Assembly: GCF_002090115.1 (NCBI RefSeq)
Contig: NZ_BBRK01000004.1
Coordinates: forward strand, 1,612,001-1,676,000
DNA from: Demequina sp. NBRC 110054
GTDB taxonomy: Bacteria; Actinomycetota; Actinomycetes; Actinomycetales; Demequinaceae
DNA length: 64,000 nucleotides
Direction of reading: 5' to 3'
Shown here: positions 1-64,000 of the stretch, one piece after another
How the letters are laid out: the number at the start of each line of letters is the position of its first letter
How positions within the stretch are numbered: position 1 is the first letter of the stretch
The notes under the pieces: model-generated
Told to the model about the DNA's origin: nothing
Seen by the model: the letters and a program-made list of their open reading frames with translations, nothing else
Database searches by the model: none
Translations under genes and position numbers: made by a program

Positions 1-107
1 TCGGAGTGCACGAGAGGAATCGTACGGACGTGGCCGGGTGGAGCGCTCCTCGGCCCGCACCCAGTCCCGCCGGGCGCCATGTCCGACCCGCGACCTATCG
101 TGAGCCC

Positions 108-437
108 ATGGCCACGTCGCGACAGACCATCGACCACCTTCTGGAACAGCTCGCGCCGCTCGACGTGCGGGCCCGTGCGATGTTTGGCGAGTACGGCCTG
201 TACTGCGACGACAGGTTTGTCGGGCTCGTGTGCGACGACACCGTGTATCTCAAGCCGACGCCCGTGACCGAGGGCTTCGCGCAGGGCGAGCCGTACCCGA
301 GCGCGAAGCCGCATCCGATCGTCGACGCCGACGCGCTCGAGGATCCCGACAGGCTCAGGGAGCTCTTCGCCGCGACCGCGGAGGCGCTGCCGGCACCCAA
401 GCCGAAGAGGCCGAGGAGTCGAAGGTCGGCTTCGTAA
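108..437 (+). CDS. TfoX/Sxy N-terminal domain protein
   Basis: A 109-residue protein with the TfoX N-terminal fold: MFGEYGLY near residue 25 followed by DDTVYLKP is the family signature. The domain is part of the competence regulator Sxy in gamma-proteobacteria, but stand-alone actinobacterial copies have no assigned role, so I infer no function. The last dozen residues are strongly basic (KPKRPRSRRS). An in-frame ATG at 6 exists, but 108 is preferred because the family fold begins just after it and TATCGT at 96-101 lies 6 nt upstream, the spacing of a -10 box for a leaderless mRNA; there is no Shine-Dalgarno. Bases 1-107 hold no recognisable gene. Confidence 0.8.
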   Translation: MATSRQTIDHLLEQLAPLDVRARAMFGEYGLYCDDRFVGLVCDDTVYLKPTPVTEGFAQGEPYPSAKPHPIVDADALEDPDRLRELFAATAEALPAPKPKRPRSRRSAS

Positions 438-438
438 A

Positions 439-456
439 CCTCAATTCACATTGAGG
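439..456. promoter_or_regulatory. Inverted repeat, possible operator of the downstream reductase
   Basis: CCTCAAT and ATTGAGG form a perfect 7-bp inverted repeat around TCAC. It lies in an AT-rich gap about 50 bp before the GTG start of the rhodanese-fused oxidoreductase. There is no T-run after it and the stem is AT-rich, so a repressor site is more likely than a terminator. No regulator is encoded nearby, so the binding protein is unknown. Confidence 0.45.
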
Positions 457-504
457 CATTATGCTCTCGCGAGGAATCAGGACGTCGACGCAGGGAGTCT
501 CATC

Positions 505-2214
505 GTGAGCGAGCAGGGCAAGAGGATCGTCATCATCGGATCGGTCGCGGCGGGCACCTCCGTTGCCGCGAAGGCGAGGCGCAATGACGAGACCGCGAGC
601 ATCGTCGTCTACGAGAAGGACCGTTTCATCTCCTACTCGTCGTGCGGCCTGCCGTACTACGTGGGCGGCGAGGTCGAGGAGCTCGGCGCGCTGACGCCGC
701 GCAGCCCCGAGTGGTTCGCCGGCCGCTACCAGGTCGACATGCGCACGGGCCACGAGGTCGAGGCGGTCGACGCCGAGGCCCGCACCCTGACCGTGCGCAA
801 CCTCGACACCGACGAGGTCTTCACCGACACCTACGACGAGCTGGTCCTCGCGACCGGCGCGGCGCCCGTGGTCCCGGCGTGGCCCGGCGTCGACCTGCCG
901 GGTGTGTTCCCGGTGCGCAACCCTGCCCACGTCGACCGGATCCGCCAGTGGATCGTCACTCACGACGCGAAGAAGGCGGTCGTGGTCGGCGCGGGCTACA
1001 TCGGCCTCGAGATGGCCGAGCAGCTGGTCCAGGCGGGCCTCGAGGTGACCATCGTCGAGGCGCTCGACCACGCGATGGCGCGGATGGACGCGGACGTGTC
1101 GTGCCTCGTGGACGCCGAGGTGCGCAAGCACGCGGATCTCCGCCTCGCCACGCGCGTGCAGTCGCTTCACGGTGTTGAATCGCGCGGTGTCGAATCGGAC
1201 GGGGACGATGCGGTCGCCGGGGTCTCCGTCACGACGCCGGACGGCCCGGAGGAGAGCATCGAGGCTGACGTCGTGATCGTCGCGATCGGCGTGAGGCCGG
1301 TGACGGCGCTCGCGCAGCAGGCGGGCGCCGAGCTCGGCGCGTCGGGAGCGATCGTCGTCGACGCGCAGATGCGCACGTCCGTCCCGCACGTGTGGGCGGT
1401 GGGCGACGCCGCCGAGTCCTTCAACCTCATCACGGGTGAGCCCACGTGGGTGCCGCTCGGTTCGACCGCCAACAAGATGGGGCGCATCGCGGGCGACGCG
1501 ATCACCGGAGGCGCCCTGGAGCACCGGGGGATCCTTGCCACCGGCATCGTCCGCGTCTTCGACCTGCCTGTCGCCACGACGGGTCTCACCGAGGACGCCG
1601 CTCGCGCCGCGGGCTACGACGTCGAGGTGATCCACAACATCAAGCCCGACCACTCGGAGTACCTGGGCGGCGGCAAGCTCCTCATCAAGGGCGTCGCCGA
1701 CCGCGCGACCGGGCGTCTGCTCGGCGCTCAGGCGGTCGGCCCGGGCGCGGACAAGCGCACGGACGTGTTCGCCACCGCGATCACCTATGGAGCCGAGGCC
1801 GCGGACCTGTTCCACCTGGACCTCGCGTACGCGCCGCCGTTCGCGACCACCAAGGACCCCGTGCACTACACGGGCATGGCGCTCGCGAACGCGATCAGCG
1901 GCGTCGCGCCGCTGATCACCCCAGGCGAGCTGCGTCGCCGCCGCGAGGCGGGCGAGGCGATCCAGGTGGTCGACGTGCGCTCGCCCAAGGACCACGCGCG
2001 CGGCGCCGTCACGGGCGCGGTCAGCATCCCGCTCAAGGAGCTGCGCGAGCGGCTCACCGAACTTGACCCGAGCCTGCCCACGGTCACGTACTGCAACAAG
2101 GGCGTCACCGGCAACGCGGGCCAGAACGTGCTGCTGCGTTCGGGCTTCGCCGATGTCGCGAACCTCTCGGGCGGCTACACGACCTGGAAGACATTCACCG
2201 ACGCAGGGCTGTGA
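505..2214 (+). CDS. FAD/NAD(P) disulfide reductase with C-terminal rhodanese domain
   Basis: 569 residues. The N-terminal part is a pyridine-nucleotide disulfide reductase of the CoA-disulfide reductase/NADH oxidase type. It has an FAD loop IIGSVAAG (residues 10-17), the single redox cysteine in YSSCGLPYY (Cys47), an NAD-binding VVVGAGYIGLE near 160, and a dimerisation domain to about 450. A rhodanese domain follows (about 470-565) with catalytic loop YCNKG (Cys530). Fusions of this layout reduce CoA-linked or protein persulfides and polysulfides in the cytoplasm; the exact substrate cannot be read from sequence. The first FAD glycine position is Ser (GSVAAG instead of GGVAAG). The GTG at 505 is chosen over an ATG at 451 because GGGAG at 494-498 is well spaced and the 451 extension would overlap the inverted repeat at 439-456. 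Confidence 0.85.
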   Translation: MSEQGKRIVIIGSVAAGTSVAAKARRNDETASIVVYEKDRFISYSSCGLPYYVGGEVEELGALTPRSPEWFAGRYQVDMRTGHEVEAVDAEARTLTVRNLDTDEVFTDTYDELVLATGAAPVVPAWPGVDLPGVFPVRNPAHVDRIRQWIVTHDAKKAVVVGAGYIGLEMAEQLVQAGLEVTIVEALDHAMARMDADVSCLVDAEVRKHADLRLATRVQSLHGVESRGVESDGDDAVAGVSVTTPDGPEESIEADVVIVAIGVRPVTALAQQAGAELGASGAIVVDAQMRTSVPHVWAVGDAAESFNLITGEPTWVPLGSTANKMGRIAGDAITGGALEHRGILATGIVRVFDLPVATTGLTEDAARAAGYDVEVIHNIKPDHSEYLGGGKLLIKGVADRATGRLLGAQAVGPGADKRTDVFATAITYGAEAADLFHLDLAYAPPFATTKDPVHYTGMALANAISGVAPLITPGELRRRREAGEAIQVVDVRSPKDHARGAVTGAVSIPLKELRERLTELDPSLPTVTYCNKGVTGNAGQNVLLRSGFADVANLSGGYTTWKTFTDAGL

Positions 2215-2343
2215 TCGCCCGCGGGCGGGGACAGTTGTGCTCCTGATCGAGCGCGCCCACGCCCACGGGTTCTCGGGATCGCCCGCGCGCCCGCAGACGT
2301 GACGCTCTAGCCTGGAGCTGCCCGCTGACGGAGGGACGAGCCC

Positions 2344-2919
2344 ATGGGGACGCTGTGCTTCACCGCGACCGTCTCGCTCGACGGCTACGCCGCGGACGCG
2401 AGTGGTGGCTTCCAGTGGTCCGCGCCAGGCGAGGAGGTCTTCGACTTCCACGTGGAGCGGATGGCGGCCGTGTCGGCCGAGGTGCTCGGCCGCCGCGCTC
2501 ATGAGCTCATGACCTATTGGCTCGAGGACGATCCGACCTGGGGCGACGCCGAGCGCGAGTTCGCCGTGCGGTGGCGCGATCTCGACCGCGTCGTCGCGTC
2601 CACCACGCTCACGGCCGAGGCGGTCGCCCCGACGGGTGCCCGCCTGGTGTCGGACCTCGACCTCGATGCGCTGGCGCGGATCGTGGCAGACGCGGACGGG
2701 GAGGTCGAGATCTTCGGTCCGACCACCGCCGCGCCCGCGATCAGCGCCGGGATGGTCGAGCACTTCCGTCTGTTCGTCGTGCCGCGGATCGTCGGGGGAG
2801 GTCTGCGCGCGCTGCCCGACGGCGCCTCCGCGGCCCTCGAGCTCGTCGAGCAGCGGGTGTTCGAGGGCGGAACGACCCTGCTCCACTACAGGTCGGTCGC
2901 GAGCGGCGCCCCGCGCTGA
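2344..2919 (+). CDS. Dihydrofolate reductase-like (RibD C-terminal) family protein
   Basis: 191 residues matching the RibD C-terminal/DHFR-like fold common in actinobacteria. It opens with a beta-strand ending in VSLDGYAAD, the family's usual start, and continues with LGRRAHELM and EIFGPTTAA, where NADPH would bind, and a C-terminal IVGGG loop. Members are thought to be NAD(P)H-dependent reductases of unknown substrate; this is not the biosynthetic FolA. GAGGGA at 2331-2336 is the ribosome binding site, and a TAGCCT box at 2308-2313 could be its -10 element. It stands alone, between the reductase gene and a membrane protein gene. Confidence 0.8.
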   Translation: MGTLCFTATVSLDGYAADASGGFQWSAPGEEVFDFHVERMAAVSAEVLGRRAHELMTYWLEDDPTWGDAEREFAVRWRDLDRVVASTTLTAEAVAPTGARLVSDLDLDALARIVADADGEVEIFGPTTAAPAISAGMVEHFRLFVVPRIVGGGLRALPDGASAALELVEQRVFEGGTTLLHYRSVASGAPR

Positions 2920-2997
2920 GCGGCGAGCACCCAGATCTCGCACACGCCGCCCACAGTTCCCTCAGAACCGTTCCGAGCGGCGGTCGCGTCCGGTTGA

Positions 2998-4149
2998 ATG
3001 GCACCTGTGTTCGAGACCTGGGCATCGCCGGCCATCGCCGCGGTCATCACCGGCGGAGCGCTGTGGGGCGTCATCCTCGCGCCGCTCCTGCTGTATCAGG
3101 TGCGCGCCTACGGAGGCCTGAGCCTCATCCGCGCGGGCGGCGCTGCGGCGGTCTCGATCTACGGGGTCGCGCTCGTCGCCTACACGCTGCTGCCGACGCC
3201 GGGCACGGAATCGTGGTGCGAGTCGGACCGCGGAGGCACCTTCGAGCTCGACGCGTTCCACTCGATCGACGACATCCGTTGGGCCGTGTCGTACTACGGG
3301 ATGCCCGACGCCCTGCTGTCGTTCACCGTGCTGCAGGTCGCGATGAACGCCGTGCTGTTCATCCCGTGGGGCATCCTCGCGCGGCGCTACTTCAACATGC
3401 CCTTCGTGCTCGCCGTCCTGTCAGGGGCGTTCGCGTCGTTCGTGATCGAGATGACGCAGTACTCCGGGGGCTGGTCGCTCGTGGGCTGCCAGTACCGCGT
3501 GGCCGACATCGACGACCTGCTCGCGAACACCCTGGGCGCGCTCATCGGCGCGATCCTCGCTCCGTTGCTGCTGTTCTGGATGCCGCCCGCGAAGCGCCTC
3601 TCCGAGGGGCGCCTGCGCCCCCGCCCGCTCTCGGGCCTGCGGCGCGGAGCCGCGGTGGTGCTCGACCTCGCGATCCTGTGGGTGACGGCACTTCTGACAT
3701 TCCAGGTGATCGACCTCGTGTCGCCCGGAGGTGGCACGGAGGCGGACTCCGCCTCGCGCCACGGGCTCTCGTTCGTGGTCGGCGGCCTCGTCGTCCTGGT
3801 GCCGTCGCTCACGCGCGCCGGCGCCTCGTGGGGCGAGCGAATCCTCTGGCTGCGCCCCGAGCGCAAGGGCGGCGGCGACCTCGGCCGCGGCCGCATCGTC
3901 GTGCGCGCCCTGGCCGGCCTGGGGGTCTATGCCGCGCTGTGCGCGACGGGCTCGTGGCTCGAGGGCGGCTCCGACGCGAGCCCGTACCTCGTGGTCGTCG
4001 GGCATGCCTTCGCAGCCACGCTCGTGCTGTGGGCCGCGATCGATCCGCGCGGCGGGTTCCCCGATCTGGTCACCGGCACGGCGACGGTGGACGAGCGCGG
4101 CCAGGCCGAGCCGGACGGATCCGAGGACGATGTCAGTGCCGAGGCGTAG
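2998..4149 (+). CDS. VanZ-like/RDD fusion membrane protein
   Basis: 383 residues, all membrane. The first half has five or so hydrophobic segments with VanZ hallmarks: a polar loop with YTLLPTPG, then NAVLFIPWG, then VIEMTQY and ADIDDLLANTLGALIG. VanZ proteins confer low-level teicoplanin resistance in enterococci, but most homologues are of unknown function. After a basic linker near residue 205 a second block of four segments (RRGAAVVLDLAILW, then WGERILWLRPE) has the look of an RDD domain. The last 25 residues are acidic and cytoplasmic. The start ATG follows a GC-rich leader without a clear ribosome binding site. Confidence 0.75.
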   Translation: MAPVFETWASPAIAAVITGGALWGVILAPLLLYQVRAYGGLSLIRAGGAAAVSIYGVALVAYTLLPTPGTESWCESDRGGTFELDAFHSIDDIRWAVSYYGMPDALLSFTVLQVAMNAVLFIPWGILARRYFNMPFVLAVLSGAFASFVIEMTQYSGGWSLVGCQYRVADIDDLLANTLGALIGAILAPLLLFWMPPAKRLSEGRLRPRPLSGLRRGAAVVLDLAILWVTALLTFQVIDLVSPGGGTEADSASRHGLSFVVGGLVVLVPSLTRAGASWGERILWLRPERKGGGDLGRGRIVVRALAGLGVYAALCATGSWLEGGSDASPYLVVVGHAFAATLVLWAAIDPRGGFPDLVTGTATVDERGQAEPDGSEDDVSAEA

Positions 4150-4159
4150 CGTCGCACGC

Positions 4160-4582
4160 ATGGACCCGCGCCTCTCCTTCGTCACCCTCGTCGTCCGTGA
4201 CCTCGCGCGCAGCCGCGCCTTCTACGTGGACGCGCTCGGCTGGACGCCCGAGCTCGACGTCCCCGGCGAGGTGCTCATGGTGCGCGTCGCCGACCGCGTC
4301 GTGCTGTCGCTGTGGCAGGAGGATTCCGCCGCGGGCGAGATCGGCCCGGTCGCCAGGGGAGGGGGCGCACCCCCGTTCACGCTCGCGCACAACGTGCGCC
4401 AGATCGAGGACGTCGACCGGGTGATCGGCGAGCTGGTCGAGGCGGGCGCGACGCTCGTGCATGAGGCGACGACGCGCGACTGGGGCGGCCGCTCCGGCTA
4501 CGTGGCCGATCCCGATGGCTTCCTGTGGGAGATCGCGTACAACCCCGGGCCCATCGGGCAGTCCGTCCTGGGCGAGGCCTAA
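4160..4582 (+). CDS. VOC (glyoxalase/bleomycin-resistance) family protein
   Basis: 140 residues forming two beta-alpha-beta-beta-beta modules. The first begins SFVTLVVRDLARSRAFYVDA, the second carries GYVADPDGFLWEIAYNP, where the Glu of WEI is the usual metal ligand. Substrate is unknown; homologues include lyases, dioxygenases and antibiotic-binding proteins. TAGCGT at 4147-4152 ends 7 nt before the ATG with no Shine-Dalgarno, suggesting a leaderless mRNA. The 3' end overlaps the convergent AlkD-like gene by 4 bp. Confidence 0.8.
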   Translation: MDPRLSFVTLVVRDLARSRAFYVDALGWTPELDVPGEVLMVRVADRVVLSLWQEDSAAGEIGPVARGGGAPPFTLAHNVRQIEDVDRVIGELVEAGATLVHEATTRDWGGRSGYVADPDGFLWEIAYNPGPIGQSVLGEA

Positions 4583-5250
4583 GAGCCCTCCGCGCGCCGC
4601 ACCATCTCGCCGATCCACAGCGGCGCGTACGGTGACGTGCAGTTCGGGGGCGTGGGGTAGTCCTTGAGCACCTCGAGCCGCTCGCCGATCTCGAGCGCGC
4701 GGGGTCGGCGCGACGGGTCGGTGATGCCGATCTGCGCGAGCGTGCTGTTCATCTCCCACTGGAGCCGTTCGGCGGCGCCCTTCATCTCACTCTCGACCTG
4801 GTCGAGCAGCGCGTCGAGGTCCAGTCCCGCGGGGCTCTTGACGACCCGGTTCCAGGTGAGGTTCCAGCCGGCGGCGGCGATCCACGGGTCGGGATCGTCG
4901 AACCAGAGTGCGCGCAGCTCCTCGGCGTGGGGTCCCTTGCGGACGACGTAGTTGATCAGCCAGTCCTGGATCTTGGGGCGGCGGCCCTCGCGCAGCATCG
5001 TGTCCAGCTGCGCGGCGGAGAAGTCCTTCGGGCGGCAGATCAGCAGCGCGAGCAGGCGGGCCGCGGTGTCCTCGGTGGCCCACAGCGCCAGTGCGAGGTC
5101 CTGGTCCTTGCCCAGCCGCTTCGCTATCGCCCTCATCTTCGTGAGGTTCACGCCGTGGTCGTCGCCATGCCGCTCGTTGACCGCCCTCATCTTGGGGTCC
5201 TCGAGCGAGGCCAGCTCGTCGAGCAGCCCCGTCACCGTCGCATCGTCCAT
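4579..5250 (-). CDS. AlkD-like DNA alkylation repair protein
   Basis: 223 residues of predicted helical (HEAT-like) repeats, with LAKRLGKDQDLALALWATE-type spacing and W-rich motifs (ALWFDDPDPWIAAAGWNLTW) as in the DNA alkylation repair family. AlkD excises N3- and N7-alkylated purines without flipping the base. This family also contains relatives without known glycosylase activity, so the exact lesion is uncertain. The start ATG follows GAGGGCACC on the minus strand. The gene is convergent with the VOC gene and divergent from the HXXEE gene. Confidence 0.7.
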   Translation of the reverse strand: MDDATVTGLLDELASLEDPKMRAVNERHGDDHGVNLTKMRAIAKRLGKDQDLALALWATEDTAARLLALLICRPKDFSAAQLDTMLREGRRPKIQDWLINYVVRKGPHAEELRALWFDDPDPWIAAAGWNLTWNRVVKSPAGLDLDALLDQVESEMKGAAERLQWEMNSTLAQIGITDPSRRPRALEIGERLEVLKDYPTPPNCTSPYAPLWIGEMVRRAEGS

Positions 5251-5381
5251 GGTGCCCTCCCCGGCATCAACTCACCCTCGAAGGGTAGTCCCGGGCGCGC
5301 CAGCAGGTCGCAAGTGCCGGGATCCGCCGGGCGCTTGCGCGAGGCCGGACCGGGGTGGCGTGGCACGACTACGGTGGAGGC

Positions 5382-5888
5382 ATGGCCCTGTCAGGTCCGT
5401 CGGCGCTGTTCCTCGCGTGGTCGCTCCACGATGTCGAGGAGGCCGTCGCATTCCCCGCCTCCTCGAGGAGGCTGGCCGACGCGACGGGCATCGACGCGTT
5501 GCGGATGGACCACACCCAGGGCATCGTCGCGATCGGGCTGATGGGCGTGATCGTCGCGACGGCATGCGTGCGCGGGGCGCGATCCGAGGGGCGCTCGCGC
5601 CTGTACCGCGCGGCGGTCGCGGGGCTCGAGGCGCACGTGTGGACCCACGTGATGCAGTCGGTCGCGATGCGCGGCTACACGGCGGGCGTCGCGACCGCGG
5701 TCCCGGTGATGCTGCCAGGTGCGGTGCGCGCCCGCCGCGAGCTCGAGCTGGCCGGAAGCCCCCTCAGCCGGGCTGACCGGGCCGGGGGCGCGGCGTTCAT
5801 GTGGGCGGCGGCGATGGCGTGTCAGGGTGCCGCGCGGGTGATCGTCCGATCAGTCCGCCGTCGTCACGAGCCCGACGCGACCCGCTGA
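5382..5888 (+). CDS. HXXEE domain membrane protein
   Basis: 168 residues. The motif HDVEE at about residue 16 gives the family its name; a second conserved His lies in HVWTHVMQS near residue 85. Hydrophobic stretches near 48-65, 98-115 and 130-150 suggest a small integral membrane protein. The family has no established function. The ATG at 5382 is preferred over 5355 because GGTGGAGG lies directly upstream. The 3' end overlaps the end of the convergent chemoreceptor gene by 25 bp. Confidence 0.75.
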
Positions 5889-6994
5889 AGGTTCTGCGTC
5901 TCCTCACGGACGTCGCCGACCTCCTGCGCGATCTCGGCGACGTCGTGCGTCGTCTCCTGCGCGGCCTGCGCGACGTGCCCGACGGACGCAGCGAGCTCGT
6001 TCGTCGTCGCCGACTGCTCCTCGACGGCGCTCGCGATCGATGTCTGCGCCTCGGAGATCTGGTCGATGAGTCCGGAGATCGAGCCGAGGGCGTTCGTGAC
6101 CTCGGTCGTGTTGGTCTGCAGTCCGGAGATCATGTCGGTGATGCGCTTGGTCGCGTCGGCGGTCTCGCGGGCGAGCTCCTTGACCTCGGAGGCGACGACG
6201 GCGAAGCCCTTGCCTGCCTCTCCGGCGCGCGCTGCCTCGATCGTGGCGTTGAGGGCGAGCAGGTTCGTCTGGTCGGCGATCTGGGTGATGAGCTTGACGA
6301 CCACGCTGATCTCCTGGCTCGACGCGTCGAGCCTCGAGACGGACTCGGACGCGGTGCTGGCCGAGGAGACGGCGTCGCGCGCGACGGTCGAGGCCTGCGC
6401 GGTCGACCCGGCGATCTCCTTGACCGCGGCGCTCATCTGCTCGACGGCGGCCGCGGCGGTCGTGGCGCCCTCGGAGGTGCGCGACGCCTGATCGGTCAGG
6501 GCGCGCGCGAGGGAGTCGAGCCTGTCGCTCTTGTCGAGGATGCGGCTGCTCGTGTCGCGGGCGACCTCGCCGACCGACTCGTCCCACGTGGCATCCGTCC
6601 ACACGACGCAGTAGCCGATGACCTTGCCCGCGGCGTCCTTCACCGTGTTGATGTTCGTGTGCAGCGTGGTCTCGCCGAACGAGAACGATGCCTCGCGGGG
6701 GAAGTTGCGGCCGTCGCCCAGGAGGCGCGCGATGCGCGAGGGATCGCTGTGGAAGCGGTGGATCTGCCCGCCCACCATGTCGCCGCTGTCGACGTCGAAG
6801 TTGTCCTTGATCGAGCCGTGGATCGACTTGATCGCCTCGAGCGCCATGGGATTGGCGTAGACCATGTTGTGATCCATATCGGCGAGGAAGACGTTGGCGC
6901 GAATGCTGTCGAGGATCGCTCGCAGGCTCGCGGTGCTGGTGAGCAGAGGGTGGTCACCGCGACCGTGCGGCGAACGGGTGCTTCCGAAGTTCAT
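5864..6994 (-). CDS. Soluble PAS methyl-accepting chemotaxis protein (copy 1)
   Basis: 376 residues without any membrane segment. A PAS domain (about 25-130, opening [20 protein letters not shown]) precedes a coiled-coil signalling domain (about 150-370) with the conserved hairpin tip containing [17 protein letters not shown]. Such cytoplasmic receptors sense redox state, oxygen or an intracellular ligand and signal to CheA/CheW. No che or fla gene lies in this window, so the partners must be encoded elsewhere. The start at 6994 is set by AGGAGAG five bases upstream; 17 extra codons are open before it. A 201-nt stretch is about 96 percent identical to the second receptor gene (9067-10161). 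Confidence 0.9.
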
Positions 6995-7078
6995 GGGCTC
7001 TCTCCTGGGACGGGCGGCATCCCCTTGTGCCGCTGCCTCCCTCATCGACCGCGATCGCGGGATTGAGAGAGAACCGGT

Positions 7079-7615
7079 TCAGTCTTCCGCAGCCTGGCGG
7101 GCGCGGAACGCGGCCTGCGCTGCCCGGTTGGTGCACGTGACCGAGCAGTACTTGCGCGAGCGGTTGCGGGACATGTCGAACACGACGCCCTCGCAATCGT
7201 CCATCTCGCAGCGGTCGAAGCGGCTCATCTCGTCGGCGCGGATGACGTCGGTCATGCCCATCGCGGTCTCGACCATCACGCGGGTCGCGAACGGGGCGTC
7301 GTCGGCGACCGCGTGGAAGTGCCAGTCGGAGTCTCCGTGCCGCACGAGGCGCGGGATCGCGTCGGCGTCCTCGAGGATCTGGTTCACGAGAGGCACGGCG
7401 CCATCGCGTGTCGCGGTGAAGAGTCGGCGCAGCGGCGTGCGGATCTCGCGCACGGCGTCGAGGTCCGCCGCGGTCGGCTCGTTCCCGGAGTAGCCGTAGC
7501 TGCGGAAGAACGTGAGCAGTTCGTCGAGCGTGGTCAGCGTGTCGGGTTCGAGCTCCGTGTTGGACAGGCGCACTCCGGCGTCGAGCGCCTCGGTCGTGTC
7601 ATCGGTGAAACCCAT
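7079..7615 (-). CDS. CGNR zinc-finger regulator
   Basis: 178 residues. The N-terminal part resembles the ABATE (putative stress-induced regulator) domain. The C-terminus has a CGNR zinc finger: Cys in RCEMDDCEGVVFD, then RKYCSVTCTNRAAQAAFRAR, with CTNR replacing CGNR. These proteins are predicted DNA-binding regulators. It is divergent from the EamA exporter gene, 38 bp apart, which suggests it may control that gene. TAATGT at 7627-7622 (minus strand) is 6 nt before the ATG with no Shine-Dalgarno, so the mRNA is probably leaderless. Confidence 0.85.
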   Translation of the reverse strand: MGFTDDTTEALDAGVRLSNTELEPDTLTTLDELLTFFRSYGYSGNEPTAADLDAVREIRTPLRRLFTATRDGAVPLVNQILEDADAIPRLVRHGDSDWHFHAVADDAPFATRVMVETAMGMTDVIRADEMSRFDRCEMDDCEGVVFDMSRNRSRKYCSVTCTNRAAQAAFRARQAAED

Positions 7616-7621
7616 GTTGAC

Positions 7622-7645
7622 ACATTACCAGTCGAGGTCTAGCGT
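7622..7645. promoter_or_regulatory. Back-to-back -10 boxes of the CGNR/EamA divergent pair
   Basis: In the 38-bp gap TAATGT (minus, 7627-7622) and TAGCGT (plus, 7640-7645) point away from each other and sit 6 and 8 nt from the two start codons. The -35 region of each promoter would lie inside or beyond the other, so the two should interfere with each other and could share one regulator site. Confidence 0.5.
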
Positions 7646-7653
7646 CAGGAGTC

Positions 7654-8673
7654 ATGCAGACGTTGACTCATGACGCGCCCGTGGGGCGCCTCACCGCGGG
7701 ACTCGGGTTCGCGCTCGTGTCCGCGGGCTCCTTCGGGCTGTCCGGCAGCCTCGCGCGCGGCCTCATGGACCTGGGCTGGAGCGCGGGCGCCGCGACGCTT
7801 GCCCGCGTGGGCATCGCCGCCATCGTGCTGCTGGTGCCGGGCCTTCTCGCCCTCAAGGGCGACTGGGCGCTGCTGCGCCGAGGCCTGGGCACGATCGTCG
7901 TCTACGGCCTCTTCGCCGTGGTCGGCGCGCAGCTGTGCTACTTCATGGCGGTCGGCACGCTCGACGTGAGCGTCGCGCTGCTGATCGAGTACCTGTCGCC
8001 GATCGCGGTGATCGCCTGGATGTGGATCCGGCACGGGCACCGCCCCGGCCGCGCGACCTACGCGGGAGCGGGCGTCGCGGCCGTGGGCCTCATGCTGCTC
8101 CTCGACGTCCTCGGCGGAGGTCCGCTGTCGACGACGGGGATCGTGTGGGCGCTCGGCGCGATGGTCGGCGCCGCCGTCTACTTCGTGGTCTCCGCGGACG
8201 ACAGCTCGGGGCTGCCCCCGCTCACCCTCGCAGCGGGCGGGCTCTTCGTCGCGTTCGTCGGCCTCGTCGTCGCCGCCGCGCTTGGGGTGCTGCCGGTGTC
8301 GTTCGTGTCGGGAACCGTCGACTTCGTCCCGTTCGAGGCGCCCGTGTGGGTGGTCCTCGTGGCGCTCGGCGCGATCACGGCCGGCGTGGCCTACGTCGCG
8401 GGCATCGCCGCGACCCGCCGCCTCGGCGCGCGCCTCGCATCGTTCGTGGGCCTGCTCGAGGTCGTCGCCGCGACCCTCCTCGCCTGGTTCCTGCTCGGGC
8501 AGGCGCCCGGCCTCACCCAGGCGCTCGGCGCGGGACTCGTGCTCGTCGGCGTCGTCGTCGTGAAGCTCGGCGAGAAGGAGACGTCCCACACGGACGATGC
8601 GGCCCTTGCGGACGTCACGACGCTCGAGACCCCGCCGCCCACGGTCGAGCCGCCCGCACCCGTCGCGGCGTGA
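7654..8673 (+). CDS. EamA/DMT-family metabolite exporter
   Basis: 339 residues with about ten transmembrane helices in two EamA repeats (roughly 10-140 and 155-295). Helix 1 contains GSFGLSGSLARGL and the second repeat ends VVAATLLAWFLLGQAPGLTQ, both typical for drug/metabolite transporters such as RhtA and YdcZ-like exporters. The cytoplasmic tail is Pro/Thr-rich. The substrate cannot be inferred. AGGAG at 7647-7651 could act as a ribosome binding site, but the TAGCGT box at 7640 would start transcription near the ATG, so translation may be leaderless. It is divergent from a CGNR regulator. Confidence 0.85.
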   Translation: MQTLTHDAPVGRLTAGLGFALVSAGSFGLSGSLARGLMDLGWSAGAATLARVGIAAIVLLVPGLLALKGDWALLRRGLGTIVVYGLFAVVGAQLCYFMAVGTLDVSVALLIEYLSPIAVIAWMWIRHGHRPGRATYAGAGVAAVGLMLLLDVLGGGPLSTTGIVWALGAMVGAAVYFVVSADDSSGLPPLTLAAGGLFVAFVGLVVAAALGVLPVSFVSGTVDFVPFEAPVWVVLVALGAITAGVAYVAGIAATRRLGARLASFVGLLEVVAATLLAWFLLGQAPGLTQALGAGLVLVGVVVVKLGEKETSHTDDAALADVTTLETPPPTVEPPAPVAA

Positions 8674-8703
8674 GGGGGCCCGCCCGCCCGTGCGCGAGTG
8701 CGC

Positions 8704-9042
8704 TCACTCGAACGTGAGCCAGCCCTTCTCGATGCTCGCGGGGCGCGGCGTGACCCATGCGGGGTCGATCGGCCCGTAGATGTGCGGGAACAGGTCGGAG
8801 TCGCCCTCGTAGCGGACCTCGGTGCCCGCGGCGCGCACGGTGTCCTCGTCCATCACGAGCGCGACGAGAGGCTCGGAGATATCGGCGTAGAAGCGCTTCG
8901 CGGTGCGCGGCAGCTGCAGCCACGTCGAGCAGTGGATGAAGCCCTCTTCCTCCAGGGTCATCCCGACCCCCGAGACGCGGTACTCGCCCGCGGCCTTGGC
9001 CGCCTCCCAGTCCGACGCACGCGCCAGGTGCACGATCTCCAT
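8704..9042 (-). CDS. DUF952 family protein
   Basis: 112 residues. The pattern IVHLARASDWEAA at the start, EGFIHCSTWLQL in the middle and LFPHIYGPIDPAWV near the end is the DUF952 signature; FIHCS and HIYG provide conserved His/Cys/Tyr residues. The fold resembles ADP-ribosyltransferase-like proteins, but no activity is established. The gene is in the same direction as and just 24 bp from the second chemoreceptor gene; I see no functional link. Confidence 0.85.
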   Translation of the reverse strand: MEIVHLARASDWEAAKAAGEYRVSGVGMTLEEEGFIHCSTWLQLPRTAKRFYADISEPLVALVMDEDTVRAAGTEVRYEGDSDLFPHIYGPIDPAWVTPRPASIEKGWLTFE

Positions 9043-9066
9043 GCCCTCAGCGTGCCACGCCGAGGG

Positions 9067-10161
9067 TCACTCGTTGGTGAGCGCCTCCAGCGCGTGCGAA
9101 GCCGCGGCGACCTCGGCGACTCCCTGGGCGATCGTCGCGACGTCCTGCGACGTGGTCTGCGCGGTGGTCGCGACGTCGGCAACCGAGCGCGAGATCTCGT
9201 TGGTGGTCGCGGACTGCTCCTCGACCGCGCCTGCGATGGCGGTCTGGGCGCCCGAGATCTGGTCGATGAGCTCGGTGATCGCGGTGAGCGAGGACGTCAC
9301 GTGGCCGCTGTCGTCCTGGAGTCCGCTGATCATGTCGGTGATGCGCTTGGTGGCCTCGGCGGTCTCGCGGGCGAGCTCCTTGACCTCGCTGGCGACGACG
9401 GCGAAGCCCTTGCCTGCCTCTCCGGCGCGTGCCGCCTCGATCGTCGCGTTGAGGGCGAGCAGGTTCGTCTGGTCGGCGATCTGGGTGATGAGCTTGACGA
9501 CCACGCTGATCTCCTGGCTCGAGGCGTCGAGCTTGGTGACGCGATCGGTCGCCTCGCCCGCGGCGCCGACGGCCTCGTTGGCGACCTCGACGGCCTTGGT
9601 GGCGGAGGACGCGATCTCGTGGACCGAGGCGCTCATCTGCTCGACCGCTGCCGCAGCCGTCTGGGCGCCGTCCGAGGTGGTCTGCGCCTGCTGGCTGAGC
9701 TGGTCGGTGACGACCTCGAGCTGTCCGCTGAGCGCCATGATCTGCTGCGCGGTGTCGTGCGAGGACTTGCGGATCTGCACGGACTCGGTGAGGTCGTTCC
9801 ACGAGTACGTGAAGCACACCGGGTTGCCCTTGATGTCGTGCAGGAGGTTCAGCGTCGTCTCGACGAACCCGCCGTTGACGGAGAAGGAGTCCTTGGACGG
9901 GTAGTCGGATGCGCGCGTCGACAGCTTCGAGACCTTCTTGGCCTCCTCGATCTGCTGCCCGAGCAGCTGCTCGGGGGTCATGCCGCCCATCATGTTGATC
10001 GTTTCGCACGAGGCCTTGTTGATGTACTCGATGCGGCCGTCCAGGGCGACGACGAAGATCGGGATCGTCAGGCAGTCCACCATCGACTCGATCCCGACGC
10101 GCTTGAGCGCCTCGGTGCTGCCGATGCCTGCGTTGTCTCGAGCCAGCTTGGTTGCGGCCAT
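9067..10161 (-). CDS. Soluble PAS methyl-accepting chemotaxis protein (copy 2)
   Basis: 364 residues, no membrane segment. A PAS domain at about 25-130 ([20 protein letters not shown]) is followed by the methyl-accepting signalling domain, whose tip segment is identical to that of the first receptor. The PAS halves of the two differ clearly, so the sensors have diverged while the output has been kept the same. The ATG at 10161 follows AGAAGG about 10 nt upstream; codons remain open far upstream (to 10689) but run through the promoter region of the divergent surface-protein gene and lack family similarity. Confidence 0.9.
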
Positions 10162-10318
10162 CGTGGGTGCCCTTCTCGCTGTCGTGGCGGCGGCGTCCTT
10201 TGCCTCCGCGTGTCGGTTGCCTGGCCCATCGGCCGCCGGAGGTCTGGGGTGAGGACTCGGTCGCCTGTTCGTGAAGCGGTGGTCCGGGCCGGGGTTGGCG
10301 AGAGTGGGAAGGTGATGC

Positions 10319-10348
10319 TTCACATATTTGCAACACGTGAACGATAGT
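10319..10348 (+). promoter_or_regulatory. Candidate promoter of the surface-protein gene
   Basis: TTCACA (10319-10324) and GATAGT (10343-10348) are 18 nt apart, five and four of six matches to the vegetative consensus. The segment is much more AT-rich than its surroundings. TTCAC at 10319 and GTGAA at 10337-10341 also make a short inverted repeat. The leader would be about 55 nt with TGAGGAG before the start. Confidence 0.4.
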
Positions 10349-10408
10349 GTGGTGTCTGTCACACGGTGCCAATCCAAGGGGCGGCCGGTGACGCTGAGGA
10401 GAACACCC

Positions 10409-11929
10409 ATGCACGCCACCCGCACCGCTGCGCGCCTCGGCGCCATCGCGGCCCTTTCACTCACCTCGATCGCCGTGGTCGGCACCTCTGCCGGGGCGGT
10501 CGACAGCGACCTGACCGTCGCGAAGTCCGCCGACGCCTCGACCGTCCAGGCCGGCGACACCGTGGGCTTCACGGTCGAGGTCGCCGCCACAGGGGACGCT
10601 GAGGGCGTGACTGTCGCGGACACGCTTCCCGACGGCCTCACGTATGTCGAGGGCTCGTCGCACCTCGTGTTCGAGGACCAGCGCGACACCTCGGCCGTCG
10701 AGCCGTGGGCCGCGAAGTCCTACACCGGCGGCACCGGCTGGAACGGGCCCTGGGTCGAGACCGACGACGACGGCTCGGCGTCGGGTGGGCTCCTGCAGGT
10801 CGTGCCCTTCGTCGGCGGACTGGCCGCGATCGCGTACTCCGGCACGTACGCGGGCCAGGAGCTCGAGCGCTCGCTCGACATCCCGGCAGACGCCACGTCG
10901 CTGACGGCGTCGTTCGACACGGGCTCGATGGCCGCCTCCGACGCCGGCGACCAGTGGACCATCTCGCTGCTGCTCGACGGTTCGGTCGCCGACTCGGTGG
11001 TCCTGAGCGGCGCCTCGGCCGCGGGCACCCAGACCCTCACCTCGGCCGTCTCGGGCGAGAGCGAGGCGACCCTGCTGATCCATGTCGACTCGTTCACCGG
11101 TGGCTTCAGCAACGCGCTGTGGTTCGGCGATGTGACCGTCGATGTCACGGTGCCCCCCTTCGTGACGAGCATCGACCCCGCCGGCGCGCCCTCGGATCTC
11201 ACGAACGGCGCCTCCTATGACATGACCGCTGGCGACACCCTGACGATCACCTATGACGCGACGGTCGACGATGTGCTCGCCGGCGACGTCACCTTGCTCA
11301 CGAACGACGTCGTCGTCGCCACCGCGACCGACGCCGCCGCGGGTCAGGACGCTGTCACGCTCACCGTGACGCGTCACCCCTCGCTCTCCGCCGCCTTCAC
11401 GCTGCCGGAGAAGATCCTGGTCGGCGATGACATCCCCGTCACCATCGAGCTCAGCCACGCGTCCGACTCGGACGGCGCCGACGTGTGCGACGTGCTCACG
11501 AGCCTCGCGGGCACCGGGCTCTCTCTCGACTCGGGCGACGACGGTGACGGGTGCCTCGAGTACGGCGAGACCTGGGTCCTGACCGCCAAGCTGAGCGGCA
11601 TGGCAGACAGCGTGGGCGCAGGCACCCTGGCGTTCGACGCGAGTGGCAGCGGCGTCGGGCAGTCCCTCGCCGAGCTCTCCGAGGAGGTGGCGTACACCGT
11701 CCTGTCGGCCGACGCTCCCTCGGCTGACGACTCGTCGGACGAGGACGCCTCCACGGACGACGGCGACACCTCGACCGACACGTCTTCCGACTCTGAGGCG
11801 GACGCGACCGAGCTCGCCGAGACCGGGCCCGCCGACGCCGCACTCGGCCTCGCGGCCGGCGCGGTCCTGGTCGCCGGCGGTCTGGCCCTGCTCGCAGCGC
11901 GCCGCAGGATCGCACTGCAGCGCCGCTGA
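10409..11929 (+). CDS. LAETG-anchored surface protein with DUF11-like domain
   Basis: 506 residues. A signal peptide (residues 1-33, ending SAGAVDS) leads into a DUF11-like beta domain: [12 protein letters not shown] and [14 protein letters not shown] are typical of this conserved-repeat family found on bacterial surfaces. An Asp/Ser/Thr-rich stalk (about 435-468) precedes LAETG at 469-473, a hydrophobic helix and RRR: a sortase sorting signal of the LAxTG type used by class E sortases of high-GC actinobacteria. The protein should therefore be bound to the cell wall. No sortase gene is in the window. TGAGGAG at 10395-10401 sets the ATG. The last codons are part of a 20-bp tandem duplication. 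Confidence 0.85.
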
Positions 11930-11948
11930 TCGCACTGCAGCGCCGCTG
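11909..11948 (+). repeat. 20-bp tandem duplication at the 3' end of the surface-protein gene
   Basis: ATCGCACTGCAGCGCCGCTG occurs twice head to tail (11909-11928, 11929-11948), followed by a partial third start (ATCGC). The first copy encodes the last residues and contributes the stop codon; the second copy is untranslated. It looks like a replication-slippage product. Confidence 0.9.
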
Positions 11949-11961
11949 ATCGCTTCCCGAC

Positions 11962-11993
11962 GTGAGGGCCCGCGGCACGCCTCGGGCCCTCAC
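11962..11993 (+). terminator. Hairpin terminator after the surface-protein gene
   Basis: GTGAGGGCCCG (11962-11972) pairs perfectly with CGGGCCCTCAC (11983-11993) around a 10-nt loop. There is no T-run, as is common in actinobacterial terminators. It separates the surface-protein gene from typA. Confidence 0.7.
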
Positions 11994-12005
11994 TCGTACA
12001 ACCGC

Positions 12006-12047
12006 TAGAATGGAGCGTCGGCCCAGGGAGGGACCGGCTCCCTCCCT
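12006..12047 (+). promoter_or_regulatory. typA -10 box and leader hairpin
   Basis: TAGAAT at 12006-12011 is a good -10 box; no convincing -35 is visible because the preceding terminator occupies that position. The predicted leader contains a perfect 9-bp hairpin, AGGGAGGGA (12025-12033) with TCCCTCCCT (12039-12047), 18 nt before the typA start. It may stabilise the mRNA or regulate translation; this is inference. Confidence 0.45.
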
Positions 12048-12065
12048 TACGAAACGAGTACACGC

Positions 12066-13967
12066 ATGCCCCTGCGCTCAGACCTGCGCAACGTCGCGAT
12101 CGTCGCCCACGTCGACCACGGCAAGACCACCCTCGTGGACGCGATGCTCGTCCAGGGCGGCGCCTACGGCGACCACGCCCACGTCGAGGACCGCGCGATG
12201 GACTCGGGCGACCTCGAGCGCGAGAAGGGCATCACGATCCTCGCGAAGAACACCGCGATCCGCTACACCGGCGAGGCGGCTCCCGAGGGCGGCGCGACGA
12301 TCAACGTCATCGACACCCCCGGCCACGCCGACTTCGGTGGCGAGGTCGAGCGCGGCCTGTCGATGGTCGACGGCGTCGTCCTCCTCGTCGACGCGTCCGA
12401 GGGCCCCCTCCCGCAGACCCGCTTCGTGCTGCGCAAGGCGCTCGCAGCGAAGCTGCCGGTCATCATCGTCGTCAACAAGGTCGACCGCCCCGACTCCCGC
12501 ATCGACGAGGTCGTCGAGGAGACCCACGACCTGCTGCTCGGCCTGGCCTCCGACCTCGAGGACGAGGTCCCGGACCTCGACGTCGACGCGCTGCTCGAGG
12601 TCCCCGTCGTCTTCGCCTCCGCGAAGAACGGCATCGCCTCGCTCACCCAGCCTGCCGACGGCGCGCTTCCCGAGGGCGACACCGTCGAGCCGCTGTTCAA
12701 GGTCATCATGGAGCGCATCCCCGCCCCGTCGTACGAGGAGGACGCCCCGCTCCAGGCGCATGTCACCAACCTCGACGCCTCGCCGTTCCTCGGCCGTCTC
12801 GCGCTGCTGCGCGTGTTCAACGGCGAGATCCGCAAGGGCCAGCAGGTCGCGTGGGCCCGCCAGGACGGCACGCTCAAGTCCGTGAAGATCACCGAGCTGC
12901 TCGAGACCAAGGGCCTCGAGCGCGTGCCGGCGGAGAAGGCGTTCGCGGGCGACATCGTCGCGATCGCGGGCATCGAGGACATCACGATCGGTGAGACGAT
13001 CACCGACCTCGAGGACCCGCGCCCGCTCCCGCTCATCCAGGTCGACGATCCCGCGATCTCGATGACGATCGGTATCAACACCTCGCCGCTGGCCGGCCGC
13101 GTCAAGGGCGCGAAGGTCACCGCGCGTCAGGTGAAGGACCGCCTCGACAAGGAGATCATCGGTAACGTCTCGATCCGCGTGCTGCCCACGGAGCGCCCGG
13201 ACGCGTGGGAGGTCCAGGGCCGCGGCGAGCTCGCGCTCGCGATCCTCGTCGAGCAGATGCGACGCGAGGGCTTCGAGCTCACGGTCGGCAAGCCGCAGGT
13301 CGTGACCAAGGAGATCGACGGCAAGCTCCACGAGCCCATGGAGCACATGACCATCGACGTCCCCGAGGAGCACCTCGGCGCCGTCACGCAGCTTCTCGCG
13401 TCCCGCAAGGGCCGCATGGAGTCGATGTCGAACCACGGCACCGGCTGGGTGCGCATGGAGTTCATCGTCCCGGCGCGCGGCCTCATCGGCTTCCGCTCCA
13501 CGTTCCTCACGGACACCCGCGGCACCGGCATCGCGTCGTCCATCGGCGCGGGCTACGAGCCCTGGGCCGGCCTCATCGAGTACCGCAGCAACGGCTCGCT
13601 CGTCGCGGACCGCGCGGGCGCCGTCACGTCCAACGCGCTCATGGCGCTGCAGGAGCGCGGCACGTTCTTCGTCGGCCCGACCGAGGACACCTACGAGGGC
13701 ATGGTCGTCGGCGAGAACTCGCGCAACGAGGACATGGACGTCAACATCACCAAGGAGAAGAAGCTCAACAACATCCGCTCGTCCACGGCGGAGGAGCTCG
13801 AGCGCCTCGCGCCGCCTCGCCGCCTGACCCTTGAGGAGTGCCTCGAGTTCGCGGGTGAGGACGAGTGCGTCGAGGTCACCCCCGAGAACGTGCGTATCCG
13901 CAAGGTGATCCTGGACCAGACCGAGCGCGGCCGCGCCGCGTCGCGCGCCAAGCGTCAGAACGCGTAG
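12066..13967 (+). CDS. typA: Ribosome-associated GTPase TypA/BipA
   Basis: 633 residues, the usual TypA length. The GTPase domain shows all motifs: G1 AHVDHGKTT (about 14-22), the effector region DLEREKGITI, G3 DTPGHADFGGEV and G4 NKVDRPDS. EF-G-like domains II, III and V follow and the C-terminal TypA domain starts near 480 (NHGTGWVRMEFIVPARGLIG). TypA binds the ribosome near the A site and is needed for growth at low temperature and under stress, acting in ribosome assembly. The gene stands alone between two strong hairpins. Only a weak ribosome binding site is visible. Confidence 0.97.
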   Translation: MPLRSDLRNVAIVAHVDHGKTTLVDAMLVQGGAYGDHAHVEDRAMDSGDLEREKGITILAKNTAIRYTGEAAPEGGATINVIDTPGHADFGGEVERGLSMVDGVVLLVDASEGPLPQTRFVLRKALAAKLPVIIVVNKVDRPDSRIDEVVEETHDLLLGLASDLEDEVPDLDVDALLEVPVVFASAKNGIASLTQPADGALPEGDTVEPLFKVIMERIPAPSYEEDAPLQAHVTNLDASPFLGRLALLRVFNGEIRKGQQVAWARQDGTLKSVKITELLETKGLERVPAEKAFAGDIVAIAGIEDITIGETITDLEDPRPLPLIQVDDPAISMTIGINTSPLAGRVKGAKVTARQVKDRLDKEIIGNVSIRVLPTERPDAWEVQGRGELALAILVEQMRREGFELTVGKPQVVTKEIDGKLHEPMEHMTIDVPEEHLGAVTQLLASRKGRMESMSNHGTGWVRMEFIVPARGLIGFRSTFLTDTRGTGIASSIGAGYEPWAGLIEYRSNGSLVADRAGAVTSNALMALQERGTFFVGPTEDTYEGMVVGENSRNEDMDVNITKEKKLNNIRSSTAEELERLAPPRRLTLEECLEFAGEDECVEVTPENVRIRKVILDQTERGRAASRAKRQNA

Positions 13968-13983
13968 GTCCCAGACCCGCTTC

Positions 13984-14025
13984 GACTCAGGCCCGGCTCC
14001 CGTTCGCGGGGGCCGGGCCTGAGTC
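13984..14025 (+). terminator. Strong hairpin terminator after typA
   Basis: GACTCAGGCCCGGC (13984-13997) pairs with GCCGGGCCTGAGTC (14012-14025), a perfect 14-bp stem with a G/C-rich loop. Its right arm overlaps the first unit of a 22-bp direct repeat. Confidence 0.8.
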
Positions 14026-14086
14026 GTCTGCGGGCCTCGCCTGAGTCGTCTGCGGGCCTCGCCTGAGTCGTCTGCGGGCCTCGCCT
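14021..14086 (+). repeat. Three perfect 22-bp tandem repeats
   Basis: Three identical head-to-tail 22-bp units at 14021-14042, 14043-14064 and 14065-14086, each starting GAGTCGTCTGCGGGCC and ending TCGCCT; a partial fourth (GAG.GGTC) follows. The units begin with the right arm of the typA terminator, so several alternative hairpins with the left arm GACTCAGGC are possible. The array lies in a 282-bp gap without genes. Confidence 0.9.
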
Positions 14087-14249
14087 GAGCGGTCTCACGC
14101 GGCCGCAGTTCGACTGGGTGCCTCGGACGCCCAGGCGGTTGCCCGGGTGCGGCGGACGCATCGTCCCGTCGCGGCACGTGCCAGGGGCGTCCCCGGACGC
14201 GCCCACAGCGTGACAAAAGCCCCGCGCGGCCGGAAGTAGAGTAGGCGCC

Positions 14250-14603
14250 ATGATGCGGCGTGCTCTTGGACTCGGAGGGCTGCTCGTGATGGGAGCCGCG
14301 ATCGCGGCCATCGGGACGCTCTCGCATCGGACCTACCCCTTCTACGGCGTGATCGCCGTGGTGGTGATGACCTTCACCGGGGCGCTGTTCGCGCGCGCCT
14401 GGCACGACTGGGCGGGGCTCGCGCTCTACTCGGGCGCCTGGGCGATCGTCGTGTTCCTGCTGGCGCAGGCGGGCCCGGGGGGATCCGTGCTGATCGTGGA
14501 GGACGCGCTCGGGTACACCTATCTGCTCGGATCGGCGGCGGCCATCGTGCTCGTGTCCTTCACGCCGAGCTTCTTGATCAAGGGACGTGAGCATGTCGCG
14601 TAG
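14250..14603 (+). CDS. Small four-helix membrane protein (DUF6113-like)
   Basis: 117 residues with four predicted transmembrane helices (about 6-23, 31-48, 55-75, 88-110) and a short basic end. It resembles small actinobacterial proteins annotated as DUF6113, but I hold that loosely. TAGAGT at 14237-14242 is 7 nt before ATG and no Shine-Dalgarno is present, so the mRNA is probably leaderless. The end overlaps the start of the VanW-family gene by 11 nt, implying co-translation of the two. Confidence 0.65.
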   Translation: MMRRALGLGGLLVMGAAIAAIGTLSHRTYPFYGVIAVVVMTFTGALFARAWHDWAGLALYSGAWAIVVFLLAQAGPGGSVLIVEDALGYTYLLGSAAAIVLVSFTPSFLIKGREHVA

Positions 14604-17451
14604 GCGTCGACTGGACAACGCGCAGCAGAAGGGCGCAGGGCAGCCGCGGCGCAGGGCGGTGGCCGGCAGCAAGCGCCGAGCCAGCGCGGCGAGCGCGGCC
14701 GAGACCGCTTCCGCCGCGGAGGTCGAGGAGACCCCGCAGACGGACGATGCGTCGGCTGAGTCGTCCGAGGAGGTCGCGCAGGAGGACGATGCGGCGGCCG
14801 AGTCCTTCGAGGAGACGCAGCCGGACGACGCTCAGGTGGAGGCCGGCGAGGGCGCCGCGGTGGAGTCCGAGGAGGCCGAATCCATCGACGAGGAGGCCTC
14901 TCCCGCCGTGCCCGCGGACGAGCCGGAGCCGGTCGTGGACCGCGCCGTGCCCGTGAGCCCGTACCTCGCGAGCTTCACCGCGCCGTCCGCCCAGGACGTC
15001 TCGCCGCAGGAGTCCTCGCCGACCGAGCCTGAGGTCGCCGCGGACCGGGCGGATGCGTTCGACGACGAAGTGGCGCCGGTCGAGGAGTCCTCGCCCGAGG
15101 ACGAGGCGGGCGTGGTCGTGCCCGCGCTCGCGCCCGAGGACGACGGTGCTGAGCCCAGTGCGACCGACGAGGGTGCCGCCGAGGACAGCGCCAGCGACGA
15201 GAGCGACGCCGCGGATGCCTCGGACGATGCTGCGACGGAGCCGGATGCAGCGGCTGACCTCCAGCCCGAGCCGGAGCCCGACGAGGACTCGGCGACGGAG
15301 TTCCAGCCTGAACCGGAGACGGAGCCGGAGCAGGACTCGGCGACGGAGTTCCAGCCCGAGCCGGAGCCCGAGCCGGTGCCCATGGTCGAACGTCAGAGCC
15401 TGCTCCGCCAGGAGCTTGCCGAGGAAGCCGACGACGCGGACGATGACTCAGCGGCACCCGCCGCTGGCGCTGCCGCGGGCGCCGCAGCGCTCGGTGTGGC
15501 GGCAGGCGCATCGGATCAGACCGACTTCCTGCCGGACGTCGAGCCCGACGTGGGCGAGGAAGCGGTGACCGAGACCGCTCCTGCGACGGCGCCCGAGCTC
15601 GACTATCCCACCGAGGTGCTTCCGGCCCAGGTGGACGAGCCCGAGGAGGAGGGTGAGCCCGCGCAGGTGGACGAGCCCGCCGCGGAGACCACGCTCGCGA
15701 CGCAGTCGAACTATGTGGGCCTCACGGATCCCGACCAGGAACCGCTGCCGGAGTTCCTCACGCGCGAGCCCGAGCCCGAGCATCGTCGCCGTTGGCCTCG
15801 CGTCGTGGCGATCGTGATCCTCGTCCTCGGCCTGCTGTATGTCATCGCGGAGGCGGCGATCGCGGATCGCGTGCCGAACGGCACCTCGGTGCTGGGCGTC
15901 GAGATCGGTGGCATGACGTCGGAGGACGCCGCCGCCGCGCTCGCTCCGGCCGTGGAGGAGATCGATGCGACGGCGGTGTCCTTCACCGTCGGCACGGCGT
16001 CGTACCTGACCTTCCCCGAGAAGCTGGGCCTGTCGATCGATGTCGAGCAGACCGTCGCGGACCACACCGGCTTCAGCCTCGACCCGAAGCGCTTGTGGGA
16101 CTACGTCGCCGGCGTCGGCGAGGTCGATCCCGTGATCACGACCGATGACGATGCCTTCAAGCAGGAGACGGCGACCGTGGCGTCGGTCCTGGACCGCGAT
16201 GCGCTCGACGCGCGCGTGACCATCGTCGACGGCGTGGCCGAGACGGTCGGCGGCGCGGACCAGATCGCGGTGACGACCGAGGACGTGCGCGACACCGTCA
16301 GCGAGGAGTGGCCGGCGACCCGCATCGAGGTGCCGGCAACGCTCACCGAGCCCGACCTGTCCCTCGCGGATGCCGAGGCCTACGCCGAGTCGCTCAACTC
16401 GGGTCCGCTGTCGACCGATGCGACCCTCACGTGGGACGGCGACGACATCGTCGTGCCCGCCGAGGAGATCGCCGCGGAGGCGTCCGTCGAGATCGTCGAC
16501 GGCGAGTACGCGCTCGAGGTCGATGGCGAGACGATCGCCGTGGCCCTGCTCGAGGACCACCCCGAGCTCGTGACCGAACCGGTCGACGCGAGCGTGACCT
16601 TCAACGCCAACCACAAGATCGTCATCGACGAGGGCGCGCCGGGGCTCACCGTCGACAGCGAGGCGCTCGGTGCCTCGCTCGTCGAGGCCGTGACTGCGGC
16701 CGGCGGAACCGCCGAGCTGCCGATGAGGGCGACCGAGGCGGAGTACACGACCGAGACGCTCGGCTCGGACGACTTCAAGAAGATCGTGTCCTCGTTCGAG
16801 ACCCCGCTCACCAATGAGTACATCCGCACGCAGAACCTGATCACCGCGGCCGCCGACGTCGAGGGGACGATCATCCTCCCCGGCGAGCAGTTCGACCTGC
16901 ACGAGATCCTCTCCCCGATCACCGAGGAGGAGGGCTACGGCTACGCCCACGTGATCGTGAACGGGGTCCTCACCGACGGCATCGGCGGTGGCCTGTCGCA
17001 GATGGCGACCACGACGTACAACGCCGCCTATTTCGCGGGCTACGACATCGATCGGTTCCGGCCGCACACGGTGTGGTTCCAGCGCTATCCCGCGGGCCGT
17101 GAGTCGACGATCTACGGCACGCAGATCAACGTCGAGTTCACCAACGACACCCCGTACGCAGCGGTCTTCAACAGCTACGTCGAGGACGGCTACGTGCACG
17201 TCGACGTCTGGTCCACGCCGTACTACACGGTCGAGACCCAGGCCTCGGACAAGACCAACATCGTCCAGCCCGGCGTCGACAAGATCTCGTCCGCCAACTG
17301 CGCGGCGAAGAGCGCGGGCCAGCCCGGGTTCACCATCACCAACTACCGCCAGGTGTTCCTGGACGGTGAGCAGGTCAAGGACGAGAGCTTCACCTGGACC
17401 TACAACCCGGACGATGCGGTCAAGTGCGTGTCCGCGAGCGACGACGAGTAG
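14593..17451 (+). CDS. VanW-family peptidoglycan-binding membrane protein
   Basis: 952 residues. Residues 1-30 are basic (SRRRRLDNAQQ), then about 370 residues are Glu/Asp/Ala/Pro-rich and disordered, with a duplicated DSATEFQPEPE unit. A single membrane helix lies at about 403-425. The extracellular part has PG_binding_4-type repeats (about 430-720; LGVEIGGMTSEDAAAAL opens the first) and a VanW domain (about 735-900) with PGEQFDLHEIL, GGGLSQMATTTYNAA and RESTIYGTQ. Such proteins occur throughout actinobacteria and are thought to act on or bind the cell wall; the biochemical role of VanW is unknown. ATG 14593 is preferred over GTG 14587 because AGGGA at 14581-14585 is better spaced. Confidence 0.85.
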   Translation: MSRRRRLDNAQQKGAGQPRRRAVAGSKRRASAASAAETASAAEVEETPQTDDASAESSEEVAQEDDAAAESFEETQPDDAQVEAGEGAAVESEEAESIDEEASPAVPADEPEPVVDRAVPVSPYLASFTAPSAQDVSPQESSPTEPEVAADRADAFDDEVAPVEESSPEDEAGVVVPALAPEDDGAEPSATDEGAAEDSASDESDAADASDDAATEPDAAADLQPEPEPDEDSATEFQPEPETEPEQDSATEFQPEPEPEPVPMVERQSLLRQELAEEADDADDDSAAPAAGAAAGAAALGVAAGASDQTDFLPDVEPDVGEEAVTETAPATAPELDYPTEVLPAQVDEPEEEGEPAQVDEPAAETTLATQSNYVGLTDPDQEPLPEFLTREPEPEHRRRWPRVVAIVILVLGLLYVIAEAAIADRVPNGTSVLGVEIGGMTSEDAAAALAPAVEEIDATAVSFTVGTASYLTFPEKLGLSIDVEQTVADHTGFSLDPKRLWDYVAGVGEVDPVITTDDDAFKQETATVASVLDRDALDARVTIVDGVAETVGGADQIAVTTEDVRDTVSEEWPATRIEVPATLTEPDLSLADAEAYAESLNSGPLSTDATLTWDGDDIVVPAEEIAAEASVEIVDGEYALEVDGETIAVALLEDHPELVTEPVDASVTFNANHKIVIDEGAPGLTVDSEALGASLVEAVTAAGGTAELPMRATEAEYTTETLGSDDFKKIVSSFETPLTNEYIRTQNLITAAADVEGTIILPGEQFDLHEILSPITEEEGYGYAHVIVNGVLTDGIGGGLSQMATTTYNAAYFAGYDIDRFRPHTVWFQRYPAGRESTIYGTQINVEFTNDTPYAAVFNSYVEDGYVHVDVWSTPYYTVETQASDKTNIVQPGVDKISSANCAAKSAGQPGFTITNYRQVFLDGEQVKDESFTWTYNPDDAVKCVSASDDE

Positions 17452-17500
17452 GTGCGATACCGGCAGGGGTACCAGCGCTTTCTTCCCGCCCTTCCGGCGG

Positions 17501-17506
17501 TATGAT
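17501..17506 (+). promoter_or_regulatory. Candidate -10 box of fdxA-dapC
   Basis: TATGAT at 17501-17506 matches the vegetative -10 at five of six positions and lies 36 nt before the fdxA GTG, with GGGAGGGAG as ribosome binding site between. The -35 region (about 17478-17483) is not close to consensus. Confidence 0.45.
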
Positions 17507-17542
17507 GCGAGAGTTCAGTAGACCCTTGGGAGGGAGTCCACA

Positions 17543-17860
17543 GTGACGTATGTCATCGCTTTGCCCTGTGTCGACGTCAAGGACCGGGCGTGCGTCGACG
17601 AGTGTCCGGTGGACTGCATCTACGAGGGCGAGCGCAGCCTCTACATCCACCCGGACGAGTGCGTCGACTGCGGCGCGTGCGAGCCGGTGTGCCCGGTCGA
17701 GGCGATCTACTACGAGGACGATCTGCCGGACAAGTGGTCGGACTTCTACAAGGCCAACGTGGAGTTCTTCTCCGAGATCGGGTCGCCCGGCGGAGCCGCG
17801 AAGATGGGCGTGATCGAGCACGATCACGACGTCATCAAGGCCTTCCCCCCGCAGGCCTGA
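17543..17860 (+). CDS. fdxA: 7Fe-8S ferredoxin FdxA
   Basis: 105 residues. The N-terminal half holds the cluster ligands: [17 protein letters not shown] for the 3Fe-4S site and part of the second cluster, and [12 protein letters not shown] for the 4Fe-4S site. The C-terminal 50 residues ([14 protein letters not shown]) are the extension typical of the actinobacterial 7Fe ferredoxin. It carries low-potential electrons in the cytoplasm, for example to cytochromes P450 or oxidoreductases. The start codon is GTG. It precedes dapC by 9 bp, an arrangement conserved in many actinobacteria. Confidence 0.96.
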
Positions 17861-17869
17861 CGCGCGCCC

Positions 17870-18985
17870 GTGGCGCTGCACCCGTCCGCGCTGCCGGACT
17901 TTCCGTGGGACTCGCTCGTCCCCTTCCGCGAGAGGGCGGCGGCGCACCCTGACGGGGTCGTCGACCTCTCGGTCGGCACCCCCGTCGATCCGACGCCCCA
18001 GGTGGTCCGCGATGCGCTGATCGCCGCAGCGGACGCGCCGGGCTACCCCCAGACCTACGGCACCGCGCCGCTGCGCGAGACCGTCGCCGCCTGGTACTCG
18101 AGGCGCCGCGGCGTGCCTGACCTGGACCCCGCCGGCGTGCTGCCGACGATCGGCTCCAAGGAGATGGTCGCGCTCCTGCCCGCGCTGCTCGGGATCGGTG
18201 AGGGCCACACGGTCGTCCACCCGGCGGCGGCCTATCCCACCTACGACGTCGGGGCGCGCCTCGCGGGCGCGACCCCGCGGGCCGGTGACGACGTCGACAC
18301 CTGGGCCGGAGATCGCTCGGTGCGCCTGGTGTGGGTCAACTCGCCGTCGAACCCGACGGGCGGCGTGCTGTCGCGCGAGGAGCTGAGGCGCATCGTCGAG
18401 GCCGCCCGCGAGATCGGCGCCGTCGTCGCCTCCGATGAGTGCTACGCGGAGCTCCCGTGGGACGAGCCGTGGGTTCGCGAGGGCGTGCCGTCGATCCTCG
18501 ACCCTGCAGTCGCCGGAGGCAGCCATGAGGGGTTGCTGTCGGTGTACTCGCTTTCGAAGCAGTCGAACCTCGCGGGCTACCGTGCCGCATTCGTCGCGGG
18601 CGACCCGGTGCTTGTGAAGCGTCTGCTCGAGGTGCGCAAGCACGCGGGCTTCCTCATGCCTGCTCCGGTCCAGGCCGCCATGGCCGCCGCTCTCGCGGAC
18701 GATGCGCACGTCGCAGCGCAGCGCGAGGTCTACCGCGCCCGTCGTGACGCCCTGAAGCCCGCGCTCGAGCAGTTCGGCTTCCGGGTCGAGGGCTCGCACG
18801 CGGGCCTCTATCTGTGGTCTACCCGGGACGAGGACTGCTGGGCTACGCTGGGCGAACTGGCGGACCGGGGCATCATCGTGGCCCCGGGGGAGTTCTACGG
18901 CGAGGCCGCCCGTCGGCACGTGCGGATCGCTCTCACCGCCACGGACGAGAGAATCGGCGAGGCAGTGCGCCGACTGGCAAACTAA
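17870..18985 (+). CDS. dapC: N-succinyldiaminopimelate aminotransferase
   Basis: 371 residues, fold-type I PLP aminotransferase. Visible motifs are VNSPSNPTGGVL (PLP phosphate region), SDECYAELPWDE and the PLP lysine in SLSKQSNLAGYR (Lys230). It should convert N-succinyl-2-amino-6-ketopimelate to N-succinyl-LL-diaminopimelate for lysine and peptidoglycan synthesis. Assignment to DapC rather than another aminotransferase rests on the fdxA neighbour and on dapD and dapE lying 4-6 kb away. GTG start with no clear ribosome binding site, so it is likely coupled to fdxA. Confidence 0.9.
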   Translation: MALHPSALPDFPWDSLVPFRERAAAHPDGVVDLSVGTPVDPTPQVVRDALIAAADAPGYPQTYGTAPLRETVAAWYSRRRGVPDLDPAGVLPTIGSKEMVALLPALLGIGEGHTVVHPAAAYPTYDVGARLAGATPRAGDDVDTWAGDRSVRLVWVNSPSNPTGGVLSREELRRIVEAAREIGAVVASDECYAELPWDEPWVREGVPSILDPAVAGGSHEGLLSVYSLSKQSNLAGYRAAFVAGDPVLVKRLLEVRKHAGFLMPAPVQAAMAAALADDAHVAAQREVYRARRDALKPALEQFGFRVEGSHAGLYLWSTRDEDCWATLGELADRGIIVAPGEFYGEAARRHVRIALTATDERIGEAVRRLAN

Positions 18986-19069
18986 CGGTAAACTCACCGC
19001 CAAGAAGCCATCCGGGGCAGTGCCGCCCCACCCACCCAAGGCGCTCGCGCGTCGTCTGGAAGGAGTCCC

Positions 19070-20363
<1,294 letters not shown>

Positions 20364-20365
<2 letters not shown>

Positions 20366-20401
20366 CCCGCCGGCGCCTTCCCAGCCCGCCGGCGCCTTCC
20401 C
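20364..20401 (+). repeat. 19-bp tandem duplication at the gltA stop
   Basis: AGCCCGCCGGCGCCTTCCC occurs twice head to tail (20364-20382, 20383-20401), beginning inside the TAG stop codon of gltA. Degenerate CCTTCCCA-type units continue to about 20460, making the whole 100-bp segment pyrimidine-rich on this strand. Confidence 0.85.
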
Positions 20402-20527
20402 AGCCTCGCCCTCCCATCCCGGCCCTCTCCGCCAGTCGGTGCCTTCCCATCCTGGCCCTCCCCGCCCGCGCCATCGCCGTCCAGCGGCGATACCGTGGAA
20501 GCAGGAGAACTGCGAGGGGAGAGCGCC

Positions 20528-20809
20528 ATGGACGACGACGGACTGCGGCGCGAGGCGAAGCGGCGCGTGGAGGCCCGCAACGGCTTCTACTGGTACCTGG
20601 TCGTGTGCGTGGTGGTGTGGGGCATCCTCACGCTCGTGTGGTGGATGAACGGCGGCGGCTATTTCTGGCCGGTGTGGGCCATGCTTGGCATGGGTATCGC
20701 GCTGATCTTCGTGGCGGCCAACGCGTTCCTGCCCGGCGCGGGCCAGGTGACCGAGGACCGGATCGAGCGCGAGTACCTCAAGATGAAGCGCAAGGCCGAG
20801 GGCCAGTAG
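20528..20809 (+). CDS. 2TM-domain small membrane protein
   Basis: 93 residues. A charged N-terminus (DDGLRREAKRRVEARNGFY) precedes two membrane helices (about 22-41 and 48-66) and a charged, helical tail. This is the layout of the 2TM domain family, in which R..F.(W/Y) just before helix 1 is conserved. Function unknown. GAGGGGAG before the ATG at 20528 decides the start over an ATG at 20495. Confidence 0.75.
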   Translation: MDDDGLRREAKRRVEARNGFYWYLVVCVVVWGILTLVWWMNGGGYFWPVWAMLGMGIALIFVAANAFLPGAGQVTEDRIEREYLKMKRKAEGQ

Positions 20810-20844
20810 GCCTCAGTTCCCCACTGGTTCCACGCGGAGGCATG

Positions 20845-20868
20845 CGCGCCGAACCAGGATTCGGCGCG
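20845..20868 (+). terminator. Hairpin after the 2TM gene
   Basis: CGCGCCGAA (20845-20853) and TTCGGCGCG (20860-20868) form a perfect 9-bp stem around CCAGGA, followed by GGGG rather than T residues. It probably ends the 2TM transcript. The rest of the 277-bp gap to marR shows no gene. Confidence 0.55.
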
Positions 20869-21070
20869 GGGGACTCCCCGGAGAGCATCGTGGGGTCTGA
20901 GTGTGGTGCGGGCGTCGTGCGCGGGTGCAGGCGCCAAGGATCGCGGCGACACCGGTGACGCCCCTACGGAAGCGCAGGACGTCCTCACGCGATTCGCGCC
21001 GCGCTGCGGCCGGAGACATGGTCGATGGGGACGGGCTGGGATCGATGTCCGCTGCGATTCACCAAAGATG

Positions 21071-21085
21071 TATGTACGGTACATA
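21071..21085. promoter_or_regulatory. Perfect operator-like palindrome at the marR start
   Basis: TATGTAC-G-GTACATA is a perfect 7-bp inverted repeat ending one base before the ATG at 21087. It would cover the -10 region or the transcription start. Its size and symmetry fit a MarR-family dimer, so autoregulation is likely. The surrounding 30 bp are markedly AT-rich. Confidence 0.65.
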
Positions 21086-21086
21086 T

Positions 21087-21563
21087 ATGGGTGGGACGGA
21101 TCTTGATGACTATCTCCGCGCGCGCCTCGAAGGGATCGACCTAGCCCTCATGCAGCTGCGGAGGTTCGTATCCGGCTCGGCGGTTGACGTCGAGGTCGGA
21201 CGCTTCGAGATGTCGACCGTGCTCGTCATCGACGCTGTGAGTCGTCAGGGCGGGCGGGCCACCGTGGGCGCCGTCGCTTCGGAGCTGCGGGTTGCGCCCA
21301 CCACTGCCACCCGGTTCGTCGACCGCGCTCAGGGCGCGGGCTTGGTGACACGCGCGACGAGCCTCGAGGACGGCAGGCGAGTCGAGGTGCTGCTCACCGA
21401 CGCCGGGCGCGAGCTTGACGCTCAGGCGCTCGACTTCCGCGTCGCGAGGCTCGCACGCGTCTTGGTCGACTGGGATCCCTCTCGGATCGCGCGTCTTGCC
21501 GCCGACCTGGAGGCGTTCGCGGAGGCCGCCGACGCAGACGATCGAGAGGGACCACGGAACTGA
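21087..21563 (+). CDS. MarR-family transcriptional regulator
   Basis: 158 residues with the winged-helix core of MarR: FEMSTVLVIDAVSR, then the recognition helix APTTATRFVDRAQGAGLVTR and the wing LEDGRRVEVLLTDAGREL. Dimerisation helices lie at both ends. Its target is unknown; the only obvious binding site is the palindrome over its own start, and both flanking genes look unrelated. I chose ATG 21087; upstream in-frame ATGs at 21018, 21045 and 21072 would make the palindrome coding. No ribosome binding site precedes 21087, so it may be leaderless. Confidence 0.8.
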   Translation: MGGTDLDDYLRARLEGIDLALMQLRRFVSGSAVDVEVGRFEMSTVLVIDAVSRQGGRATVGAVASELRVAPTTATRFVDRAQGAGLVTRATSLEDGRRVEVLLTDAGRELDAQALDFRVARLARVLVDWDPSRIARLAADLEAFAEAADADDREGPRN

Positions 21564-21576
21564 CTCCGAACGCGGG

Positions 21577-22473
21577 TCAGCCCTCCGACGCGGTCGCCTC
21601 CGCCTCGGTCCTGAGGGCGACCTCGACCGCGTCGCCGAGCGAGTCGTCGCCCGTCGTCGTCGTGCCCTGGTCGATGCTCCACGAGCTGTCCGACGTCGTC
21701 ACCGCGGTCGCTCCGGTGGTGCTCGCGGTCGCGACGGCCCACGCCGCGACCTGGTCGCGGGTCACCTCCGAGCCGTCCCTCGCGGTGATCCGCACGGACG
21801 TCGAGGCGCCCATGCCCGTGACCGCGACGTCGTAGACGCCTCCGCCGAAGTCGGCCGAGAGTCGTGCGGCAAAGTCGGCGGCCGTCGAGGGGTCGGGCGT
21901 GGAGATGTCGCACGAGACGGCGTCCGGTCCGCCGTAGCCGCGCAGCGCGGTGGCCCACAGCCGCGCCTCGGGCTCGTGATCGGCGTAGGCCTCGGGGAAG
22001 CCGCTGCGCTGGACGGCCTGCGCGGCGTCGGTGATCTCCATCTGGTCCCAGTCCGAGACCTTCACGAGCGCGGCGTAGAAGGCATCGGCCGCGTAGCGGA
22101 CGTCGAGCACCTCCTCCTCGGTGCCCCAGCCCTGCGAGGGGCGCTGCTGGAACAGGCCGAGCGAGTCGCGGTCCCCGTACTCGATGTTGCGCAGACCCGA
22201 CTCCTGGACGGCCGTCGCAAGCGCGATCGTCACCGCGCGGGCGCGCAGGCCCGCGGGCACCGAGCGCGCCGCGATGATCGCCGCGTTGTCGGCCTGCTCG
22301 GCCGTCAGCGTGTGGCTCTCGCCGTCGAACGTGACCGTGCACCGCTGGGTGGACAGGCGGTCACCGTGCCGCTCCCACAGCTCGGGACCCCACACGACGC
22401 CCGCGACCGCGACGGCGACGAAGACCAGGAACGCGAGCGCCCTCGCCCCTCTCCGACGCGGGCGCTCTGCCAT
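21577..22473 (-). CDS. Membrane-anchored protein with lysozyme-like domain
   Basis: 298 residues. After a basic N-terminus a single helix (about 10-28) anchors or exports the protein. The middle (about 75-165) has AVQESGLRNIEYGDRDSLG and LFQQRPSQGWG, a segment repeatedly found in actinobacterial secreted proteins and reminiscent of the Glu-bearing loop of goose-type lysozymes and transglycosylases. Activity on cell wall is plausible but unproven. Two cysteines (RCTVTF, SCDIS) may form a disulfide. Its ATG overlaps the dapD stop codon (TGATG), so it is translationally coupled to dapD. Confidence 0.7.
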   Translation of the reverse strand: MAERPRRRGARALAFLVFVAVAVAGVVWGPELWERHGDRLSTQRCTVTFDGESHTLTAEQADNAAIIAARSVPAGLRARAVTIALATAVQESGLRNIEYGDRDSLGLFQQRPSQGWGTEEEVLDVRYAADAFYAALVKVSDWDQMEITDAAQAVQRSGFPEAYADHEPEARLWATALRGYGGPDAVSCDISTPDPSTAADFAARLSADFGGGVYDVAVTGMGASTSVRITARDGSEVTRDQVAAWAVATASTTGATAVTTSDSSWSIDQGTTTTGDDSLGDAVEVALRTEAEATASEG

Positions 22474-23420
22474 CAGTTGGCGTGCAGCGCGGAGTTGAGC
22501 TCGATGCCCTTGCCCTCGCGCGCGACGGCCTCGATGGCGCCGGTCACGGAGTTGCGCCAGAACATGATGCCGTCCTGGCCGGAGAGCTCGCGGGCCTTCA
22601 CGACCACGGGGTTGCCGTCGTCGTCGGTGCGGCCCTTGAGCGTGACCTTGGTGCCCGCGGTGACGTAGAGGCCCGCCTCGATCACGCAGTCCTCGCCGAG
22701 CGCGATGCCCAGGCCCGAGTTCGCGCCGAGCAGCGAGCGCGCGCCGACGGACACGACCTCCTTGCCTCCGCCCGACAGCGTGCCCATGATCGACGCGCCG
22801 CCGCCCACGTCGGCGCCGTCGTGGATCACGACGCCCTGAGAGATGCGGCCCTCGACCATGCTCACGCCGAGCGTGCCGGCGTTGAAGTTGCAGAAGCCCT
22901 CGTGCATGACGGTCGTGCCCTCGGCGAGGTGGGCGCCGAGGCGCACGCGGTCGGCGTCGGCGATGCGGACGCCCGACGGCACGACGTAGTCGACCATGCG
23001 CGGGAACTTGTCGACCCCGAACACGGTGAGGTGCCTGCCCGCGGCGCGCATGCGCGTGCGCACGGCCTCGAAGCCCTCGACCGCGCACGGACCCTCGGAG
23101 GTCCACACGACGTTTGTGAGCGTGCCGAACAGGCCGTCCAGGTTGAGCCCGTTCGGCTGGATCAGCCGGTGGGACAGGAGGTGAAGGCGCAGGTAGGCGT
23201 CCGACACGTCGGCCGGGGCCGCATCGATGTCGATCTCCTTGAACACGACCTCGACATTCACCGCGCGCAGGTCGTCGGTGCGCTCGGCCGCAGTCAGCTC
23301 CGCGGGCGCGCTGTGCCCGTCGGGGGCGGCCGCGAGGACGGGGGCGGGGTACCAGGTGTCGAGCACCGTGCCGGAGGCGTCGATGGTGGCGAGTCCGTAT
23401 GCGTAGGCCATGCGAGTCAT
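22473..23420 (-). CDS. dapD: Tetrahydrodipicolinate N-succinyltransferase
   Basis: 315 residues, the long actinobacterial DapD type. The N-terminal half is followed by a left-handed beta-helix of hexapeptide repeats (about 175-290; [19 protein letters not shown], then [15 protein letters not shown]). It succinylates tetrahydrodipicolinate using succinyl-CoA, the step before DapC. TACGCT on the minus strand (23433-23428) lies 7 nt before the ATG, suggesting a leaderless mRNA; an ATG three codons on (23411) is an alternative. It is followed by a coupled secreted-protein gene. Confidence 0.95.
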
Positions 23421-23464
23421 GCGTCCCAGCGTAGTTGAGCACGCGACGTGGTTAGGCTCGCCCC

Positions 23465-23896
23465 ATGGAGGCAGAGGGGCCGGCGCGCGACGGCGACGAG
23501 GACGCCGCGACCGCGCCCGCCCGCGGCGGCGATGCCGCGCGTGAGAGTGATGACGAGGCGCCCGGCTGGGAGCCCGCGACGCTTCCCCGCCGAGATGCGG
23601 AGTGGGAGCCGGAGTTCTGGCCGAGGGACCGCGTCGAGCTCGAGGCGGAGAGCGCGGTCTTCGTGACTCCGCGCTCCGGTCGCCGACGACTCGTCGCTCT
23701 CGTGGTCACGGCGCTCGCGATCGCGTGGCTGCTCGACGCGATCATCGACGGCGTCCGCTACGTCGGAGAGGTCGGCGATGCGCCGGAGCGGGTCCTGGGC
23801 GTCATGATCGTCCTCCCGCTCGGCTTCCGCCTGCTGATCGGAGGACTGGCGACATGGCTGGTGTGGCGCTGGGCGCATCGTCCTGTCGCCCGGTGA
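23465..23896 (+). CDS. Hypothetical membrane protein, acidic N-terminus
   Basis: 143 residues I cannot assign. The first 75 are acidic and Ala-rich with repeated W/P ([16 protein letters not shown]) and are probably disordered and cytoplasmic. Two membrane helices follow (about 79-97 and 112-135) and end in a short basic tail. TAGGCT at 23453-23458 is 6 nt upstream of the ATG with no ribosome binding site. It lies between divergent dapD and dapE, but nothing links it to lysine synthesis. Confidence 0.6.
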
Positions 23897-23930
23897 CGGG
23901 AGCGTCAGGCGGCGCGGCTAGGGTGGCCGT

Positions 23931-25022
23931 ATGACGCTGGACCTCACCGCACCCGTCGAGGCGCTCGCCAAGGCGCTCGTCGACATCCCGTCCGTCTCGG
24001 GCGACGAGCTCGCGATCGCCGACGATGTGGAGACCGCGCTGCGCGCGTGCGCCCACCTCGAGGTCACCCGGCTCGGCAACAACATCGTCGCCAGGACGAT
24101 GCTGGGCCGCGCCGAGCGCGTGGTCGTCGCCGGGCACCTGGACACGGTCCCGATCAAGGACAACGTCCCCGGGCGCTGGGACGACGACGGGGGGACGCTG
24201 TGGGGTCGCGGCACCGTGGACATGAAGTCCGGGGTCGCGGTGCAGCTCTCGCTGGCGGCCTCTCTCACCGAGCCGACGCGCGACGTCACGTGGGTGTTCT
24301 ACGACCAGGAGGAGGTCGAGGAGACCCGCAACGGGCTCGGCCACGTGTCGCGTGAGCGTCCCGACCTGCTGCAGGGGGACTTCGCGGTGCTCGGCGAGCC
24401 GACCAGCGCGACCATCGAGGGGGGCTGCAACGGCACCATCCGGGTCGACGTGGTGCTGCCCGGCGTCGCCGCGCACAGCGCCCGCTCGTGGAAGGGCGTC
24501 AATGCGATCCATGCTGCGGCGCCCGTGCTGACCGCGCTCGCGGCCTACGAGGCGCAGACGGTCGAGGTCGACGGGCTGTCGTACCGCGAGGGCCTCAACG
24601 CCGTCGGCGTGAGCGGAGGCATCGCCGGCAACGTGGTGCCCGACGAGTGCACCGTCACGATCAACTACCGCTTCGCTCCCGACAAGAGCGCCGACCAGGC
24701 GATCGCGCACGTGTCCGACGTCGTCGCGGCCTCGGGAGCGGGTGAGCACCGCATCGTCGTGACCGACCGGGCCGAGGGCTGCAGGCCGGGCCTCGACGTG
24801 CCGCTCGCGCAGTCCTTCGTCGACGCAGTCGTGGCGACGGGCGTCGAGCCGCCTCGCGCGAAGCTCGGCTGGACGGATGTGTCGCGCTTCGGCGCGCTCG
24901 GCGTCCCCGCGGTCAACTACGGCCCGGGCGACCCCGAGCTCGCGCACGCCGACCAGGAGCGCTGCCCCGTGAGCCAGATCCGCGACGTCCGCGCGGGGCT
25001 GGAGGCCTGGCTCACGTCCTGA
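23931..25022 (+). CDS. dapE: Succinyl-diaminopimelate desuccinylase
   Basis: 363 residues, M20-family metallopeptidase. Zinc ligands are visible: His in VVAGHLDTVP, Asp in GRGTVDMKSG, the Glu pair in YDQEEVEE, Glu in LGEPT and a C-terminal His region. The dimerisation insertion starts near 180 (GCNGTIRVDVVLPG). It removes succinate to give LL-diaminopimelate, completing the set with dapC and dapD in this window. TAGGGT at 23919-23924 is 6 nt before the ATG, so it is probably leaderless. Confidence 0.94.
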   Translation: MTLDLTAPVEALAKALVDIPSVSGDELAIADDVETALRACAHLEVTRLGNNIVARTMLGRAERVVVAGHLDTVPIKDNVPGRWDDDGGTLWGRGTVDMKSGVAVQLSLAASLTEPTRDVTWVFYDQEEVEETRNGLGHVSRERPDLLQGDFAVLGEPTSATIEGGCNGTIRVDVVLPGVAAHSARSWKGVNAIHAAAPVLTALAAYEAQTVEVDGLSYREGLNAVGVSGGIAGNVVPDECTVTINYRFAPDKSADQAIAHVSDVVAASGAGEHRIVVTDRAEGCRPGLDVPLAQSFVDAVVATGVEPPRAKLGWTDVSRFGALGVPAVNYGPGDPELAHADQERCPVSQIRDVRAGLEAWLTS

Positions 25023-25117
25023 CCCACGGGTGCGGGCCGCATCGTCCGCGTCCCAGAACCGCCCCTGTCCACCGCATCGTCCTGATCCAAGGAAGCCGTC
25101 CACCCCGGGAGGTCACC

Positions 25118-25849
25118 ATGACCGAGTACCGCAAGGGTCCCGTGCTGCTGCGCGGGCGCAACGTCCCCACCACGAGCACGTCCGGGCGGCTGCTCGGCGA
25201 GCAGGACAGCCCGAGCTGGCTGCACGACGATCCATGGCGCGTGCTGCGCATCCAGTCGGAGTTCGTCGAGGGCTTCGGCGCGCTCGCGGAGCTCGGGCCC
25301 GCGATCACGGTGTTCGGCTCGTCTCGCTCGCAGGTCGACGCCGAGGACTACGGGCACGCGGTCACGGTCGGACGCCTCCTCGCCGAGCGCGGCTACGCGA
25401 CCATCACGGGCGGCGGCCCGGGAATCATGGAGGCCGCGAACAAGGGCGCCCACGAGGCCGGGGGAGTGTCCGTGGGGCTCGGCATCGAGCTGCCGCACGA
25501 GCAGGGCATGAACTCCTACGTGAACCTCGGGATCAACTTCCGCTACTTCTTCGCGCGCAAGACGATGTTCGTGAAGTACGCGCAGGGCTTCATCGCGCTG
25601 CCGGGCGGCTTCGGGACCATGGACGAGCTGTTCGAGGCGCTGACGCTCGTGCAGACCGGCACGATCGACAGGTTCCCGATCGCGCTCGTCGGCAAGGAGT
25701 ACTGGGGCGGGCTGGTCGACTGGCTGCACGGCACGATGGTCGCCGACGGGAAGATCGCGCCGGGCGACATGGACCTGATCCGCGTGACCGACGACCCGGA
25801 GGACGCGGTCGACCACGTGACGACCGAGCTCAAGGTCGCGGTCGACTGA
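25118..25849 (+). CDS. LOG-family (TIGR00730) nucleotide phosphoribohydrolase
   Basis: 243 residues. The two LOG motifs are clear: GGGPGIMEAANKGA (about 105) and PGGFGTMDELFEAL (about 165), which bind the nucleotide phosphate and supply catalytic Arg/Glu. LOG proteins release bases from cytokinin nucleotides or from other nucleoside monophosphates. In actinobacteria a copy next to dapE is common, as here (95 bp apart). GGGAGG precedes the ATG. Confidence 0.9.
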   Translation: MTEYRKGPVLLRGRNVPTTSTSGRLLGEQDSPSWLHDDPWRVLRIQSEFVEGFGALAELGPAITVFGSSRSQVDAEDYGHAVTVGRLLAERGYATITGGGPGIMEAANKGAHEAGGVSVGLGIELPHEQGMNSYVNLGINFRYFFARKTMFVKYAQGFIALPGGFGTMDELFEALTLVQTGTIDRFPIALVGKEYWGGLVDWLHGTMVADGKIAPGDMDLIRVTDDPEDAVDHVTTELKVAVD

Positions 25850-25851
25850 TC

Positions 25852-25873
25852 CGTCGGCGGGGTCTCTCCGACG
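25852..25873 (+). terminator. Weak hairpin after the LOG gene
   Basis: CGTCGG (25852-25857) and CCGACG (25868-25873) can form a 6-bp stem directly after the stop codon, with no T-run. Confidence 0.3.
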
Positions 25874-25902
25874 CAGCTTGGGCGTGCGCGTCGGCGAGGG
25901 AT

Positions 25903-25932
25903 TTGGGGCGCGTCTGCCCAAACACGTAGAAT
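25903..25932 (+). promoter_or_regulatory. Promoter of the DUF3117 gene
   Basis: TTGGGG (25903-25908) and TAGAAT (25927-25932) are separated by 18 nt. The leader would be about 45 nt with AAGGAGTGG before the ATG. Confidence 0.6.
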
Positions 25933-25984
25933 GACACGAGCGTTGCGCGCCGCGCGACCGCAAGGACCCAAGGAGTGGCAGACG

Positions 25985-26152
25985 ATGGCCGCAATGAAGC
26001 CTCGTACCGGTGACGGCCCCATGGAGGTCGTGAAGGAAGGCCGCAGCTACGTGCTGCGCATGCCTCTCGAGGGTGGCGGCCGCCTGGTCGTGGAGATCAA
26101 CGCCGACGAGGTCAAGGAGCTCGGCGACGCGCTTCAGTCAGCGCTCCAGTAG
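25985..26152 (+). CDS. DUF3117 protein
   Basis: A 55-residue protein almost invariant across actinobacteria: MAAMKPRTGDGPMEV at the start, then YVLRMPLEGGGRLVVE and a C-terminal helix ADEVKELGDAL. The beta-beta-beta-alpha pattern is evident, but the function is unknown. AAGGAGTGGCAGACG precedes the ATG. The gene has its own promoter and a strong bidirectional terminator, consistent with a short, highly expressed transcript. Confidence 0.95.
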   Translation: MAAMKPRTGDGPMEVVKEGRSYVLRMPLEGGGRLVVEINADEVKELGDALQSALQ

Positions 26153-26157
26153 TCTCC

Positions 26158-26180
26158 TCGACCCGCGTCGCGCGGGTCGA
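26158..26180. terminator. Bidirectional terminator
   Basis: TCGACCCGCG (26158-26167) and CGCGGGTCGA (26171-26180) form a perfect 10-bp stem with a TCG loop, lying between the convergent DUF3117 and methyltransferase genes. Confidence 0.75.
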
Positions 26181-26192
26181 CTCCGACCCGCC

Positions 26193-26834
26193 TCAGGCCG
26201 CGTCGGAGTCCTTCAGCGCCACCAGCAGGCCATCGCCTGCGGTGAGCAGCACCGGCGTCAGCGCCTCGTTCTCGCGCACGGCCTTGAGGGTGACGCGGAT
26301 CGCCGTGGTCTCCTCGTCTCGCTGGGCGGGATCGGCGACCCTGCCGTGCCACAGCGCGTTGTCGATCGCGAGCACCCCGCCGACCCGCAGGAGCCGCAGC
26401 GAATGCTCGAGATACATGGGGTACTCGGCCTTCGCCGCGTCGATCAGCACCATGTCGTAGCCGCCGTCGGTGAGGCGGGGCAGCACCTCGAGCGCGCGAC
26501 CCGTGATCATCCGTGCCCGCTCGGGAGCGAAGCCGGCTGCGACGATCGCCCTGCGCGCCGCCTTGTGATGCTCCGACTCGACGTCGATCGTGGTCAGCAC
26601 GCCCGTGGGCGTCATGCCGCGCAGCAGATGGATGGCCGCCACGCCCGCTCCCGTGCCGATCTCGACGACCGAGCGCGCGCCCAGGGTGCGCGCGAGCACC
26701 TGCAGCGTCCGGCCGACGGCGGGCAGCACGGGCACGCATCCGAGCTCCTCGGCCGCGTCGCGCGCCGCGAGCAGCGCGCGGTCCTCGGCCAGGAAGTCCT
26801 CGGCATAGGCCCAGTTGGCAGCCTCGTTGGTCAT
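26193..26834 (-). CDS. SAM-dependent O-methyltransferase (MT family 3)
   Basis: 213 residues, class I methyltransferase of the catechol/caffeoyl-CoA type. Motif I is [16 protein letters not shown] (about 60-75); the metal-binding Asp lies in [13 protein letters not shown] and the second in [12 protein letters not shown]. The mycobacterial gene next to sigE (Rv1220c) is a methyltransferase in the same divergent position, so the neighbourhood is conserved. Substrate unknown. GGGGAGGTGCC before the ATG at 26834 fixes the start. Confidence 0.88.
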
Positions 26835-26927
26835 GGCACCTCCCCTTACCTGGGCATCGTATCGGGCGCGGTCCCTCAGAGTTGCCGCAGATCGGCGCCC
26901 ATCGGCGCGATGCGCGGCGAGGGGCGT

Positions 26928-26954
26928 GGGAACATGAAATGGCAGCAAGGCGTT
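26928..26954 (+). promoter_or_regulatory. ECF-type promoter before sigE
   Basis: GGGAACA (26928-26934), 16 nt, then CGTT (26951-26954) matches the -35/-10 pattern used by stress ECF sigma factors of the SigE/SigH/SigR group (GGAAY about 18 nt GTT). Transcription would start near 26961, about 20 nt before the sigE ATG, with AAGGAGG at 26967-26973. This suggests positive autoregulation. Confidence 0.7.
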
Positions 26955-26980
26955 GGAACGAAGCAGAAGGAGGCGAGGCG

Positions 26981-27571
26981 ATGACCACGGCCACCACCCC
27001 AGCCTCGGTCGAGGCTGCTCCGGCGCTGCCGGAGGAGCTCACCTGGGAGCGCATCGTCGAGGAGCACTCGGGACGGGTCTACCGTCTCGCGTACCACCTC
27101 ACGGGAAACCAGCACGATGCGGAGGACCTCACGCAGGACGTGTTCGTCCGCGTGTTCAACTCGCTGTCGCAGTACAAGCCCGGCACGTTCGAGGGCTGGC
27201 TGCACCGCATCACCACGAACCTCTTCCTCGACCGCATGCGCCGCAAGAAGCGCATCCGCTTCGACTTCATGGCGGACGACGACGCGGCCGTCTCGACCTC
27301 CGAGAGCTTCGACCGTCACGAGCGCTCGGGGCAGCCCGAGGACGCGTTCGACATGGCGAACCTCGGTGACGACATCGTTGCCGCGCTCGCCGACCTTCAG
27401 CCCGAGTACCGCGCCGCGGTCGTGCTGTCCGACATCGAGGGCCTCTCCTACGAGGAGATCGCCGCGACGCTCGGCATCAAGATGGGCACGGTCCGCTCGC
27501 GCCTGTCGCGTGCCAGGGCGAAGCTGCGCGAGTCCCTCGCGCACCGGGCGCCCGCGCGGAGCGACGGATGA
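26981..27571 (+). CDS. sigE: ECF sigma factor SigE
   Basis: 196 residues. Region 2 runs from about 25 to 95 ([23 protein letters not shown] in two parts, with [12 protein letters not shown] for -10 recognition), region 4 from about 135 to 185 ([20 protein letters not shown]). The gene is followed by a zinc anti-sigma, htrA and tatB, the order of Mycobacterium sigE-rseA-htrA-tatB, so it should direct the envelope-stress response. AAGGAGG seven bases before ATG 26981 sets the start; an upstream ATG at 26939 lies within the promoter. The stop codon overlaps the anti-sigma start (ATGA). Confidence 0.93.
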
Positions 27572-28419
27572 CAGGAAAGCACCTCGGGCGGTCCGTGCAC
27601 GACCTCCTCGACGGTCGCCTCGATGCGAAGGCGACCGCGGAGGCGATGGCCCACCTCGCCTCGTGCGAGGAGTGCAACGGCCGCTACGGGGAGCTGAGGG
27701 ACGCGCGCGAGCGCCTCACGAGCTCGCCCGCCGGCATCGACATGTCGTTCGCGAAGCAGCTGCTCGACCGCGACCGCATGGCCGAGATCGCCGCGCAGGA
27801 GGACCCTCACCACGTCAAGGCGGTCCGCCCGCCGGACCACCGTCCGCGCCTGCTCACGCTCGGCGCGCTCGTCGCGGTGGTCGGAGGCGTCGGCGCCGCG
27901 TACGTCGCAGGCGCGCCCGAGACCTACTCCGCGGAGGTCGCGTCGACCGGCACGACCGACTCCTCGGGGACCGCGGTGGCCTCCTACGCCTCCGCCGACC
28001 TCAGCAGCCCGGACGAGCTCCACGGCTGGTCGAACCCCTTCGACTCGGACTCGGACCTCAAGGCGATCGGGGGCACGGTGATGTCGCTCTCGGACGGCTC
28101 CGAGGGCCTCATCATGACGCTCGCCGCCGGGTCCGACACGGTCGTCGTGACCGAGCGCCGCGCGCGGCTCGGTGCGGGCTTCTCCGACCTGCCGACGATC
28201 ACGACTGACAGCCTCACCCTGTACCTGGTCCACGGATCGTCCACCACGGTCGTGTGGGAGAACGGCGACTTCGTCATCACCGCCTCGTGCGAGGGATGCG
28301 ACACCACGACGCTGGTGAACGTCGCCGGGGCGTTCCCGCTGGACGACGAGCCAGGGCTCGTCGACCGCCTCTCCTCCGGACTTGTTGAAATCGCCGATGC
28401 GTTCATCGGCACCGACTGA
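27568..28419 (+). CDS. Zinc-binding anti-sigma factor (RseA-like) with extracytoplasmic domain
   Basis: 283 residues. The cytoplasmic N-terminus has the HxxxCxxC zinc motif (His29, Cys33, Cys36 in HLASCEEC) that binds SigE. A hydrophobic segment at about 92-112 ([21 protein letters not shown]) is membrane-spanning. The remaining 170 residues lie outside and contain a CxxC pair (Cys241, Cys244 in SCEGCD). Mycobacterial RseA is only about half this length and lacks such a domain, so signal sensing may differ here. The ATG overlaps the sigE stop codon (ATGA), so equal synthesis is likely. Confidence 0.85.
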
Positions 28420-28436
28420 AAGAGCCAGCACTCCCC

Positions 28437-30245
28437 ATGAACGACTCCCAGAAGCCTGAGGACGGCGCGCCCTCGCAGGACCCGCAGCCCACCTCGCCGT
28501 TCGCCGCGCCGTCGCCTTTCGGCGCCCCGTCCGCCGGCACCCCGTCCTCCGATGCCCCTTCCTCGGGGACGGCGGACGAGCAGCCTCAGTCCGTGCCCGG
28601 CCACGAGCAGGCTGAGGTGACCGAGACGCTGCCCGCCACCGCGGATGCGACCGAGACCCTTCCCGCGACGCCCGACGCCACGGAGACTCTCCCCGCGACG
28701 CCCGGCACGCCCGCGGACGCCACGGCGGAGCTGCCCCCGACGGCGGACACGACGGCTGAGCTTCCCCCGACGGCGGACTCCACCTCGGAGCTCGCCCCCG
28801 CCGAGGCCGCGGCGACCTCCTCGCAGGAGCCGACCCGGGTCGCCCCCACGGGGCCGTACGCCGCCACCGCGTACGCGGCGCCCGGCGCCGTCGCGGCCGC
28901 TCCCGCCGGATCCGGCGCGTACACCCCGCCGGGATCGACGACCGCCGAGACCTTCGCCGCCACCCCGCAGCAGTACGCGCCGCCCGCCAAGACGCAGACC
29001 GTCACCGGCAGGGTGCGCAGGGGCACCGTCGCCGCGATCGCCATCGGCGCGCTCGTGCTCGGAGGGGTCGCCGGGTTCGGCGGCGCGGCCCTCTACGGCG
29101 CGACGCTCGGCGCAGACGACGACTCGAGCACGGCGAGCACCTCGAGCACGCTGCCCGAGTCCTCCTCCGACGACGACTCGGGCACGACGGCCACGAGCTC
29201 GTCCTCGGCCGACATCGACGTGGTGTCGATCGCCGCGACAGTCACCGAGTCCGTGGTCGTGATCGAGGTCGTCGAGAACGGCTCCGTCGCGTCCGAGGGC
29301 TCGGGCTTCTTCATCCGCGAGGACGGCTACATCCTCACCAACGCGCACGTCGTCGCCGACTCCGGCGGCACGGTCAACGTGGTCCAGGCGGACGGCAGCG
29401 AGACCGAGGGCACCGTCGTCGGCTCGTCCGAGGAGTACGACCTCGCCGTGGTCCACATCGACGAGACGGGCCACACCCCGCTCGTGCTCGCCGACTCCGA
29501 CGAGGTCGTCGTCGGCGAGAGCGTCGTCGCGATCGGCTCCCCGCTCGGCCTCGAGTCCACGGTCACGACCGGCATCGTCTCGGCGCTGCACCGTCCCGTG
29601 ACCACCTCCGAGTCGAGCACCACGGCGTTCGTCGACGCGATCCAGACCGACGCGGCCATCAACCCCGGCAACTCCGGTGGCCCGCTGCTCAACGCCGACG
29701 GCGAGGTGATCGGCATCAACAGCGCGATCGCCACGCTGTCCACCTCGACGGACAGCTCGGGCTCGATCGGCCTGGGCTTCGCCATCACGTCGAACCAGGC
29801 GCGACGCACCGCCGAGGAGCTCATCGAGACCGGCGTGGCCACGTACCCGGTCATCGGCGTGCAGCTCGACAGCACCTACACCGGCGAGGGCGTCCAGGTC
29901 GCCGATATCGACGGCGGCGTCGTCTCCGGCAGCCCGGCAGACGAGGCGGGCATCGAGCCCGGCGACATCATCACCGCGATCGACGGTCGACCCGTCACCG
30001 CCTCCGACGAGCTCATCGTCGCGATCCGCGCCAAGGCGCCCGGCGACGACGTCGTCCTCACGATCCAGTCGGGCGACTCCGAGGAGGACGTCACGGTGAC
30101 GCTGTCCTCGAACGAGGACGTGGTCTTCAGCGACGACAGCGAGGAGTCCGAGTCAGACAGCTCCGACGACGGCTTCGGCGACGACTCCGGCTCCGACGAG
30201 GGCTTCCAGCTCCCCGACGAGCTCCCCGAGCTGCCGGGCCGCTGA
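28437..30245 (+). CDS. htrA: HtrA/DegP-like membrane serine protease
   Basis: 602 residues. Residues 1-190 are Pro/Thr/Ala/Glu-rich and disordered, with repeated ATETLPAT and TAELPPT units. One membrane helix lies at about 197-222. The trypsin-like domain has the full triad: His304 (TNAHVV), Asp335 (YDLAVV), Ser413 (NPGNSGGP). A PDZ domain follows (about 465-560), and the tail is acidic. It should degrade or refold damaged proteins outside the membrane; in mycobacteria the matching protease cleaves RseA, so it may act back on SigE. It starts 17 bp after the anti-sigma gene. Confidence 0.92.
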   Translation: MNDSQKPEDGAPSQDPQPTSPFAAPSPFGAPSAGTPSSDAPSSGTADEQPQSVPGHEQAEVTETLPATADATETLPATPDATETLPATPGTPADATAELPPTADTTAELPPTADSTSELAPAEAAATSSQEPTRVAPTGPYAATAYAAPGAVAAAPAGSGAYTPPGSTTAETFAATPQQYAPPAKTQTVTGRVRRGTVAAIAIGALVLGGVAGFGGAALYGATLGADDDSSTASTSSTLPESSSDDDSGTTATSSSSADIDVVSIAATVTESVVVIEVVENGSVASEGSGFFIREDGYILTNAHVVADSGGTVNVVQADGSETEGTVVGSSEEYDLAVVHIDETGHTPLVLADSDEVVVGESVVAIGSPLGLESTVTTGIVSALHRPVTTSESSTTAFVDAIQTDAAINPGNSGGPLLNADGEVIGINSAIATLSTSTDSSGSIGLGFAITSNQARRTAEELIETGVATYPVIGVQLDSTYTGEGVQVADIDGGVVSGSPADEAGIEPGDIITAIDGRPVTASDELIVAIRAKAPGDDVVLTIQSGDSEEDVTVTLSSNEDVVFSDDSEESESDSSDDGFGDDSGSDEGFQLPDELPELPGR

Positions 30246-30260
30246 TCAGGTTCCAGTCCC

Positions 30261-30291
30261 TGCGCGGGCCGGGTGCTTCCCGGCCCGCGCA
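30261..30291 (+). terminator. Strong hairpin between htrA and tatB
   Basis: TGCGCGGGCCGGG (30261-30273) and CCCGGCCCGCGCA (30279-30291) form a perfect 13-bp stem with a TGCTT loop. It should end much of the sigE-rseA-htrA transcript, leaving tatB to its own promoter. Confidence 0.8.
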
Positions 30292-30311
30292 AGGCACGGC
30301 ACAATAGACCC

Positions 30312-30656
30312 GTGTTCGACATCAACGGCAGCGAGCTGCTGATCATCATCGTCCTTGCGATGATCGTGATCGGCCCCCAGCGCCTGCCCGAGTACGCCCA
30401 GCAGCTGCGCGGCCTCGTGCGCCGGGGCCGCGACATGATTCGCGAGGGCAAGCAGACGCTGACCGCCGAGGCGCCCGACGTCGACTGGAAGCAGTACGAC
30501 CCGCGCCAGTACGACCCGCGGCGCATCGTCAAGGAGGCCCTCGCCGAGGAGCCGCCGCTGCCCGTCGAGGAGACCCGGCCCGGCGTGCCGCGCAAGCGTC
30601 ACCCGCTCGCCGTCAAGCGCGACGCCGTCGCCCCGTACGACCCCGAGTCGACCTAG
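30312..30656 (+). CDS. tatB: Twin-arginine translocase subunit TatB
   Basis: 114 residues. The start FDINGSELLIIIVLAMIVIG is the single N-terminal helix, followed by the GP hinge (GPQRLPEYAQQL), an amphipathic helix and a polar tail with a repeated QYDPR motif. The Glu in the helix (SELL) identifies TatB rather than TatA. It works with TatA and TatC to export folded proteins such as EfeB (57914-59329). GTG start; CACAAT at 30300-30305 lies 6 nt upstream and no Shine-Dalgarno is present, so it is probably leaderless. Confidence 0.9.
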   Translation: MFDINGSELLIIIVLAMIVIGPQRLPEYAQQLRGLVRRGRDMIREGKQTLTAEAPDVDWKQYDPRQYDPRRIVKEALAEEPPLPVEETRPGVPRKRHPLAVKRDAVAPYDPEST

Positions 30657-30760
30657 CGTCTTCTCTCGGTCCGGCGGCAACCGCCGGATCGCCGCCCATG
30701 GACGCGAGGGCGAGCGCCGCATCGTCGCTCGGCACTCCGAGGCTTTGACAGAATGGCTGC

Positions 30761-31771
30761 ATGAAGCAGCGCGTGTTCTCGGCCATGCAGCCGACCTCCG
30801 ACTCCCTCCAGCTCGGCAACTACCTCGGCGCCCTGGTGCAGTGGGTCAAGCTCCAGGAGACGCACGAGGCGATCTACTCGGTCGTGGACCTGCACGCGCT
30901 GACCGTCGCGCCCGACCCCGCCGTGCTGCGCGACCGCACGCGCCGCACCGCGGCTCAGTTCCTCGCCGCGGGCGTGGACCCTGAGCGCTCGCTGCTGTTC
31001 GTCCAGTCGCACGTGCCTCAGCACGCCGAGCTCGCGTGGGTCCTGTCGACGTTCACCGGCATGGGCGAGGCCGGCCGCATGACGCAGTTCAAGGACAAGT
31101 CGGCGAAGGTGGGGGAGTCCGGCACGAACGTCGGCCTGTTCACCTACCCGGTGCTGATGGCCGCGGACATCCTACTGTACGACACGAACGTCGTGCCGGT
31201 CGGCGAGGACCAGCGCCAGCACCTCGAGCTCTCGCGCGACCTCGCGCAGCGCCTCAACACGCGCCTGGGCGAGGGCACCGTCACGGTCCCCGAGCCGCAC
31301 ATCGTCAAGGAGGTCGCCAAGATCCAGGACCTCCAGGAGCCGACCAAGAAGATGTCGAAGTCGGCGTCGAGCCCCAAGGGCCTCATCGAGATCCTCGAGG
31401 ACCCCAAGAAGATCGCCAAGAACATCAAGTCCGCGACCACGGACACCGACACCGTGATCCGCTACGACGACGAGAACAAGCCGGGCGTGTCCAACCTCAT
31501 GCGCATCTACTCGGCGTTCACCGGCAAGACCATCGCGGAGCTCGAGGCGGAGTACGAGGGCAAGATGTACGGCCACCTCAAGGTGGACCTCGCCGAGGTG
31601 GTCGTCGAGGCGCTCACGCCCGTCCACGACTCGGCCATGGAATGGATCGAGTCCCCCGAGCGGTTGGACAAGGTGCTGGCAGACGGTGCGGCCAAGGCCT
31701 CTCATATCGCGCAGAACACCCTGGACCGCATCTACGATCGAGTGGGACTGCTGCCCGCGCTGCATCGCTGA
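30761..31771 (+). CDS. trpS: Tryptophanyl-tRNA synthetase
   Basis: 336 residues, the bacterial TrpRS length. The class I signatures are present: [11 protein letters not shown] (HIGH region) near residue 18, and [12 protein letters not shown] (KMSKS loop) near 198. [17 protein letters not shown] is the typical Trp/ATP-binding segment. It charges tRNA(Trp). CAGAAT at 30749-30754 is 6 nt before the ATG with no ribosome binding site, pointing to a leaderless mRNA. No Trp-responsive leader peptide is visible. Confidence 0.97.
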
Positions 31772-31801
31772 TCCGACCGCCGCCACCAAGGGGGAACCGC
31801 C

Positions 31802-32884
31802 ATGGCCGACGAGGCCGACACCAGCACGCTCTCCCTGAAGAAGGACGAGGTCGTCGCGCAGGCGAAGGATGCGGCCCAGCGCGGCAAGCGCCTCAAGGAG
31901 TGGTGGGAGCGGACGTCGTGGGCCAAGGGGCTCAAGCGCTTCTCGCTCCAGAACGGCAACGTGCTCTCGGCCGGCATCGCGTACTTCTCGCTCGCGTCGG
32001 TGGCCGCGGGCCTCGTGGTCGCGACCACGCTCGCCACGCTCTTCCTCGCCGGCAACGAGGACCTGCGCGACTCGCTCGTCGAGTTCCTGGGCAACGCAGT
32101 CCCCGGCCTCATCGAGACCGATGACACCGCGGGGATCATCCAGCCCGACGACCTCGGCTCGGGCAGCGCGACGTCCGTCGCGGGCATCGTCGGTGTGATC
32201 TCGTTCTTCGTCCTCATCAACACCGCGACGCGGTTCATCAAGGGGATGCGCACGAGCATCAGGACGATGCTGGGGGAGGAGTACTCCTCGCCCGTCCTGG
32301 GCAAGCTTCGTGACGTGGGCGCGCTCGTCGGGCTCGTGCTGATCGCGCTCATCGGCCTGGCGATCCAGGTGGTCGCGACGAGCGCGGCGGAGTGGTTCGC
32401 GGACGTGATCGACGTCGCGATGCCGTGGTGGGGTGTGCGGCTGATCGGTTTCGGCGCCGGCATCGTCGCCGACATGCTCTACGTCGCGCTCGCCCTCATG
32501 GTTCTCGGTGGCGCCCGCTGGTCGATGCGGCTCGTGTGGATCATCCTGGTCGCCGCGTTCGCGATCGGGGTGCTCCGCATCGGTGTGAGCTACGTCGTGA
32601 GCGGCTCGACCGAGAGTCCCGTGCTCGCGCCCTTCGCGGCGATCATCACCCTCATGGTCTTCGTCGACTACGTGAACCGCATCATCCTCATGTGCGCCGC
32701 GTGGCTCGGCGCGCATCACGTCGCCCCCGAGGTGGGGCAGGTCCACTACTCGGACGTGCCGGACGACGACGCGCACGTCGACTACGTCACCGGTCGCCGC
32801 GGTCGCCACACGAAGGTGACGACGGCGCGCGCGACCGTGCGGCGCAAGCCGGGGCAGGCCCCGATCCGCGAGTCGCACGTCTGA
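31802..32884 (+). CDS. YihY/BrkB-family membrane protein
   Basis: 360 residues. A charged N-terminus (to about 45) leads to YihY features: FSLQNGNVLSAGIAYFSL at the first helix and a polytopic region with about six membrane helices to residue 300, including VSFFVLINTATRFIKGMR. Members are inner-membrane proteins of unsettled function, once miscalled RNase BN. The C-terminus is basic. A copy next to trpS is common in actinobacteria. AAGGGGGAA is the ribosome binding site. Confidence 0.85.
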   Translation: MADEADTSTLSLKKDEVVAQAKDAAQRGKRLKEWWERTSWAKGLKRFSLQNGNVLSAGIAYFSLASVAAGLVVATTLATLFLAGNEDLRDSLVEFLGNAVPGLIETDDTAGIIQPDDLGSGSATSVAGIVGVISFFVLINTATRFIKGMRTSIRTMLGEEYSSPVLGKLRDVGALVGLVLIALIGLAIQVVATSAAEWFADVIDVAMPWWGVRLIGFGAGIVADMLYVALALMVLGGARWSMRLVWIILVAAFAIGVLRIGVSYVVSGSTESPVLAPFAAIITLMVFVDYVNRIILMCAAWLGAHHVAPEVGQVHYSDVPDDDAHVDYVTGRRGRHTKVTTARATVRRKPGQAPIRESHV

Positions 32885-33045
32885 CCGGTCCCTGCCCTTG
32901 CGTGCTTCCGCGAGTGCGGGCGCGCTCGTGCGTCGGTGCTGCTGAGCGGGCGAGCCGCGGCGCGGCGTGGATCCTCATGGGAATCGCTACACTCGGTGTT
33001 ACCAGGCGGCTCGGGGAGCCGACCGTGCGTGACCAGGGGGATGCT

Positions 33046-33702
33046 GTGATCGACTCGTTGAGGACCGCGCCGAAGCTGCTGCTGGCAGTGCCGGTCGTCG
33101 CGGCCATCGTGCTGGGCTTCGCCATCTGGGCGGCCGCCCCGCACGTCGAGACCTACGACTACGTCGCCTCGTTCGAGGACTCGGGCCAGGAGCTGGTGGG
33201 CGACGTGTGCGTGCACTGGACGGTGTCGGGGGAGCTGGTCGGAGAGGCCAGCGGCTACGACGACGGCAGCCAGTGGGCGGCGGGCTTCTCGGACACGGGC
33301 GAGGTCGACGCCGACGTCGTGTCGCCCAAGCTCGCGCTCGAGTTCACCGACGGCTGCGGCGGTGCTCCGGTCGTCATCGACGCGGCCGACGCGCGCTGGG
33401 GCTTCGAGCCCAGCTGCTCGGCGGCCGACGCGCTGGGCGCTGAGGTGCCCGCGACCGAGAGCATGCCGACGTGCGCCCTGGAGCTGTCCTTCGGCTTCGA
33501 GGACGGCGCCGCGGTCACCGACGGTCCGCAGGCGACGTCGTCCTTCACCGCCGCGAACACGGACCAGGTCGTGGAGCTCGACGACGTCCTGCCGATCGGG
33601 GACAGCGGGTTCGTCTGCCTCGACGCCGTCGCCGCGCTCACCCTCTACGACGGCGACACCTCCGAGTCGGCCACCCTGTCGATGGAGACCTGCGCGATCT
33701 AG
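33046..33702 (+). CDS. Hypothetical membrane-anchored extracytoplasmic protein
   Basis: 218 residues of unknown family. One N-terminal helix (about 9-32) is followed by about 185 extracytoplasmic residues, acidic and predicted beta-rich, with six cysteines (DVCVHW, DGCGG, PSCSA, PTCALE, FVCLDA and METCAI), enough for three disulfides. The GTG start is set by AGGGGG at 33036-33040, and TACACT at 32988-32993 is a possible -10 box. It is transcribed alone and ends at a bidirectional terminator shared with sdhB. Confidence 0.65.
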   Translation: MIDSLRTAPKLLLAVPVVAAIVLGFAIWAAAPHVETYDYVASFEDSGQELVGDVCVHWTVSGELVGEASGYDDGSQWAAGFSDTGEVDADVVSPKLALEFTDGCGGAPVVIDAADARWGFEPSCSAADALGAEVPATESMPTCALELSFGFEDGAAVTDGPQATSSFTAANTDQVVELDDVLPIGDSGFVCLDAVAALTLYDGDTSESATLSMETCAI

Positions 33703-33740
33703 GGGTCGGCCGACGCGGGCTCGCCCGCGAGGGAAGCGAA

Positions 33741-33769
33741 AGGGCCGGGACGACGCGCGTCCCGGCCCT
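33741..33769. terminator. Bidirectional terminator between the hypothetical gene and sdhB
   Basis: AGGGCCGGGACG (33741-33752) and CGTCCCGGCCCT (33758-33769) form a perfect 12-bp stem with a 5-nt loop. The plus strand continues CTCTCG and the minus strand continues TTCGC, so it could serve both convergent genes. Confidence 0.75.
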
Positions 33770-33784
33770 CTCGCACAGCAGTGG

Positions 33785-34552
33785 CTAGATCTCGCCCGTG
33801 TTGAGAGCCTTCTTGACCTCGGAGATCGCCTTCGTCACCTCGATGCCGCGCGGGCAGGCCTCGGTGCAGTTGAACGCGGTGCGGCACTTCCACACCCCGG
33901 CCTTGTCGTTGAGGACCTCGAGGCGGTCCCACTGGCCCTCGTCGCGCGAGTCGAAGATGAAGCGGTGCGCGCCGACGATCGCCTGCGGGCCGAAGAACTG
34001 CCCGTCGGTCCAGAACACCGGGCACGCCGACGTGCACGCGGCGCACATGATGCACTTCGTGGTGTCGTCGTAGCGCTCGCGCTCGGCGGGGGTCTGCAGC
34101 CGCTCGCGCTCGGGGGCCGGCCCGTCGGTCATGAGGAACGGCATGATCTCGCGGTACGACGCGAAGAACGGCTCCATGTCGACGATGAGGTCCTTCTCCA
34201 CCGGCAGGCCCTTGATCGGCTCGATCAGGATGGGCTTCGCAGGGTTGAGGTCCTTGAGCAGCGTCTTGCATGCGAGGCGGTTGCGCGCGTTGATGCGCAT
34301 CGCGTCGGAGCCGCACACGCCGTGCGCGCAGGACCGCCGGAAGGCGAGCGAGCCGTCCTGGTCCCACTTGACCATGTGGAGCGCATCGAGCACGCGATCG
34401 GTCGCGTGCGCCTTGACGCGGAACTCCTCCCAGTACTCCTCGCCCGCAGCGTGCTCCGAGGTGCCCTCGGGGTTCATGCGGCGGATGCGGAGCGTGACCT
34501 CGAAGGAAGGGACCTCGCCCGCGGGCGTCGTGGCGTCGGCAGTGGCAGTCAT
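33785..34552 (-). CDS. sdhB: Succinate dehydrogenase iron-sulfur subunit
   Basis: 255 residues. The plant-type 2Fe-2S domain has CAHGVCGSDAM with Cys in NRLACK; the C-terminal domain carries CIMCAACTSACP (4Fe-4S) and CTEACPRGI (3Fe-4S region). It passes electrons from the flavoprotein to quinone. GGGAGG precedes the ATG. It is the last gene of the sdhCDAB operon, 13 bp after sdhA. Confidence 0.97.
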   Translation of the reverse strand: MTATADATTPAGEVPSFEVTLRIRRMNPEGTSEHAAGEEYWEEFRVKAHATDRVLDALHMVKWDQDGSLAFRRSCAHGVCGSDAMRINARNRLACKTLLKDLNPAKPILIEPIKGLPVEKDLIVDMEPFFASYREIMPFLMTDGPAPERERLQTPAERERYDDTTKCIMCAACTSACPVFWTDGQFFGPQAIVGAHRFIFDSRDEGQWDRLEVLNDKAGVWKCRTAFNCTEACPRGIEVTKAISEVKKALNTGEI

Positions 34553-34565
34553 GTGAACCTCCCTC

Positions 34566-36335
34566 TCAGTACTTGCGTTCCATCGGCTGGTACCGCGTCA
34601 CCACGACCGGCTTGTAGTCGAGCCGGAGCCCGTCGTCCTCGCCGTAGACCATGGTGTGCTGCATGAAGTTCTCGTCGTCCCTGGTGGGGTAGTCCTCGCG
34701 GTAGTGGCCGCCGCGGGACTCCTTGCGATTGAGGGCGCCGAGCACGACGACCGCGGACAGCTCGAGCAGGAAGCCGAGCTCCATCGCCTCGAGCAGATCG
34801 GTGTTGTACCGCTTGCCTCGGTCGTGGATCGCGATGCTCGCGTAACGCTCGCGCAGTCTCGCGATGTCCTCCTGCGCCGTGGTGAGCGACGTCTCGTCGC
34901 GGAACACCTGGGCGTTCCTGTCCATCGTCTCCTGGAGCTCCTTGCGCAGCGCCGCGATCGATTCCGAGCCGCTTGTGCCGACTGTCGAGCGCAGGCGCTC
35001 GACAGTCTCGATCAGCGGCGTGGCCGCCGACTCGTCGAGCGGCGCGGCCTCGTCCGTGGCGAGCGCGTGCTCCGCGGCGGCGATGCCCGCGCGGCGACCG
35101 AACACGTTGAGGTCGAGCAGCGAGTTGGTGCCGAGGCGGTTGGCGCCGTGAACGGACACGCATGCGCACTCGCCGGCCGCGTAGAGGCCGTTCACCTTGC
35201 TCGTGTTGTTGCGCAGCACCTCGCCGTGGACCGTCGTGGGGATGCCGCCCATCGCGTAGTGCGCGGTGGGGTACACAGGCACGGGCTCGGTGTAGGGCTC
35301 GACGCCCAGGTATGTGCGCGCGAACTCCGTGATGTCGGGAAGCTTGGCGTCGATGTGCGCGGGCTCGAGGTGAGTGAGGTCCAGGAGCACATAGTCCTTG
35401 TGCGGACCGCAGCCGCGGCCCTCGCGCACCTCGTTGGCCATCGCGCGCGCCACCATGTCGCGCGGCGCGAGGTCCTTGATCGTGGGCGCGTAGCGCTCCA
35501 TGAAGCGCTCGCCCTCGCTGTTGCGCAGGATGCCGCCCTCGCCTCGTGCGGCCTCCGACAGCAGGATGCCGAGACCGGCCAGGCCCGTCGGGTGGAACTG
35601 GAAGAACTCCATGTCCTCGAGCGGAAGCCCCGCGTTGAACGCGATCGCCATGCCGTCGCCCGTGAGGGTGTGGGCGTTCGACGTCGTCTTGAAGACCTTG
35701 CCGGCGCCACCCGTGGCGAACAGCACCGACTTCGCGCGGAACGTGTGGACCTCGCCCGTCGCGAGCTCGTAGGCGACGACCCCGGCGACCGAGACCGTCT
35801 CATCGTCCGGGGTGGACTGCGGGTCCTTGTCCAGGACCAGCTCGAGGACGTAGAACTCGTTGAAGAACTCGACCTCTTGCTTGATGCACTGCTGGTACAG
35901 CGTCTGGAGGATCATGTGGCCCGTGCGGTCGGCCGAGTAGCAGGCGCGACGCACCGCGGCCTCGCCGTGGTTGCGAGTGTGGCCGCCGAAGCGGCGCTGG
36001 TCCACGTGACCGTCCTCGGTCCGGTTGAACGGCAGGCCCATGTTCTCGAGGTCGAGCACCGCCTGGGGCGCCTCGGTGCACAGGATCTCGGCCGCGTCCT
36101 GGTCGACCAGGTAGTCGCCGCCCTTGATCGTGTCGAACGTGTGCCACTCGGCGTTGTCGTCCTCGACGTTGCTCAGCGCGGCGGCGATGCCGCCCTGCGC
36201 CGCACCCGTGTGGGAGCGCGTGGGGTAGAGCTTCGAGATCACGGCGGTGCGCGCCCGCTGCGAGCTCTCGAGGGCCGCGCGCATGCCGGCACCACCGGCG
36301 CCGACGATGACGACGTCGTACTCGTGAAGGGTCAT
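34566..36335 (-). CDS. sdhA: Succinate dehydrogenase flavoprotein subunit
   Basis: 589 residues. The FAD dinucleotide loop [14 protein letters not shown] is at the start and the covalent FAD His is His42 in [12 protein letters not shown]. Catalytic His/Arg regions include [11 protein letters not shown] and [14 protein letters not shown]. It oxidises succinate to fumarate. The ATG overlaps the sdhD stop codon (ATGA). Unusually, a perfect 13-bp inverted repeat lies within the coding sequence at 34980-35007 (see separate entry). Confidence 0.97.
34980..35007. repeat. 28-bp inverted repeat inside sdhA
   Basis: GACTGTCGAGCGC (34980-34992) and GCGCTCGACAGTC (34995-35007) are perfect 13-bp arms around AG. 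It falls in a variable, surface-helix region of SdhA (TVERLRSTV) where codon choice is free. Such perfect symmetry by codon constraint alone is unlikely. Confidence 0.85.
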
Positions 36336-36787
36336 TGAAGAACATCCTCGCAGAAGCTGGGGAGCAGGGACATGTCGGCGTCGACGGGGCACGGGTCGAA
36401 GGTGAAGATCACCAGCGCGCCGAGGACGATGACGACCGTCACCGCGACGCCCAGCGCGCCCATGAGCACCGAATGCCAGGTCTTATTGTGAGCGTAGTCG
36501 TTGATCAGCAGGCGCATCCCGTTGCCGCCGTGCAGCATCGCGAGCAGCAGCATGAGCAGGTCCCACACCTGCCACACGGGCGAGGCCCACTTGCCTGCGA
36601 CGAACGCGAAGTCGATCTGGCTGACGCCGTCCCCGGTCATGAGGTTGACGAAGAGATGCGTGAAGATCAGCACCATCAGGAAGGCGCCCGATCCGCGCAT
36701 GAACATCCACGACCAGCGCTCGGCCTTGCGGCGCGTGCGACCCGACCGGATGCGGGGCTTGGGGTCGATCAGCTCGGGGGCAGCCAT
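36332..36787 (-). CDS. sdhD: Succinate dehydrogenase membrane anchor
   Basis: 151 residues with three membrane helices (about 30-50, 70-90, 105-130). [16 protein letters not shown] and [10 protein letters not shown] hold the expected His and Asp-Tyr residues for haem and quinone binding. The ATG at 36787 is taken over the adjacent one at 36790 because GGAGG is better spaced; it overlaps the sdhC stop (TGATG). Confidence 0.9.
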
Positions 36788-37200
36788 CATGCACCTCCGA
36801 ACACGTGCATGAGGTGGCGCGGCAGGAAGCCCGCCATGAGGATCACGAAGATGATCCATACGCCCCATGCCAGCTTCTTCTGGTGGCGCAGCGCCCACGT
36901 CGAGTAGTCCACGGCGATGATCCTCAGCCCGTTGAACGCGTGGATCAGGATCGCCGCGACCAGGCCGGCCTCCACGAGCCCATAGATCGGGGTCTTGTAG
37001 GTGCCGATCACCTCGTTGTAGGCCTCAGGCGAGACGCGCACGAGGGCCGTGTCGAGGACATGGATGAGCAGGAAGAAGAAGATCGCGACGCCAGTCGACC
37101 TGTGGATGAGCCACATCCACATGCCTTCATGGCCGCGATAGAGCGTTGGTGCGGGGGACACGGGCATCCCTTCATCGTTGACGGGTGAACCATTCGTCAT
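36787..37200 (-). CDS. sdhC: Succinate dehydrogenase cytochrome b556 subunit
   Basis: 137 residues with three membrane helices. MWLIHRSTGVAIFFFLLIHVLDT contains the Ser-Thr-Gly and His residues of SdhC, and HAFNGLRIIAVDY the second conserved His. The start is uncertain: ATG 37200 (MTNGSPVND) overlaps a TAGGAT -10 box, whereas ATG 37167 (MPVSPAPTL) would give a protein closer to the family start with GAAGGG just upstream. It is the first gene of sdhCDAB and divergent from manC, 15 bp away. Confidence 0.88.
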   Translation of the reverse strand: MTNGSPVNDEGMPVSPAPTLYRGHEGMWMWLIHRSTGVAIFFFLLIHVLDTALVRVSPEAYNEVIGTYKTPIYGLVEAGLVAAILIHAFNGLRIIAVDYSTWALRHQKKLAWGVWIIFVILMAGFLPRHLMHVFGGA

Positions 37201-37208
37201 CCTAGTCT
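37178..37208 (+). promoter_or_regulatory. manC promoter overlapping the sdhC start
   Basis: TTGACG (37178-37183) and TAGTCT (37203-37208) lie 19 nt apart (or 17 nt to CCTAGT), with the -10 box 7 nt before the manC GTG. The -35 lies within the first codons of sdhC, so the two divergent promoters must interfere. Confidence 0.5.
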
Positions 37209-37215
37209 TGGGTCT

Positions 37216-38304
37216 GTGACCGATACGACTGCTCGACACGCGCTTCCGTCCGATCTCGTCGCCGTCGTCCCCGCAGGGGGCGTGGGCTCACGGCTGTGGC
37301 CCCTCTCGCAGCCCACCCGACCGAAGTTCCTGCTGGACCTGCTCGGCACGGGCAGCACCCTCATCCAGGACACGGTGACGCGCCTGTCGGCGCTCACCGA
37401 CGAGGTCTACATCGTGACCGGCGCGCGCCACGCCGACGCGGTGGCCGCCCAGGTGCCGCAGGTGCCCGCCGATCATCTGATTTCCGAGCCGAGCCCGCGC
37501 GACTCGATGGCGGCGATCGCGCTCGCGGCGGCGATCATCGAGCAGCGCCGCGGCCCGTCGATCATGGGCTCGTTCGCCGCGGATCATGTCATCACGGAGA
37601 CCGAGGCCTTCGCGACCGCCGTGACGACCGCGGTCGAGGCCGCGCGCACGGGCAAGATCGTGACGATCGGCATCCAGCCGACCGAGCCCTCGAGCGCCTT
37701 CGGCTACATCAAGCAGGGGCCGGGACTGGACGGCGTCGATGGCGCGATGGAGGTTGCGGAGTTCACCGAGAAGCCCGACCCCGAGACCGCCGCGCAGATG
37801 CTTGCCGACGGCGGATACGTGTGGAACGCCGGAATGTTCGTGGTCGGCACCGACGTGCTGCTGGGGCACCTCGAGCGCCTGCAGCCCGCGATCCACGACG
37901 GCGTGCGCCGCATCGCCGCCGCATGGGACACCCCGGAGCGGGACGCGACGCTCGACGAGCTGTGGCCGACGCTGACCAAGATCGCGATCGACAACGCGAT
38001 CGCCGAGCCCGTCGCGCTCGAGGGCGGCGTCGCCGTGGTGCCCGCCTCGCTCGGGTGGCACGACATCGGCGACTTCGACTCGCTCGCGGGCATGCTCACC
38101 CCGGACTCCGAGGGCCTCATCAAGGTCGACCGCAAGGAGCCGGTCAAGCTCGTGGACGCGCCTGGCGCGCTCGTCATGGGGGGCACCAAGCCCGTCGCGA
38201 TCGTGGGGGTGAAGGACGCGGTGGTCGTCATCACCGACGAGGCGCTGCTGATCACGACCCGCCCCCAGGCGCAGGCGGTCAAGCACGCGTCCGCGGGACT
38301 CTAG
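37216..38304 (+). CDS. manC: Mannose-1-phosphate guanylyltransferase
   Basis: 362 residues. The nucleotidyltransferase signature VVPAGGVGSRLWPLSQPTRP is at residues 15-34, followed by EPSPRDSMAAIALAA, FTEKPDPETA and GYVWNAGMFV, all typical of GDP-mannose pyrophosphorylases. It lacks the C-terminal isomerase domain of bifunctional ManC, as usual in actinobacteria. It makes GDP-mannose for glycans and lipoglycans; the phosphohexomutase at 53852-55549 could supply mannose-1-phosphate. GTG start, probably leaderless. Confidence 0.93.
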   Translation: MTDTTARHALPSDLVAVVPAGGVGSRLWPLSQPTRPKFLLDLLGTGSTLIQDTVTRLSALTDEVYIVTGARHADAVAAQVPQVPADHLISEPSPRDSMAAIALAAAIIEQRRGPSIMGSFAADHVITETEAFATAVTTAVEAARTGKIVTIGIQPTEPSSAFGYIKQGPGLDGVDGAMEVAEFTEKPDPETAAQMLADGGYVWNAGMFVVGTDVLLGHLERLQPAIHDGVRRIAAAWDTPERDATLDELWPTLTKIAIDNAIAEPVALEGGVAVVPASLGWHDIGDFDSLAGMLTPDSEGLIKVDRKEPVKLVDAPGALVMGGTKPVAIVGVKDAVVVITDEALLITTRPQAQAVKHASAGL

Positions 38305-38360
38305 GGTCCGCCGCGCTCGCCTCGTGTCAGCCCACAGCGGGGTGGTCGGTGTGCCCGGGT

Positions 38361-38493
38361 GTCCAACAACGCTGGATGAGCGTCCAAGACGTCGGTCAAG
38401 GGAGTTCACGACCGTCCAAACCTGCGTCCAAGTGCCGGATCGTCACCGATTCGTTACTCACGTCTTGATAACGAGCAGTTTTCCGAAACAATT
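38361..38493 (+). promoter_or_regulatory. Promoter and repeated GTCCAA sites before the nucleoside operon
   Basis: GTCCAA occurs at 38361, 38382, 38414 and 38426, spaced 21, 32 and 12 nt, near multiples of the helical turn. Downstream, TCGTTA (38451-38456) and TAACGA (38469-38474) form an inverted repeat overlapping TTGATA (38465-38470), a -35 that is 16 nt from AACAAT (38487-38492). This looks like a regulated promoter with several activator or repressor contacts, about 70 bp before the lipoprotein gene. The 258-bp gap holds no gene. Confidence 0.5.
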
Positions 38494-38562
38494 CGCGCGT
38501 AGGGTGGCGTTCGACGCATAGCCTGGCGTCGCTTTGGCCAGACATAGTGAGGAACCACACTC

Positions 38563-39615
38563 ATGAAGAACATGACGCGCTTCGGTGCGCTCGCCGCCGT
38601 GTCGGCGCTCGCGCTCGCCGCTTGCTCGGCCGCCCCGGAGGAGACCGAGTCCTCGGCCTCCGAGTCCGCTGAGGCGACCACCTCGATCGACTTCAAGGCC
38701 TGCATGGTCTCGGACTCGGGCGGCTTCGACGACGCCTCGTTCAACCAGGCCGGTTACGAGGGTCTTCAGACCGTCGCCGCCGACCTCGGTCTCGAGACCA
38801 ACACCGCCGAGTCGACCTCCGAGGCCGACTTCGAGCCGAACATCTCCGCGATGGTCGCCGACGGCTGCGACCTGACCATCACGGTCGGCTACCTGCTCGC
38901 CGACGCGACCGCCGCCGCGGCCGAGGCGAACCCCGACTCGTACTTCGCGATCATCGACTCCTCGTACGAGGAGCCCCTCGACAACGTCAAGGGCCTCACC
39001 TACGAGACCGACCAGGCCGCGTTCCTCGCGGGCTACGGTGCCGCCGCCGCCTCGGAGACCGGCGTCGTCGCCACCTTCGGTGGCATGCAGATCCCGACCG
39101 TGACGATCTTCATGGACGGCTTCCTCGCGGGCGTCGAGTACTACAACTCGGAGATGGACGCGGCCGTCGAGGTCCTCGGCTGGGACGGCGAGACCGGCTC
39201 CTTCACCGACGACTTCTCCGACACGACCAAGGGCCAGTCGGTCGCGCAGGGCTTCATCGACCAGGGTGCGGACATCATCCTCCCGGTCGCGGGCCCCGTG
39301 GGTCTCGGTGCCGCCGCCGCCGCTCAGGAGGCCGGCGACACCTGGATCATCGGCGTGGACTCCGACTGGACGCTGTCCGCGACCGACTACGCGGACATCA
39401 TCCTGACCTCGGTCCTGAAGGAGATGGGCCCGTCGGTCTACGACGTCGTCTCTGAGGCTGCCAACGGCAACTTCACCAACGAGAACTACGTCGGCACGCT
39501 CGAGAACGAGGGCGTCGGCGTGGCCGACTGGGCCGATGGCGCTCTCGACGACGACACGCTCGCCGCGCTCGAGGAGATCAAGGCCGGCATCATCGACGGC
39601 TCCATCGAGCCGTAA
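38563..39615 (+). CDS. BMP-family nucleoside-binding lipoprotein
   Basis: 350 residues. A lipoprotein signal ends in LALAACSAA with Cys21 as lipidation site, then a Ser/Glu-rich linker and the Bmp/PnrA fold: CMVSDSGGFDDASFNQAGYEG, KGLTYETDQAAFLAGYGAA and GVDSDWTLS. It should capture purine or pyrimidine nucleosides outside the membrane for the ABC transporter encoded next. GTGAGGAACC precedes the ATG. A hairpin follows, which would favour high binding-protein expression over the transporter genes. Confidence 0.93.
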   Translation: MKNMTRFGALAAVSALALAACSAAPEETESSASESAEATTSIDFKACMVSDSGGFDDASFNQAGYEGLQTVAADLGLETNTAESTSEADFEPNISAMVADGCDLTITVGYLLADATAAAAEANPDSYFAIIDSSYEEPLDNVKGLTYETDQAAFLAGYGAAAASETGVVATFGGMQIPTVTIFMDGFLAGVEYYNSEMDAAVEVLGWDGETGSFTDDFSDTTKGQSVAQGFIDQGADIILPVAGPVGLGAAAAAQEAGDTWIIGVDSDWTLSATDYADIILTSVLKEMGPSVYDVVSEAANGNFTNENYVGTLENEGVGVADWADGALDDDTLAALEEIKAGIIDGSIEP

Positions 39616-39624
39616 GCAACACCT

Positions 39625-39641
39625 GTCGGACCAGGTCCGAC
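39625..39641. promoter_or_regulatory. 17-bp palindrome after the BMP gene
   Basis: GTCGGACC-A-GGTCCGAC is a perfect 8-bp inverted repeat with a single central base, too tight for a hairpin loop unless inner pairs open. It may be a protein site or the start of the following processing hairpin. Confidence 0.4.
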
Positions 39642-39642
39642 G

Positions 39643-39678
39643 CGAGGGGCGCGCTGCGTGGACGCGGCGCGCCCCTCG
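39643..39678 (+). terminator. Intercistronic hairpin between the BMP and ATPase genes
   Basis: CGAGGGGCGCGC (39643-39654) and GCGCGCCCCTCG (39667-39678) form a perfect 12-bp stem. In ABC operons such hairpins commonly attenuate transcription or protect the upstream mRNA so that the binding protein exceeds the transporter. Confidence 0.65.
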
Positions 39679-39746
39679 TGCTTGACTGACACTGTGCGAC
39701 GCCCCGGGTCAGGGGGCACTGGGACACCTTCGAAAGGCAGTGACGA

Positions 39747-41257
<1,511 letters not shown>

Positions 41258-41261
<4 letters not shown>

Positions 41262-42478
41262 GCGCCGACGCAGTGAAGAAGGACGACGAGTCGCCAGCGG
41301 AGGGCTCGCGCGACTGGCGCGGGCTCCTGAGGGAGATCGCCGAGAGCTCGGCGCTCGTCGTGGTCATGGCGGTCGTCGCGTCGATGATCATCGGCGGACT
41401 GCTCATCATCTTCGCGGACTCCGACGTCCGAGAGGCCGCGGGCTACTTCTTCTCCCGCCCGATGGACACGTTCTCCGCGGCCTGGGACGCGGTCTCGAGC
41501 GCCTACACCGCGATGTTCCGCGGCTCCGTGTGGAACTACAGCGCGGACACCTTCGTCCAGCAGTTCAAGCCGTTCACCGAGACGCTGACGATGGCCACCC
41601 CGCTGATCTTCGCGGGCCTGGGCCTCGGCATCGGCTTCCGTGCGGGCCTGTTCAACATCGGTGCGCAGGGCCAGATCATCATGGGTGCGATGCTCGGCGG
41701 CTGGGTCGGCTTCGCGTGGCACCTGCCGGTCGGCCTCCACCTGCTCGTCGCGGTCGTGGCGAGCGCTCTCGGCGGAGCGATCTGGGGCTTCATCCCTGGC
41801 ATCCTCAAGGCCAAGACCGGCGCGCACGAGGTGATCGTCACGATCATGCTCAACTACGTGGCCGCCAACCTGCTCGCGTTCGCCCTCAGCCAGGACGCCT
41901 TCCAGCGCCCAGGTTCGGACAACCTGCAGTCGCCGATCATCGACGCGTCGGCGCAGTACCCGCTCATCCTCGGCTCGAGCTACCGCCTCCACCTGGGCTT
42001 CCTCCTCGCGATCGCCGCGGCGTTCGGCGTGTGGTGGCTCATGGAGCGCTCGACGTGGGGCTTCCGCTTCCGTGCCGTGGGCGCGAACCCGCGCGCCGCG
42101 CGCACCGCGGGCATGAACGTGTCCTTCGGGATCATCGCGGTCATGACGATCGCGGGTGCGCTCGCGGGTCTCGCGGGCTCCGCGCAGATGCTCGGCACCG
42201 AGAAGTCGCTCACGACCGGCATCGCCGGATCGTTCGGCTTCGATGCGATCACCGTCGCGCTGCTCGGCCGCTCGAGGCCGATGGGCACAGTCTTCGCCGG
42301 CATCCTGTTCGGCGCCTTCAAGGCGTCCGGCCCGACGCTCCAGGTCGCCGCCGGACTCCCGGTCGACATCGTGCTGATCCTCCAGTCGCTCATCGTGCTG
42401 TTCATTGCGGCGCCTCCGCTCGTGAGGTTCCTCTTCCGATTGCCCACCCCGACGAACGAGAAGGTGGTGGCAGCATGA
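41258..42478 (+). CDS. Nucleoside ABC transporter permease 1
   Basis: 406 residues with about ten membrane helices. TPLIFAGLGLGIGFRAGLFNIGAQGQ is the conserved permease motif, followed by GAHEVIVTIMLNYVA, which contacts the ATPase. It pairs with the next permease. The GTG start overlaps the ATPase stop and its own stop overlaps the next start (ATGA), showing tight coupling. Confidence 0.92.
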
Positions 42479-43788
42479 CCGCGACCCTCGAGGCCCCTCA
42501 GACGCACGAGCCGGAGGCCATCGTCGAGACTCCCAAGAGCTGGAAGATGCCGATCCTGCTCGGCGCGGTCGGACTCGTCTCGTTCCTCCTGCTCGTGCTC
42601 GACACGCCCGGCGGCACCGTCACCCGCTTCGTGCTCTCCCGCAAGAACGACGCGATCCAGATCCCGGTGTGGCACGCCCCCTCGCAGCTGTTCGTGATCC
42701 TCGCGACGCTGCTGATGCTCGCGCTTGCGGGCCTGTCGGCCTGGGCCGTCGCGAACCGCCGCACGCTCGGCGTGTGGCTCCCGATCGTCTACGGCGTCGC
42801 GCTCGTCTTCGCGATCCTCGTGTGGGCAGGCGCGGGCAAGAGCTCGACGTCGATCCAGGTCACGGGCCTCCTCATCGGCGCGGTCGTCCTCGCGACGCCG
42901 CTCGTGTTCGGCGCGCTCGCCGGCGTGGTCTGCGAGCGCTCGGGAATCGTCAACATCGCGATCGAGGGCCAACTGCTCTCCGGCGCGTTCATGGCCGCGC
43001 TCGTCGGCAGCATCGCAGCGACGGCCACGGGCTCGAGCACCGCGGGCGCCTACATCGGCCTCATCGCCGCACCGGTCGCGGGAGCGTTCCTCGGGCTGCT
43101 CCTCGCGCTGTTCTCGGTCCGCTACTGGGTGGACCAGATCGTCGTCGGTGTCGTGCTCAACGTGCTCGCGGTGGGCCTCACGAACTTCTTCTACGGCACG
43201 ATGATGAAGGAGAACGCGGACCTCAACCAGCGCATCGGCCTTCCCGACCTGCCCATCCCGCTGCTGTCGGACATCCCGGTGATCGGCCCCGTGTTCTTCG
43301 ACCAGAACCTGCTGGTCTACGCGATGTACGCGCTCGTCATCGTGCTCAACATCATGCTGTTCAAGTCGCGCTGGGGCCTGCGCGTCCGCTCCGTCGGCGA
43401 GCACCCCAAGGCGGCGGACACCGTCGGCATCAAGGTGAACCGCACGCGCGTGCGCAACACCGTCCTGGGCGGCGCGATCGCGGGTCTCGGCGGTGCGTTC
43501 TTCACCGTCGCCTCGGGCCTCGCGTTCAACAAGGAGATGACGGGAGGCAAGGGCTACATCGCCCTCGCCGCGATGATCCTCGGCCGCTGGAGCCCCAAGG
43601 GCGCCCTCGCCGCGGCGCTGTTCTTCGGCTTCGCCGACTCGCTGCGCGAGCAGTTCGGCATCATCGGCACGTCGATCCCCTCGCAGTTCCTGGCGATGCT
43701 GCCGTACCTCGCGACGATCTTCGCGGTCGCGGGCCTCGTGGGCCACGTGCGCCCGCCCGCCGCCGAGAACCAGCCCTACAAGAAGTAA
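42475..43788 (+). CDS. Nucleoside ABC transporter permease 2
   Basis: 437 residues. An N-terminal extension with about four helices (SWKMPILLGAVGLVSFL and on) precedes the permease core beginning TPLVFGALAGVVCERSGIVNIAIEGQ near 140. YWVDQIVVGVVLNVLAVG matches the ATPase-contact loop, and ALAAMILGRWSPKGALAAALFFG is typical of the YufQ/BmpD type. Together with the previous gene products it forms a nucleoside importer in the membrane. Confidence 0.92.
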   Translation: MTATLEAPQTHEPEAIVETPKSWKMPILLGAVGLVSFLLLVLDTPGGTVTRFVLSRKNDAIQIPVWHAPSQLFVILATLLMLALAGLSAWAVANRRTLGVWLPIVYGVALVFAILVWAGAGKSSTSIQVTGLLIGAVVLATPLVFGALAGVVCERSGIVNIAIEGQLLSGAFMAALVGSIAATATGSSTAGAYIGLIAAPVAGAFLGLLLALFSVRYWVDQIVVGVVLNVLAVGLTNFFYGTMMKENADLNQRIGLPDLPIPLLSDIPVIGPVFFDQNLLVYAMYALVIVLNIMLFKSRWGLRVRSVGEHPKAADTVGIKVNRTRVRNTVLGGAIAGLGGAFFTVASGLAFNKEMTGGKGYIALAAMILGRWSPKGALAAALFFGFADSLREQFGIIGTSIPSQFLAMLPYLATIFAVAGLVGHVRPPAAENQPYKK

Positions 43789-43809
43789 CGTCCCCGACAA
43801 GAAGGTCGC

Positions 43810-44208
43810 ATGCCAGACATCGACTGGGACACCCTTCGCGCCGCGGCGCGTGAGGCATCGTCCCGTGCGTACGTCCCCTATTCGAAGTACAAGGTGGGCG
43901 CCGCGGCGCTGACTGATACGGGCAACATCGTCACCGGCGCGAACGTCGAGAATGCGAGCTACGGGCTCACGCTGTGCGCCGAGTGCGCACTCGTGTCCAA
44001 GCTCCACACCGACGCGCTCGGCAAGCGCCTGATCGCGTTCGCGTGCGTCGACGCGGCGGGATCGCCCCTGCAGCCGTGCGGCCGCTGCCGCCAGCTGCTG
44101 TACGAGTTCGGCGGCGACGAGCTGCTCATCGACGGTCCCGAGGGGACCCTCACGATGACCGACATCCTTCCCTGGGCCTTCGGCCCGCAGCACCTCGAGG
44201 AGAGCTGA
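43810..44208 (+). CDS. cdd: Cytidine deaminase
   Basis: 132 residues, homotetrameric type. Zinc ligands and catalytic Glu lie in TLCAECALV (Cys and Glu) and QPCGRCRQLL (two Cys); the substrate loop is YVPYSKYKVGAA and NVENASYG. It converts (deoxy)cytidine to (deoxy)uridine, feeding deoA. It lies 21 bp after the permease gene and 5 bp before deoA, so it belongs to the same operon. Confidence 0.96.
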   Translation: MPDIDWDTLRAAAREASSRAYVPYSKYKVGAAALTDTGNIVTGANVENASYGLTLCAECALVSKLHTDALGKRLIAFACVDAAGSPLQPCGRCRQLLYEFGGDELLIDGPEGTLTMTDILPWAFGPQHLEES

Positions 44209-44213
44209 TCCCC

Positions 44214-45524
44214 ATGGCAGAGCGGCACGACGCCGTCGACGTCATCGTCACCAAGCGTGACGGTGGCACCCTCACCGACGACCAGATCGACTGGGTCATC
44301 GACGCCTACACGCGTGGGGTGGTGGCCGACGAGCAGATGAGCTCGCTCGCCATGGCGATCCTGCAGCGCGGCATGACGCGCGCCGAGATCGCTCGCTGGA
44401 CGCAGGCGATGATCGAGACGGGCGAGCGCATGGACTTCTCGTCCCTATCGCGTCCCACCGCGGACAAGCACTCGACGGGCGGCGTCGGCGACAAGATCAC
44501 CCTTCCTCTGGCGCCCCTCGTCGCGGCGTGCGGCGTCGCGGTCCCGCAGCTGTCGGGTCGCGGCCTCGGTCACACGGGCGGCACGCTCGACAAGCTCGAG
44601 TCGATCCCCGGCTGGCGCGCCGCGCTCACCAATGAGGAGATGATGAGCCAGCTCGAGTCCGTCGGCGCCGTGGTGTGCGCCGCAGGCTCCGGCCTCGCGC
44701 CCGCGGACAAGAAGCTCTACGCGCTGCGCGACGTCACCGGCACGGTCGAGGCGATCCCGCTCATCGCGTCGTCGATCATGTCGAAGAAGATCGCGGAGGG
44801 CACGGGCGTGCTCGTGCTCGACGTCAAGGTCGGCACCGGCGCGTTCATGAAGGACATCGACCAGGCACGCGAGCTCGCGCGCACGATGGTCGACCTCGGC
44901 ACCGACGCGGGAGTCCGCACCTCCGCGCTGCTCACCGACATGTCCACGCCCCTGGGCCGTGGCATCGGCAACGCCCTCGAGGTCACCGAGTCTCTCGAGG
45001 TGCTCGCAGGAGGCGGGCCCGCGGACGTCGTCGAGCTCACGGTCGCGCTCGCGCGCGAGATGCTCGCGGGCGCGGGCGTCACCGACGTCGACCCCGCCGA
45101 GGCGCTCAAGGACGGCCGCGCGATGGACGCCTGGAAGGCGATGATCCGCGCGCAGGACGGCAACCCCGAGGCCCCGATGGCGGTCGCGACTCACACGGAG
45201 GACGTCGTCGCCGAGCGCGACGGCGTGATCACGCGCATGGACGCCCTCGGCGTCGGCGTCGCCGCGTGGCGCCTGGGCGCCGGTCGCGCGCGTCAGCAGG
45301 ACCCGGTCCAGGCGGGTGCGGGAGTCTTCCTGCACAAGACGCTGGGCGAGGCGGTCAAGGCCGGCGACGTGATCGCGACGCTGCACACCGACACCCCCGA
45401 TCGCATGCCCCGCGGCCTCCAGGCCCTCTCCGAGGCCTGCGGCGGCGACGGCGCGATCGAGATCGGCGACTCGGCCCCCGAGCGCACGATCCTGCTGGAC
45501 TCGGTCGGCGCGCTCACGGCCTGA
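44214..45524 (+). CDS. deoA: Thymidine/pyrimidine-nucleoside phosphorylase
   Basis: 436 residues. The signature SGRGLGHTGGTLDKLESIPG is present at about 120, and PTADKHSTGGVGDK binds phosphate. A C-terminal alpha/beta domain follows from about 345. It cleaves thymidine or deoxyuridine to base and deoxyribose-1-phosphate. The ATG at 44214 has GAGGAGAGC upstream within the end of cdd. The stop overlaps the start of the next gene (TGATG). Confidence 0.95.
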   Translation: MAERHDAVDVIVTKRDGGTLTDDQIDWVIDAYTRGVVADEQMSSLAMAILQRGMTRAEIARWTQAMIETGERMDFSSLSRPTADKHSTGGVGDKITLPLAPLVAACGVAVPQLSGRGLGHTGGTLDKLESIPGWRAALTNEEMMSQLESVGAVVCAAGSGLAPADKKLYALRDVTGTVEAIPLIASSIMSKKIAEGTGVLVLDVKVGTGAFMKDIDQARELARTMVDLGTDAGVRTSALLTDMSTPLGRGIGNALEVTESLEVLAGGGPADVVELTVALAREMLAGAGVTDVDPAEALKDGRAMDAWKAMIRAQDGNPEAPMAVATHTEDVVAERDGVITRMDALGVGVAAWRLGAGRARQQDPVQAGAGVFLHKTLGEAVKAGDVIATLHTDTPDRMPRGLQALSEACGGDGAIEIGDSAPERTILLDSVGALTA

Positions 45525-46540
45525 TGGGCTGGACGCTCACGTCGGTCGTCGCCCGCGCGCTCCGGCCGCTGGGCTGGGGGAGACGCTGGCTGTCGGACGC
45601 TGCGGTGGCACGCGCGCACGCGCTCGTGCCGTCGGGTGTCGGTGCTGCCGCGCGCGCGTGGGAGCGGCGACTCGCGGCATCGTCCCTGGCCGACAGGCGC
45701 GCCCTCGAGACCGCGCTCGCCGAGCTTGCCGAGGACGGAGACGTCGTCGTCCGAGCCGGCGCGACCGGGGCGCCGGTCGACGCGATCGCGGCCCTCGCAT
45801 CGTCCTGGCGCCGCCTTCATGACGACGCGAAGGCCGCGGCGCGCGACGCGTTCGCGTCCTCGGGCGCGCGCAGCGAGGGGCCGGTGGCCCTCGGCGTCGT
45901 CACCGCACGGCAGGTGGACCAGACGACGTGCGGCGCGGCCGTGCTCGGCATGCTGCACGTCGCTTCCGATCCCTTCGTCGCGATCTGGGTGGTCACGGGG
46001 CGGTACTTCGCGGGCTACACGCCCGAGGCGGTGGCCGCCGCGCTTATCCACGGCGGCGGCGAGCGAGGAGACGTCGACGGCCGCTGGCGCGCGCTTCAGC
46101 GAGGTCAGCACACCGTGGCGACCGATCGTGCGGTCGGACCATTCCCGTGGCCGCGCAGCCTCGGGACGCCGCCGTGGTCCGTCGCGAGGCTCGTGCGTCC
46201 CTTCGGCATCCGCTACCGTTCGGCGATGCTCGACGACCGCTCGCCCGAGGCGGCCGACGCCCTGACCGCCCACGCGTCGGCAGCGCTCGCCGACGGGCTC
46301 CCGGTGGTGCTGTACTCCGCGGGGGACTCGGACCTGGGGCTCGAGACCGTCGTGCCCCGGCACGTCGTCCTCCTGGTCGCGGCCATGGACGATGCCTTCC
46401 TCGCCTACGAGCCCGGTCGCGGCTCGCTTGTGCGCCTGAGCGAGGAGGCGTTCTCTGGCCCAGGTCCTCGCCGTCCGGGCCTGGGCAACTGGAGCCGCGT
46501 CGCGTGGCTGGTGCTGCCCTCGCCCGCGCCTTCCGTCTAG
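45524..46540 (+). CDS. Predicted C39-like cysteine peptidase
   Basis: 338 residues not obviously belonging to a named family. A helical, Arg/Ala-rich N-terminus (about 1-115) precedes a papain-like core: RQVDQTTCGAAVLGMLHVA with Gln130 six residues before Cys136 as in C39 and C47-like peptidases, PRHVVLLVAAMDD with His280, and LAYEPGRG with Glu296 at the Asp position. So Cys-His-Asp/Glu catalysis is plausible; the Glu instead of Asp is unusual. There is no signal peptide. It is translationally coupled to deoA (TGATG) and ends 9 bp before add. Confidence 0.6.
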   Translation: MGWTLTSVVARALRPLGWGRRWLSDAAVARAHALVPSGVGAAARAWERRLAASSLADRRALETALAELAEDGDVVVRAGATGAPVDAIAALASSWRRLHDDAKAAARDAFASSGARSEGPVALGVVTARQVDQTTCGAAVLGMLHVASDPFVAIWVVTGRYFAGYTPEAVAAALIHGGGERGDVDGRWRALQRGQHTVATDRAVGPFPWPRSLGTPPWSVARLVRPFGIRYRSAMLDDRSPEAADALTAHASAALADGLPVVLYSAGDSDLGLETVVPRHVVLLVAAMDDAFLAYEPGRGSLVRLSEEAFSGPGPRRPGLGNWSRVAWLVLPSPAPSV

Positions 46541-46549
46541 CCTGAGGCC

Positions 46550-47620
46550 ATGACTCTCACCCCGGACGAGATCCGTGCCCTCCCCAAGGTCGTCCTCCAC
46601 GATCACCTCGACGGCGGACTCCGCCCGGAGACCCTCATCGAGCTCGCCGAGGAGATCGGCTACGAGCTGCCGTCCGGCGACGCCGACCTGCTGTCGAAGC
46701 ACTTCATCGCGAACTCGAACTCGGGCGACCTGGTGCGCTACCTCGAGGCGTTCACGCACACCTCCGCGGTGATGCAGAGCGCAGCGAACATCACGCGCAT
46801 CGCGCGCGAGGCCGTGATCGATCACGCCCGCGACGGCGTCATCTACCTCGAGCTGCGCTACGCGCCCGAGCTGCACACCCAGCAGGGGCTCATCATGCAG
46901 GAGGTCGTCGACGCGGTGACGCTCGGGATCGAGGAGGGCGTGTCCGACGCGCTCGAGGAGGGCTACACGATCCGTGCGGCCGCGCTGCTGTGCGCGATGC
47001 GGCAGAACAGCCGCTCACTCGAGGTCGCCGAGCTCGCCCTCGCGAACTGGGGGACCGGCTGCGTCGGCTTCGACATCGCGGGGCCCGAGGCCGGCTTCCC
47101 GCCCGCCAAGCACGCCCCGGCGTTCACGCTGCTGCGGGACGAGCTGTTCCCGGTGACCATCCACGCGGGCGAGGCCGACGGGGTCGACTCCCTGGCGCAG
47201 GCGCTCGGCCTCGGCGCAGCGCGCCGCATCGGGCACGGTGCGAGGATCACGGAGGACATCACGGACTTCGGCACCGAGATGCCGATCTTCGGGCACGTCG
47301 CGCAGTACGTGCTCGACCAGCAGATCCCGCTCGAGATCTGCCCCACGTCCAACGTGCACACGGGCGCGGCGGAGTCGATCGCCGAGCACCCCATGCACGA
47401 GCTGCGCGACCTGGGCTTCGCGATCACGATCAACACGGACGACAAGCTCATGTCAGGCGTCGACATGGTCAGCGAGTTCTCCGACCTGATCGACGTGGGC
47501 TGGACCAAGGCGGACCTGTTCGAGGCGACGCTCGCCGCCGCATGGGGCGCGTTCCTGCCGTACGACGAGCGCGCTGACCTCGCGGATTTCATCGTCGCCG
47601 GCTACGGGATGGACGACTAG
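46550..47620 (+). CDS. add: Adenosine deaminase
   Basis: 356 residues. Zinc ligands are visible: LHDHLDGGLRPET (two His), TIHAGEAD (His, Glu), GHGARI (His) and NTDD (Asp). SNVHTG is the usual Ser-Asn substrate motif. It deaminates adenosine and deoxyadenosine to inosine, which punA can phosphorolyse. TAGCCT at 46538-46543, using the stop codon of the previous gene, is 6 nt before ATG, so an internal leaderless promoter is possible. Confidence 0.94.
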   Translation: MTLTPDEIRALPKVVLHDHLDGGLRPETLIELAEEIGYELPSGDADLLSKHFIANSNSGDLVRYLEAFTHTSAVMQSAANITRIAREAVIDHARDGVIYLELRYAPELHTQQGLIMQEVVDAVTLGIEEGVSDALEEGYTIRAAALLCAMRQNSRSLEVAELALANWGTGCVGFDIAGPEAGFPPAKHAPAFTLLRDELFPVTIHAGEADGVDSLAQALGLGAARRIGHGARITEDITDFGTEMPIFGHVAQYVLDQQIPLEICPTSNVHTGAAESIAEHPMHELRDLGFAITINTDDKLMSGVDMVSEFSDLIDVGWTKADLFEATLAAAWGAFLPYDERADLADFIVAGYGMDD

Positions 47621-47625
47621 GTCCC

Positions 47626-47679
47626 GCTCCTGCATTCCCCGCAGCGTTGCCGGTGGGGTCGGCGTGGCTCCTGCATTCC
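47626..47679 (+). repeat. Paired 13-mer GCTCCTGCATTCC, 41-nt period
   Basis: GCTCCTGCATTCC occurs at 47626-47638 and 47667-47679, exactly 41 nt apart, in the gap between add and deoC. A closely related pair with the same 41-nt period lies at 53770-53830 on the opposite strand. The 28 nt between the copies differ. Confidence 0.8.
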
Positions 47680-47712
47680 GCTCGGTGCGGCGCGAGCGCC
47701 TAGGCTGGTCCC

Positions 47713-48405
47713 ATGACTCTTACGCGTTCCGAGCTCGCCCAGTACGTCGACCACACCCTCCTCAAGCCCGAGTCGACCCCGGCCGACGTCGCGGCGCTCG
47801 TCGCGGAGGGTGCCTCGCTCGGCGTCTTCTCCGTGTGCGTCTCGCCCTCGATGCTTCCGATCGCCACGCCCGAGGGCCTCGCGGTCGCCACGGTGTGCGG
47901 CTTCCCGTCCGGCAAGCACCACTCGTCGGTCAAGGCAGCCGAGGCCGCGCTCAGCATCGAGCAGGGCGCCGACGAGGTCGACATGGTGATCGACATCGCC
48001 GCCGCGAACGAGGGCCGCTTCGAGGACGTCCAGGCCGACGTGGCCGCCGTGCGCGCCTCGGTGCCCGAGGGCAAGATCCTCAAGGTCATCATCGAGTCGG
48101 CCGCGCTCACGGATGAGGCGATCGTGGGCGCGTGCGAGGCCTCGGAGGCCGCGGGCGCTGACTTCGTGAAGACCTCGACCGGCTTCCACCCCGCGGGCGG
48201 CGCCTCGGTGCACGCCGTGGAGCTCATGGCGAAGACCGTCGGTGGCCGCCTCGGCGTCAAGGCCTCGGGCGGCATCCGCACCTCGGAGGCCGCGCTCGCG
48301 ATGATCGAGGCCGGCGCGACGCGCCTGGGCCTGTCCGGCACTGCCGCGGTGCTCGATGGCTTGGATGGCGTGGTCGCCGAGACCGAGGGCGACGGCGGGT
48401 ACTGA
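47713..48405 (+). CDS. deoC: Deoxyribose-phosphate aldolase
   Basis: 230 residues, class I aldolase with a TIM barrel. [10 protein letters not shown] carries one catalytic Lys, and VKASGGIRT the Schiff-base Lys near 187; [11 protein letters not shown] supplies Asp. It splits deoxyribose-5-phosphate into acetaldehyde and glyceraldehyde-3-phosphate, the end of the salvage path begun by cdd, deoA and add. TAGGCT at 47701-47706 lies 6 nt before ATG, so it has its own, probably leaderless, promoter. Confidence 0.96.
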
Positions 48406-48426
48406 TTTTCTTCTTCTCTTCGTCGT

Positions 48427-48469
48427 CATCGGCCCTTCCTCCGGACATGTACGGGGTGAAGGGCCGATG
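48427..48469 (+). terminator. Long-loop hairpin after deoC
   Basis: CATCGGCCCTTC (48427-48438) and GAAGGGCCGATG (48458-48469) form a perfect 12-bp stem; inside, CCG and CGG can add an inner stem. It is preceded, not followed, by a pyrimidine run and lies just upstream of the ribosome binding site of the next gene, so besides ending deoC transcripts it may regulate that gene. Confidence 0.6.
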
Positions 48470-48484
48470 TCGTAGGAGGAGTCA

Positions 48485-49147
48485 ATGAACTACCAGGACC
48501 GAGAGAACGAGGCGCTCGACGCGCTCCTCGACGGTTCCGCGCCACAGGTGTCGGCCGTCACGCGTGAGCGCTCCGCGGCGATGGGTGCACTGCTCGACGA
48601 CGTGCATCCCGCGCGGCCTCGGCGCTCGTGGCGCACCTGGGCGGCGTTCGGTGGGGCGGCGCTGCTCCTCGGCGCTGGCGGCGTGGCCACCGCCGAGAGT
48701 CGTCCCTGGGAGTCCTGGTGGGCTGACGATGCGGTGACCGAGCTGTCCTACATGCTCCCCAGCGGGGCGGTGTGCACGGGGATCATCGGCAACATCTACG
48801 GGCCCGAGGAGTCGGTCGCGGCCGCTGAGGAGTTCCTCGCGCAGCCCGACCTCCTGGAGATACTCGAGCCGGCGATCGCCGCCCAGGTCGGCGACCTGGT
48901 GGACGCTGTCAGGACGGCGGAGCTCGCAGACGGGCAGACGGTGGACGCAGGCCCCGGCACACCGTACTGGTCGGATGACGTCGCCTACCACGATGCGGTG
49001 TGGGACGCCGCTGTGGACGCGATGTACGCGCAGCTCGAGGAGGACGGTTACGAGATCGACGGGTTGAGCATCTCCGGCGAGGAACGATGCCCCGCCCTGG
49101 TCCCCGCCGAATCGGACGACTACGACTCCATCGAGTCCCATGACTGA
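48485..49147 (+). CDS. Membrane protein paired with an ECF sigma factor (putative anti-sigma)
   Basis: 220 residues of unknown family. The N-terminal 45 residues are charged and helical (NEALDALLDGSAP, ERSAAMGALLDDV), then one membrane helix (about 52-70), then an acidic extracytoplasmic domain with two Cys (AVCTGI, ERCPAL). There is no HxxxCxxC motif. It overlaps the ECF gene that follows by 8 bp, so the two are co-expressed. The layout suggests an anti-sigma factor, but the order is reversed from usual. TAGGAGGAG is a strong ribosome binding site. Confidence 0.6.
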   Translation: MNYQDRENEALDALLDGSAPQVSAVTRERSAAMGALLDDVHPARPRRSWRTWAAFGGAALLLGAGGVATAESRPWESWWADDAVTELSYMLPSGAVCTGIIGNIYGPEESVAAAEEFLAQPDLLEILEPAIAAQVGDLVDAVRTAELADGQTVDAGPGTPYWSDDVAYHDAVWDAAVDAMYAQLEEDGYEIDGLSISGEERCPALVPAESDDYDSIESHD

Positions 49148-49622
49148 CGCGGAGGAGGCGCTGCGCGCCCACGGCGACGACCTCCTCGCGTACCTCGAGC
49201 GACGTGTCGGGCGAGACGATGCGGCTGACGCCCTCGCGGAGACGTTCGCCACGGCCTGGCGACGCGCCGCGGACATGCCACCCGATCTGCAGGAGGCGCG
49301 CCTATGGCTCTTCGGGGTCGCACGGATGACGGCGGCCAACACTGGACGTGCAGGTCGTCGGCGCAGCCGCCTGGTCGCGACGCTGCGAGACGCCATGGTC
49401 ACGGCCGCACCCGCGGCTGATCGTGGGGTCGAGGTGCGGGACGCGATCGCGCGGCTCGAACCCGACCAGGCCGAAGTGGTGAGGCTGCGGCATTGGGAGG
49501 GGCTCACGCTGGCCGAGGCGGCTGTGGTGCTCGACGAGCCCGCCTCCACGGTGCGCAGCCGCTACGCCCGCGCGCGGGCCGTTCTTGCCGAGGCGCTCGC
49601 GGACGAGGGCGTCGCCGACTGA
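49140..49622 (+). CDS. Small ECF RNA polymerase sigma factor
   Basis: 160 residues. Region 2 is short (LLAYLERRVGRDDAADALAETFATAWRR, in two parts) with a WLFGVARM segment, and region 4 is clear (LRHWEGLTLAEAAVVLDEPASTVRSRYARAR). The linker is minimal. The target promoters are unknown; no GGAAC-type promoter is visible before the pair. The start is fixed by an 8-bp overlap with the upstream membrane-protein gene. Confidence 0.8.
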   Translation: MTDAEEALRAHGDDLLAYLERRVGRDDAADALAETFATAWRRAADMPPDLQEARLWLFGVARMTAANTGRAGRRRSRLVATLRDAMVTAAPAADRGVEVRDAIARLEPDQAEVVRLRHWEGLTLAEAAVVLDEPASTVRSRYARARAVLAEALADEGVAD

Positions 49623-49695
49623 GCGGGCAGCGGCGCCGGGACGATCCGAGTCCACTGGCCGAGGACGCTGCGCCGACCCGTGCGACCATGAGCGG

Positions 49696-50124
49696 GTGAC
49701 CGACCCCCGACTCGATGAGCTTGCGACCCTGCGCCGTGTCCGGGACCGCATCGATCGCGAGCATGCTCAGCCTCTCGACGTCGAGGCCCTCGCACGTGGT
49801 GTCCACATGTCGGCCGGCCATCTGAGCAGGCGGTTCAAGGCCGCTTACGGAGAGTCGCCGTACTCGTATCTCATGACCCGTCGCGTCGAGCGGGCGATGG
49901 CGCTCCTGCGTCGCGGCGATGTCTCCGTCACCGAGGCGTGCTTCGAGGTCGGCTTCTCCTCGCTCGGCACGTTCTCGACGCGCTTCGCCGAGCTGGTCGG
50001 CATGCCGCCGAGCGAGTACCGCGAGCGAGCGGCCACGCATCCGGTCGACCTTCCGACCTGCGTGGTCAAGGCAGCGGCGAGACCGGTCAGGAATCGAGAA
50101 GCGCCGCCGCTCGCTCGCGCGTAG
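49696..50124 (+). CDS. AraC-family transcriptional regulator
   Basis: 142 residues, essentially just the DNA-binding domain. The two helix-turn-helices are clear: [20 protein letters not shown], and [20 protein letters not shown] with [21 protein letters not shown]. The missing sensor domain suggests control by abundance or by a partner. It precedes a VOC gene by 10 bp, a frequent pair in actinobacteria, so it may regulate that gene. GTG start at 49696. Confidence 0.88.
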
Positions 50125-50134
50125 CGTCGCAGTC

Positions 50135-50539
50135 ATGAAGCTCACGATTCAGCACACGTTCGTTCCGCACACCGACCCCGAGGCCTCGCTCGCGTTCTAC
50201 CGCGACTCGCTCGGATTCGAGGTCCTGAATGACGTCGGAGGGGGTCCCATGCGGTGGATCACCGTCGGCTCGTCCGACGGCGGCACCACCGTCGTCCTCA
50301 CCCCTCCGGCCGCAGATCCCGGCATCACCGACGACGAGCGCCGCGTGATCGCCGAGATGATGGCCAAGGGCACCTACGCGGCGCTCGTGCTTGCCACGGA
50401 CGATGTCGACGAGGCGTTCGCGCGGATCGAGGCGACCGGCGCCGAGGTGGTGCAGGAGCCGACCGACCAGCCGTACGGCGTGCGCGATTGCGCCTTCCGG
50501 GACCCCGCCGGCACCATGGTCCGCATCCAGCAGCGCTGA
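50135..50539 (+). CDS. VOC family protein next to AraC regulator
   Basis: 134 residues with glyoxalase-fold modules: [19 protein letters not shown] at the start and [16 protein letters not shown] at the end. Substrate unknown. TAGCGT at 50122-50127 lies 7 nt before the ATG, overlapping the stop codon of the araC-like gene, so it may have its own leaderless transcript. Confidence 0.85.
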
Positions 50540-50708
50540 ACCGCGCCCGAGCCCGCGCGAAGCCAACGCGAAGCTCCGGCGACGCCCGCGCGACGACCTG
50601 GCGACGCCGGCGCTCGCCCAGAGAACGGCGCGCGCCGCATCGTCCCTGGTGGGACAATCGCCGCGTGAGCGCGAGCGACCCGGACCCCGCGCCATCGCAG
50701 GAGGCCCC

Positions 50709-53069
50709 ATGACCGACCACGCCGCAGACGCCCACGACCTCATCAAGGTCCGCGGCGCGCGCGAGAACAACCTCAAGGACGTCTCCGTCGACCTCCCGAA
50801 GCGCCGGCTCACGGTGTTCACCGGGGTCTCCGGCTCGGGGAAGTCCTCCCTGGTCTTCGACACGATCGCGGCCGAGTCCCGACGCATGATCAACGAGACC
50901 TACAGCTCCTTCATCCAGGGCTTCATGCCGAGCCAGCAGCGACCCGACGTGGACGTCCTCGAGGGGCTCACGACGGCGATCATCGTCGACCAGGAGCCGA
51001 TGGGCGCCAACGTGCGCTCGACCGTCGGCACCGCCACGGACGTCCACGCGATGCTGCGCATCCTGTACTCGCGGCTCGGGCAGCCCCAGGTCGGCCCGCC
51101 GCAGGCGTTCTCCTTCAACGTCGCGACCTCGTCGGGCTCGGGCTCGGCCACGGTGACCCGCAAGGACGGCACGACGGTCCGCGAGCACCGCGAGTACTCG
51201 GTCACGGGAGGCATGTGCGTGCGCTGCGAGGGCACGGGGCGGGTCTCGGAGCTGGATCTGACTCAGGTCTTCGACGACTCGAAGTCACTCGCGGAGGGTG
51301 CGCTCACCATCCCGGGCTACACCGCAGACGGCTGGGCGGTCCGGATCTACACCGAGTCTGGATTCCTCGACCCCGACAAGGCCATCAAGGACTACTCCAA
51401 GCGTGAGCGCGACGACTTTCTCTACAAGGAGCCGACCAAGGTCAAGATGGCCGGCATCAACATGACCTACGAGGGCCTCATCCCCAAGATCACCAAGTCG
51501 ATGCTGTCCAAGGACAAGGACGCGATGCAGTCCCACATCAGGGCATTCGTCGATCGCGCGGTGACCTTCCAGACCTGCCCCGACTGCGACGGTACGCGGC
51601 TCAGCGCGCTCGCGCGGTCCTCGAAGGTCGCGGGCAAGGGCATCGATGAGCTCGCGGCGATGCAGATCTCCGACCTCGCAGCGTGGATGCACGACCTCGA
51701 CGAGCCGGGCGTCGGTCCGCTGCTCGACTCCCTGCGCGACACGCTCGACTCGTTCGTCGAGATCGGGCTCGGCTATCTCTCGCTCGATCGCGCGGCCGGC
51801 TCGCTGTCAGGGGGAGAGGCGCAGCGGACCAAGATGATCCGCCACCTCGGGTCGTCGCTCACGGACATCACCTACGTGTTCGACGAGCCGACGATCGGGC
51901 TTCACCCGCACGACATCGCGAGCATGAACGATCTCCTGCTGCGCCTGCGCGACAAGGGCAACACGGTCCTTGTCGTGGAGCACAAGCCGGAAGCCATCGC
52001 CATCGCGGACCACGTGGTCGACCTCGGCCCCGGCGCCGGCACCGCGGGCGGCGAGATCTGCTTCGAGGGAACGGTCGACGGGTTGAAGGCCTCCGACACC
52101 CTCACCGGCGCCCACCTGGGCTATCGCGCGGCGCTCAAGACGTCGGTGCGCGCGGGCAAGGGCTCCATCTCCATCAAGGGGGCCTCCGCGAACAACCTTC
52201 AGGACGTCGACGTCGACGTGCCTCTCGGCGTCCTCACGGTCGTCACCGGCGTCGCGGGTTCGGGAAAGTCCTCGCTCATCCATGGCTCGATCCCGGACGA
52301 TGCGGGGGTCGTCAAGGTCGACCAGCGCCCCATCAAGGGCTCGCGCAGGTCCAATCCGGCCACGTACACGGGCGTCCTCGAGCCGATCCGCAAGGCCTTC
52401 GCGAAGGCCAACGGCGTCAAGCCCGCGCTGTTCAGCGCGAACTCCGAGGGCGCCTGCCCGGTGTGCAACGGCGCCGGCATGATCTACACCGAGCTCGGTG
52501 TCATGGAGACCGTCGCGAGCGTGTGCGAGGCGTGCGAGGGCCGGCGCTTCAACGACGATGTCCTCCAGTACACGCTCGGAGGTCGGTCGATCGCGGACGT
52601 CCTCGAGATGCCGGTGGCCGACGCGCTCGCGTTCTTCTCCGACGGCGAGGCCAAGAACGCGGCGGCCGCCAAGGTCATCGGTCACCTCGATGACGTGGGG
52701 CTCGGCTATCTCGCGCTTGGGCAGCCGCTGACGACGCTCTCGGGGGGCGAGCGGCAGCGCCTCAAGCTCGCGACCCACATGGCAGAGAAGGGCGGCGTCT
52801 ACGTCCTCGACGAGCCGACCACGGGCCTGCACCTCGCCGACGTCGAGAACCTGCTCGGTCTGCTGGACAGGCTCGTGGACGCGGACAAGACGGTGATCGT
52901 GATCGAGCACCATCAGGCGGTGATGGCGCACGCGGACTGGGTCATCGACCTCGGCCCTGGCGCGGGCCACGACGGCGGGCGTGTGGTCTTCGAGGGCACG
53001 CCGGCCGATCTGGTGGCGTCGGGGGAGACGCTCACCGCGCGGCACCTCAAGGCGTACGTCGGAGGATGA
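50709..53069 (+). CDS. Short UvrA-like ABC ATPase
   Basis: 786 residues, against about 950 for housekeeping UvrA. Two ABC modules are complete: Walker [10 protein letters not shown] and GVAGSGKSS, signatures [10 protein letters not shown] and [10 protein letters not shown], and Walker B segments FDEPTIG and LDEPTTG. Zinc-finger pairs are [16 protein letters not shown] and [17 protein letters not shown]. The length and the shortened region between the first Walker A and CVRC point to the UvrA2 type, which lacks the UvrB-binding part and is linked to DNA-damage or antibiotic tolerance. GGAGG before the ATG fixes the start. Confidence 0.88.
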
Positions 53070-53070
53070 C

Positions 53071-53724
53071 TCAGCCTTCGGCCGTGACCTCGCGGCCTCG
53101 CGCCTGATCCAGCATCGCCTTCGCGATCGCGGGAACCTCACGGATGTTGCCGAGCACTGTCGACTTGGTGAGCCGGATCGCCGGGTACCGACCCTGCGCG
53201 TCGAGCCCTGCCTGCTCGCACAGCCACACCGCGCGCGGCTCGTGGAACTCCTGCGTCGCGACGATCACCGACGAGGCGCCGTAGACCGACCCCGCCCGCG
53301 CGCACGACGAGTAGGTGTCGAGCCCGAGCGGGTCCTCGACGATCGCGTCTGACGGCACGCCCATCGACTCGGCGAGCGCGCGCATGATGGTCGGCTCGCC
53401 ATAGCCCGACGAGTCCTCGCCGTCGCCGCTCATGATGAGGAGGTCGACCGTGCCGTCGAGATACAGGGCGACGCCGGTCTCGACGCGCTCGCGCAGGAAC
53501 CTCGACGGCTCGCCGTCCTCGTACACGCGCGCGCCGAGCACGAGCGCGGCGTCGGCATGCTCCGCCGGGGTGCCCGCCTCGGAGACGGACGAGGCGGTGG
53601 TGAGCCTCACCACCGCCCACGGCGCCGCAACGAGCGCCGGGATCAGGACGATCGCCGCGATCACCCAGCGCAGGCGCGGGTGAAGGCGCTCGCGCATACG
53701 TGGGCGCAACGCGAGATCAGGCAT
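53071..53724 (-). CDS. SanA/YdcF-like (DUF218) membrane protein
   Basis: 217 residues. One N-terminal helix (about 20-40) anchors the protein. DUF218 motifs follow: ALVLGARVYEDGEPS, LIMSGDGEDSSGYGEPTIM, EDPLGLDTYSSC and VIVATQEFHEPRAVWLC. SanA-like proteins affect envelope permeability to vancomycin, but their activity is unknown. GATAGT on the minus strand lies 8 nt before the ATG at 53724, so the mRNA is probably leaderless. The convergent UvrA gene stops 1 bp away. Confidence 0.85.
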   Translation of the reverse strand: MPDLALRPRMRERLHPRLRWVIAAIVLIPALVAAPWAVVRLTTASSVSEAGTPAEHADAALVLGARVYEDGEPSRFLRERVETGVALYLDGTVDLLIMSGDGEDSSGYGEPTIMRALAESMGVPSDAIVEDPLGLDTYSSCARAGSVYGASSVIVATQEFHEPRAVWLCEQAGLDAQGRYPAIRLTKSTVLGNIREVPAIAKAMLDQARGREVTAEG

Positions 53725-53769
53725 GCCGTGACACTATCGCGACGTCCGGTCGCAGGCGGGGTTTCCCAC

Positions 53770-53830
53770 ACGGAGAGGAACGCAGGAGCCTGGCCGGACC
53801 CGCGGGGGCCACGGAGAGGAACGCAGGAGC
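53770..53830 (-). repeat. Paired 20-mer containing GCTCCTGCGTTCC, 41-nt period
   Basis: ACGGAGAGGAACGCAGGAGC is repeated perfectly at 53770-53789 and 53811-53830, 41 nt apart. On the minus strand each reads GCTCCTGCGTTCC at its start, one base different from the 47626/47667 pair with the same period. It lies between the sanA-like gene and the phosphohexomutase. Confidence 0.85.
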
Positions 53831-53851
53831 TGACTCCAGCCCGCCCCCGCG

Positions 53852-55549
53852 CTACAGCCCGAGCGCCGCGTGCACGTCCGAGTCGAGCGCGTCCATCGCC
53901 TGGGTCGCCCGCGCGCGCGCAGCGCCGACATCCCCATCGGAACCGAGCGGCTCGATGACCTCGAGGTACGCCTTGACCTTGGGCTCAGTCCCGGAAGGAC
54001 GGATGATGACGCGCGCGCCCGACACCGTGGCGAGGTGCAGCCCGGTGGTCGGGGGCAGTCCCTGGAAGCCCTCGCCCATGTCGTCGGTCGCGACCACGTC
54101 GGATCCACCGAGCGACGCCGGGGGAGCGGACAGCAGCCGGTCCATCGTCTCGCCGATGAGCGAGATGTCCGCGAAGCGTGCCGAGACCTGCCTGGTCAGA
54201 TAGACGCCATACGCGCGCGCGAGGTCGTCGATCGCGTCCGCCAAGGTCCGACCCTCGGCCTTGAGCGACGCGACGTAGTCGGCCATCACGACGGCCGCGG
54301 AGATGCCGTCCTTGTCGCGCACGAGGTCGGGCGCGACGCAGTAGCCGAGCGCCTCCTCGTAGCCGTAGACGAGCCCCTGCTCGCGGGAGATCCACTTGAA
54401 GCCCGTGAGCGTGTGGCGGTAGCCGAGCTCATACCGGGAGGCGATCGCGGACAGCTGCTGCGACGACACGACCGAGTTCGCGAGGACGGCACCCTCGGGG
54501 TGGCCGCCGCGCGAGGCGACCCGCTCGCCCAGGAGCGAGCCGACGACGTCGCCGTGCAGCATCGTCCACTTGCCGTCGATCATCGTGGCGACCGCGGCGC
54601 GGTCGGTGTCGGGGTCGTTCGCGATCACGACGTCCGCCTCGACCGACTCGGCGAGCGCGATGGAGAGGTCGATCGCGCCCTTCTCCTCGGGGTTGGGGAA
54701 GCTCACGGTCGGGAAGTCGGGGTTGGGCTCCGCCTGCTCCGGGACGGTGTGCAGGTCGCTGAAGCCCGCGGTGCGGAGCACGCGCTCCACGGTCGAGGCG
54801 CCCACGCCGTGCAGGGGCGTGAGGACGATGCGGAGGTTGGCACGGGCGTCGTCCGTGGGCGGGGGGACGAGGGCGCCGGTCGCGGCGACGTACTGGTCGA
54901 CGATGTCCTCGCCCAGCACGGTCCAGCCCTCGGCGGCGCGGGGCACGGACTCGACGGTCTCGACCGCCTCGATGCGCGCGGCGATCCGCGCGTCGTACGG
55001 GGGCACGATCTGCGCGCCCTGACCGGAGTCGGTGACGACGCGTCCGCCCAGGTAGACCTTGTAGCCGTTGTCCTGAGGCGGATTGTGCGACGCGGTGACC
55101 ATCACGCCCGCATCGGCGTCGAGGACGCGCGTCGCGTAGGCGAGCACGGGCGTCGGGAGCAGGCGGGGCAGGAGCAGCGCCTCGTGACCCGCCGCGGTCA
55201 TCACCGCGGCGGTGTCCTTCGCGAACTGCGCGGAGCCGTGGCGTGCGTCGTAGCCGATCGCGACGCGCGCGGGGGCGTCGCCGAGCTCCTCCGTGAGGAA
55301 GGCCGCGAGGCCCGCCGCGGCGCGGATCACGACGGCGCGGTTCATGCGGTTCGGGCCGGCGCCGATGCGGCCGCGCAGCCCGGCGGTGCCGAACTGGAGC
55401 ATCCCGCGGAAGCGGTCCGTGAGGTCCACCTGGGCCTTGTCGTCGCCGACCTTCGCGCCCGCGATGACGGCCTGGAGCTCGCCGCGGGTGCGGGGGTCAG
55501 GATCGTCGTCCACCCAGGCGAGGGCGGCTTCGAGCAGTGCGTCGTCCAT
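53852..55549 (-). CDS. Phosphohexomutase (phosphomannomutase/phosphoglucomutase)
   Basis: 565 residues, PmmB-like. The phosphoserine loop is TASHNPPQDNGYKVY, the metal loop NDPDTDRAAV, the sugar loop GYEEALGY and the phosphate-binding loop RPSGTEPKVKAY. The size fits phosphomannomutase/phosphopentomutase-type PMM_B rather than GlmM. Next to punA, it may convert ribose-1-phosphate to ribose-5-phosphate, as well as supplying mannose-1-phosphate for manC; both are inference. AAGGAG eight bases upstream favours ATG 55549 over GTG 55552. Confidence 0.9.
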   Translation of the reverse strand: MDDALLEAALAWVDDDPDPRTRGELQAVIAGAKVGDDKAQVDLTDRFRGMLQFGTAGLRGRIGAGPNRMNRAVVIRAAAGLAAFLTEELGDAPARVAIGYDARHGSAQFAKDTAAVMTAAGHEALLLPRLLPTPVLAYATRVLDADAGVMVTASHNPPQDNGYKVYLGGRVVTDSGQGAQIVPPYDARIAARIEAVETVESVPRAAEGWTVLGEDIVDQYVAATGALVPPPTDDARANLRIVLTPLHGVGASTVERVLRTAGFSDLHTVPEQAEPNPDFPTVSFPNPEEKGAIDLSIALAESVEADVVIANDPDTDRAAVATMIDGKWTMLHGDVVGSLLGERVASRGGHPEGAVLANSVVSSQQLSAIASRYELGYRHTLTGFKWISREQGLVYGYEEALGYCVAPDLVRDKDGISAAVVMADYVASLKAEGRTLADAIDDLARAYGVYLTRQVSARFADISLIGETMDRLLSAPPASLGGSDVVATDDMGEGFQGLPPTTGLHLATVSGARVIIRPSGTEPKVKAYLEVIEPLGSDGDVGAARARATQAMDALDSDVHAALGL

Positions 55550-55551
55550 CA

Positions 55552-56349
55552 CTACATCTCCTTCACGATCTCGGCGAGGAGCCGCGAGATGCGGGGAGCC
55601 GCGGCGGCGCCGGCGTCGAGCACCTCCTGGTGGTCGAGGGTCTCGCCGCCGAAGCCGGCGGCGAGGTTGGTCACGAGCGACAGGCCGAGGATCTCCATGC
55701 CCGCCTCGCGCGCCGCGATCGACTCGAGCGCGGTCGACATGCCGACCAGGTCGGCGCCGAGGATCGACGCCATGCGCACCTCGGCGGGCGTCTCGTACTG
55801 GGGCCCGGTGAACTGCATGTAGACGCCCTCGGGCAGATCTGCATCGATCGTGCGGGCGAGCTCGCGCAGGCGCGGCGTGTAGGTCTGGGTCATGTCGACG
55901 AAGGTCGCGCCTTCGAGCGGCGTGGCCGACGTGAAGTTGATGTGGTCGTTCAGCAGCACCACGGTGCCGGGGACGAAGTCGCGGTTGACGGAGCCGCAGC
56001 CGTTCGTGACGACGAGCTGCTTCGCGCCCGCGGCGGCGGCCATGCGGACCGCGTGCGCCACGGTCGAGGCGTTGCGCGACTGGTAGAAGTGCTGGCGCGC
56101 GCCCAGGGCCAGCACGATGCGGCCGTTGGGAGTGCGGAACGAGCGGTGGACGGCGTGGTGGCCGGCGACCGCGTGGCCTGTGAATCCGGGGATCTCCGCG
56201 GCGGGCACGGAGGCGATCTCCTCGCCGAGCAGCTCGGCGGCGCCACCCCAGCCGGAGCCGAGGATCAGGGCGATGTCGTGGCTCTCGATGCCGGTCTTCT
56301 CGGCGAGGACGCGCGCCGCCTCTGCGGCGTAGTCGTGGGCTTCAGTCAT
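55552..56349 (-). CDS. punA: Purine-nucleoside phosphorylase
   Basis: 265 residues of the trimeric PNP type. LILGSGWGGAAELL is the phosphate loop, GARQHFYQ matches the conserved His region, VTNGCGSVN replaces VTNAAGG, and VGMSTALESIAAREAGME the Glu substrate region. It cleaves inosine and guanosine, complementing add. TAGGCT on the minus strand (56362-56357) lies 7 nt before ATG, so it is probably leaderless. It overlaps or abuts the phosphohexomutase start, so the two are co-transcribed. Confidence 0.93.
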   Translation of the reverse strand: MTEAHDYAAEAARVLAEKTGIESHDIALILGSGWGGAAELLGEEIASVPAAEIPGFTGHAVAGHHAVHRSFRTPNGRIVLALGARQHFYQSRNASTVAHAVRMAAAAGAKQLVVTNGCGSVNRDFVPGTVVLLNDHINFTSATPLEGATFVDMTQTYTPRLRELARTIDADLPEGVYMQFTGPQYETPAEVRMASILGADLVGMSTALESIAAREAGMEILGLSLVTNLAAGFGGETLDHQEVLDAGAAAAPRISRLLAEIVKEM

Positions 56350-56473
56350 GAGGTCGAGCCTAGTCGCGACCGGGTGCCATCGCAGGGACGATGCGGGAGT
56401 CGGGGCCGTTCCAGGGCTCCCGTGGGCGGCGTCGCTGGGTGACGCGTCCACCCCGCTGTGCCACGATGGCGGC

Positions 56474-57862
56474 ATGCACGATGTCGTGATCCTCGGTGGA
56501 GGTCCAGGCGGCTATGAGGCCGCGCTCGTGGCGCGCAAGGCGGGCGCCGACGTGACGCTCGTGGAGCGTCACGGGCTCGGCGGCAACGCCGTGCTGACGG
56601 ACGTGGTGCCGTCCAAGACGGTCATCGCGACCGCCGAGTGGCGCACCATCGCCGAACGCGCACCTGAGCTCGGCATCGTCGCGGAGGACGGGGCGCCCGT
56701 CCGCACCCGCGTGGACCTGGCGGCCGTCAACGCGCGCGTGCGCGCTCTCGTCGCCCGCCAGAGTGAGGACATCGAGGCGCGGCTCTCCTCGGAGGGCGTG
56801 CGTCTGGTCCGAGGAGCGGGACGGCTCACGGCCGAGCGCGCGGTCGAGGTCGAGGGCGAGACGATCACGGGCGACGCCGTGCTGCTCGCCCTCGGGGCGC
56901 GACCGCGAGTGCTCGCGTCCGCCGCCCCTGACGGCGAGCGGATCCTCTCCTGGACGGACCTGTACGCGCTCGAGAAGCTGCCCGAGCACCTCGTGGTGGT
57001 CGGCTCGGGAGTCACGGGTGCCGAGTTCGCCGAGGCGTACGCGCTGCTCGGCTCCCGCGTCACGCTCATCGCGTCGGGCGACAGGGTGCTTCCGCGCGAG
57101 GACCCCGAGGCGTCGGCGATGATCACCGCGGTGTTCCGCGAGCGGGGAATGGAGCTCGTGGGCGGCAGGGCGGCGGCCGTGTCGCGCACGGACGATGCGG
57201 TCGTCGTCACGCTCGAGGACGGGCGCGAGGTGCGGGGATCGCACTGCCTCATGGCGGTCGGCTCGGTGCCGAACACCGACGGCGTGGGGCTCGAGGAGGC
57301 GGGCGTGCGGCTCGACGAGCGCGGCTACATCGCGGTCGACAAGGTCTCGCGCACGAGCGCGCAGGGGGTCTACGCCGCGGGTGACTGCACCGGGGTGCTT
57401 CCGCTCGCGTCGGTCGCGGCGGCCCAGGGGCGCATCGCGATGGCGCACGCGCTCGGCGACGCGGTGCGGCCCCTCCATCTGGGCCACATGGCCTCCACGG
57501 TGTTCACGGCACCCGAGATCGCGACGGTCGGTGCCTCCGAGGCGGATCTGAAGGCGCGCGGGATCTTCTATCGGGTCGAGAGGCTCGACCTCGCGCGCAA
57601 CCCGCGCGCCAAGATGCTCGGCATCGACCAGGGCTTCGTGAAGGTCTTCGGCCACACCGTCACGGGCCACGTGCTGGGCGCGGTCATCGTCGGCTCGCGC
57701 GCCTCGGAGCACATCTACGCGCTCTCGCTCGCGGTTGCGAACCGCCTCACGGTCGATCAGGTCGCGGATACCTTCACGGTGTACCCGTCGCTGTCGGGGA
57801 CGTCGAGCGAGGTCGCGCGGCGTCTGCACGGCATGCGGGAGGACGGCCCGCACGGCACCTGA
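56474..57862 (+). CDS. LpdA-type NAD(P)H-quinone reductase
   Basis: 462 residues with FAD (VILGGGPGGYEAALVARK) and NAD (VVVGSGVTGAEFAEAYALLG) domains and a C-terminal dimer domain. In place of the redox pair of dihydrolipoamide dehydrogenase it reads HGLGGNAVLTDVVPSK, with no cysteines, and the C-terminal His-Glu pair is missing. Mycobacterial LpdA (Rv3303c) has the same features and reduces quinones. The gene is divergent from punA. I chose the ATG at 56474; an upstream GTG-rich extension lacks a fold. Confidence 0.88.
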   Translation: MHDVVILGGGPGGYEAALVARKAGADVTLVERHGLGGNAVLTDVVPSKTVIATAEWRTIAERAPELGIVAEDGAPVRTRVDLAAVNARVRALVARQSEDIEARLSSEGVRLVRGAGRLTAERAVEVEGETITGDAVLLALGARPRVLASAAPDGERILSWTDLYALEKLPEHLVVVGSGVTGAEFAEAYALLGSRVTLIASGDRVLPREDPEASAMITAVFRERGMELVGGRAAAVSRTDDAVVVTLEDGREVRGSHCLMAVGSVPNTDGVGLEEAGVRLDERGYIAVDKVSRTSAQGVYAAGDCTGVLPLASVAAAQGRIAMAHALGDAVRPLHLGHMASTVFTAPEIATVGASEADLKARGIFYRVERLDLARNPRAKMLGIDQGFVKVFGHTVTGHVLGAVIVGSRASEHIYALSLAVANRLTVDQVADTFTVYPSLSGTSSEVARRLHGMREDGPHGT

Positions 57863-57913
57863 GGCGACCGAGGAGGACCGGCGCCTGCCGCATCGTCCCT
57901 GTGGCCCGCGGGC

Positions 57914-59329
57914 TCAGGCGAACAGACCCTGCCCCACGAACGCGCCGTCGTCCCCGCCGAGCGTCGCGCCCGCGGGCACGCCCGGCGGGACGGCGAAGAG
58001 CGCAGAGCCCACGGCGCGCACGTACTCGACGGTCATGGCGTCGGACGACGAGATCGCGTTCTGCATGGGGATGAACTGCGTCTCGGGGTCGCGCACGAAC
58101 GCGAGGAAGAACAGCCCCGCATCGAGGCGCCCGAGAGTGTCCGCGCCGTCCGTGTAGTTGTAGCCGCGGCGCAGCATCATGACGCCGCCGTTCGCGTCCG
58201 GGTGCGCGAGCGCGATGTGCGAGTCGGTCGCGATGAGGGGCTCGCCGTCGGAGCCGGTGCGCGAGAAGTCGGGCTCGGTGAACTCGTTGCCACCGCTGAG
58301 CGGGGCACCCGAGCCCTTGGTGCGACCCACGAGCGTCTCCTGCTCGTTCAGCGCCGCGCGGTCCCAGATCTCCGCCAGGATGCGCAGCTTGCGCGCCACG
58401 AGGTACGTGCCGCCCGCCATCCACTCCTGGCCGTCGTCGGCCTGCGACCAGAGCCACTCGCGCACGTTGTCAGTGTCCTCCGCGCGGAGGTTGCGCGTAC
58501 CGTCCTTGAAGCCCATGAGGTTGCGGGGCGTCGACTGGTCGCGCGTGGTCGACGAGGTGCGGCCGAACCCCAGCTGCGCCCACTTGACCGACGCGACGCC
58601 GAACGCGAGCCGCGAGAGGTTGCGGATCGCGTGCATCGCGACCTGCGGGTCGTCGGCGCAGGCCTGGATGCACAGGTCGCCGCCGGTGAGGTTGTCCTGC
58701 AGGGTGTCGCCGGGGAAGTGCGGGAGCTCCTCGAGCTGGGCCGGCCTGCGGTCGGCGATGCCGAAGCGGTCCACGCCGTCCTTCTCGAACAGCGTCGGAC
58801 CGAAGCCGAACGTGATCGTCAGGCCCGAGGCGGGCAGGCCGGTCGCGTCGCCCGTGTCGTCCGGCGGCGCGTACTCCGAGCCGCCCGCGATCCCGGTGCC
58901 GAGCTCCGAGCCCGTCATGAGAGTCGCCGCGGCCTCGCTCCACGACCGCAGCAGCGCGATGAGCTCGTCGCGGTCGTCGGTCGTCACGTCGAAGGCCGCG
59001 AAGTGCATCCGGTCCTGGGCGGGGGTGACGATGCCGCTCTGGTGCTCGCCGTGGAAGTCGTACTGGCGACGCAGGGACGATGCCTCGGTCGCCTTGCCGA
59101 CGGCGTAGCCGCCGCCGGCGAGAGCCGCGGCGCCCACGACGGCGCCCGCGCCGCCGAGCATCGCCGCGCGCCGGGACAGACCGCTCCTGGAGTGGCCGTG
59201 CCCGGAGTCGTCGCTTGCCGACGCGCCACGACGGGTCGGCGCCGCCTGATCCTCGGTGGGGACGGCCGAGGCGGCCTCCTCCGAGGGGACATCAGGCGTG
59301 GGCGCGGACCCGTCGTGTGCGTCGTTCAT
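57914..59329 (-). CDS. efeB: Tat-exported DyP-type peroxidase (deferrochelatase)
   Basis: 471 residues. A long polar N-region precedes a Tat signal with Arg53-Arg54 in GLSRRAAMLGG and a hydrophobic stretch to about 80. The DyP domain has LMGFKDGTRNL (catalytic Asp) and IALAHPDANGG (haem His). EfeB extracts iron from haem or oxidises ferrous iron for EfeU outside the membrane. TatB is encoded at 30312. It follows efeO in the efeUOB operon, 25 bp downstream. Confidence 0.95.
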   Translation of the reverse strand: MNDAHDGSAPTPDVPSEEAASAVPTEDQAAPTRRGASASDDSGHGHSRSGLSRRAAMLGGAGAVVGAAALAGGGYAVGKATEASSLRRQYDFHGEHQSGIVTPAQDRMHFAAFDVTTDDRDELIALLRSWSEAAATLMTGSELGTGIAGGSEYAPPDDTGDATGLPASGLTITFGFGPTLFEKDGVDRFGIADRRPAQLEELPHFPGDTLQDNLTGGDLCIQACADDPQVAMHAIRNLSRLAFGVASVKWAQLGFGRTSSTTRDQSTPRNLMGFKDGTRNLRAEDTDNVREWLWSQADDGQEWMAGGTYLVARKLRILAEIWDRAALNEQETLVGRTKGSGAPLSGGNEFTEPDFSRTGSDGEPLIATDSHIALAHPDANGGVMMLRRGYNYTDGADTLGRLDAGLFFLAFVRDPETQFIPMQNAISSSDAMTVEYVRAVGSALFAVPPGVPAGATLGGDDGAFVGQGLFA

Positions 59330-59354
59330 GCGGACTATTGTGCGCGAGCCTGGA

Positions 59355-60521
59355 TCAGCCGATCGCCGCGGCGGTGAGCTGCGACAGCGACTCGCTGAGG
59401 GCCTCGACCAGGCGCGACAGCTCGAGGACCTGGTCCTCGGTGAGCTCGGAGTAGGTGAGGAAGCCCTCGTCGTACGAGCCGTACTGCACGAGCTCCTCGT
59501 CGAGCGCCGTGAAGCGGTCCTCGATCTCGGTGCTCAGGTCGGCGTCGGTGAGGTCCGAGGCGGGCTTGAGGACGATGTACGCCTCCCACGCGCCGTCGAG
59601 GTTCGCACGGAAGTCCCACAGGTCGGTGCCCGACCAGATCTCCTCCTCGCCGGTGATCTTGCCGGTCGCGACCTCGTCGAGCAGCTCCTTCGCGCCGTTG
59701 CCGATCTGGAAGGCCTCGAACGTGAAGTCGTCGGCGTTGACGCGCTCGGACAGCTCCGCGGTGTCGGCGACGAGCTGGTCCGCGAGGGCCTGACGCTCCT
59801 CGGTGGTGAGGGCCGTGTACGAGCCGTCCTCCGGCTGCCACAGGTCCTGCTCCATCGCGTGCCAGCCGGTCCACTCCTCGCCCTCGGCCAGGTCGGCCTC
59901 GCGCAGGTCCATGCTCGGGTCGAGGTCGCCGAAGGACTCGGCGACGGGCTCGATGGCCTCCCAGTGCGTGCGCGCGGGGGCGTAGATCTCGCGCGCCGCG
60001 TCGTCGTCCCCGGCCACGAAGGCCGCGACGAACTCGTCGGTCGCGGTGACGAGCTCCGCGACCTCCTGCTGGACGTAGGCCTTGTACGTGACCGTCGCCT
60101 GCTCGAGCAGCGCGGCGCGCTCCTCGTCGACGACGACCTCGCCCTCGGCCGCGGTGATCGTGAAGGCCTCGGGGGTCGCCTCGGCGGTGTCGGACTCGCG
60201 GCACGACGTGAAGTAGTCGCCCTCGGCCACCTGCACGGTGAGGTCGCGGGTGAGGCCGGGGCCCACGTTCTCGACCTCGGACACGATCGCCGACGCGTCC
60301 GACGCGAGCAGGTAGAACTCGGTCGCCGACGAGCCCTCGTTGGTCACGGAGAAGACGACGGTGCCGGCCGGCGCCTCGACTGCGGACAGCGTGCAGCCGT
60401 CGTCGGTCGCGGTGACGGCGATCGTGCCGCCCTCGGCGCTCGCGGCGTTCGGGACGCAGCCCGCAAGCACGACGGTGGACGCCGCGAGGGCGAGCGCGGG
60501 CAGGGTGAAGCGTGGTGACAT
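59355..60521 (-). CDS. efeO: EfeO-type iron-binding lipoprotein
   Basis: 388 residues. A lipoprotein signal ends TVVLAGCVPNA with the lipidated Cys near 22. A cupredoxin-like domain follows (about 30-125; EFYLLASDASAI, and a Cys in YFTSCRE), then an M75-type domain (about 140-385) with the metal motif HWEAIEP. EfeO takes up iron outside the membrane and delivers it to the EfeU permease. It lies 20 bp after efeU. Confidence 0.95.
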   Translation of the reverse strand: MSPRFTLPALALAASTVVLAGCVPNAASAEGGTIAVTATDDGCTLSAVEAPAGTVVFSVTNEGSSATEFYLLASDASAIVSEVENVGPGLTRDLTVQVAEGDYFTSCRESDTAEATPEAFTITAAEGEVVVDEERAALLEQATVTYKAYVQQEVAELVTATDEFVAAFVAGDDDAAREIYAPARTHWEAIEPVAESFGDLDPSMDLREADLAEGEEWTGWHAMEQDLWQPEDGSYTALTTEERQALADQLVADTAELSERVNADDFTFEAFQIGNGAKELLDEVATGKITGEEEIWSGTDLWDFRANLDGAWEAYIVLKPASDLTDADLSTEIEDRFTALDEELVQYGSYDEGFLTYSELTEDQVLELSRLVEALSESLSQLTAAAIG

Positions 60522-60541
60522 GCGCGGGTGGTTCCTTCTGG

Positions 60542-61411
60542 TCAGGCCGCGGACGCCGCGTGAGCGTCCTTGGTCGGAGAGGGGGCGACGGCGCGCGGGG
60601 GCGCCGGGGTGGTGCGGAACGCCATCCGGACGAAGAACCACATCGTCGGGACCACGTACAGCGTCCACGCGAGGGCCTCGAGCACGGTCGTGGCGGGGGA
60701 GAAGTTGAAGACGCCCTTGAGCACGGTGCCGAGGAGCGAGCCCTCGGAGATCGTCGCGCTCACGTCGAAGGCGAGGGTGTTGAGCCCGGGCAGGACACCG
60801 GCCTCCTGGAGGTCGTGGATACCGTAGGCGAGGACGCCACCGGCCACGATCACGAGGAAGACGCCGGTCCACTGGAAGAACACGCGCAGGTTGATCCGCA
60901 CGGCGCCGCGGTAGATCACGTAGCCGAGCGCGACCGCGGTGAGCAGGCCCAGGGTCGCTCCCACGATCGGCGCGGTCGACGAGCCCGCGGCCTGGATGCC
61001 GGCCCACAGGAACAGAGAGGTCTCGAGGCCCTCGCGTCCGACTGCGAGCAGCGACATCGTGATGACGGCGCCGCCGCCGACGGCGATCGCCTTGTCGAGC
61101 TGGCCCTCGAGGTGGCCCTTGAGGTGACGCGCGGTCTTGCCCATCCAGAAGATCATCCACGTGATGAGGCCGACCGCGACGATGCTGAGCGAGCCGCCGA
61201 TGATCTCCTGCGCCTCGAACGTCAGCCCCTGCGGGCCGAGCGTGAGCAGCGCGCCGAAGCCGAGCGAGACCAGGACTGCGATTCCGACGCCGAGCCAGAC
61301 GTGGCGGAGCATGTCGCGGCGCTCGATGCGCACGAGGTAGGCGACGAGGATGCCGATGACCAGCGAGGCCTCGAGGCCCTCGCGCAGGCCGATCAGGAAG
61401 TTCGCAAGCAC
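60542..61411 (-). CDS. efeU: FTR1-family iron permease
   Basis: 289 residues with seven membrane helices. The two REGLE motifs are LIGLREGLEASLVIG (about 7-21) and LLAVGREGLETSLFLW (about 120-135), which carry iron in FTR1 proteins. The Pro/Ala tail is short and cytoplasmic. It is the first gene of efeUOB, with its own vegetative promoter. The locus is complete, in contrast to E. coli K-12 where efeU is broken. Confidence 0.96.
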   Translation of the reverse strand: MLANFLIGLREGLEASLVIGILVAYLVRIERRDMLRHVWLGVGIAVLVSLGFGALLTLGPQGLTFEAQEIIGGSLSIVAVGLITWMIFWMGKTARHLKGHLEGQLDKAIAVGGGAVITMSLLAVGREGLETSLFLWAGIQAAGSSTAPIVGATLGLLTAVALGYVIYRGAVRINLRVFFQWTGVFLVIVAGGVLAYGIHDLQEAGVLPGLNTLAFDVSATISEGSLLGTVLKGVFNFSPATTVLEALAWTLYVVPTMWFFVRMAFRTTPAPPRAVAPSPTKDAHAASAA

Positions 61412-61462
61412 GCCGTTGGCTCCTCGGGGACGGGGCAGGGAAGGGTTCCCTTACTCGCGGCG

Positions 61463-61492
61463 AGCCTAGAGTGCCGACGGTTGACGTGTCAA
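61463..61492 (-). promoter_or_regulatory. Promoter of efeUOB with adjacent palindrome
   Basis: On the minus strand TTGACA (61492-61487), 18 nt, then TAGGCT (61468-61463) gives a strong promoter about 50 nt before efeU. The -35 overlaps TTGAC-GT-GTCAA (61481-61492), a perfect 5-bp inverted repeat that may bind a regulator. It does not resemble the DtxR/IdeR box. Confidence 0.65.
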
Positions 61493-61565
61493 ACTTTAGA
61501 AACGTCGGTGTTGCGTAATAGCCGGGTGTCCATGGACGATGCGGTGGGCGCCTCGGCGGGGAGCG

Positions 61566-63350
61566 TCAGGCGGGTTCGGCGATCTCGCAGATCAGGGTGC
61601 CCGCGGTCACGCCCGCGCCGACCGCGGCGGACAGGCCCGAGATGACGCCCGCCTTGTGCGCGGTGAGGGGCTGCTCCATCTTCATCGCCTCGAGGACGAC
61701 GATGAGGTCGCCCTCCGCGACCGTCGCACCGTCCTCGACGGCGACCTTGACGATCGTGCCCTGCATGGGGGAGGTGAGGCCGTTGCCGTTGACCGTGCGG
61801 GTCGCGGAGCCGTTCGAGCGGCGCGAGGAGCGTCGCGTCGGTCCGGCGGCGCGGGCTCCCGCGCGGCCCGCCTGCGCGAGCGAGGCGGGCAGGACGACCT
61901 CGAGGCGCTTGCCTCCCACCTCGACGACGACGCGCTCGGTCGCTCCTGCATCGTCCTGGTCCGTGGAAGCGGCGCTCGAGCCGAGGCCTGCGACGGTGTC
62001 GGCGAACTCGGACTCGATCCAGGTCGTGTAGACGCTGAAGTCGCCATCCTCGGCGGAGAAGGCAGGCGCGTCGACGACGGCCCTGTGGAATGGGATCACG
62101 GTGGGGATGCCCTCGACGATGAACTCGGCGAGAGCGCGGCGGGCGCGCTGAAGCGCCTGCTCGCGCGTCGAGCCCGTGACGATGAGCTTCGCGACCATCG
62201 AGTCGAAGTTGCCCGAGACCGTGTCGCCCTGCGTGACGCCCGCGTCGACTCGGACTCCGGGCCCCGACGGGAAGGCGAGGCGGTGGATGCGGCCAGGCGC
62301 GGGCATGAAGCCGGCGGCTGGGTCCTCGCCGTTGATGCGGAACTCGATCGAGTGGCCGCGCGTGACGGGGGCGAGGTCCGAGATCGGCTCTCCTGCGGCG
62401 ATGCGGAACTGCTCGCGCACGAGGTCGACGCCCGTGACCTCCTCGGTCACGGGGTGCTCGACCTGGAGGCGCGTGTTGACCTCGAGGAAGCTGATGGTGC
62501 CGTCCGAGCCCACGAGGAACTCGCACGTGCCGGCGCCGCGGTAGCCGGCCTCGCGCAGGATCGCCTGGCTCGACTCGGTGAGGCGCGCGCGCTGGTCGTC
62601 GGTGAGGAACGGCGCCGGGGCCTCCTCGACGAGCTTCTGGTGGCGGCGCTGGAGCGAGCAGTCGCGCGTCGAGACGACCACGACGTTGCCGTGGTCGTCC
62701 GCGAGGCACTGCGTCTCGACGTGGCGCGGCTTGTCGAGGAAGCGCTCGACGAAGCACTCGCCGCGCCCGAAGGCCGCGACGGCCTCGCGCGTGGCGGAGT
62801 CGAACAGCTCGGGGATCTCCTCGCGCGTGCGGGCGACCTTGAGGCCGCGGCCGCCGCCGCCGAACGCCGCCTTGATGGCGACGGGAAGACCGTGCTCATC
62901 CGCGAAGGCGACGACCTCGTCGGCCGACTCGACCGGGTCGGGGGTGCCCGGCACGAGCGGGGCGCCCGCGCGCTGCGCGATGTGGCGCGCGCTGACCTTG
63001 TCGCCGAGGCTCTCGATCGCCGCGGGCGGCGGGCCGATCCAGACCAGCCCCGCATCCATGACGGCCTGCGCGAACTCGGCGTTCTCGGACAGGAATCCGT
63101 AGCCGGGGTGGATCGCCTCGGCGCCCGAGCGCTTGGCGACCTCGATGACCTTCGCGATGTCCAGGTACGTCTCGCGGGCCGTCGCGCCGCTCAGCGCGTA
63201 GGCCTCGTCGGCGAGGGCGACATGGAGGGCGTCGCGGTCCGGGTCTGCGTAGACGGCGATCGACCTGAGGCCCGCATCGGAGCAGGCTCGGACGACGCGG
63301 ACGGCGATCTCCCCGCGATTGGCGATGAGGACGCTCGAGAAGGCTGGCAC
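61566..63350 (-). CDS. Acyl-CoA carboxylase alpha subunit (biotin carboxylase-BCCP)
   Basis: 594 residues. Biotin carboxylase: [19 protein letters not shown] at the N-terminus, the ATP-grasp loop [14 protein letters not shown], and [17 protein letters not shown] linker (about 475-510) rich in Arg/Ser leads to the biotin carrier domain with EAMKM, biotinyl Lys557. This is the AccA3-like subunit shared by acetyl- and propionyl-CoA carboxylases in actinobacteria. Position beside maf is conserved. I see no beta-subunit gene in the window. Confidence 0.95.
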
Positions 63351-63579
63351 CCGCCTACGTTAGCGCGGCGCCACGCCTAGGCCCTCGGTCCCGGCCTCGC
63401 GGGGGCCAAGTTCTCGCGGCGTGCCAAGGGCGGCCAAGGCGATTTGTGGGGAATGCACAACGAATTCGGCATGGTCATGGGTTAGCCGGGCGCGGGTTGT
63501 TCGCTCTCTACAAGTGGACGATGCTGTGGTCCGCTTCATCTGCGGGGCGCGGTCTCCCGCAGAGGGATGAACCAGGGAG

Positions 63580-64000
63580 TCAGCCCCGGACCGAGTCCCT
63601 CCACAGCTCGTGGAACGCGACGCCGCACGCCCCGAGCAGGTGGCGCAGGAGTGGCAGCGAGACTCCGACGACCGCGTGATAATCGCCGTCGATCGATTCG
63701 ACGTACGGTCCGCCGAGCGAGTCGACCGTGAACGCGCCCGCGACGTGCAGGGGCTCGCCGGTCGCGACGTAGGCCTCGATCTCGTCGTCCGAGAGGTCGG
63801 CGAAGCGCACCGTCGTCGACGCCGTGGCGCCGACCGTCGCCCCCGAGCCGCCGGGGCGATCGTCCACGATCCAGTGGCCCGTGTGGAGGACCCCGACCCG
63901 CCCCCGCATCGTCTGCCAGCGCGCGATGGCCGTCGCCGGGTCGCCCGGCTTGCCGAGGATCTCGCCGTCGATCTCGAGCATCGAGTCGCACCCGAGCACG
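63580..64000 (-). CDS. Maf-family nucleotide pyrophosphatase (5' truncated by the window edge)
   Basis: At least 140 residues; the start lies beyond base 64000. It begins inside the conserved VLGCDSMLEIDG strand, with KPGDPATAIARWQTMRGR and the GAFTVDSLGGPYVESIDGDY segment typical of Maf/YceF, which hydrolyse modified or canonical NTPs to keep them out of nucleic acids. The C-terminus is complete. It is upstream of the carboxylase gene on the same strand, with a 229-bp gap that holds no gene. Confidence 0.88.
   Translation of the reverse strand, partial: VLGCDSMLEIDGEILGKPGDPATAIARWQTMRGRVGVLHTGHWIVDDRPGGSGATVGATASTTVRFADLSDDEIEAYVATGEPLHVAGAFTVDSLGGPYVESIDGDYHAVVGVSLPLLRHLLGACGVAFHELWRDSVRG

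Follow-up and report, generated by a model that had tools for sequence, protein, structure and literature searches.

Gene layout and sigma factor

The DNA analysed (the window) is a stretch of 64,000 nt from contig NZ_BBRK01000004.1 of Demequina sp. NBRC 110054, in which the gene for a membrane protein, a putative anti-sigma factor, is followed on the same strand by the gene for an ECF sigma factor (Table 1). The stop of the first gene and the start of the second share 8 bp (ATGACTGA), exactly as described in a preceding model-made reading of the letters (the sequence-only reading). As judged from the window sequence, the overlapping pair with the partner gene placed before the sigma gene is real.

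Judged by its profile matches, the sigma gene product is a minimal ECF sigma factor composed of region 2 and region 4. Its scores were above the cut-offs for NCBIfam TIGR02937, with 52.1 bits against 42.9, and for Pfam Sigma70_r4_2, with 52 bits against 25.7; that of Pfam Sigma70_r2 was barely reached (24 bits at a cut-off of 24). The solved structure closest to the sigma family profile was SigL of M. tuberculosis (6dv9, E 8.3e-21). Elsewhere in the window, another strong Sigma70_r2 match (E 5.6e-21) was located at 27053-27253, within a 354-aa open frame.

Upstream of the pair, the ORFs between 43810 and 48405 form what we take to be a nucleoside catabolism cluster, with cytidine deaminase, thymidine phosphorylase, adenosine deaminase and deoC. 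Downstream, the sigma gene is followed by an AraC-type gene and a glyoxalase-superfamily gene; the same two genes were found after the sigma gene in loci L002, L003 and L004, and not in the other five of the eight loci read.

Table 1. Features of the locus in window coordinates; domains of the membrane protein are given as residues.
Feature	Position	Strand	Basis or remark
-35-like box TCGTCA	48423..48428	+	starts 18 nt before the core
Hairpin, perfect 12-bp stem with 19-nt loop	48427..48469	+	arms 48427-48438 and 48458-48469
Conserved core CCGGACATGTA, putative -10 region	48441..48451	+	leader alignment
Predicted transcription start region	48457..48459	+	general ECF promoter geometry
Ribosome binding site AGGAGG	48474..48479	+	sequence; 5 nt before ATG 48485
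Membrane protein gene, putative anti-sigma factor	48485..49147	+	ORF, 220 aa
Membrane protein domains	cytoplasmic 1-50, span about 52-70, ectodomain from about 72		predicted topology
ECF sigma gene	49140..49622	+	ORF, 160 aa; regions 2 and 4 only
AraC-type HTH gene, possibly same operon	49697..50124	+	PF12833, 2.4e-25; start 49697 by eye
Glyoxalase-superfamily protein gene	50135..50539	+	PF00903, 1.3e-22

Membrane protein

Homologues of the membrane protein were compared in an alignment of 67 proteins (A5), comprising 56 of the 69 loci in which the partner gene comes first (see below) and 11 others. Duplicates (L076, L080, L086, L100), near-copies (L105, L114), one short sequence (L092) and six loci with a start miscalled by the script (L087, L108, L125, L130, L134, L143) were omitted.

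The hydrophobic peak of the window protein is modest, with a mean Kyte-Doolittle value of 1.44 at residues 52-70. In the homologues, a basic stretch is followed by a single hydrophobic span, R50 being near-invariant in the alignment. This peak begins at residue 52 of the window protein and between residues 43 and 60 in 61 of the 63 homologues with a trusted start; the predicted cytoplasmic domain thus spans about 50 residues or less, which is the size of the class II (CnrY-type) domains. The ectodomain contains exactly two cysteines, C97 and C202, whose positions are invariant in 67/67 aligned proteins. The motif HxxxCxxC was present in the cytoplasmic part of none of the 67 homologues, confirming the absence of a zinc motif that had been noted at the outset and setting the family apart from the zinc anti-sigma factors (class I, ZAS).

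AlphaFold2 predicted N-terminal helices at residues 3-17 and 27-40 and modelled the membrane span poorly. The alpha/beta ectodomain was predicted with confidence, residues 81-200 having block pLDDT values of 91-98; the mean pLDDT was 85.5 and the pTM 0.66. When the ectodomain was compared with solved structures, Foldseek gave nothing at E 0.001 or better and the top row of VIA-align, among ties, had a Z of 4.3 only (a FliL fragment, rmsd 3.2, 84 residues), revealing no clear relative. The two helices were predicted separately from a fused-chain model of membrane protein and sigma factor, which had a final pTM of 0.47 and an unreadable geometry. Trial alignments for that model had put membrane proteins on the sigma half, and no conclusion on docking was taken from it.

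The window protein had no counterpart in Pfam at E up to 1, and in NCBIfam it matched a single family, far under the cut-off. Matches among the 67 homologues were isolated and weak, such as one to an anti-sigma model (E 0.0088) and one, in 1 of the 67, to the CU044_5270 family (NCBIfam NF038083; E 3e-4, family cut-off 100 bits). The window protein gave no match to NF038083 at E up to 1 and is not assigned to this family.

Conservation of the pair and of its gene order

The membrane protein gene was found directly upstream of the sigma gene in 69 of 80 named sigma loci, four of which (L076, L080, L086, L100) duplicate L003, L039, L008 and L002. Eight of the 11 others have the sigma gene first, two (L099, L126) lie at contig ends, and L138 has a broken sigma frame with no membrane protein seen, reflecting either decay or sequencing error. 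The sigma start overlaps the membrane protein stop by 4 nt in 64 of the 69, a position that was one favoured by the start-calling script, by 8 nt in two and by 1 nt in two, with one ambiguous case. As a separate observation, L024 (= L224) has a broken sigma frame beside an intact membrane protein gene, again attributable to decay or sequencing error.

Starting from the membrane protein, eight of the 59 genomes of relatives and eight of the 44 genomes of the genus were found to have a homologue, the own genome being included in both counts, and the sigma gene lay directly downstream of it in all eight such genomes among the 59 examined. Order-wide, a search of 198 genomes detected the membrane protein in 19 of them, at 22 places with an E below 1e-13, weak matches up to E 0.001 being kept outside the counts; absences weigh little here, because only 15 candidates were scored per genome. 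Three of the 22 places yielded no locus. In all 19 loci obtained, the sigma gene comes after the membrane protein gene; nine of these loci overlap the earlier set, and one sigma gene is broken.

The cognate pair in inverted order, as proposed in the sequence-only reading, is therefore kept in several families, as evident from 69/80 sigma loci and 19/19 membrane protein loci. An unrelated upstream gene in homologues had been named as the finding that would speak against the pairing; it was not encountered in those 69 of the 80 loci, while eight have a membrane protein downstream instead and the remaining three (L099, L126, L138) did not permit a judgement. Since the pair is kept with the membrane protein gene upstream across many loci, we conclude that the inversion is a stable trait of a large group and not an accident of the Demequina genome.

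The sigma-first order was found in eight more distant relatives (Streptosporangiaceae, Blastococcus and an Acidimicrobiales MAG; L142, L145, L147-L152), where a membrane protein gene is second and again overlaps the sigma gene. In a quick tree of 91 sigma factors, the gene-order label switches once, with moderate support (SH-aLRT 84); which order is older is not given by this tree, because its root was placed on the sigma-first rows.

Flanking genes differ between genera, except in 18 loci of Microbacterium and kin (the named ones belonging to Microbacterium or its family), where the gene after the pair is presumably ffh. As the flanks are not common across genera, the two genes travel as a unit. 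Within Demequina, several copies of the pair come after deoC.

Promoter-like element before the operon

Alignment of the leaders revealed a bipartite element before the first gene of the operon. Its 11-bp core is near-invariant, occurring in all 11 leaders aligned, once with ATATA replacing ATGTA, and is preceded by a TCGTC or GGACG box that resembles a -35 element and starts 17-18 nt before the core across leaders, so that the spacing is nearly constant. At least 9 of the 11 core positions were matched in 64 of 69 leaders, compared with 2.3% of Markov shuffles (20 for each of 69 regions) and, in a control, with just 3 of 69 stretches from the sigma gene interior. The same level was reached in 17 of the 19 order-wide loci, leaving 5/69 leaders and 2/19 order-wide loci below it.

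For the eight sigma-first loci, the best core matches within 300 nt upstream of the sigma gene were 11, 11, 10, 10, 10, 10, 8 and 8 of 11, the score of 8 in two loci being at chance level; some of these loci carry a GGAAC-like box. In either gene order the element thus accompanies whichever gene opens the operon, which is what self-regulation would lead one to expect.

Over 70 leaders, the window included, the -35-like box was GGACG-like in 50, TCGTC-like (the window type) in 13 and neither in 7. The pattern TCGTCA-N12,16-CCGGACATG occurred once in the window and in none of 100 shuffles. Residue 140 of the sigma factor is S in 13/13 cases of the TCGTC type and in 8/50 of the GGACG type, the seven leaders of neither type being left out; this covariation was dropped, since the -35 type changed only twice on the tree and significance cannot be reached. 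A second Demequina subfamily (L018, L019, L020, L070, L071, L072) was observed to have a longer ectodomain and a changed promoter core, combining a GGAC box with CCGGCATG or CTGGCATG.

Conservation of such a promoter-like element ahead of the operon is expected of an autoregulated ECF operon, and the claim that the pair has its own control is supported in this form (64/69 leaders, and 18 of 22 sites in the genome search below). By sequence and position, the element behaves like the operon's own promoter, which the sigma factor would recognise.

Leader hairpin

The perfect stem of 12 bp with a 19-nt loop that had been reported in the leader is exact. The fold of the leader RNA was much stabler than that of shuffles (z -5.75, 0/200). 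Six distinct perfect stems of at least 12 bp with loops of 3-25 nt were counted in the window, and four Markov shuffles gave 0, 3, 2 and 1 (nested counts included). The stem is not a product of chance, though perfect stems of this size recur in the window; five others, of 12-15 bp, were located at 13983-14026, 30261-30291, 33741-33769, 34980-35007 and 39643-39678.

Folding of 32 leaders gave a z of -3.41 for the window copy and values from +0.84 to -2.14 for the remaining 31, and a search of Rfam returned two microRNA matches, far under the thresholds. The hairpin was rejected as a conserved riboregulator, its folding not being conserved in the other 31 leaders. The suggestion that it is the control element of the pair is not supported, for the same reason: the stem is not conserved, and the conserved part is the DNA core, which sits inside the loop. 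Moreover, the operon's own transcript would be without the stem, because the predicted start falls in the 3' arm, at its foot. The hairpin is probably a local by-product around the start signal.

It is doubtful that the hairpin acts by itself, either as a terminator of deoC or by masking the ribosome site when transcripts read through from deoC, which would restrict translation to RNA from the operon's own promoter. The stem begins 22 nt past the deoC stop, and the fold of the read-through RNA pairs 7/8 bases of AGGAGGAG at 48474-48481, the ribosome site, while RNA starting from 48458 folds worse than shuffles (z +1.96, 197/200 shuffles at least as stable). These observations are countered by the lack of conservation of the stem in relatives' leaders and by simple scans of 47600-50700, in which neither an intrinsic terminator with a T-run nor a housekeeping promoter was detected. 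Local silencing of read-through translation by the hairpin is possible, the hairpin not being the conserved feature, and could hold in the Demequina strain alone, beside a promoter driven by the operon's own sigma factor as the main explanation.

Search for further targets

The exact core occurs once in the own genome, at the leader of the pair; a looser pattern gave 88 matches and was uninformative. The pattern GGAC-N13-CCGGACANGT was sought in 18 whole genomes and matched at 22 sites. Sequence identity showed 18 of them, spread over 16 genomes, to be the leaders of the pairs themselves; a reversed control pattern matched at 2 sites. Recovery of the leaders is no test, because the pattern was derived from them; the informative outcome is the scarcity of other sites, and more diverged targets would escape such a search. 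In relatives, 31 further exact copies of the core were read, a subset of the copies listed, and 29 of them lie inside a same-strand ORF of at least 100 aa and 2 outside, ORF placement being weak evidence in GC-rich DNA. A regulon beyond the operon was thus not supported, with no clear target outside the pairs' operons in the own genome, the 18 genomes or the copies in relatives. For a regulator, this absence is odd.

An alternative in which a different regulator or sigma factor acts at the 11-bp core and switches the pair on is regarded as unlikely. The own genome offers candidates, with 22 Sigma70_r2 matches, and the core is longer than the usual ECF -10 element. Autoregulation is nevertheless the better fit to the near-fixed spacing between the core and the -35-like box and to the position of the core at the head of the operon in either gene order, and the bipartite copies are mostly confined to the sigma factor's own operons (18/22 sites, 18 genomes).

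Comparison with known systems

The nearest solved sigma factor, SigL of M. tuberculosis, likewise has a membrane-bound partner. This partner, RslA, is a zinc anti-sigma factor encoded after sigL, whereas the Demequina pair is without a zinc motif and has the reversed gene order.

CnrYXH of Cupriavidus metallidurans, with the class II anti-sigma factor CnrY and the ECF sigma factor CnrH, resembles the window pair in that the anti-sigma gene precedes the sigma gene. Two helices of CnrY are reported to embrace CnrH (PMC4598750), and a further study kept anti-sigma domains shorter than 50 residues apart as possible class II members (PMC7406223). CnrY and the window protein share a short cytoplasmic part of two helices, modelled in the latter case, followed by one membrane span, which for CnrY was read from its sequence. 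In contrast to CnrYXH, no CnrX-like gene lies between the genes of the Demequina pair, and the window protein differs from CnrY in its large ectodomain with two invariant cysteines and in its actinomycetotal host. CnrY was not found by the N-terminal family profile, appearing at table line 132, about rank 129, in a search of 464 decoys plus CnrY. The membrane protein may, on its modelled short two-helix cytoplasmic domain, follow the plan of class II and not its sequence; it may work like a class II factor and is not called a member, because the profile misses CnrY.

In Acinetobacter, the report on SigAb-AabA-AabB (PMC12153292) describes a sigma factor that drives its own operon and has three direct targets, and a small partner, AabA, with anti-sigma activity and a CnrY-like model. 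The Demequina pair is alike in the CnrY-like plan of a small putative anti-sigma domain, the overlapping genes and the conserved, predicted self-driven promoter; in the Acinetobacter system, however, the sigma gene is first, and the likeness is one of plan. Among the literature matches listed, which covered few subscription papers, none was recognised as describing the pair.

Proposed mechanism and significance

We consider it likely that the locus is a two-gene envelope-signalling module, in which a membrane-anchored, zinc-free anti-sigma factor holds an ECF sigma factor that drives its own operon. The N-terminal two-helix domain would most likely keep the sigma factor inactive at the membrane, and a signal at the ectodomain with its one conserved cysteine pair would release it. 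The freed sigma factor would then direct RNA polymerase to the predicted promoter at 48423-48451 (TCGTCA - N12 - CCGGACATGTA). As this promoter is just upstream of the membrane protein gene, the operon would drive itself, while the overlap of stop and start codon would keep the production of partner and sigma factor coupled.

A non-inhibitory upstream protein, be it a positive partner (a sensor or tether that the sigma factor requires for activity) or a membrane effector switched on by the sigma factor, would fit the missing Pfam match of the window protein, the isolated and weak matches among its 67 homologues, one of them to an anti-sigma model, and the genome's only exact core at its own promoter, which makes the membrane protein itself the main visible output. 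It is quite improbable in view of the constant pairing with the sigma gene, the short cytoplasmic domain before one membrane span and the eight sigma-first relatives, in which a membrane protein gene sits right after the sigma gene, the usual place of an anti-sigma gene.

From the original idea, the cognate inverted pair with its own control has thus gained support at the level of sequence, and the hairpin as control element has not. A more far-reaching and less probable reading is a self-contained zinc-free signalling switch of Micrococcales and other Actinomycetota, with itself as the only clear genomic target. Its -10 element would be of unusual length, its gene order would have switched once on the sigma tree, and its sensor would have one cysteine pair and no clear solved relative. 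If the module indeed targets only itself, its output would be the levels of membrane protein and sigma factor, or nearby passenger genes, for example the AraC/glyoxalase pair.

The module is unnamed in the Pfam and NCBIfam copies used, and it supplies a promoter sequence open to testing, along with candidates for a zinc-free anti-sigma domain and for a sensor domain. At stake is whether reversed gene order and self-targeting together mark a distinct way of running an ECF switch.
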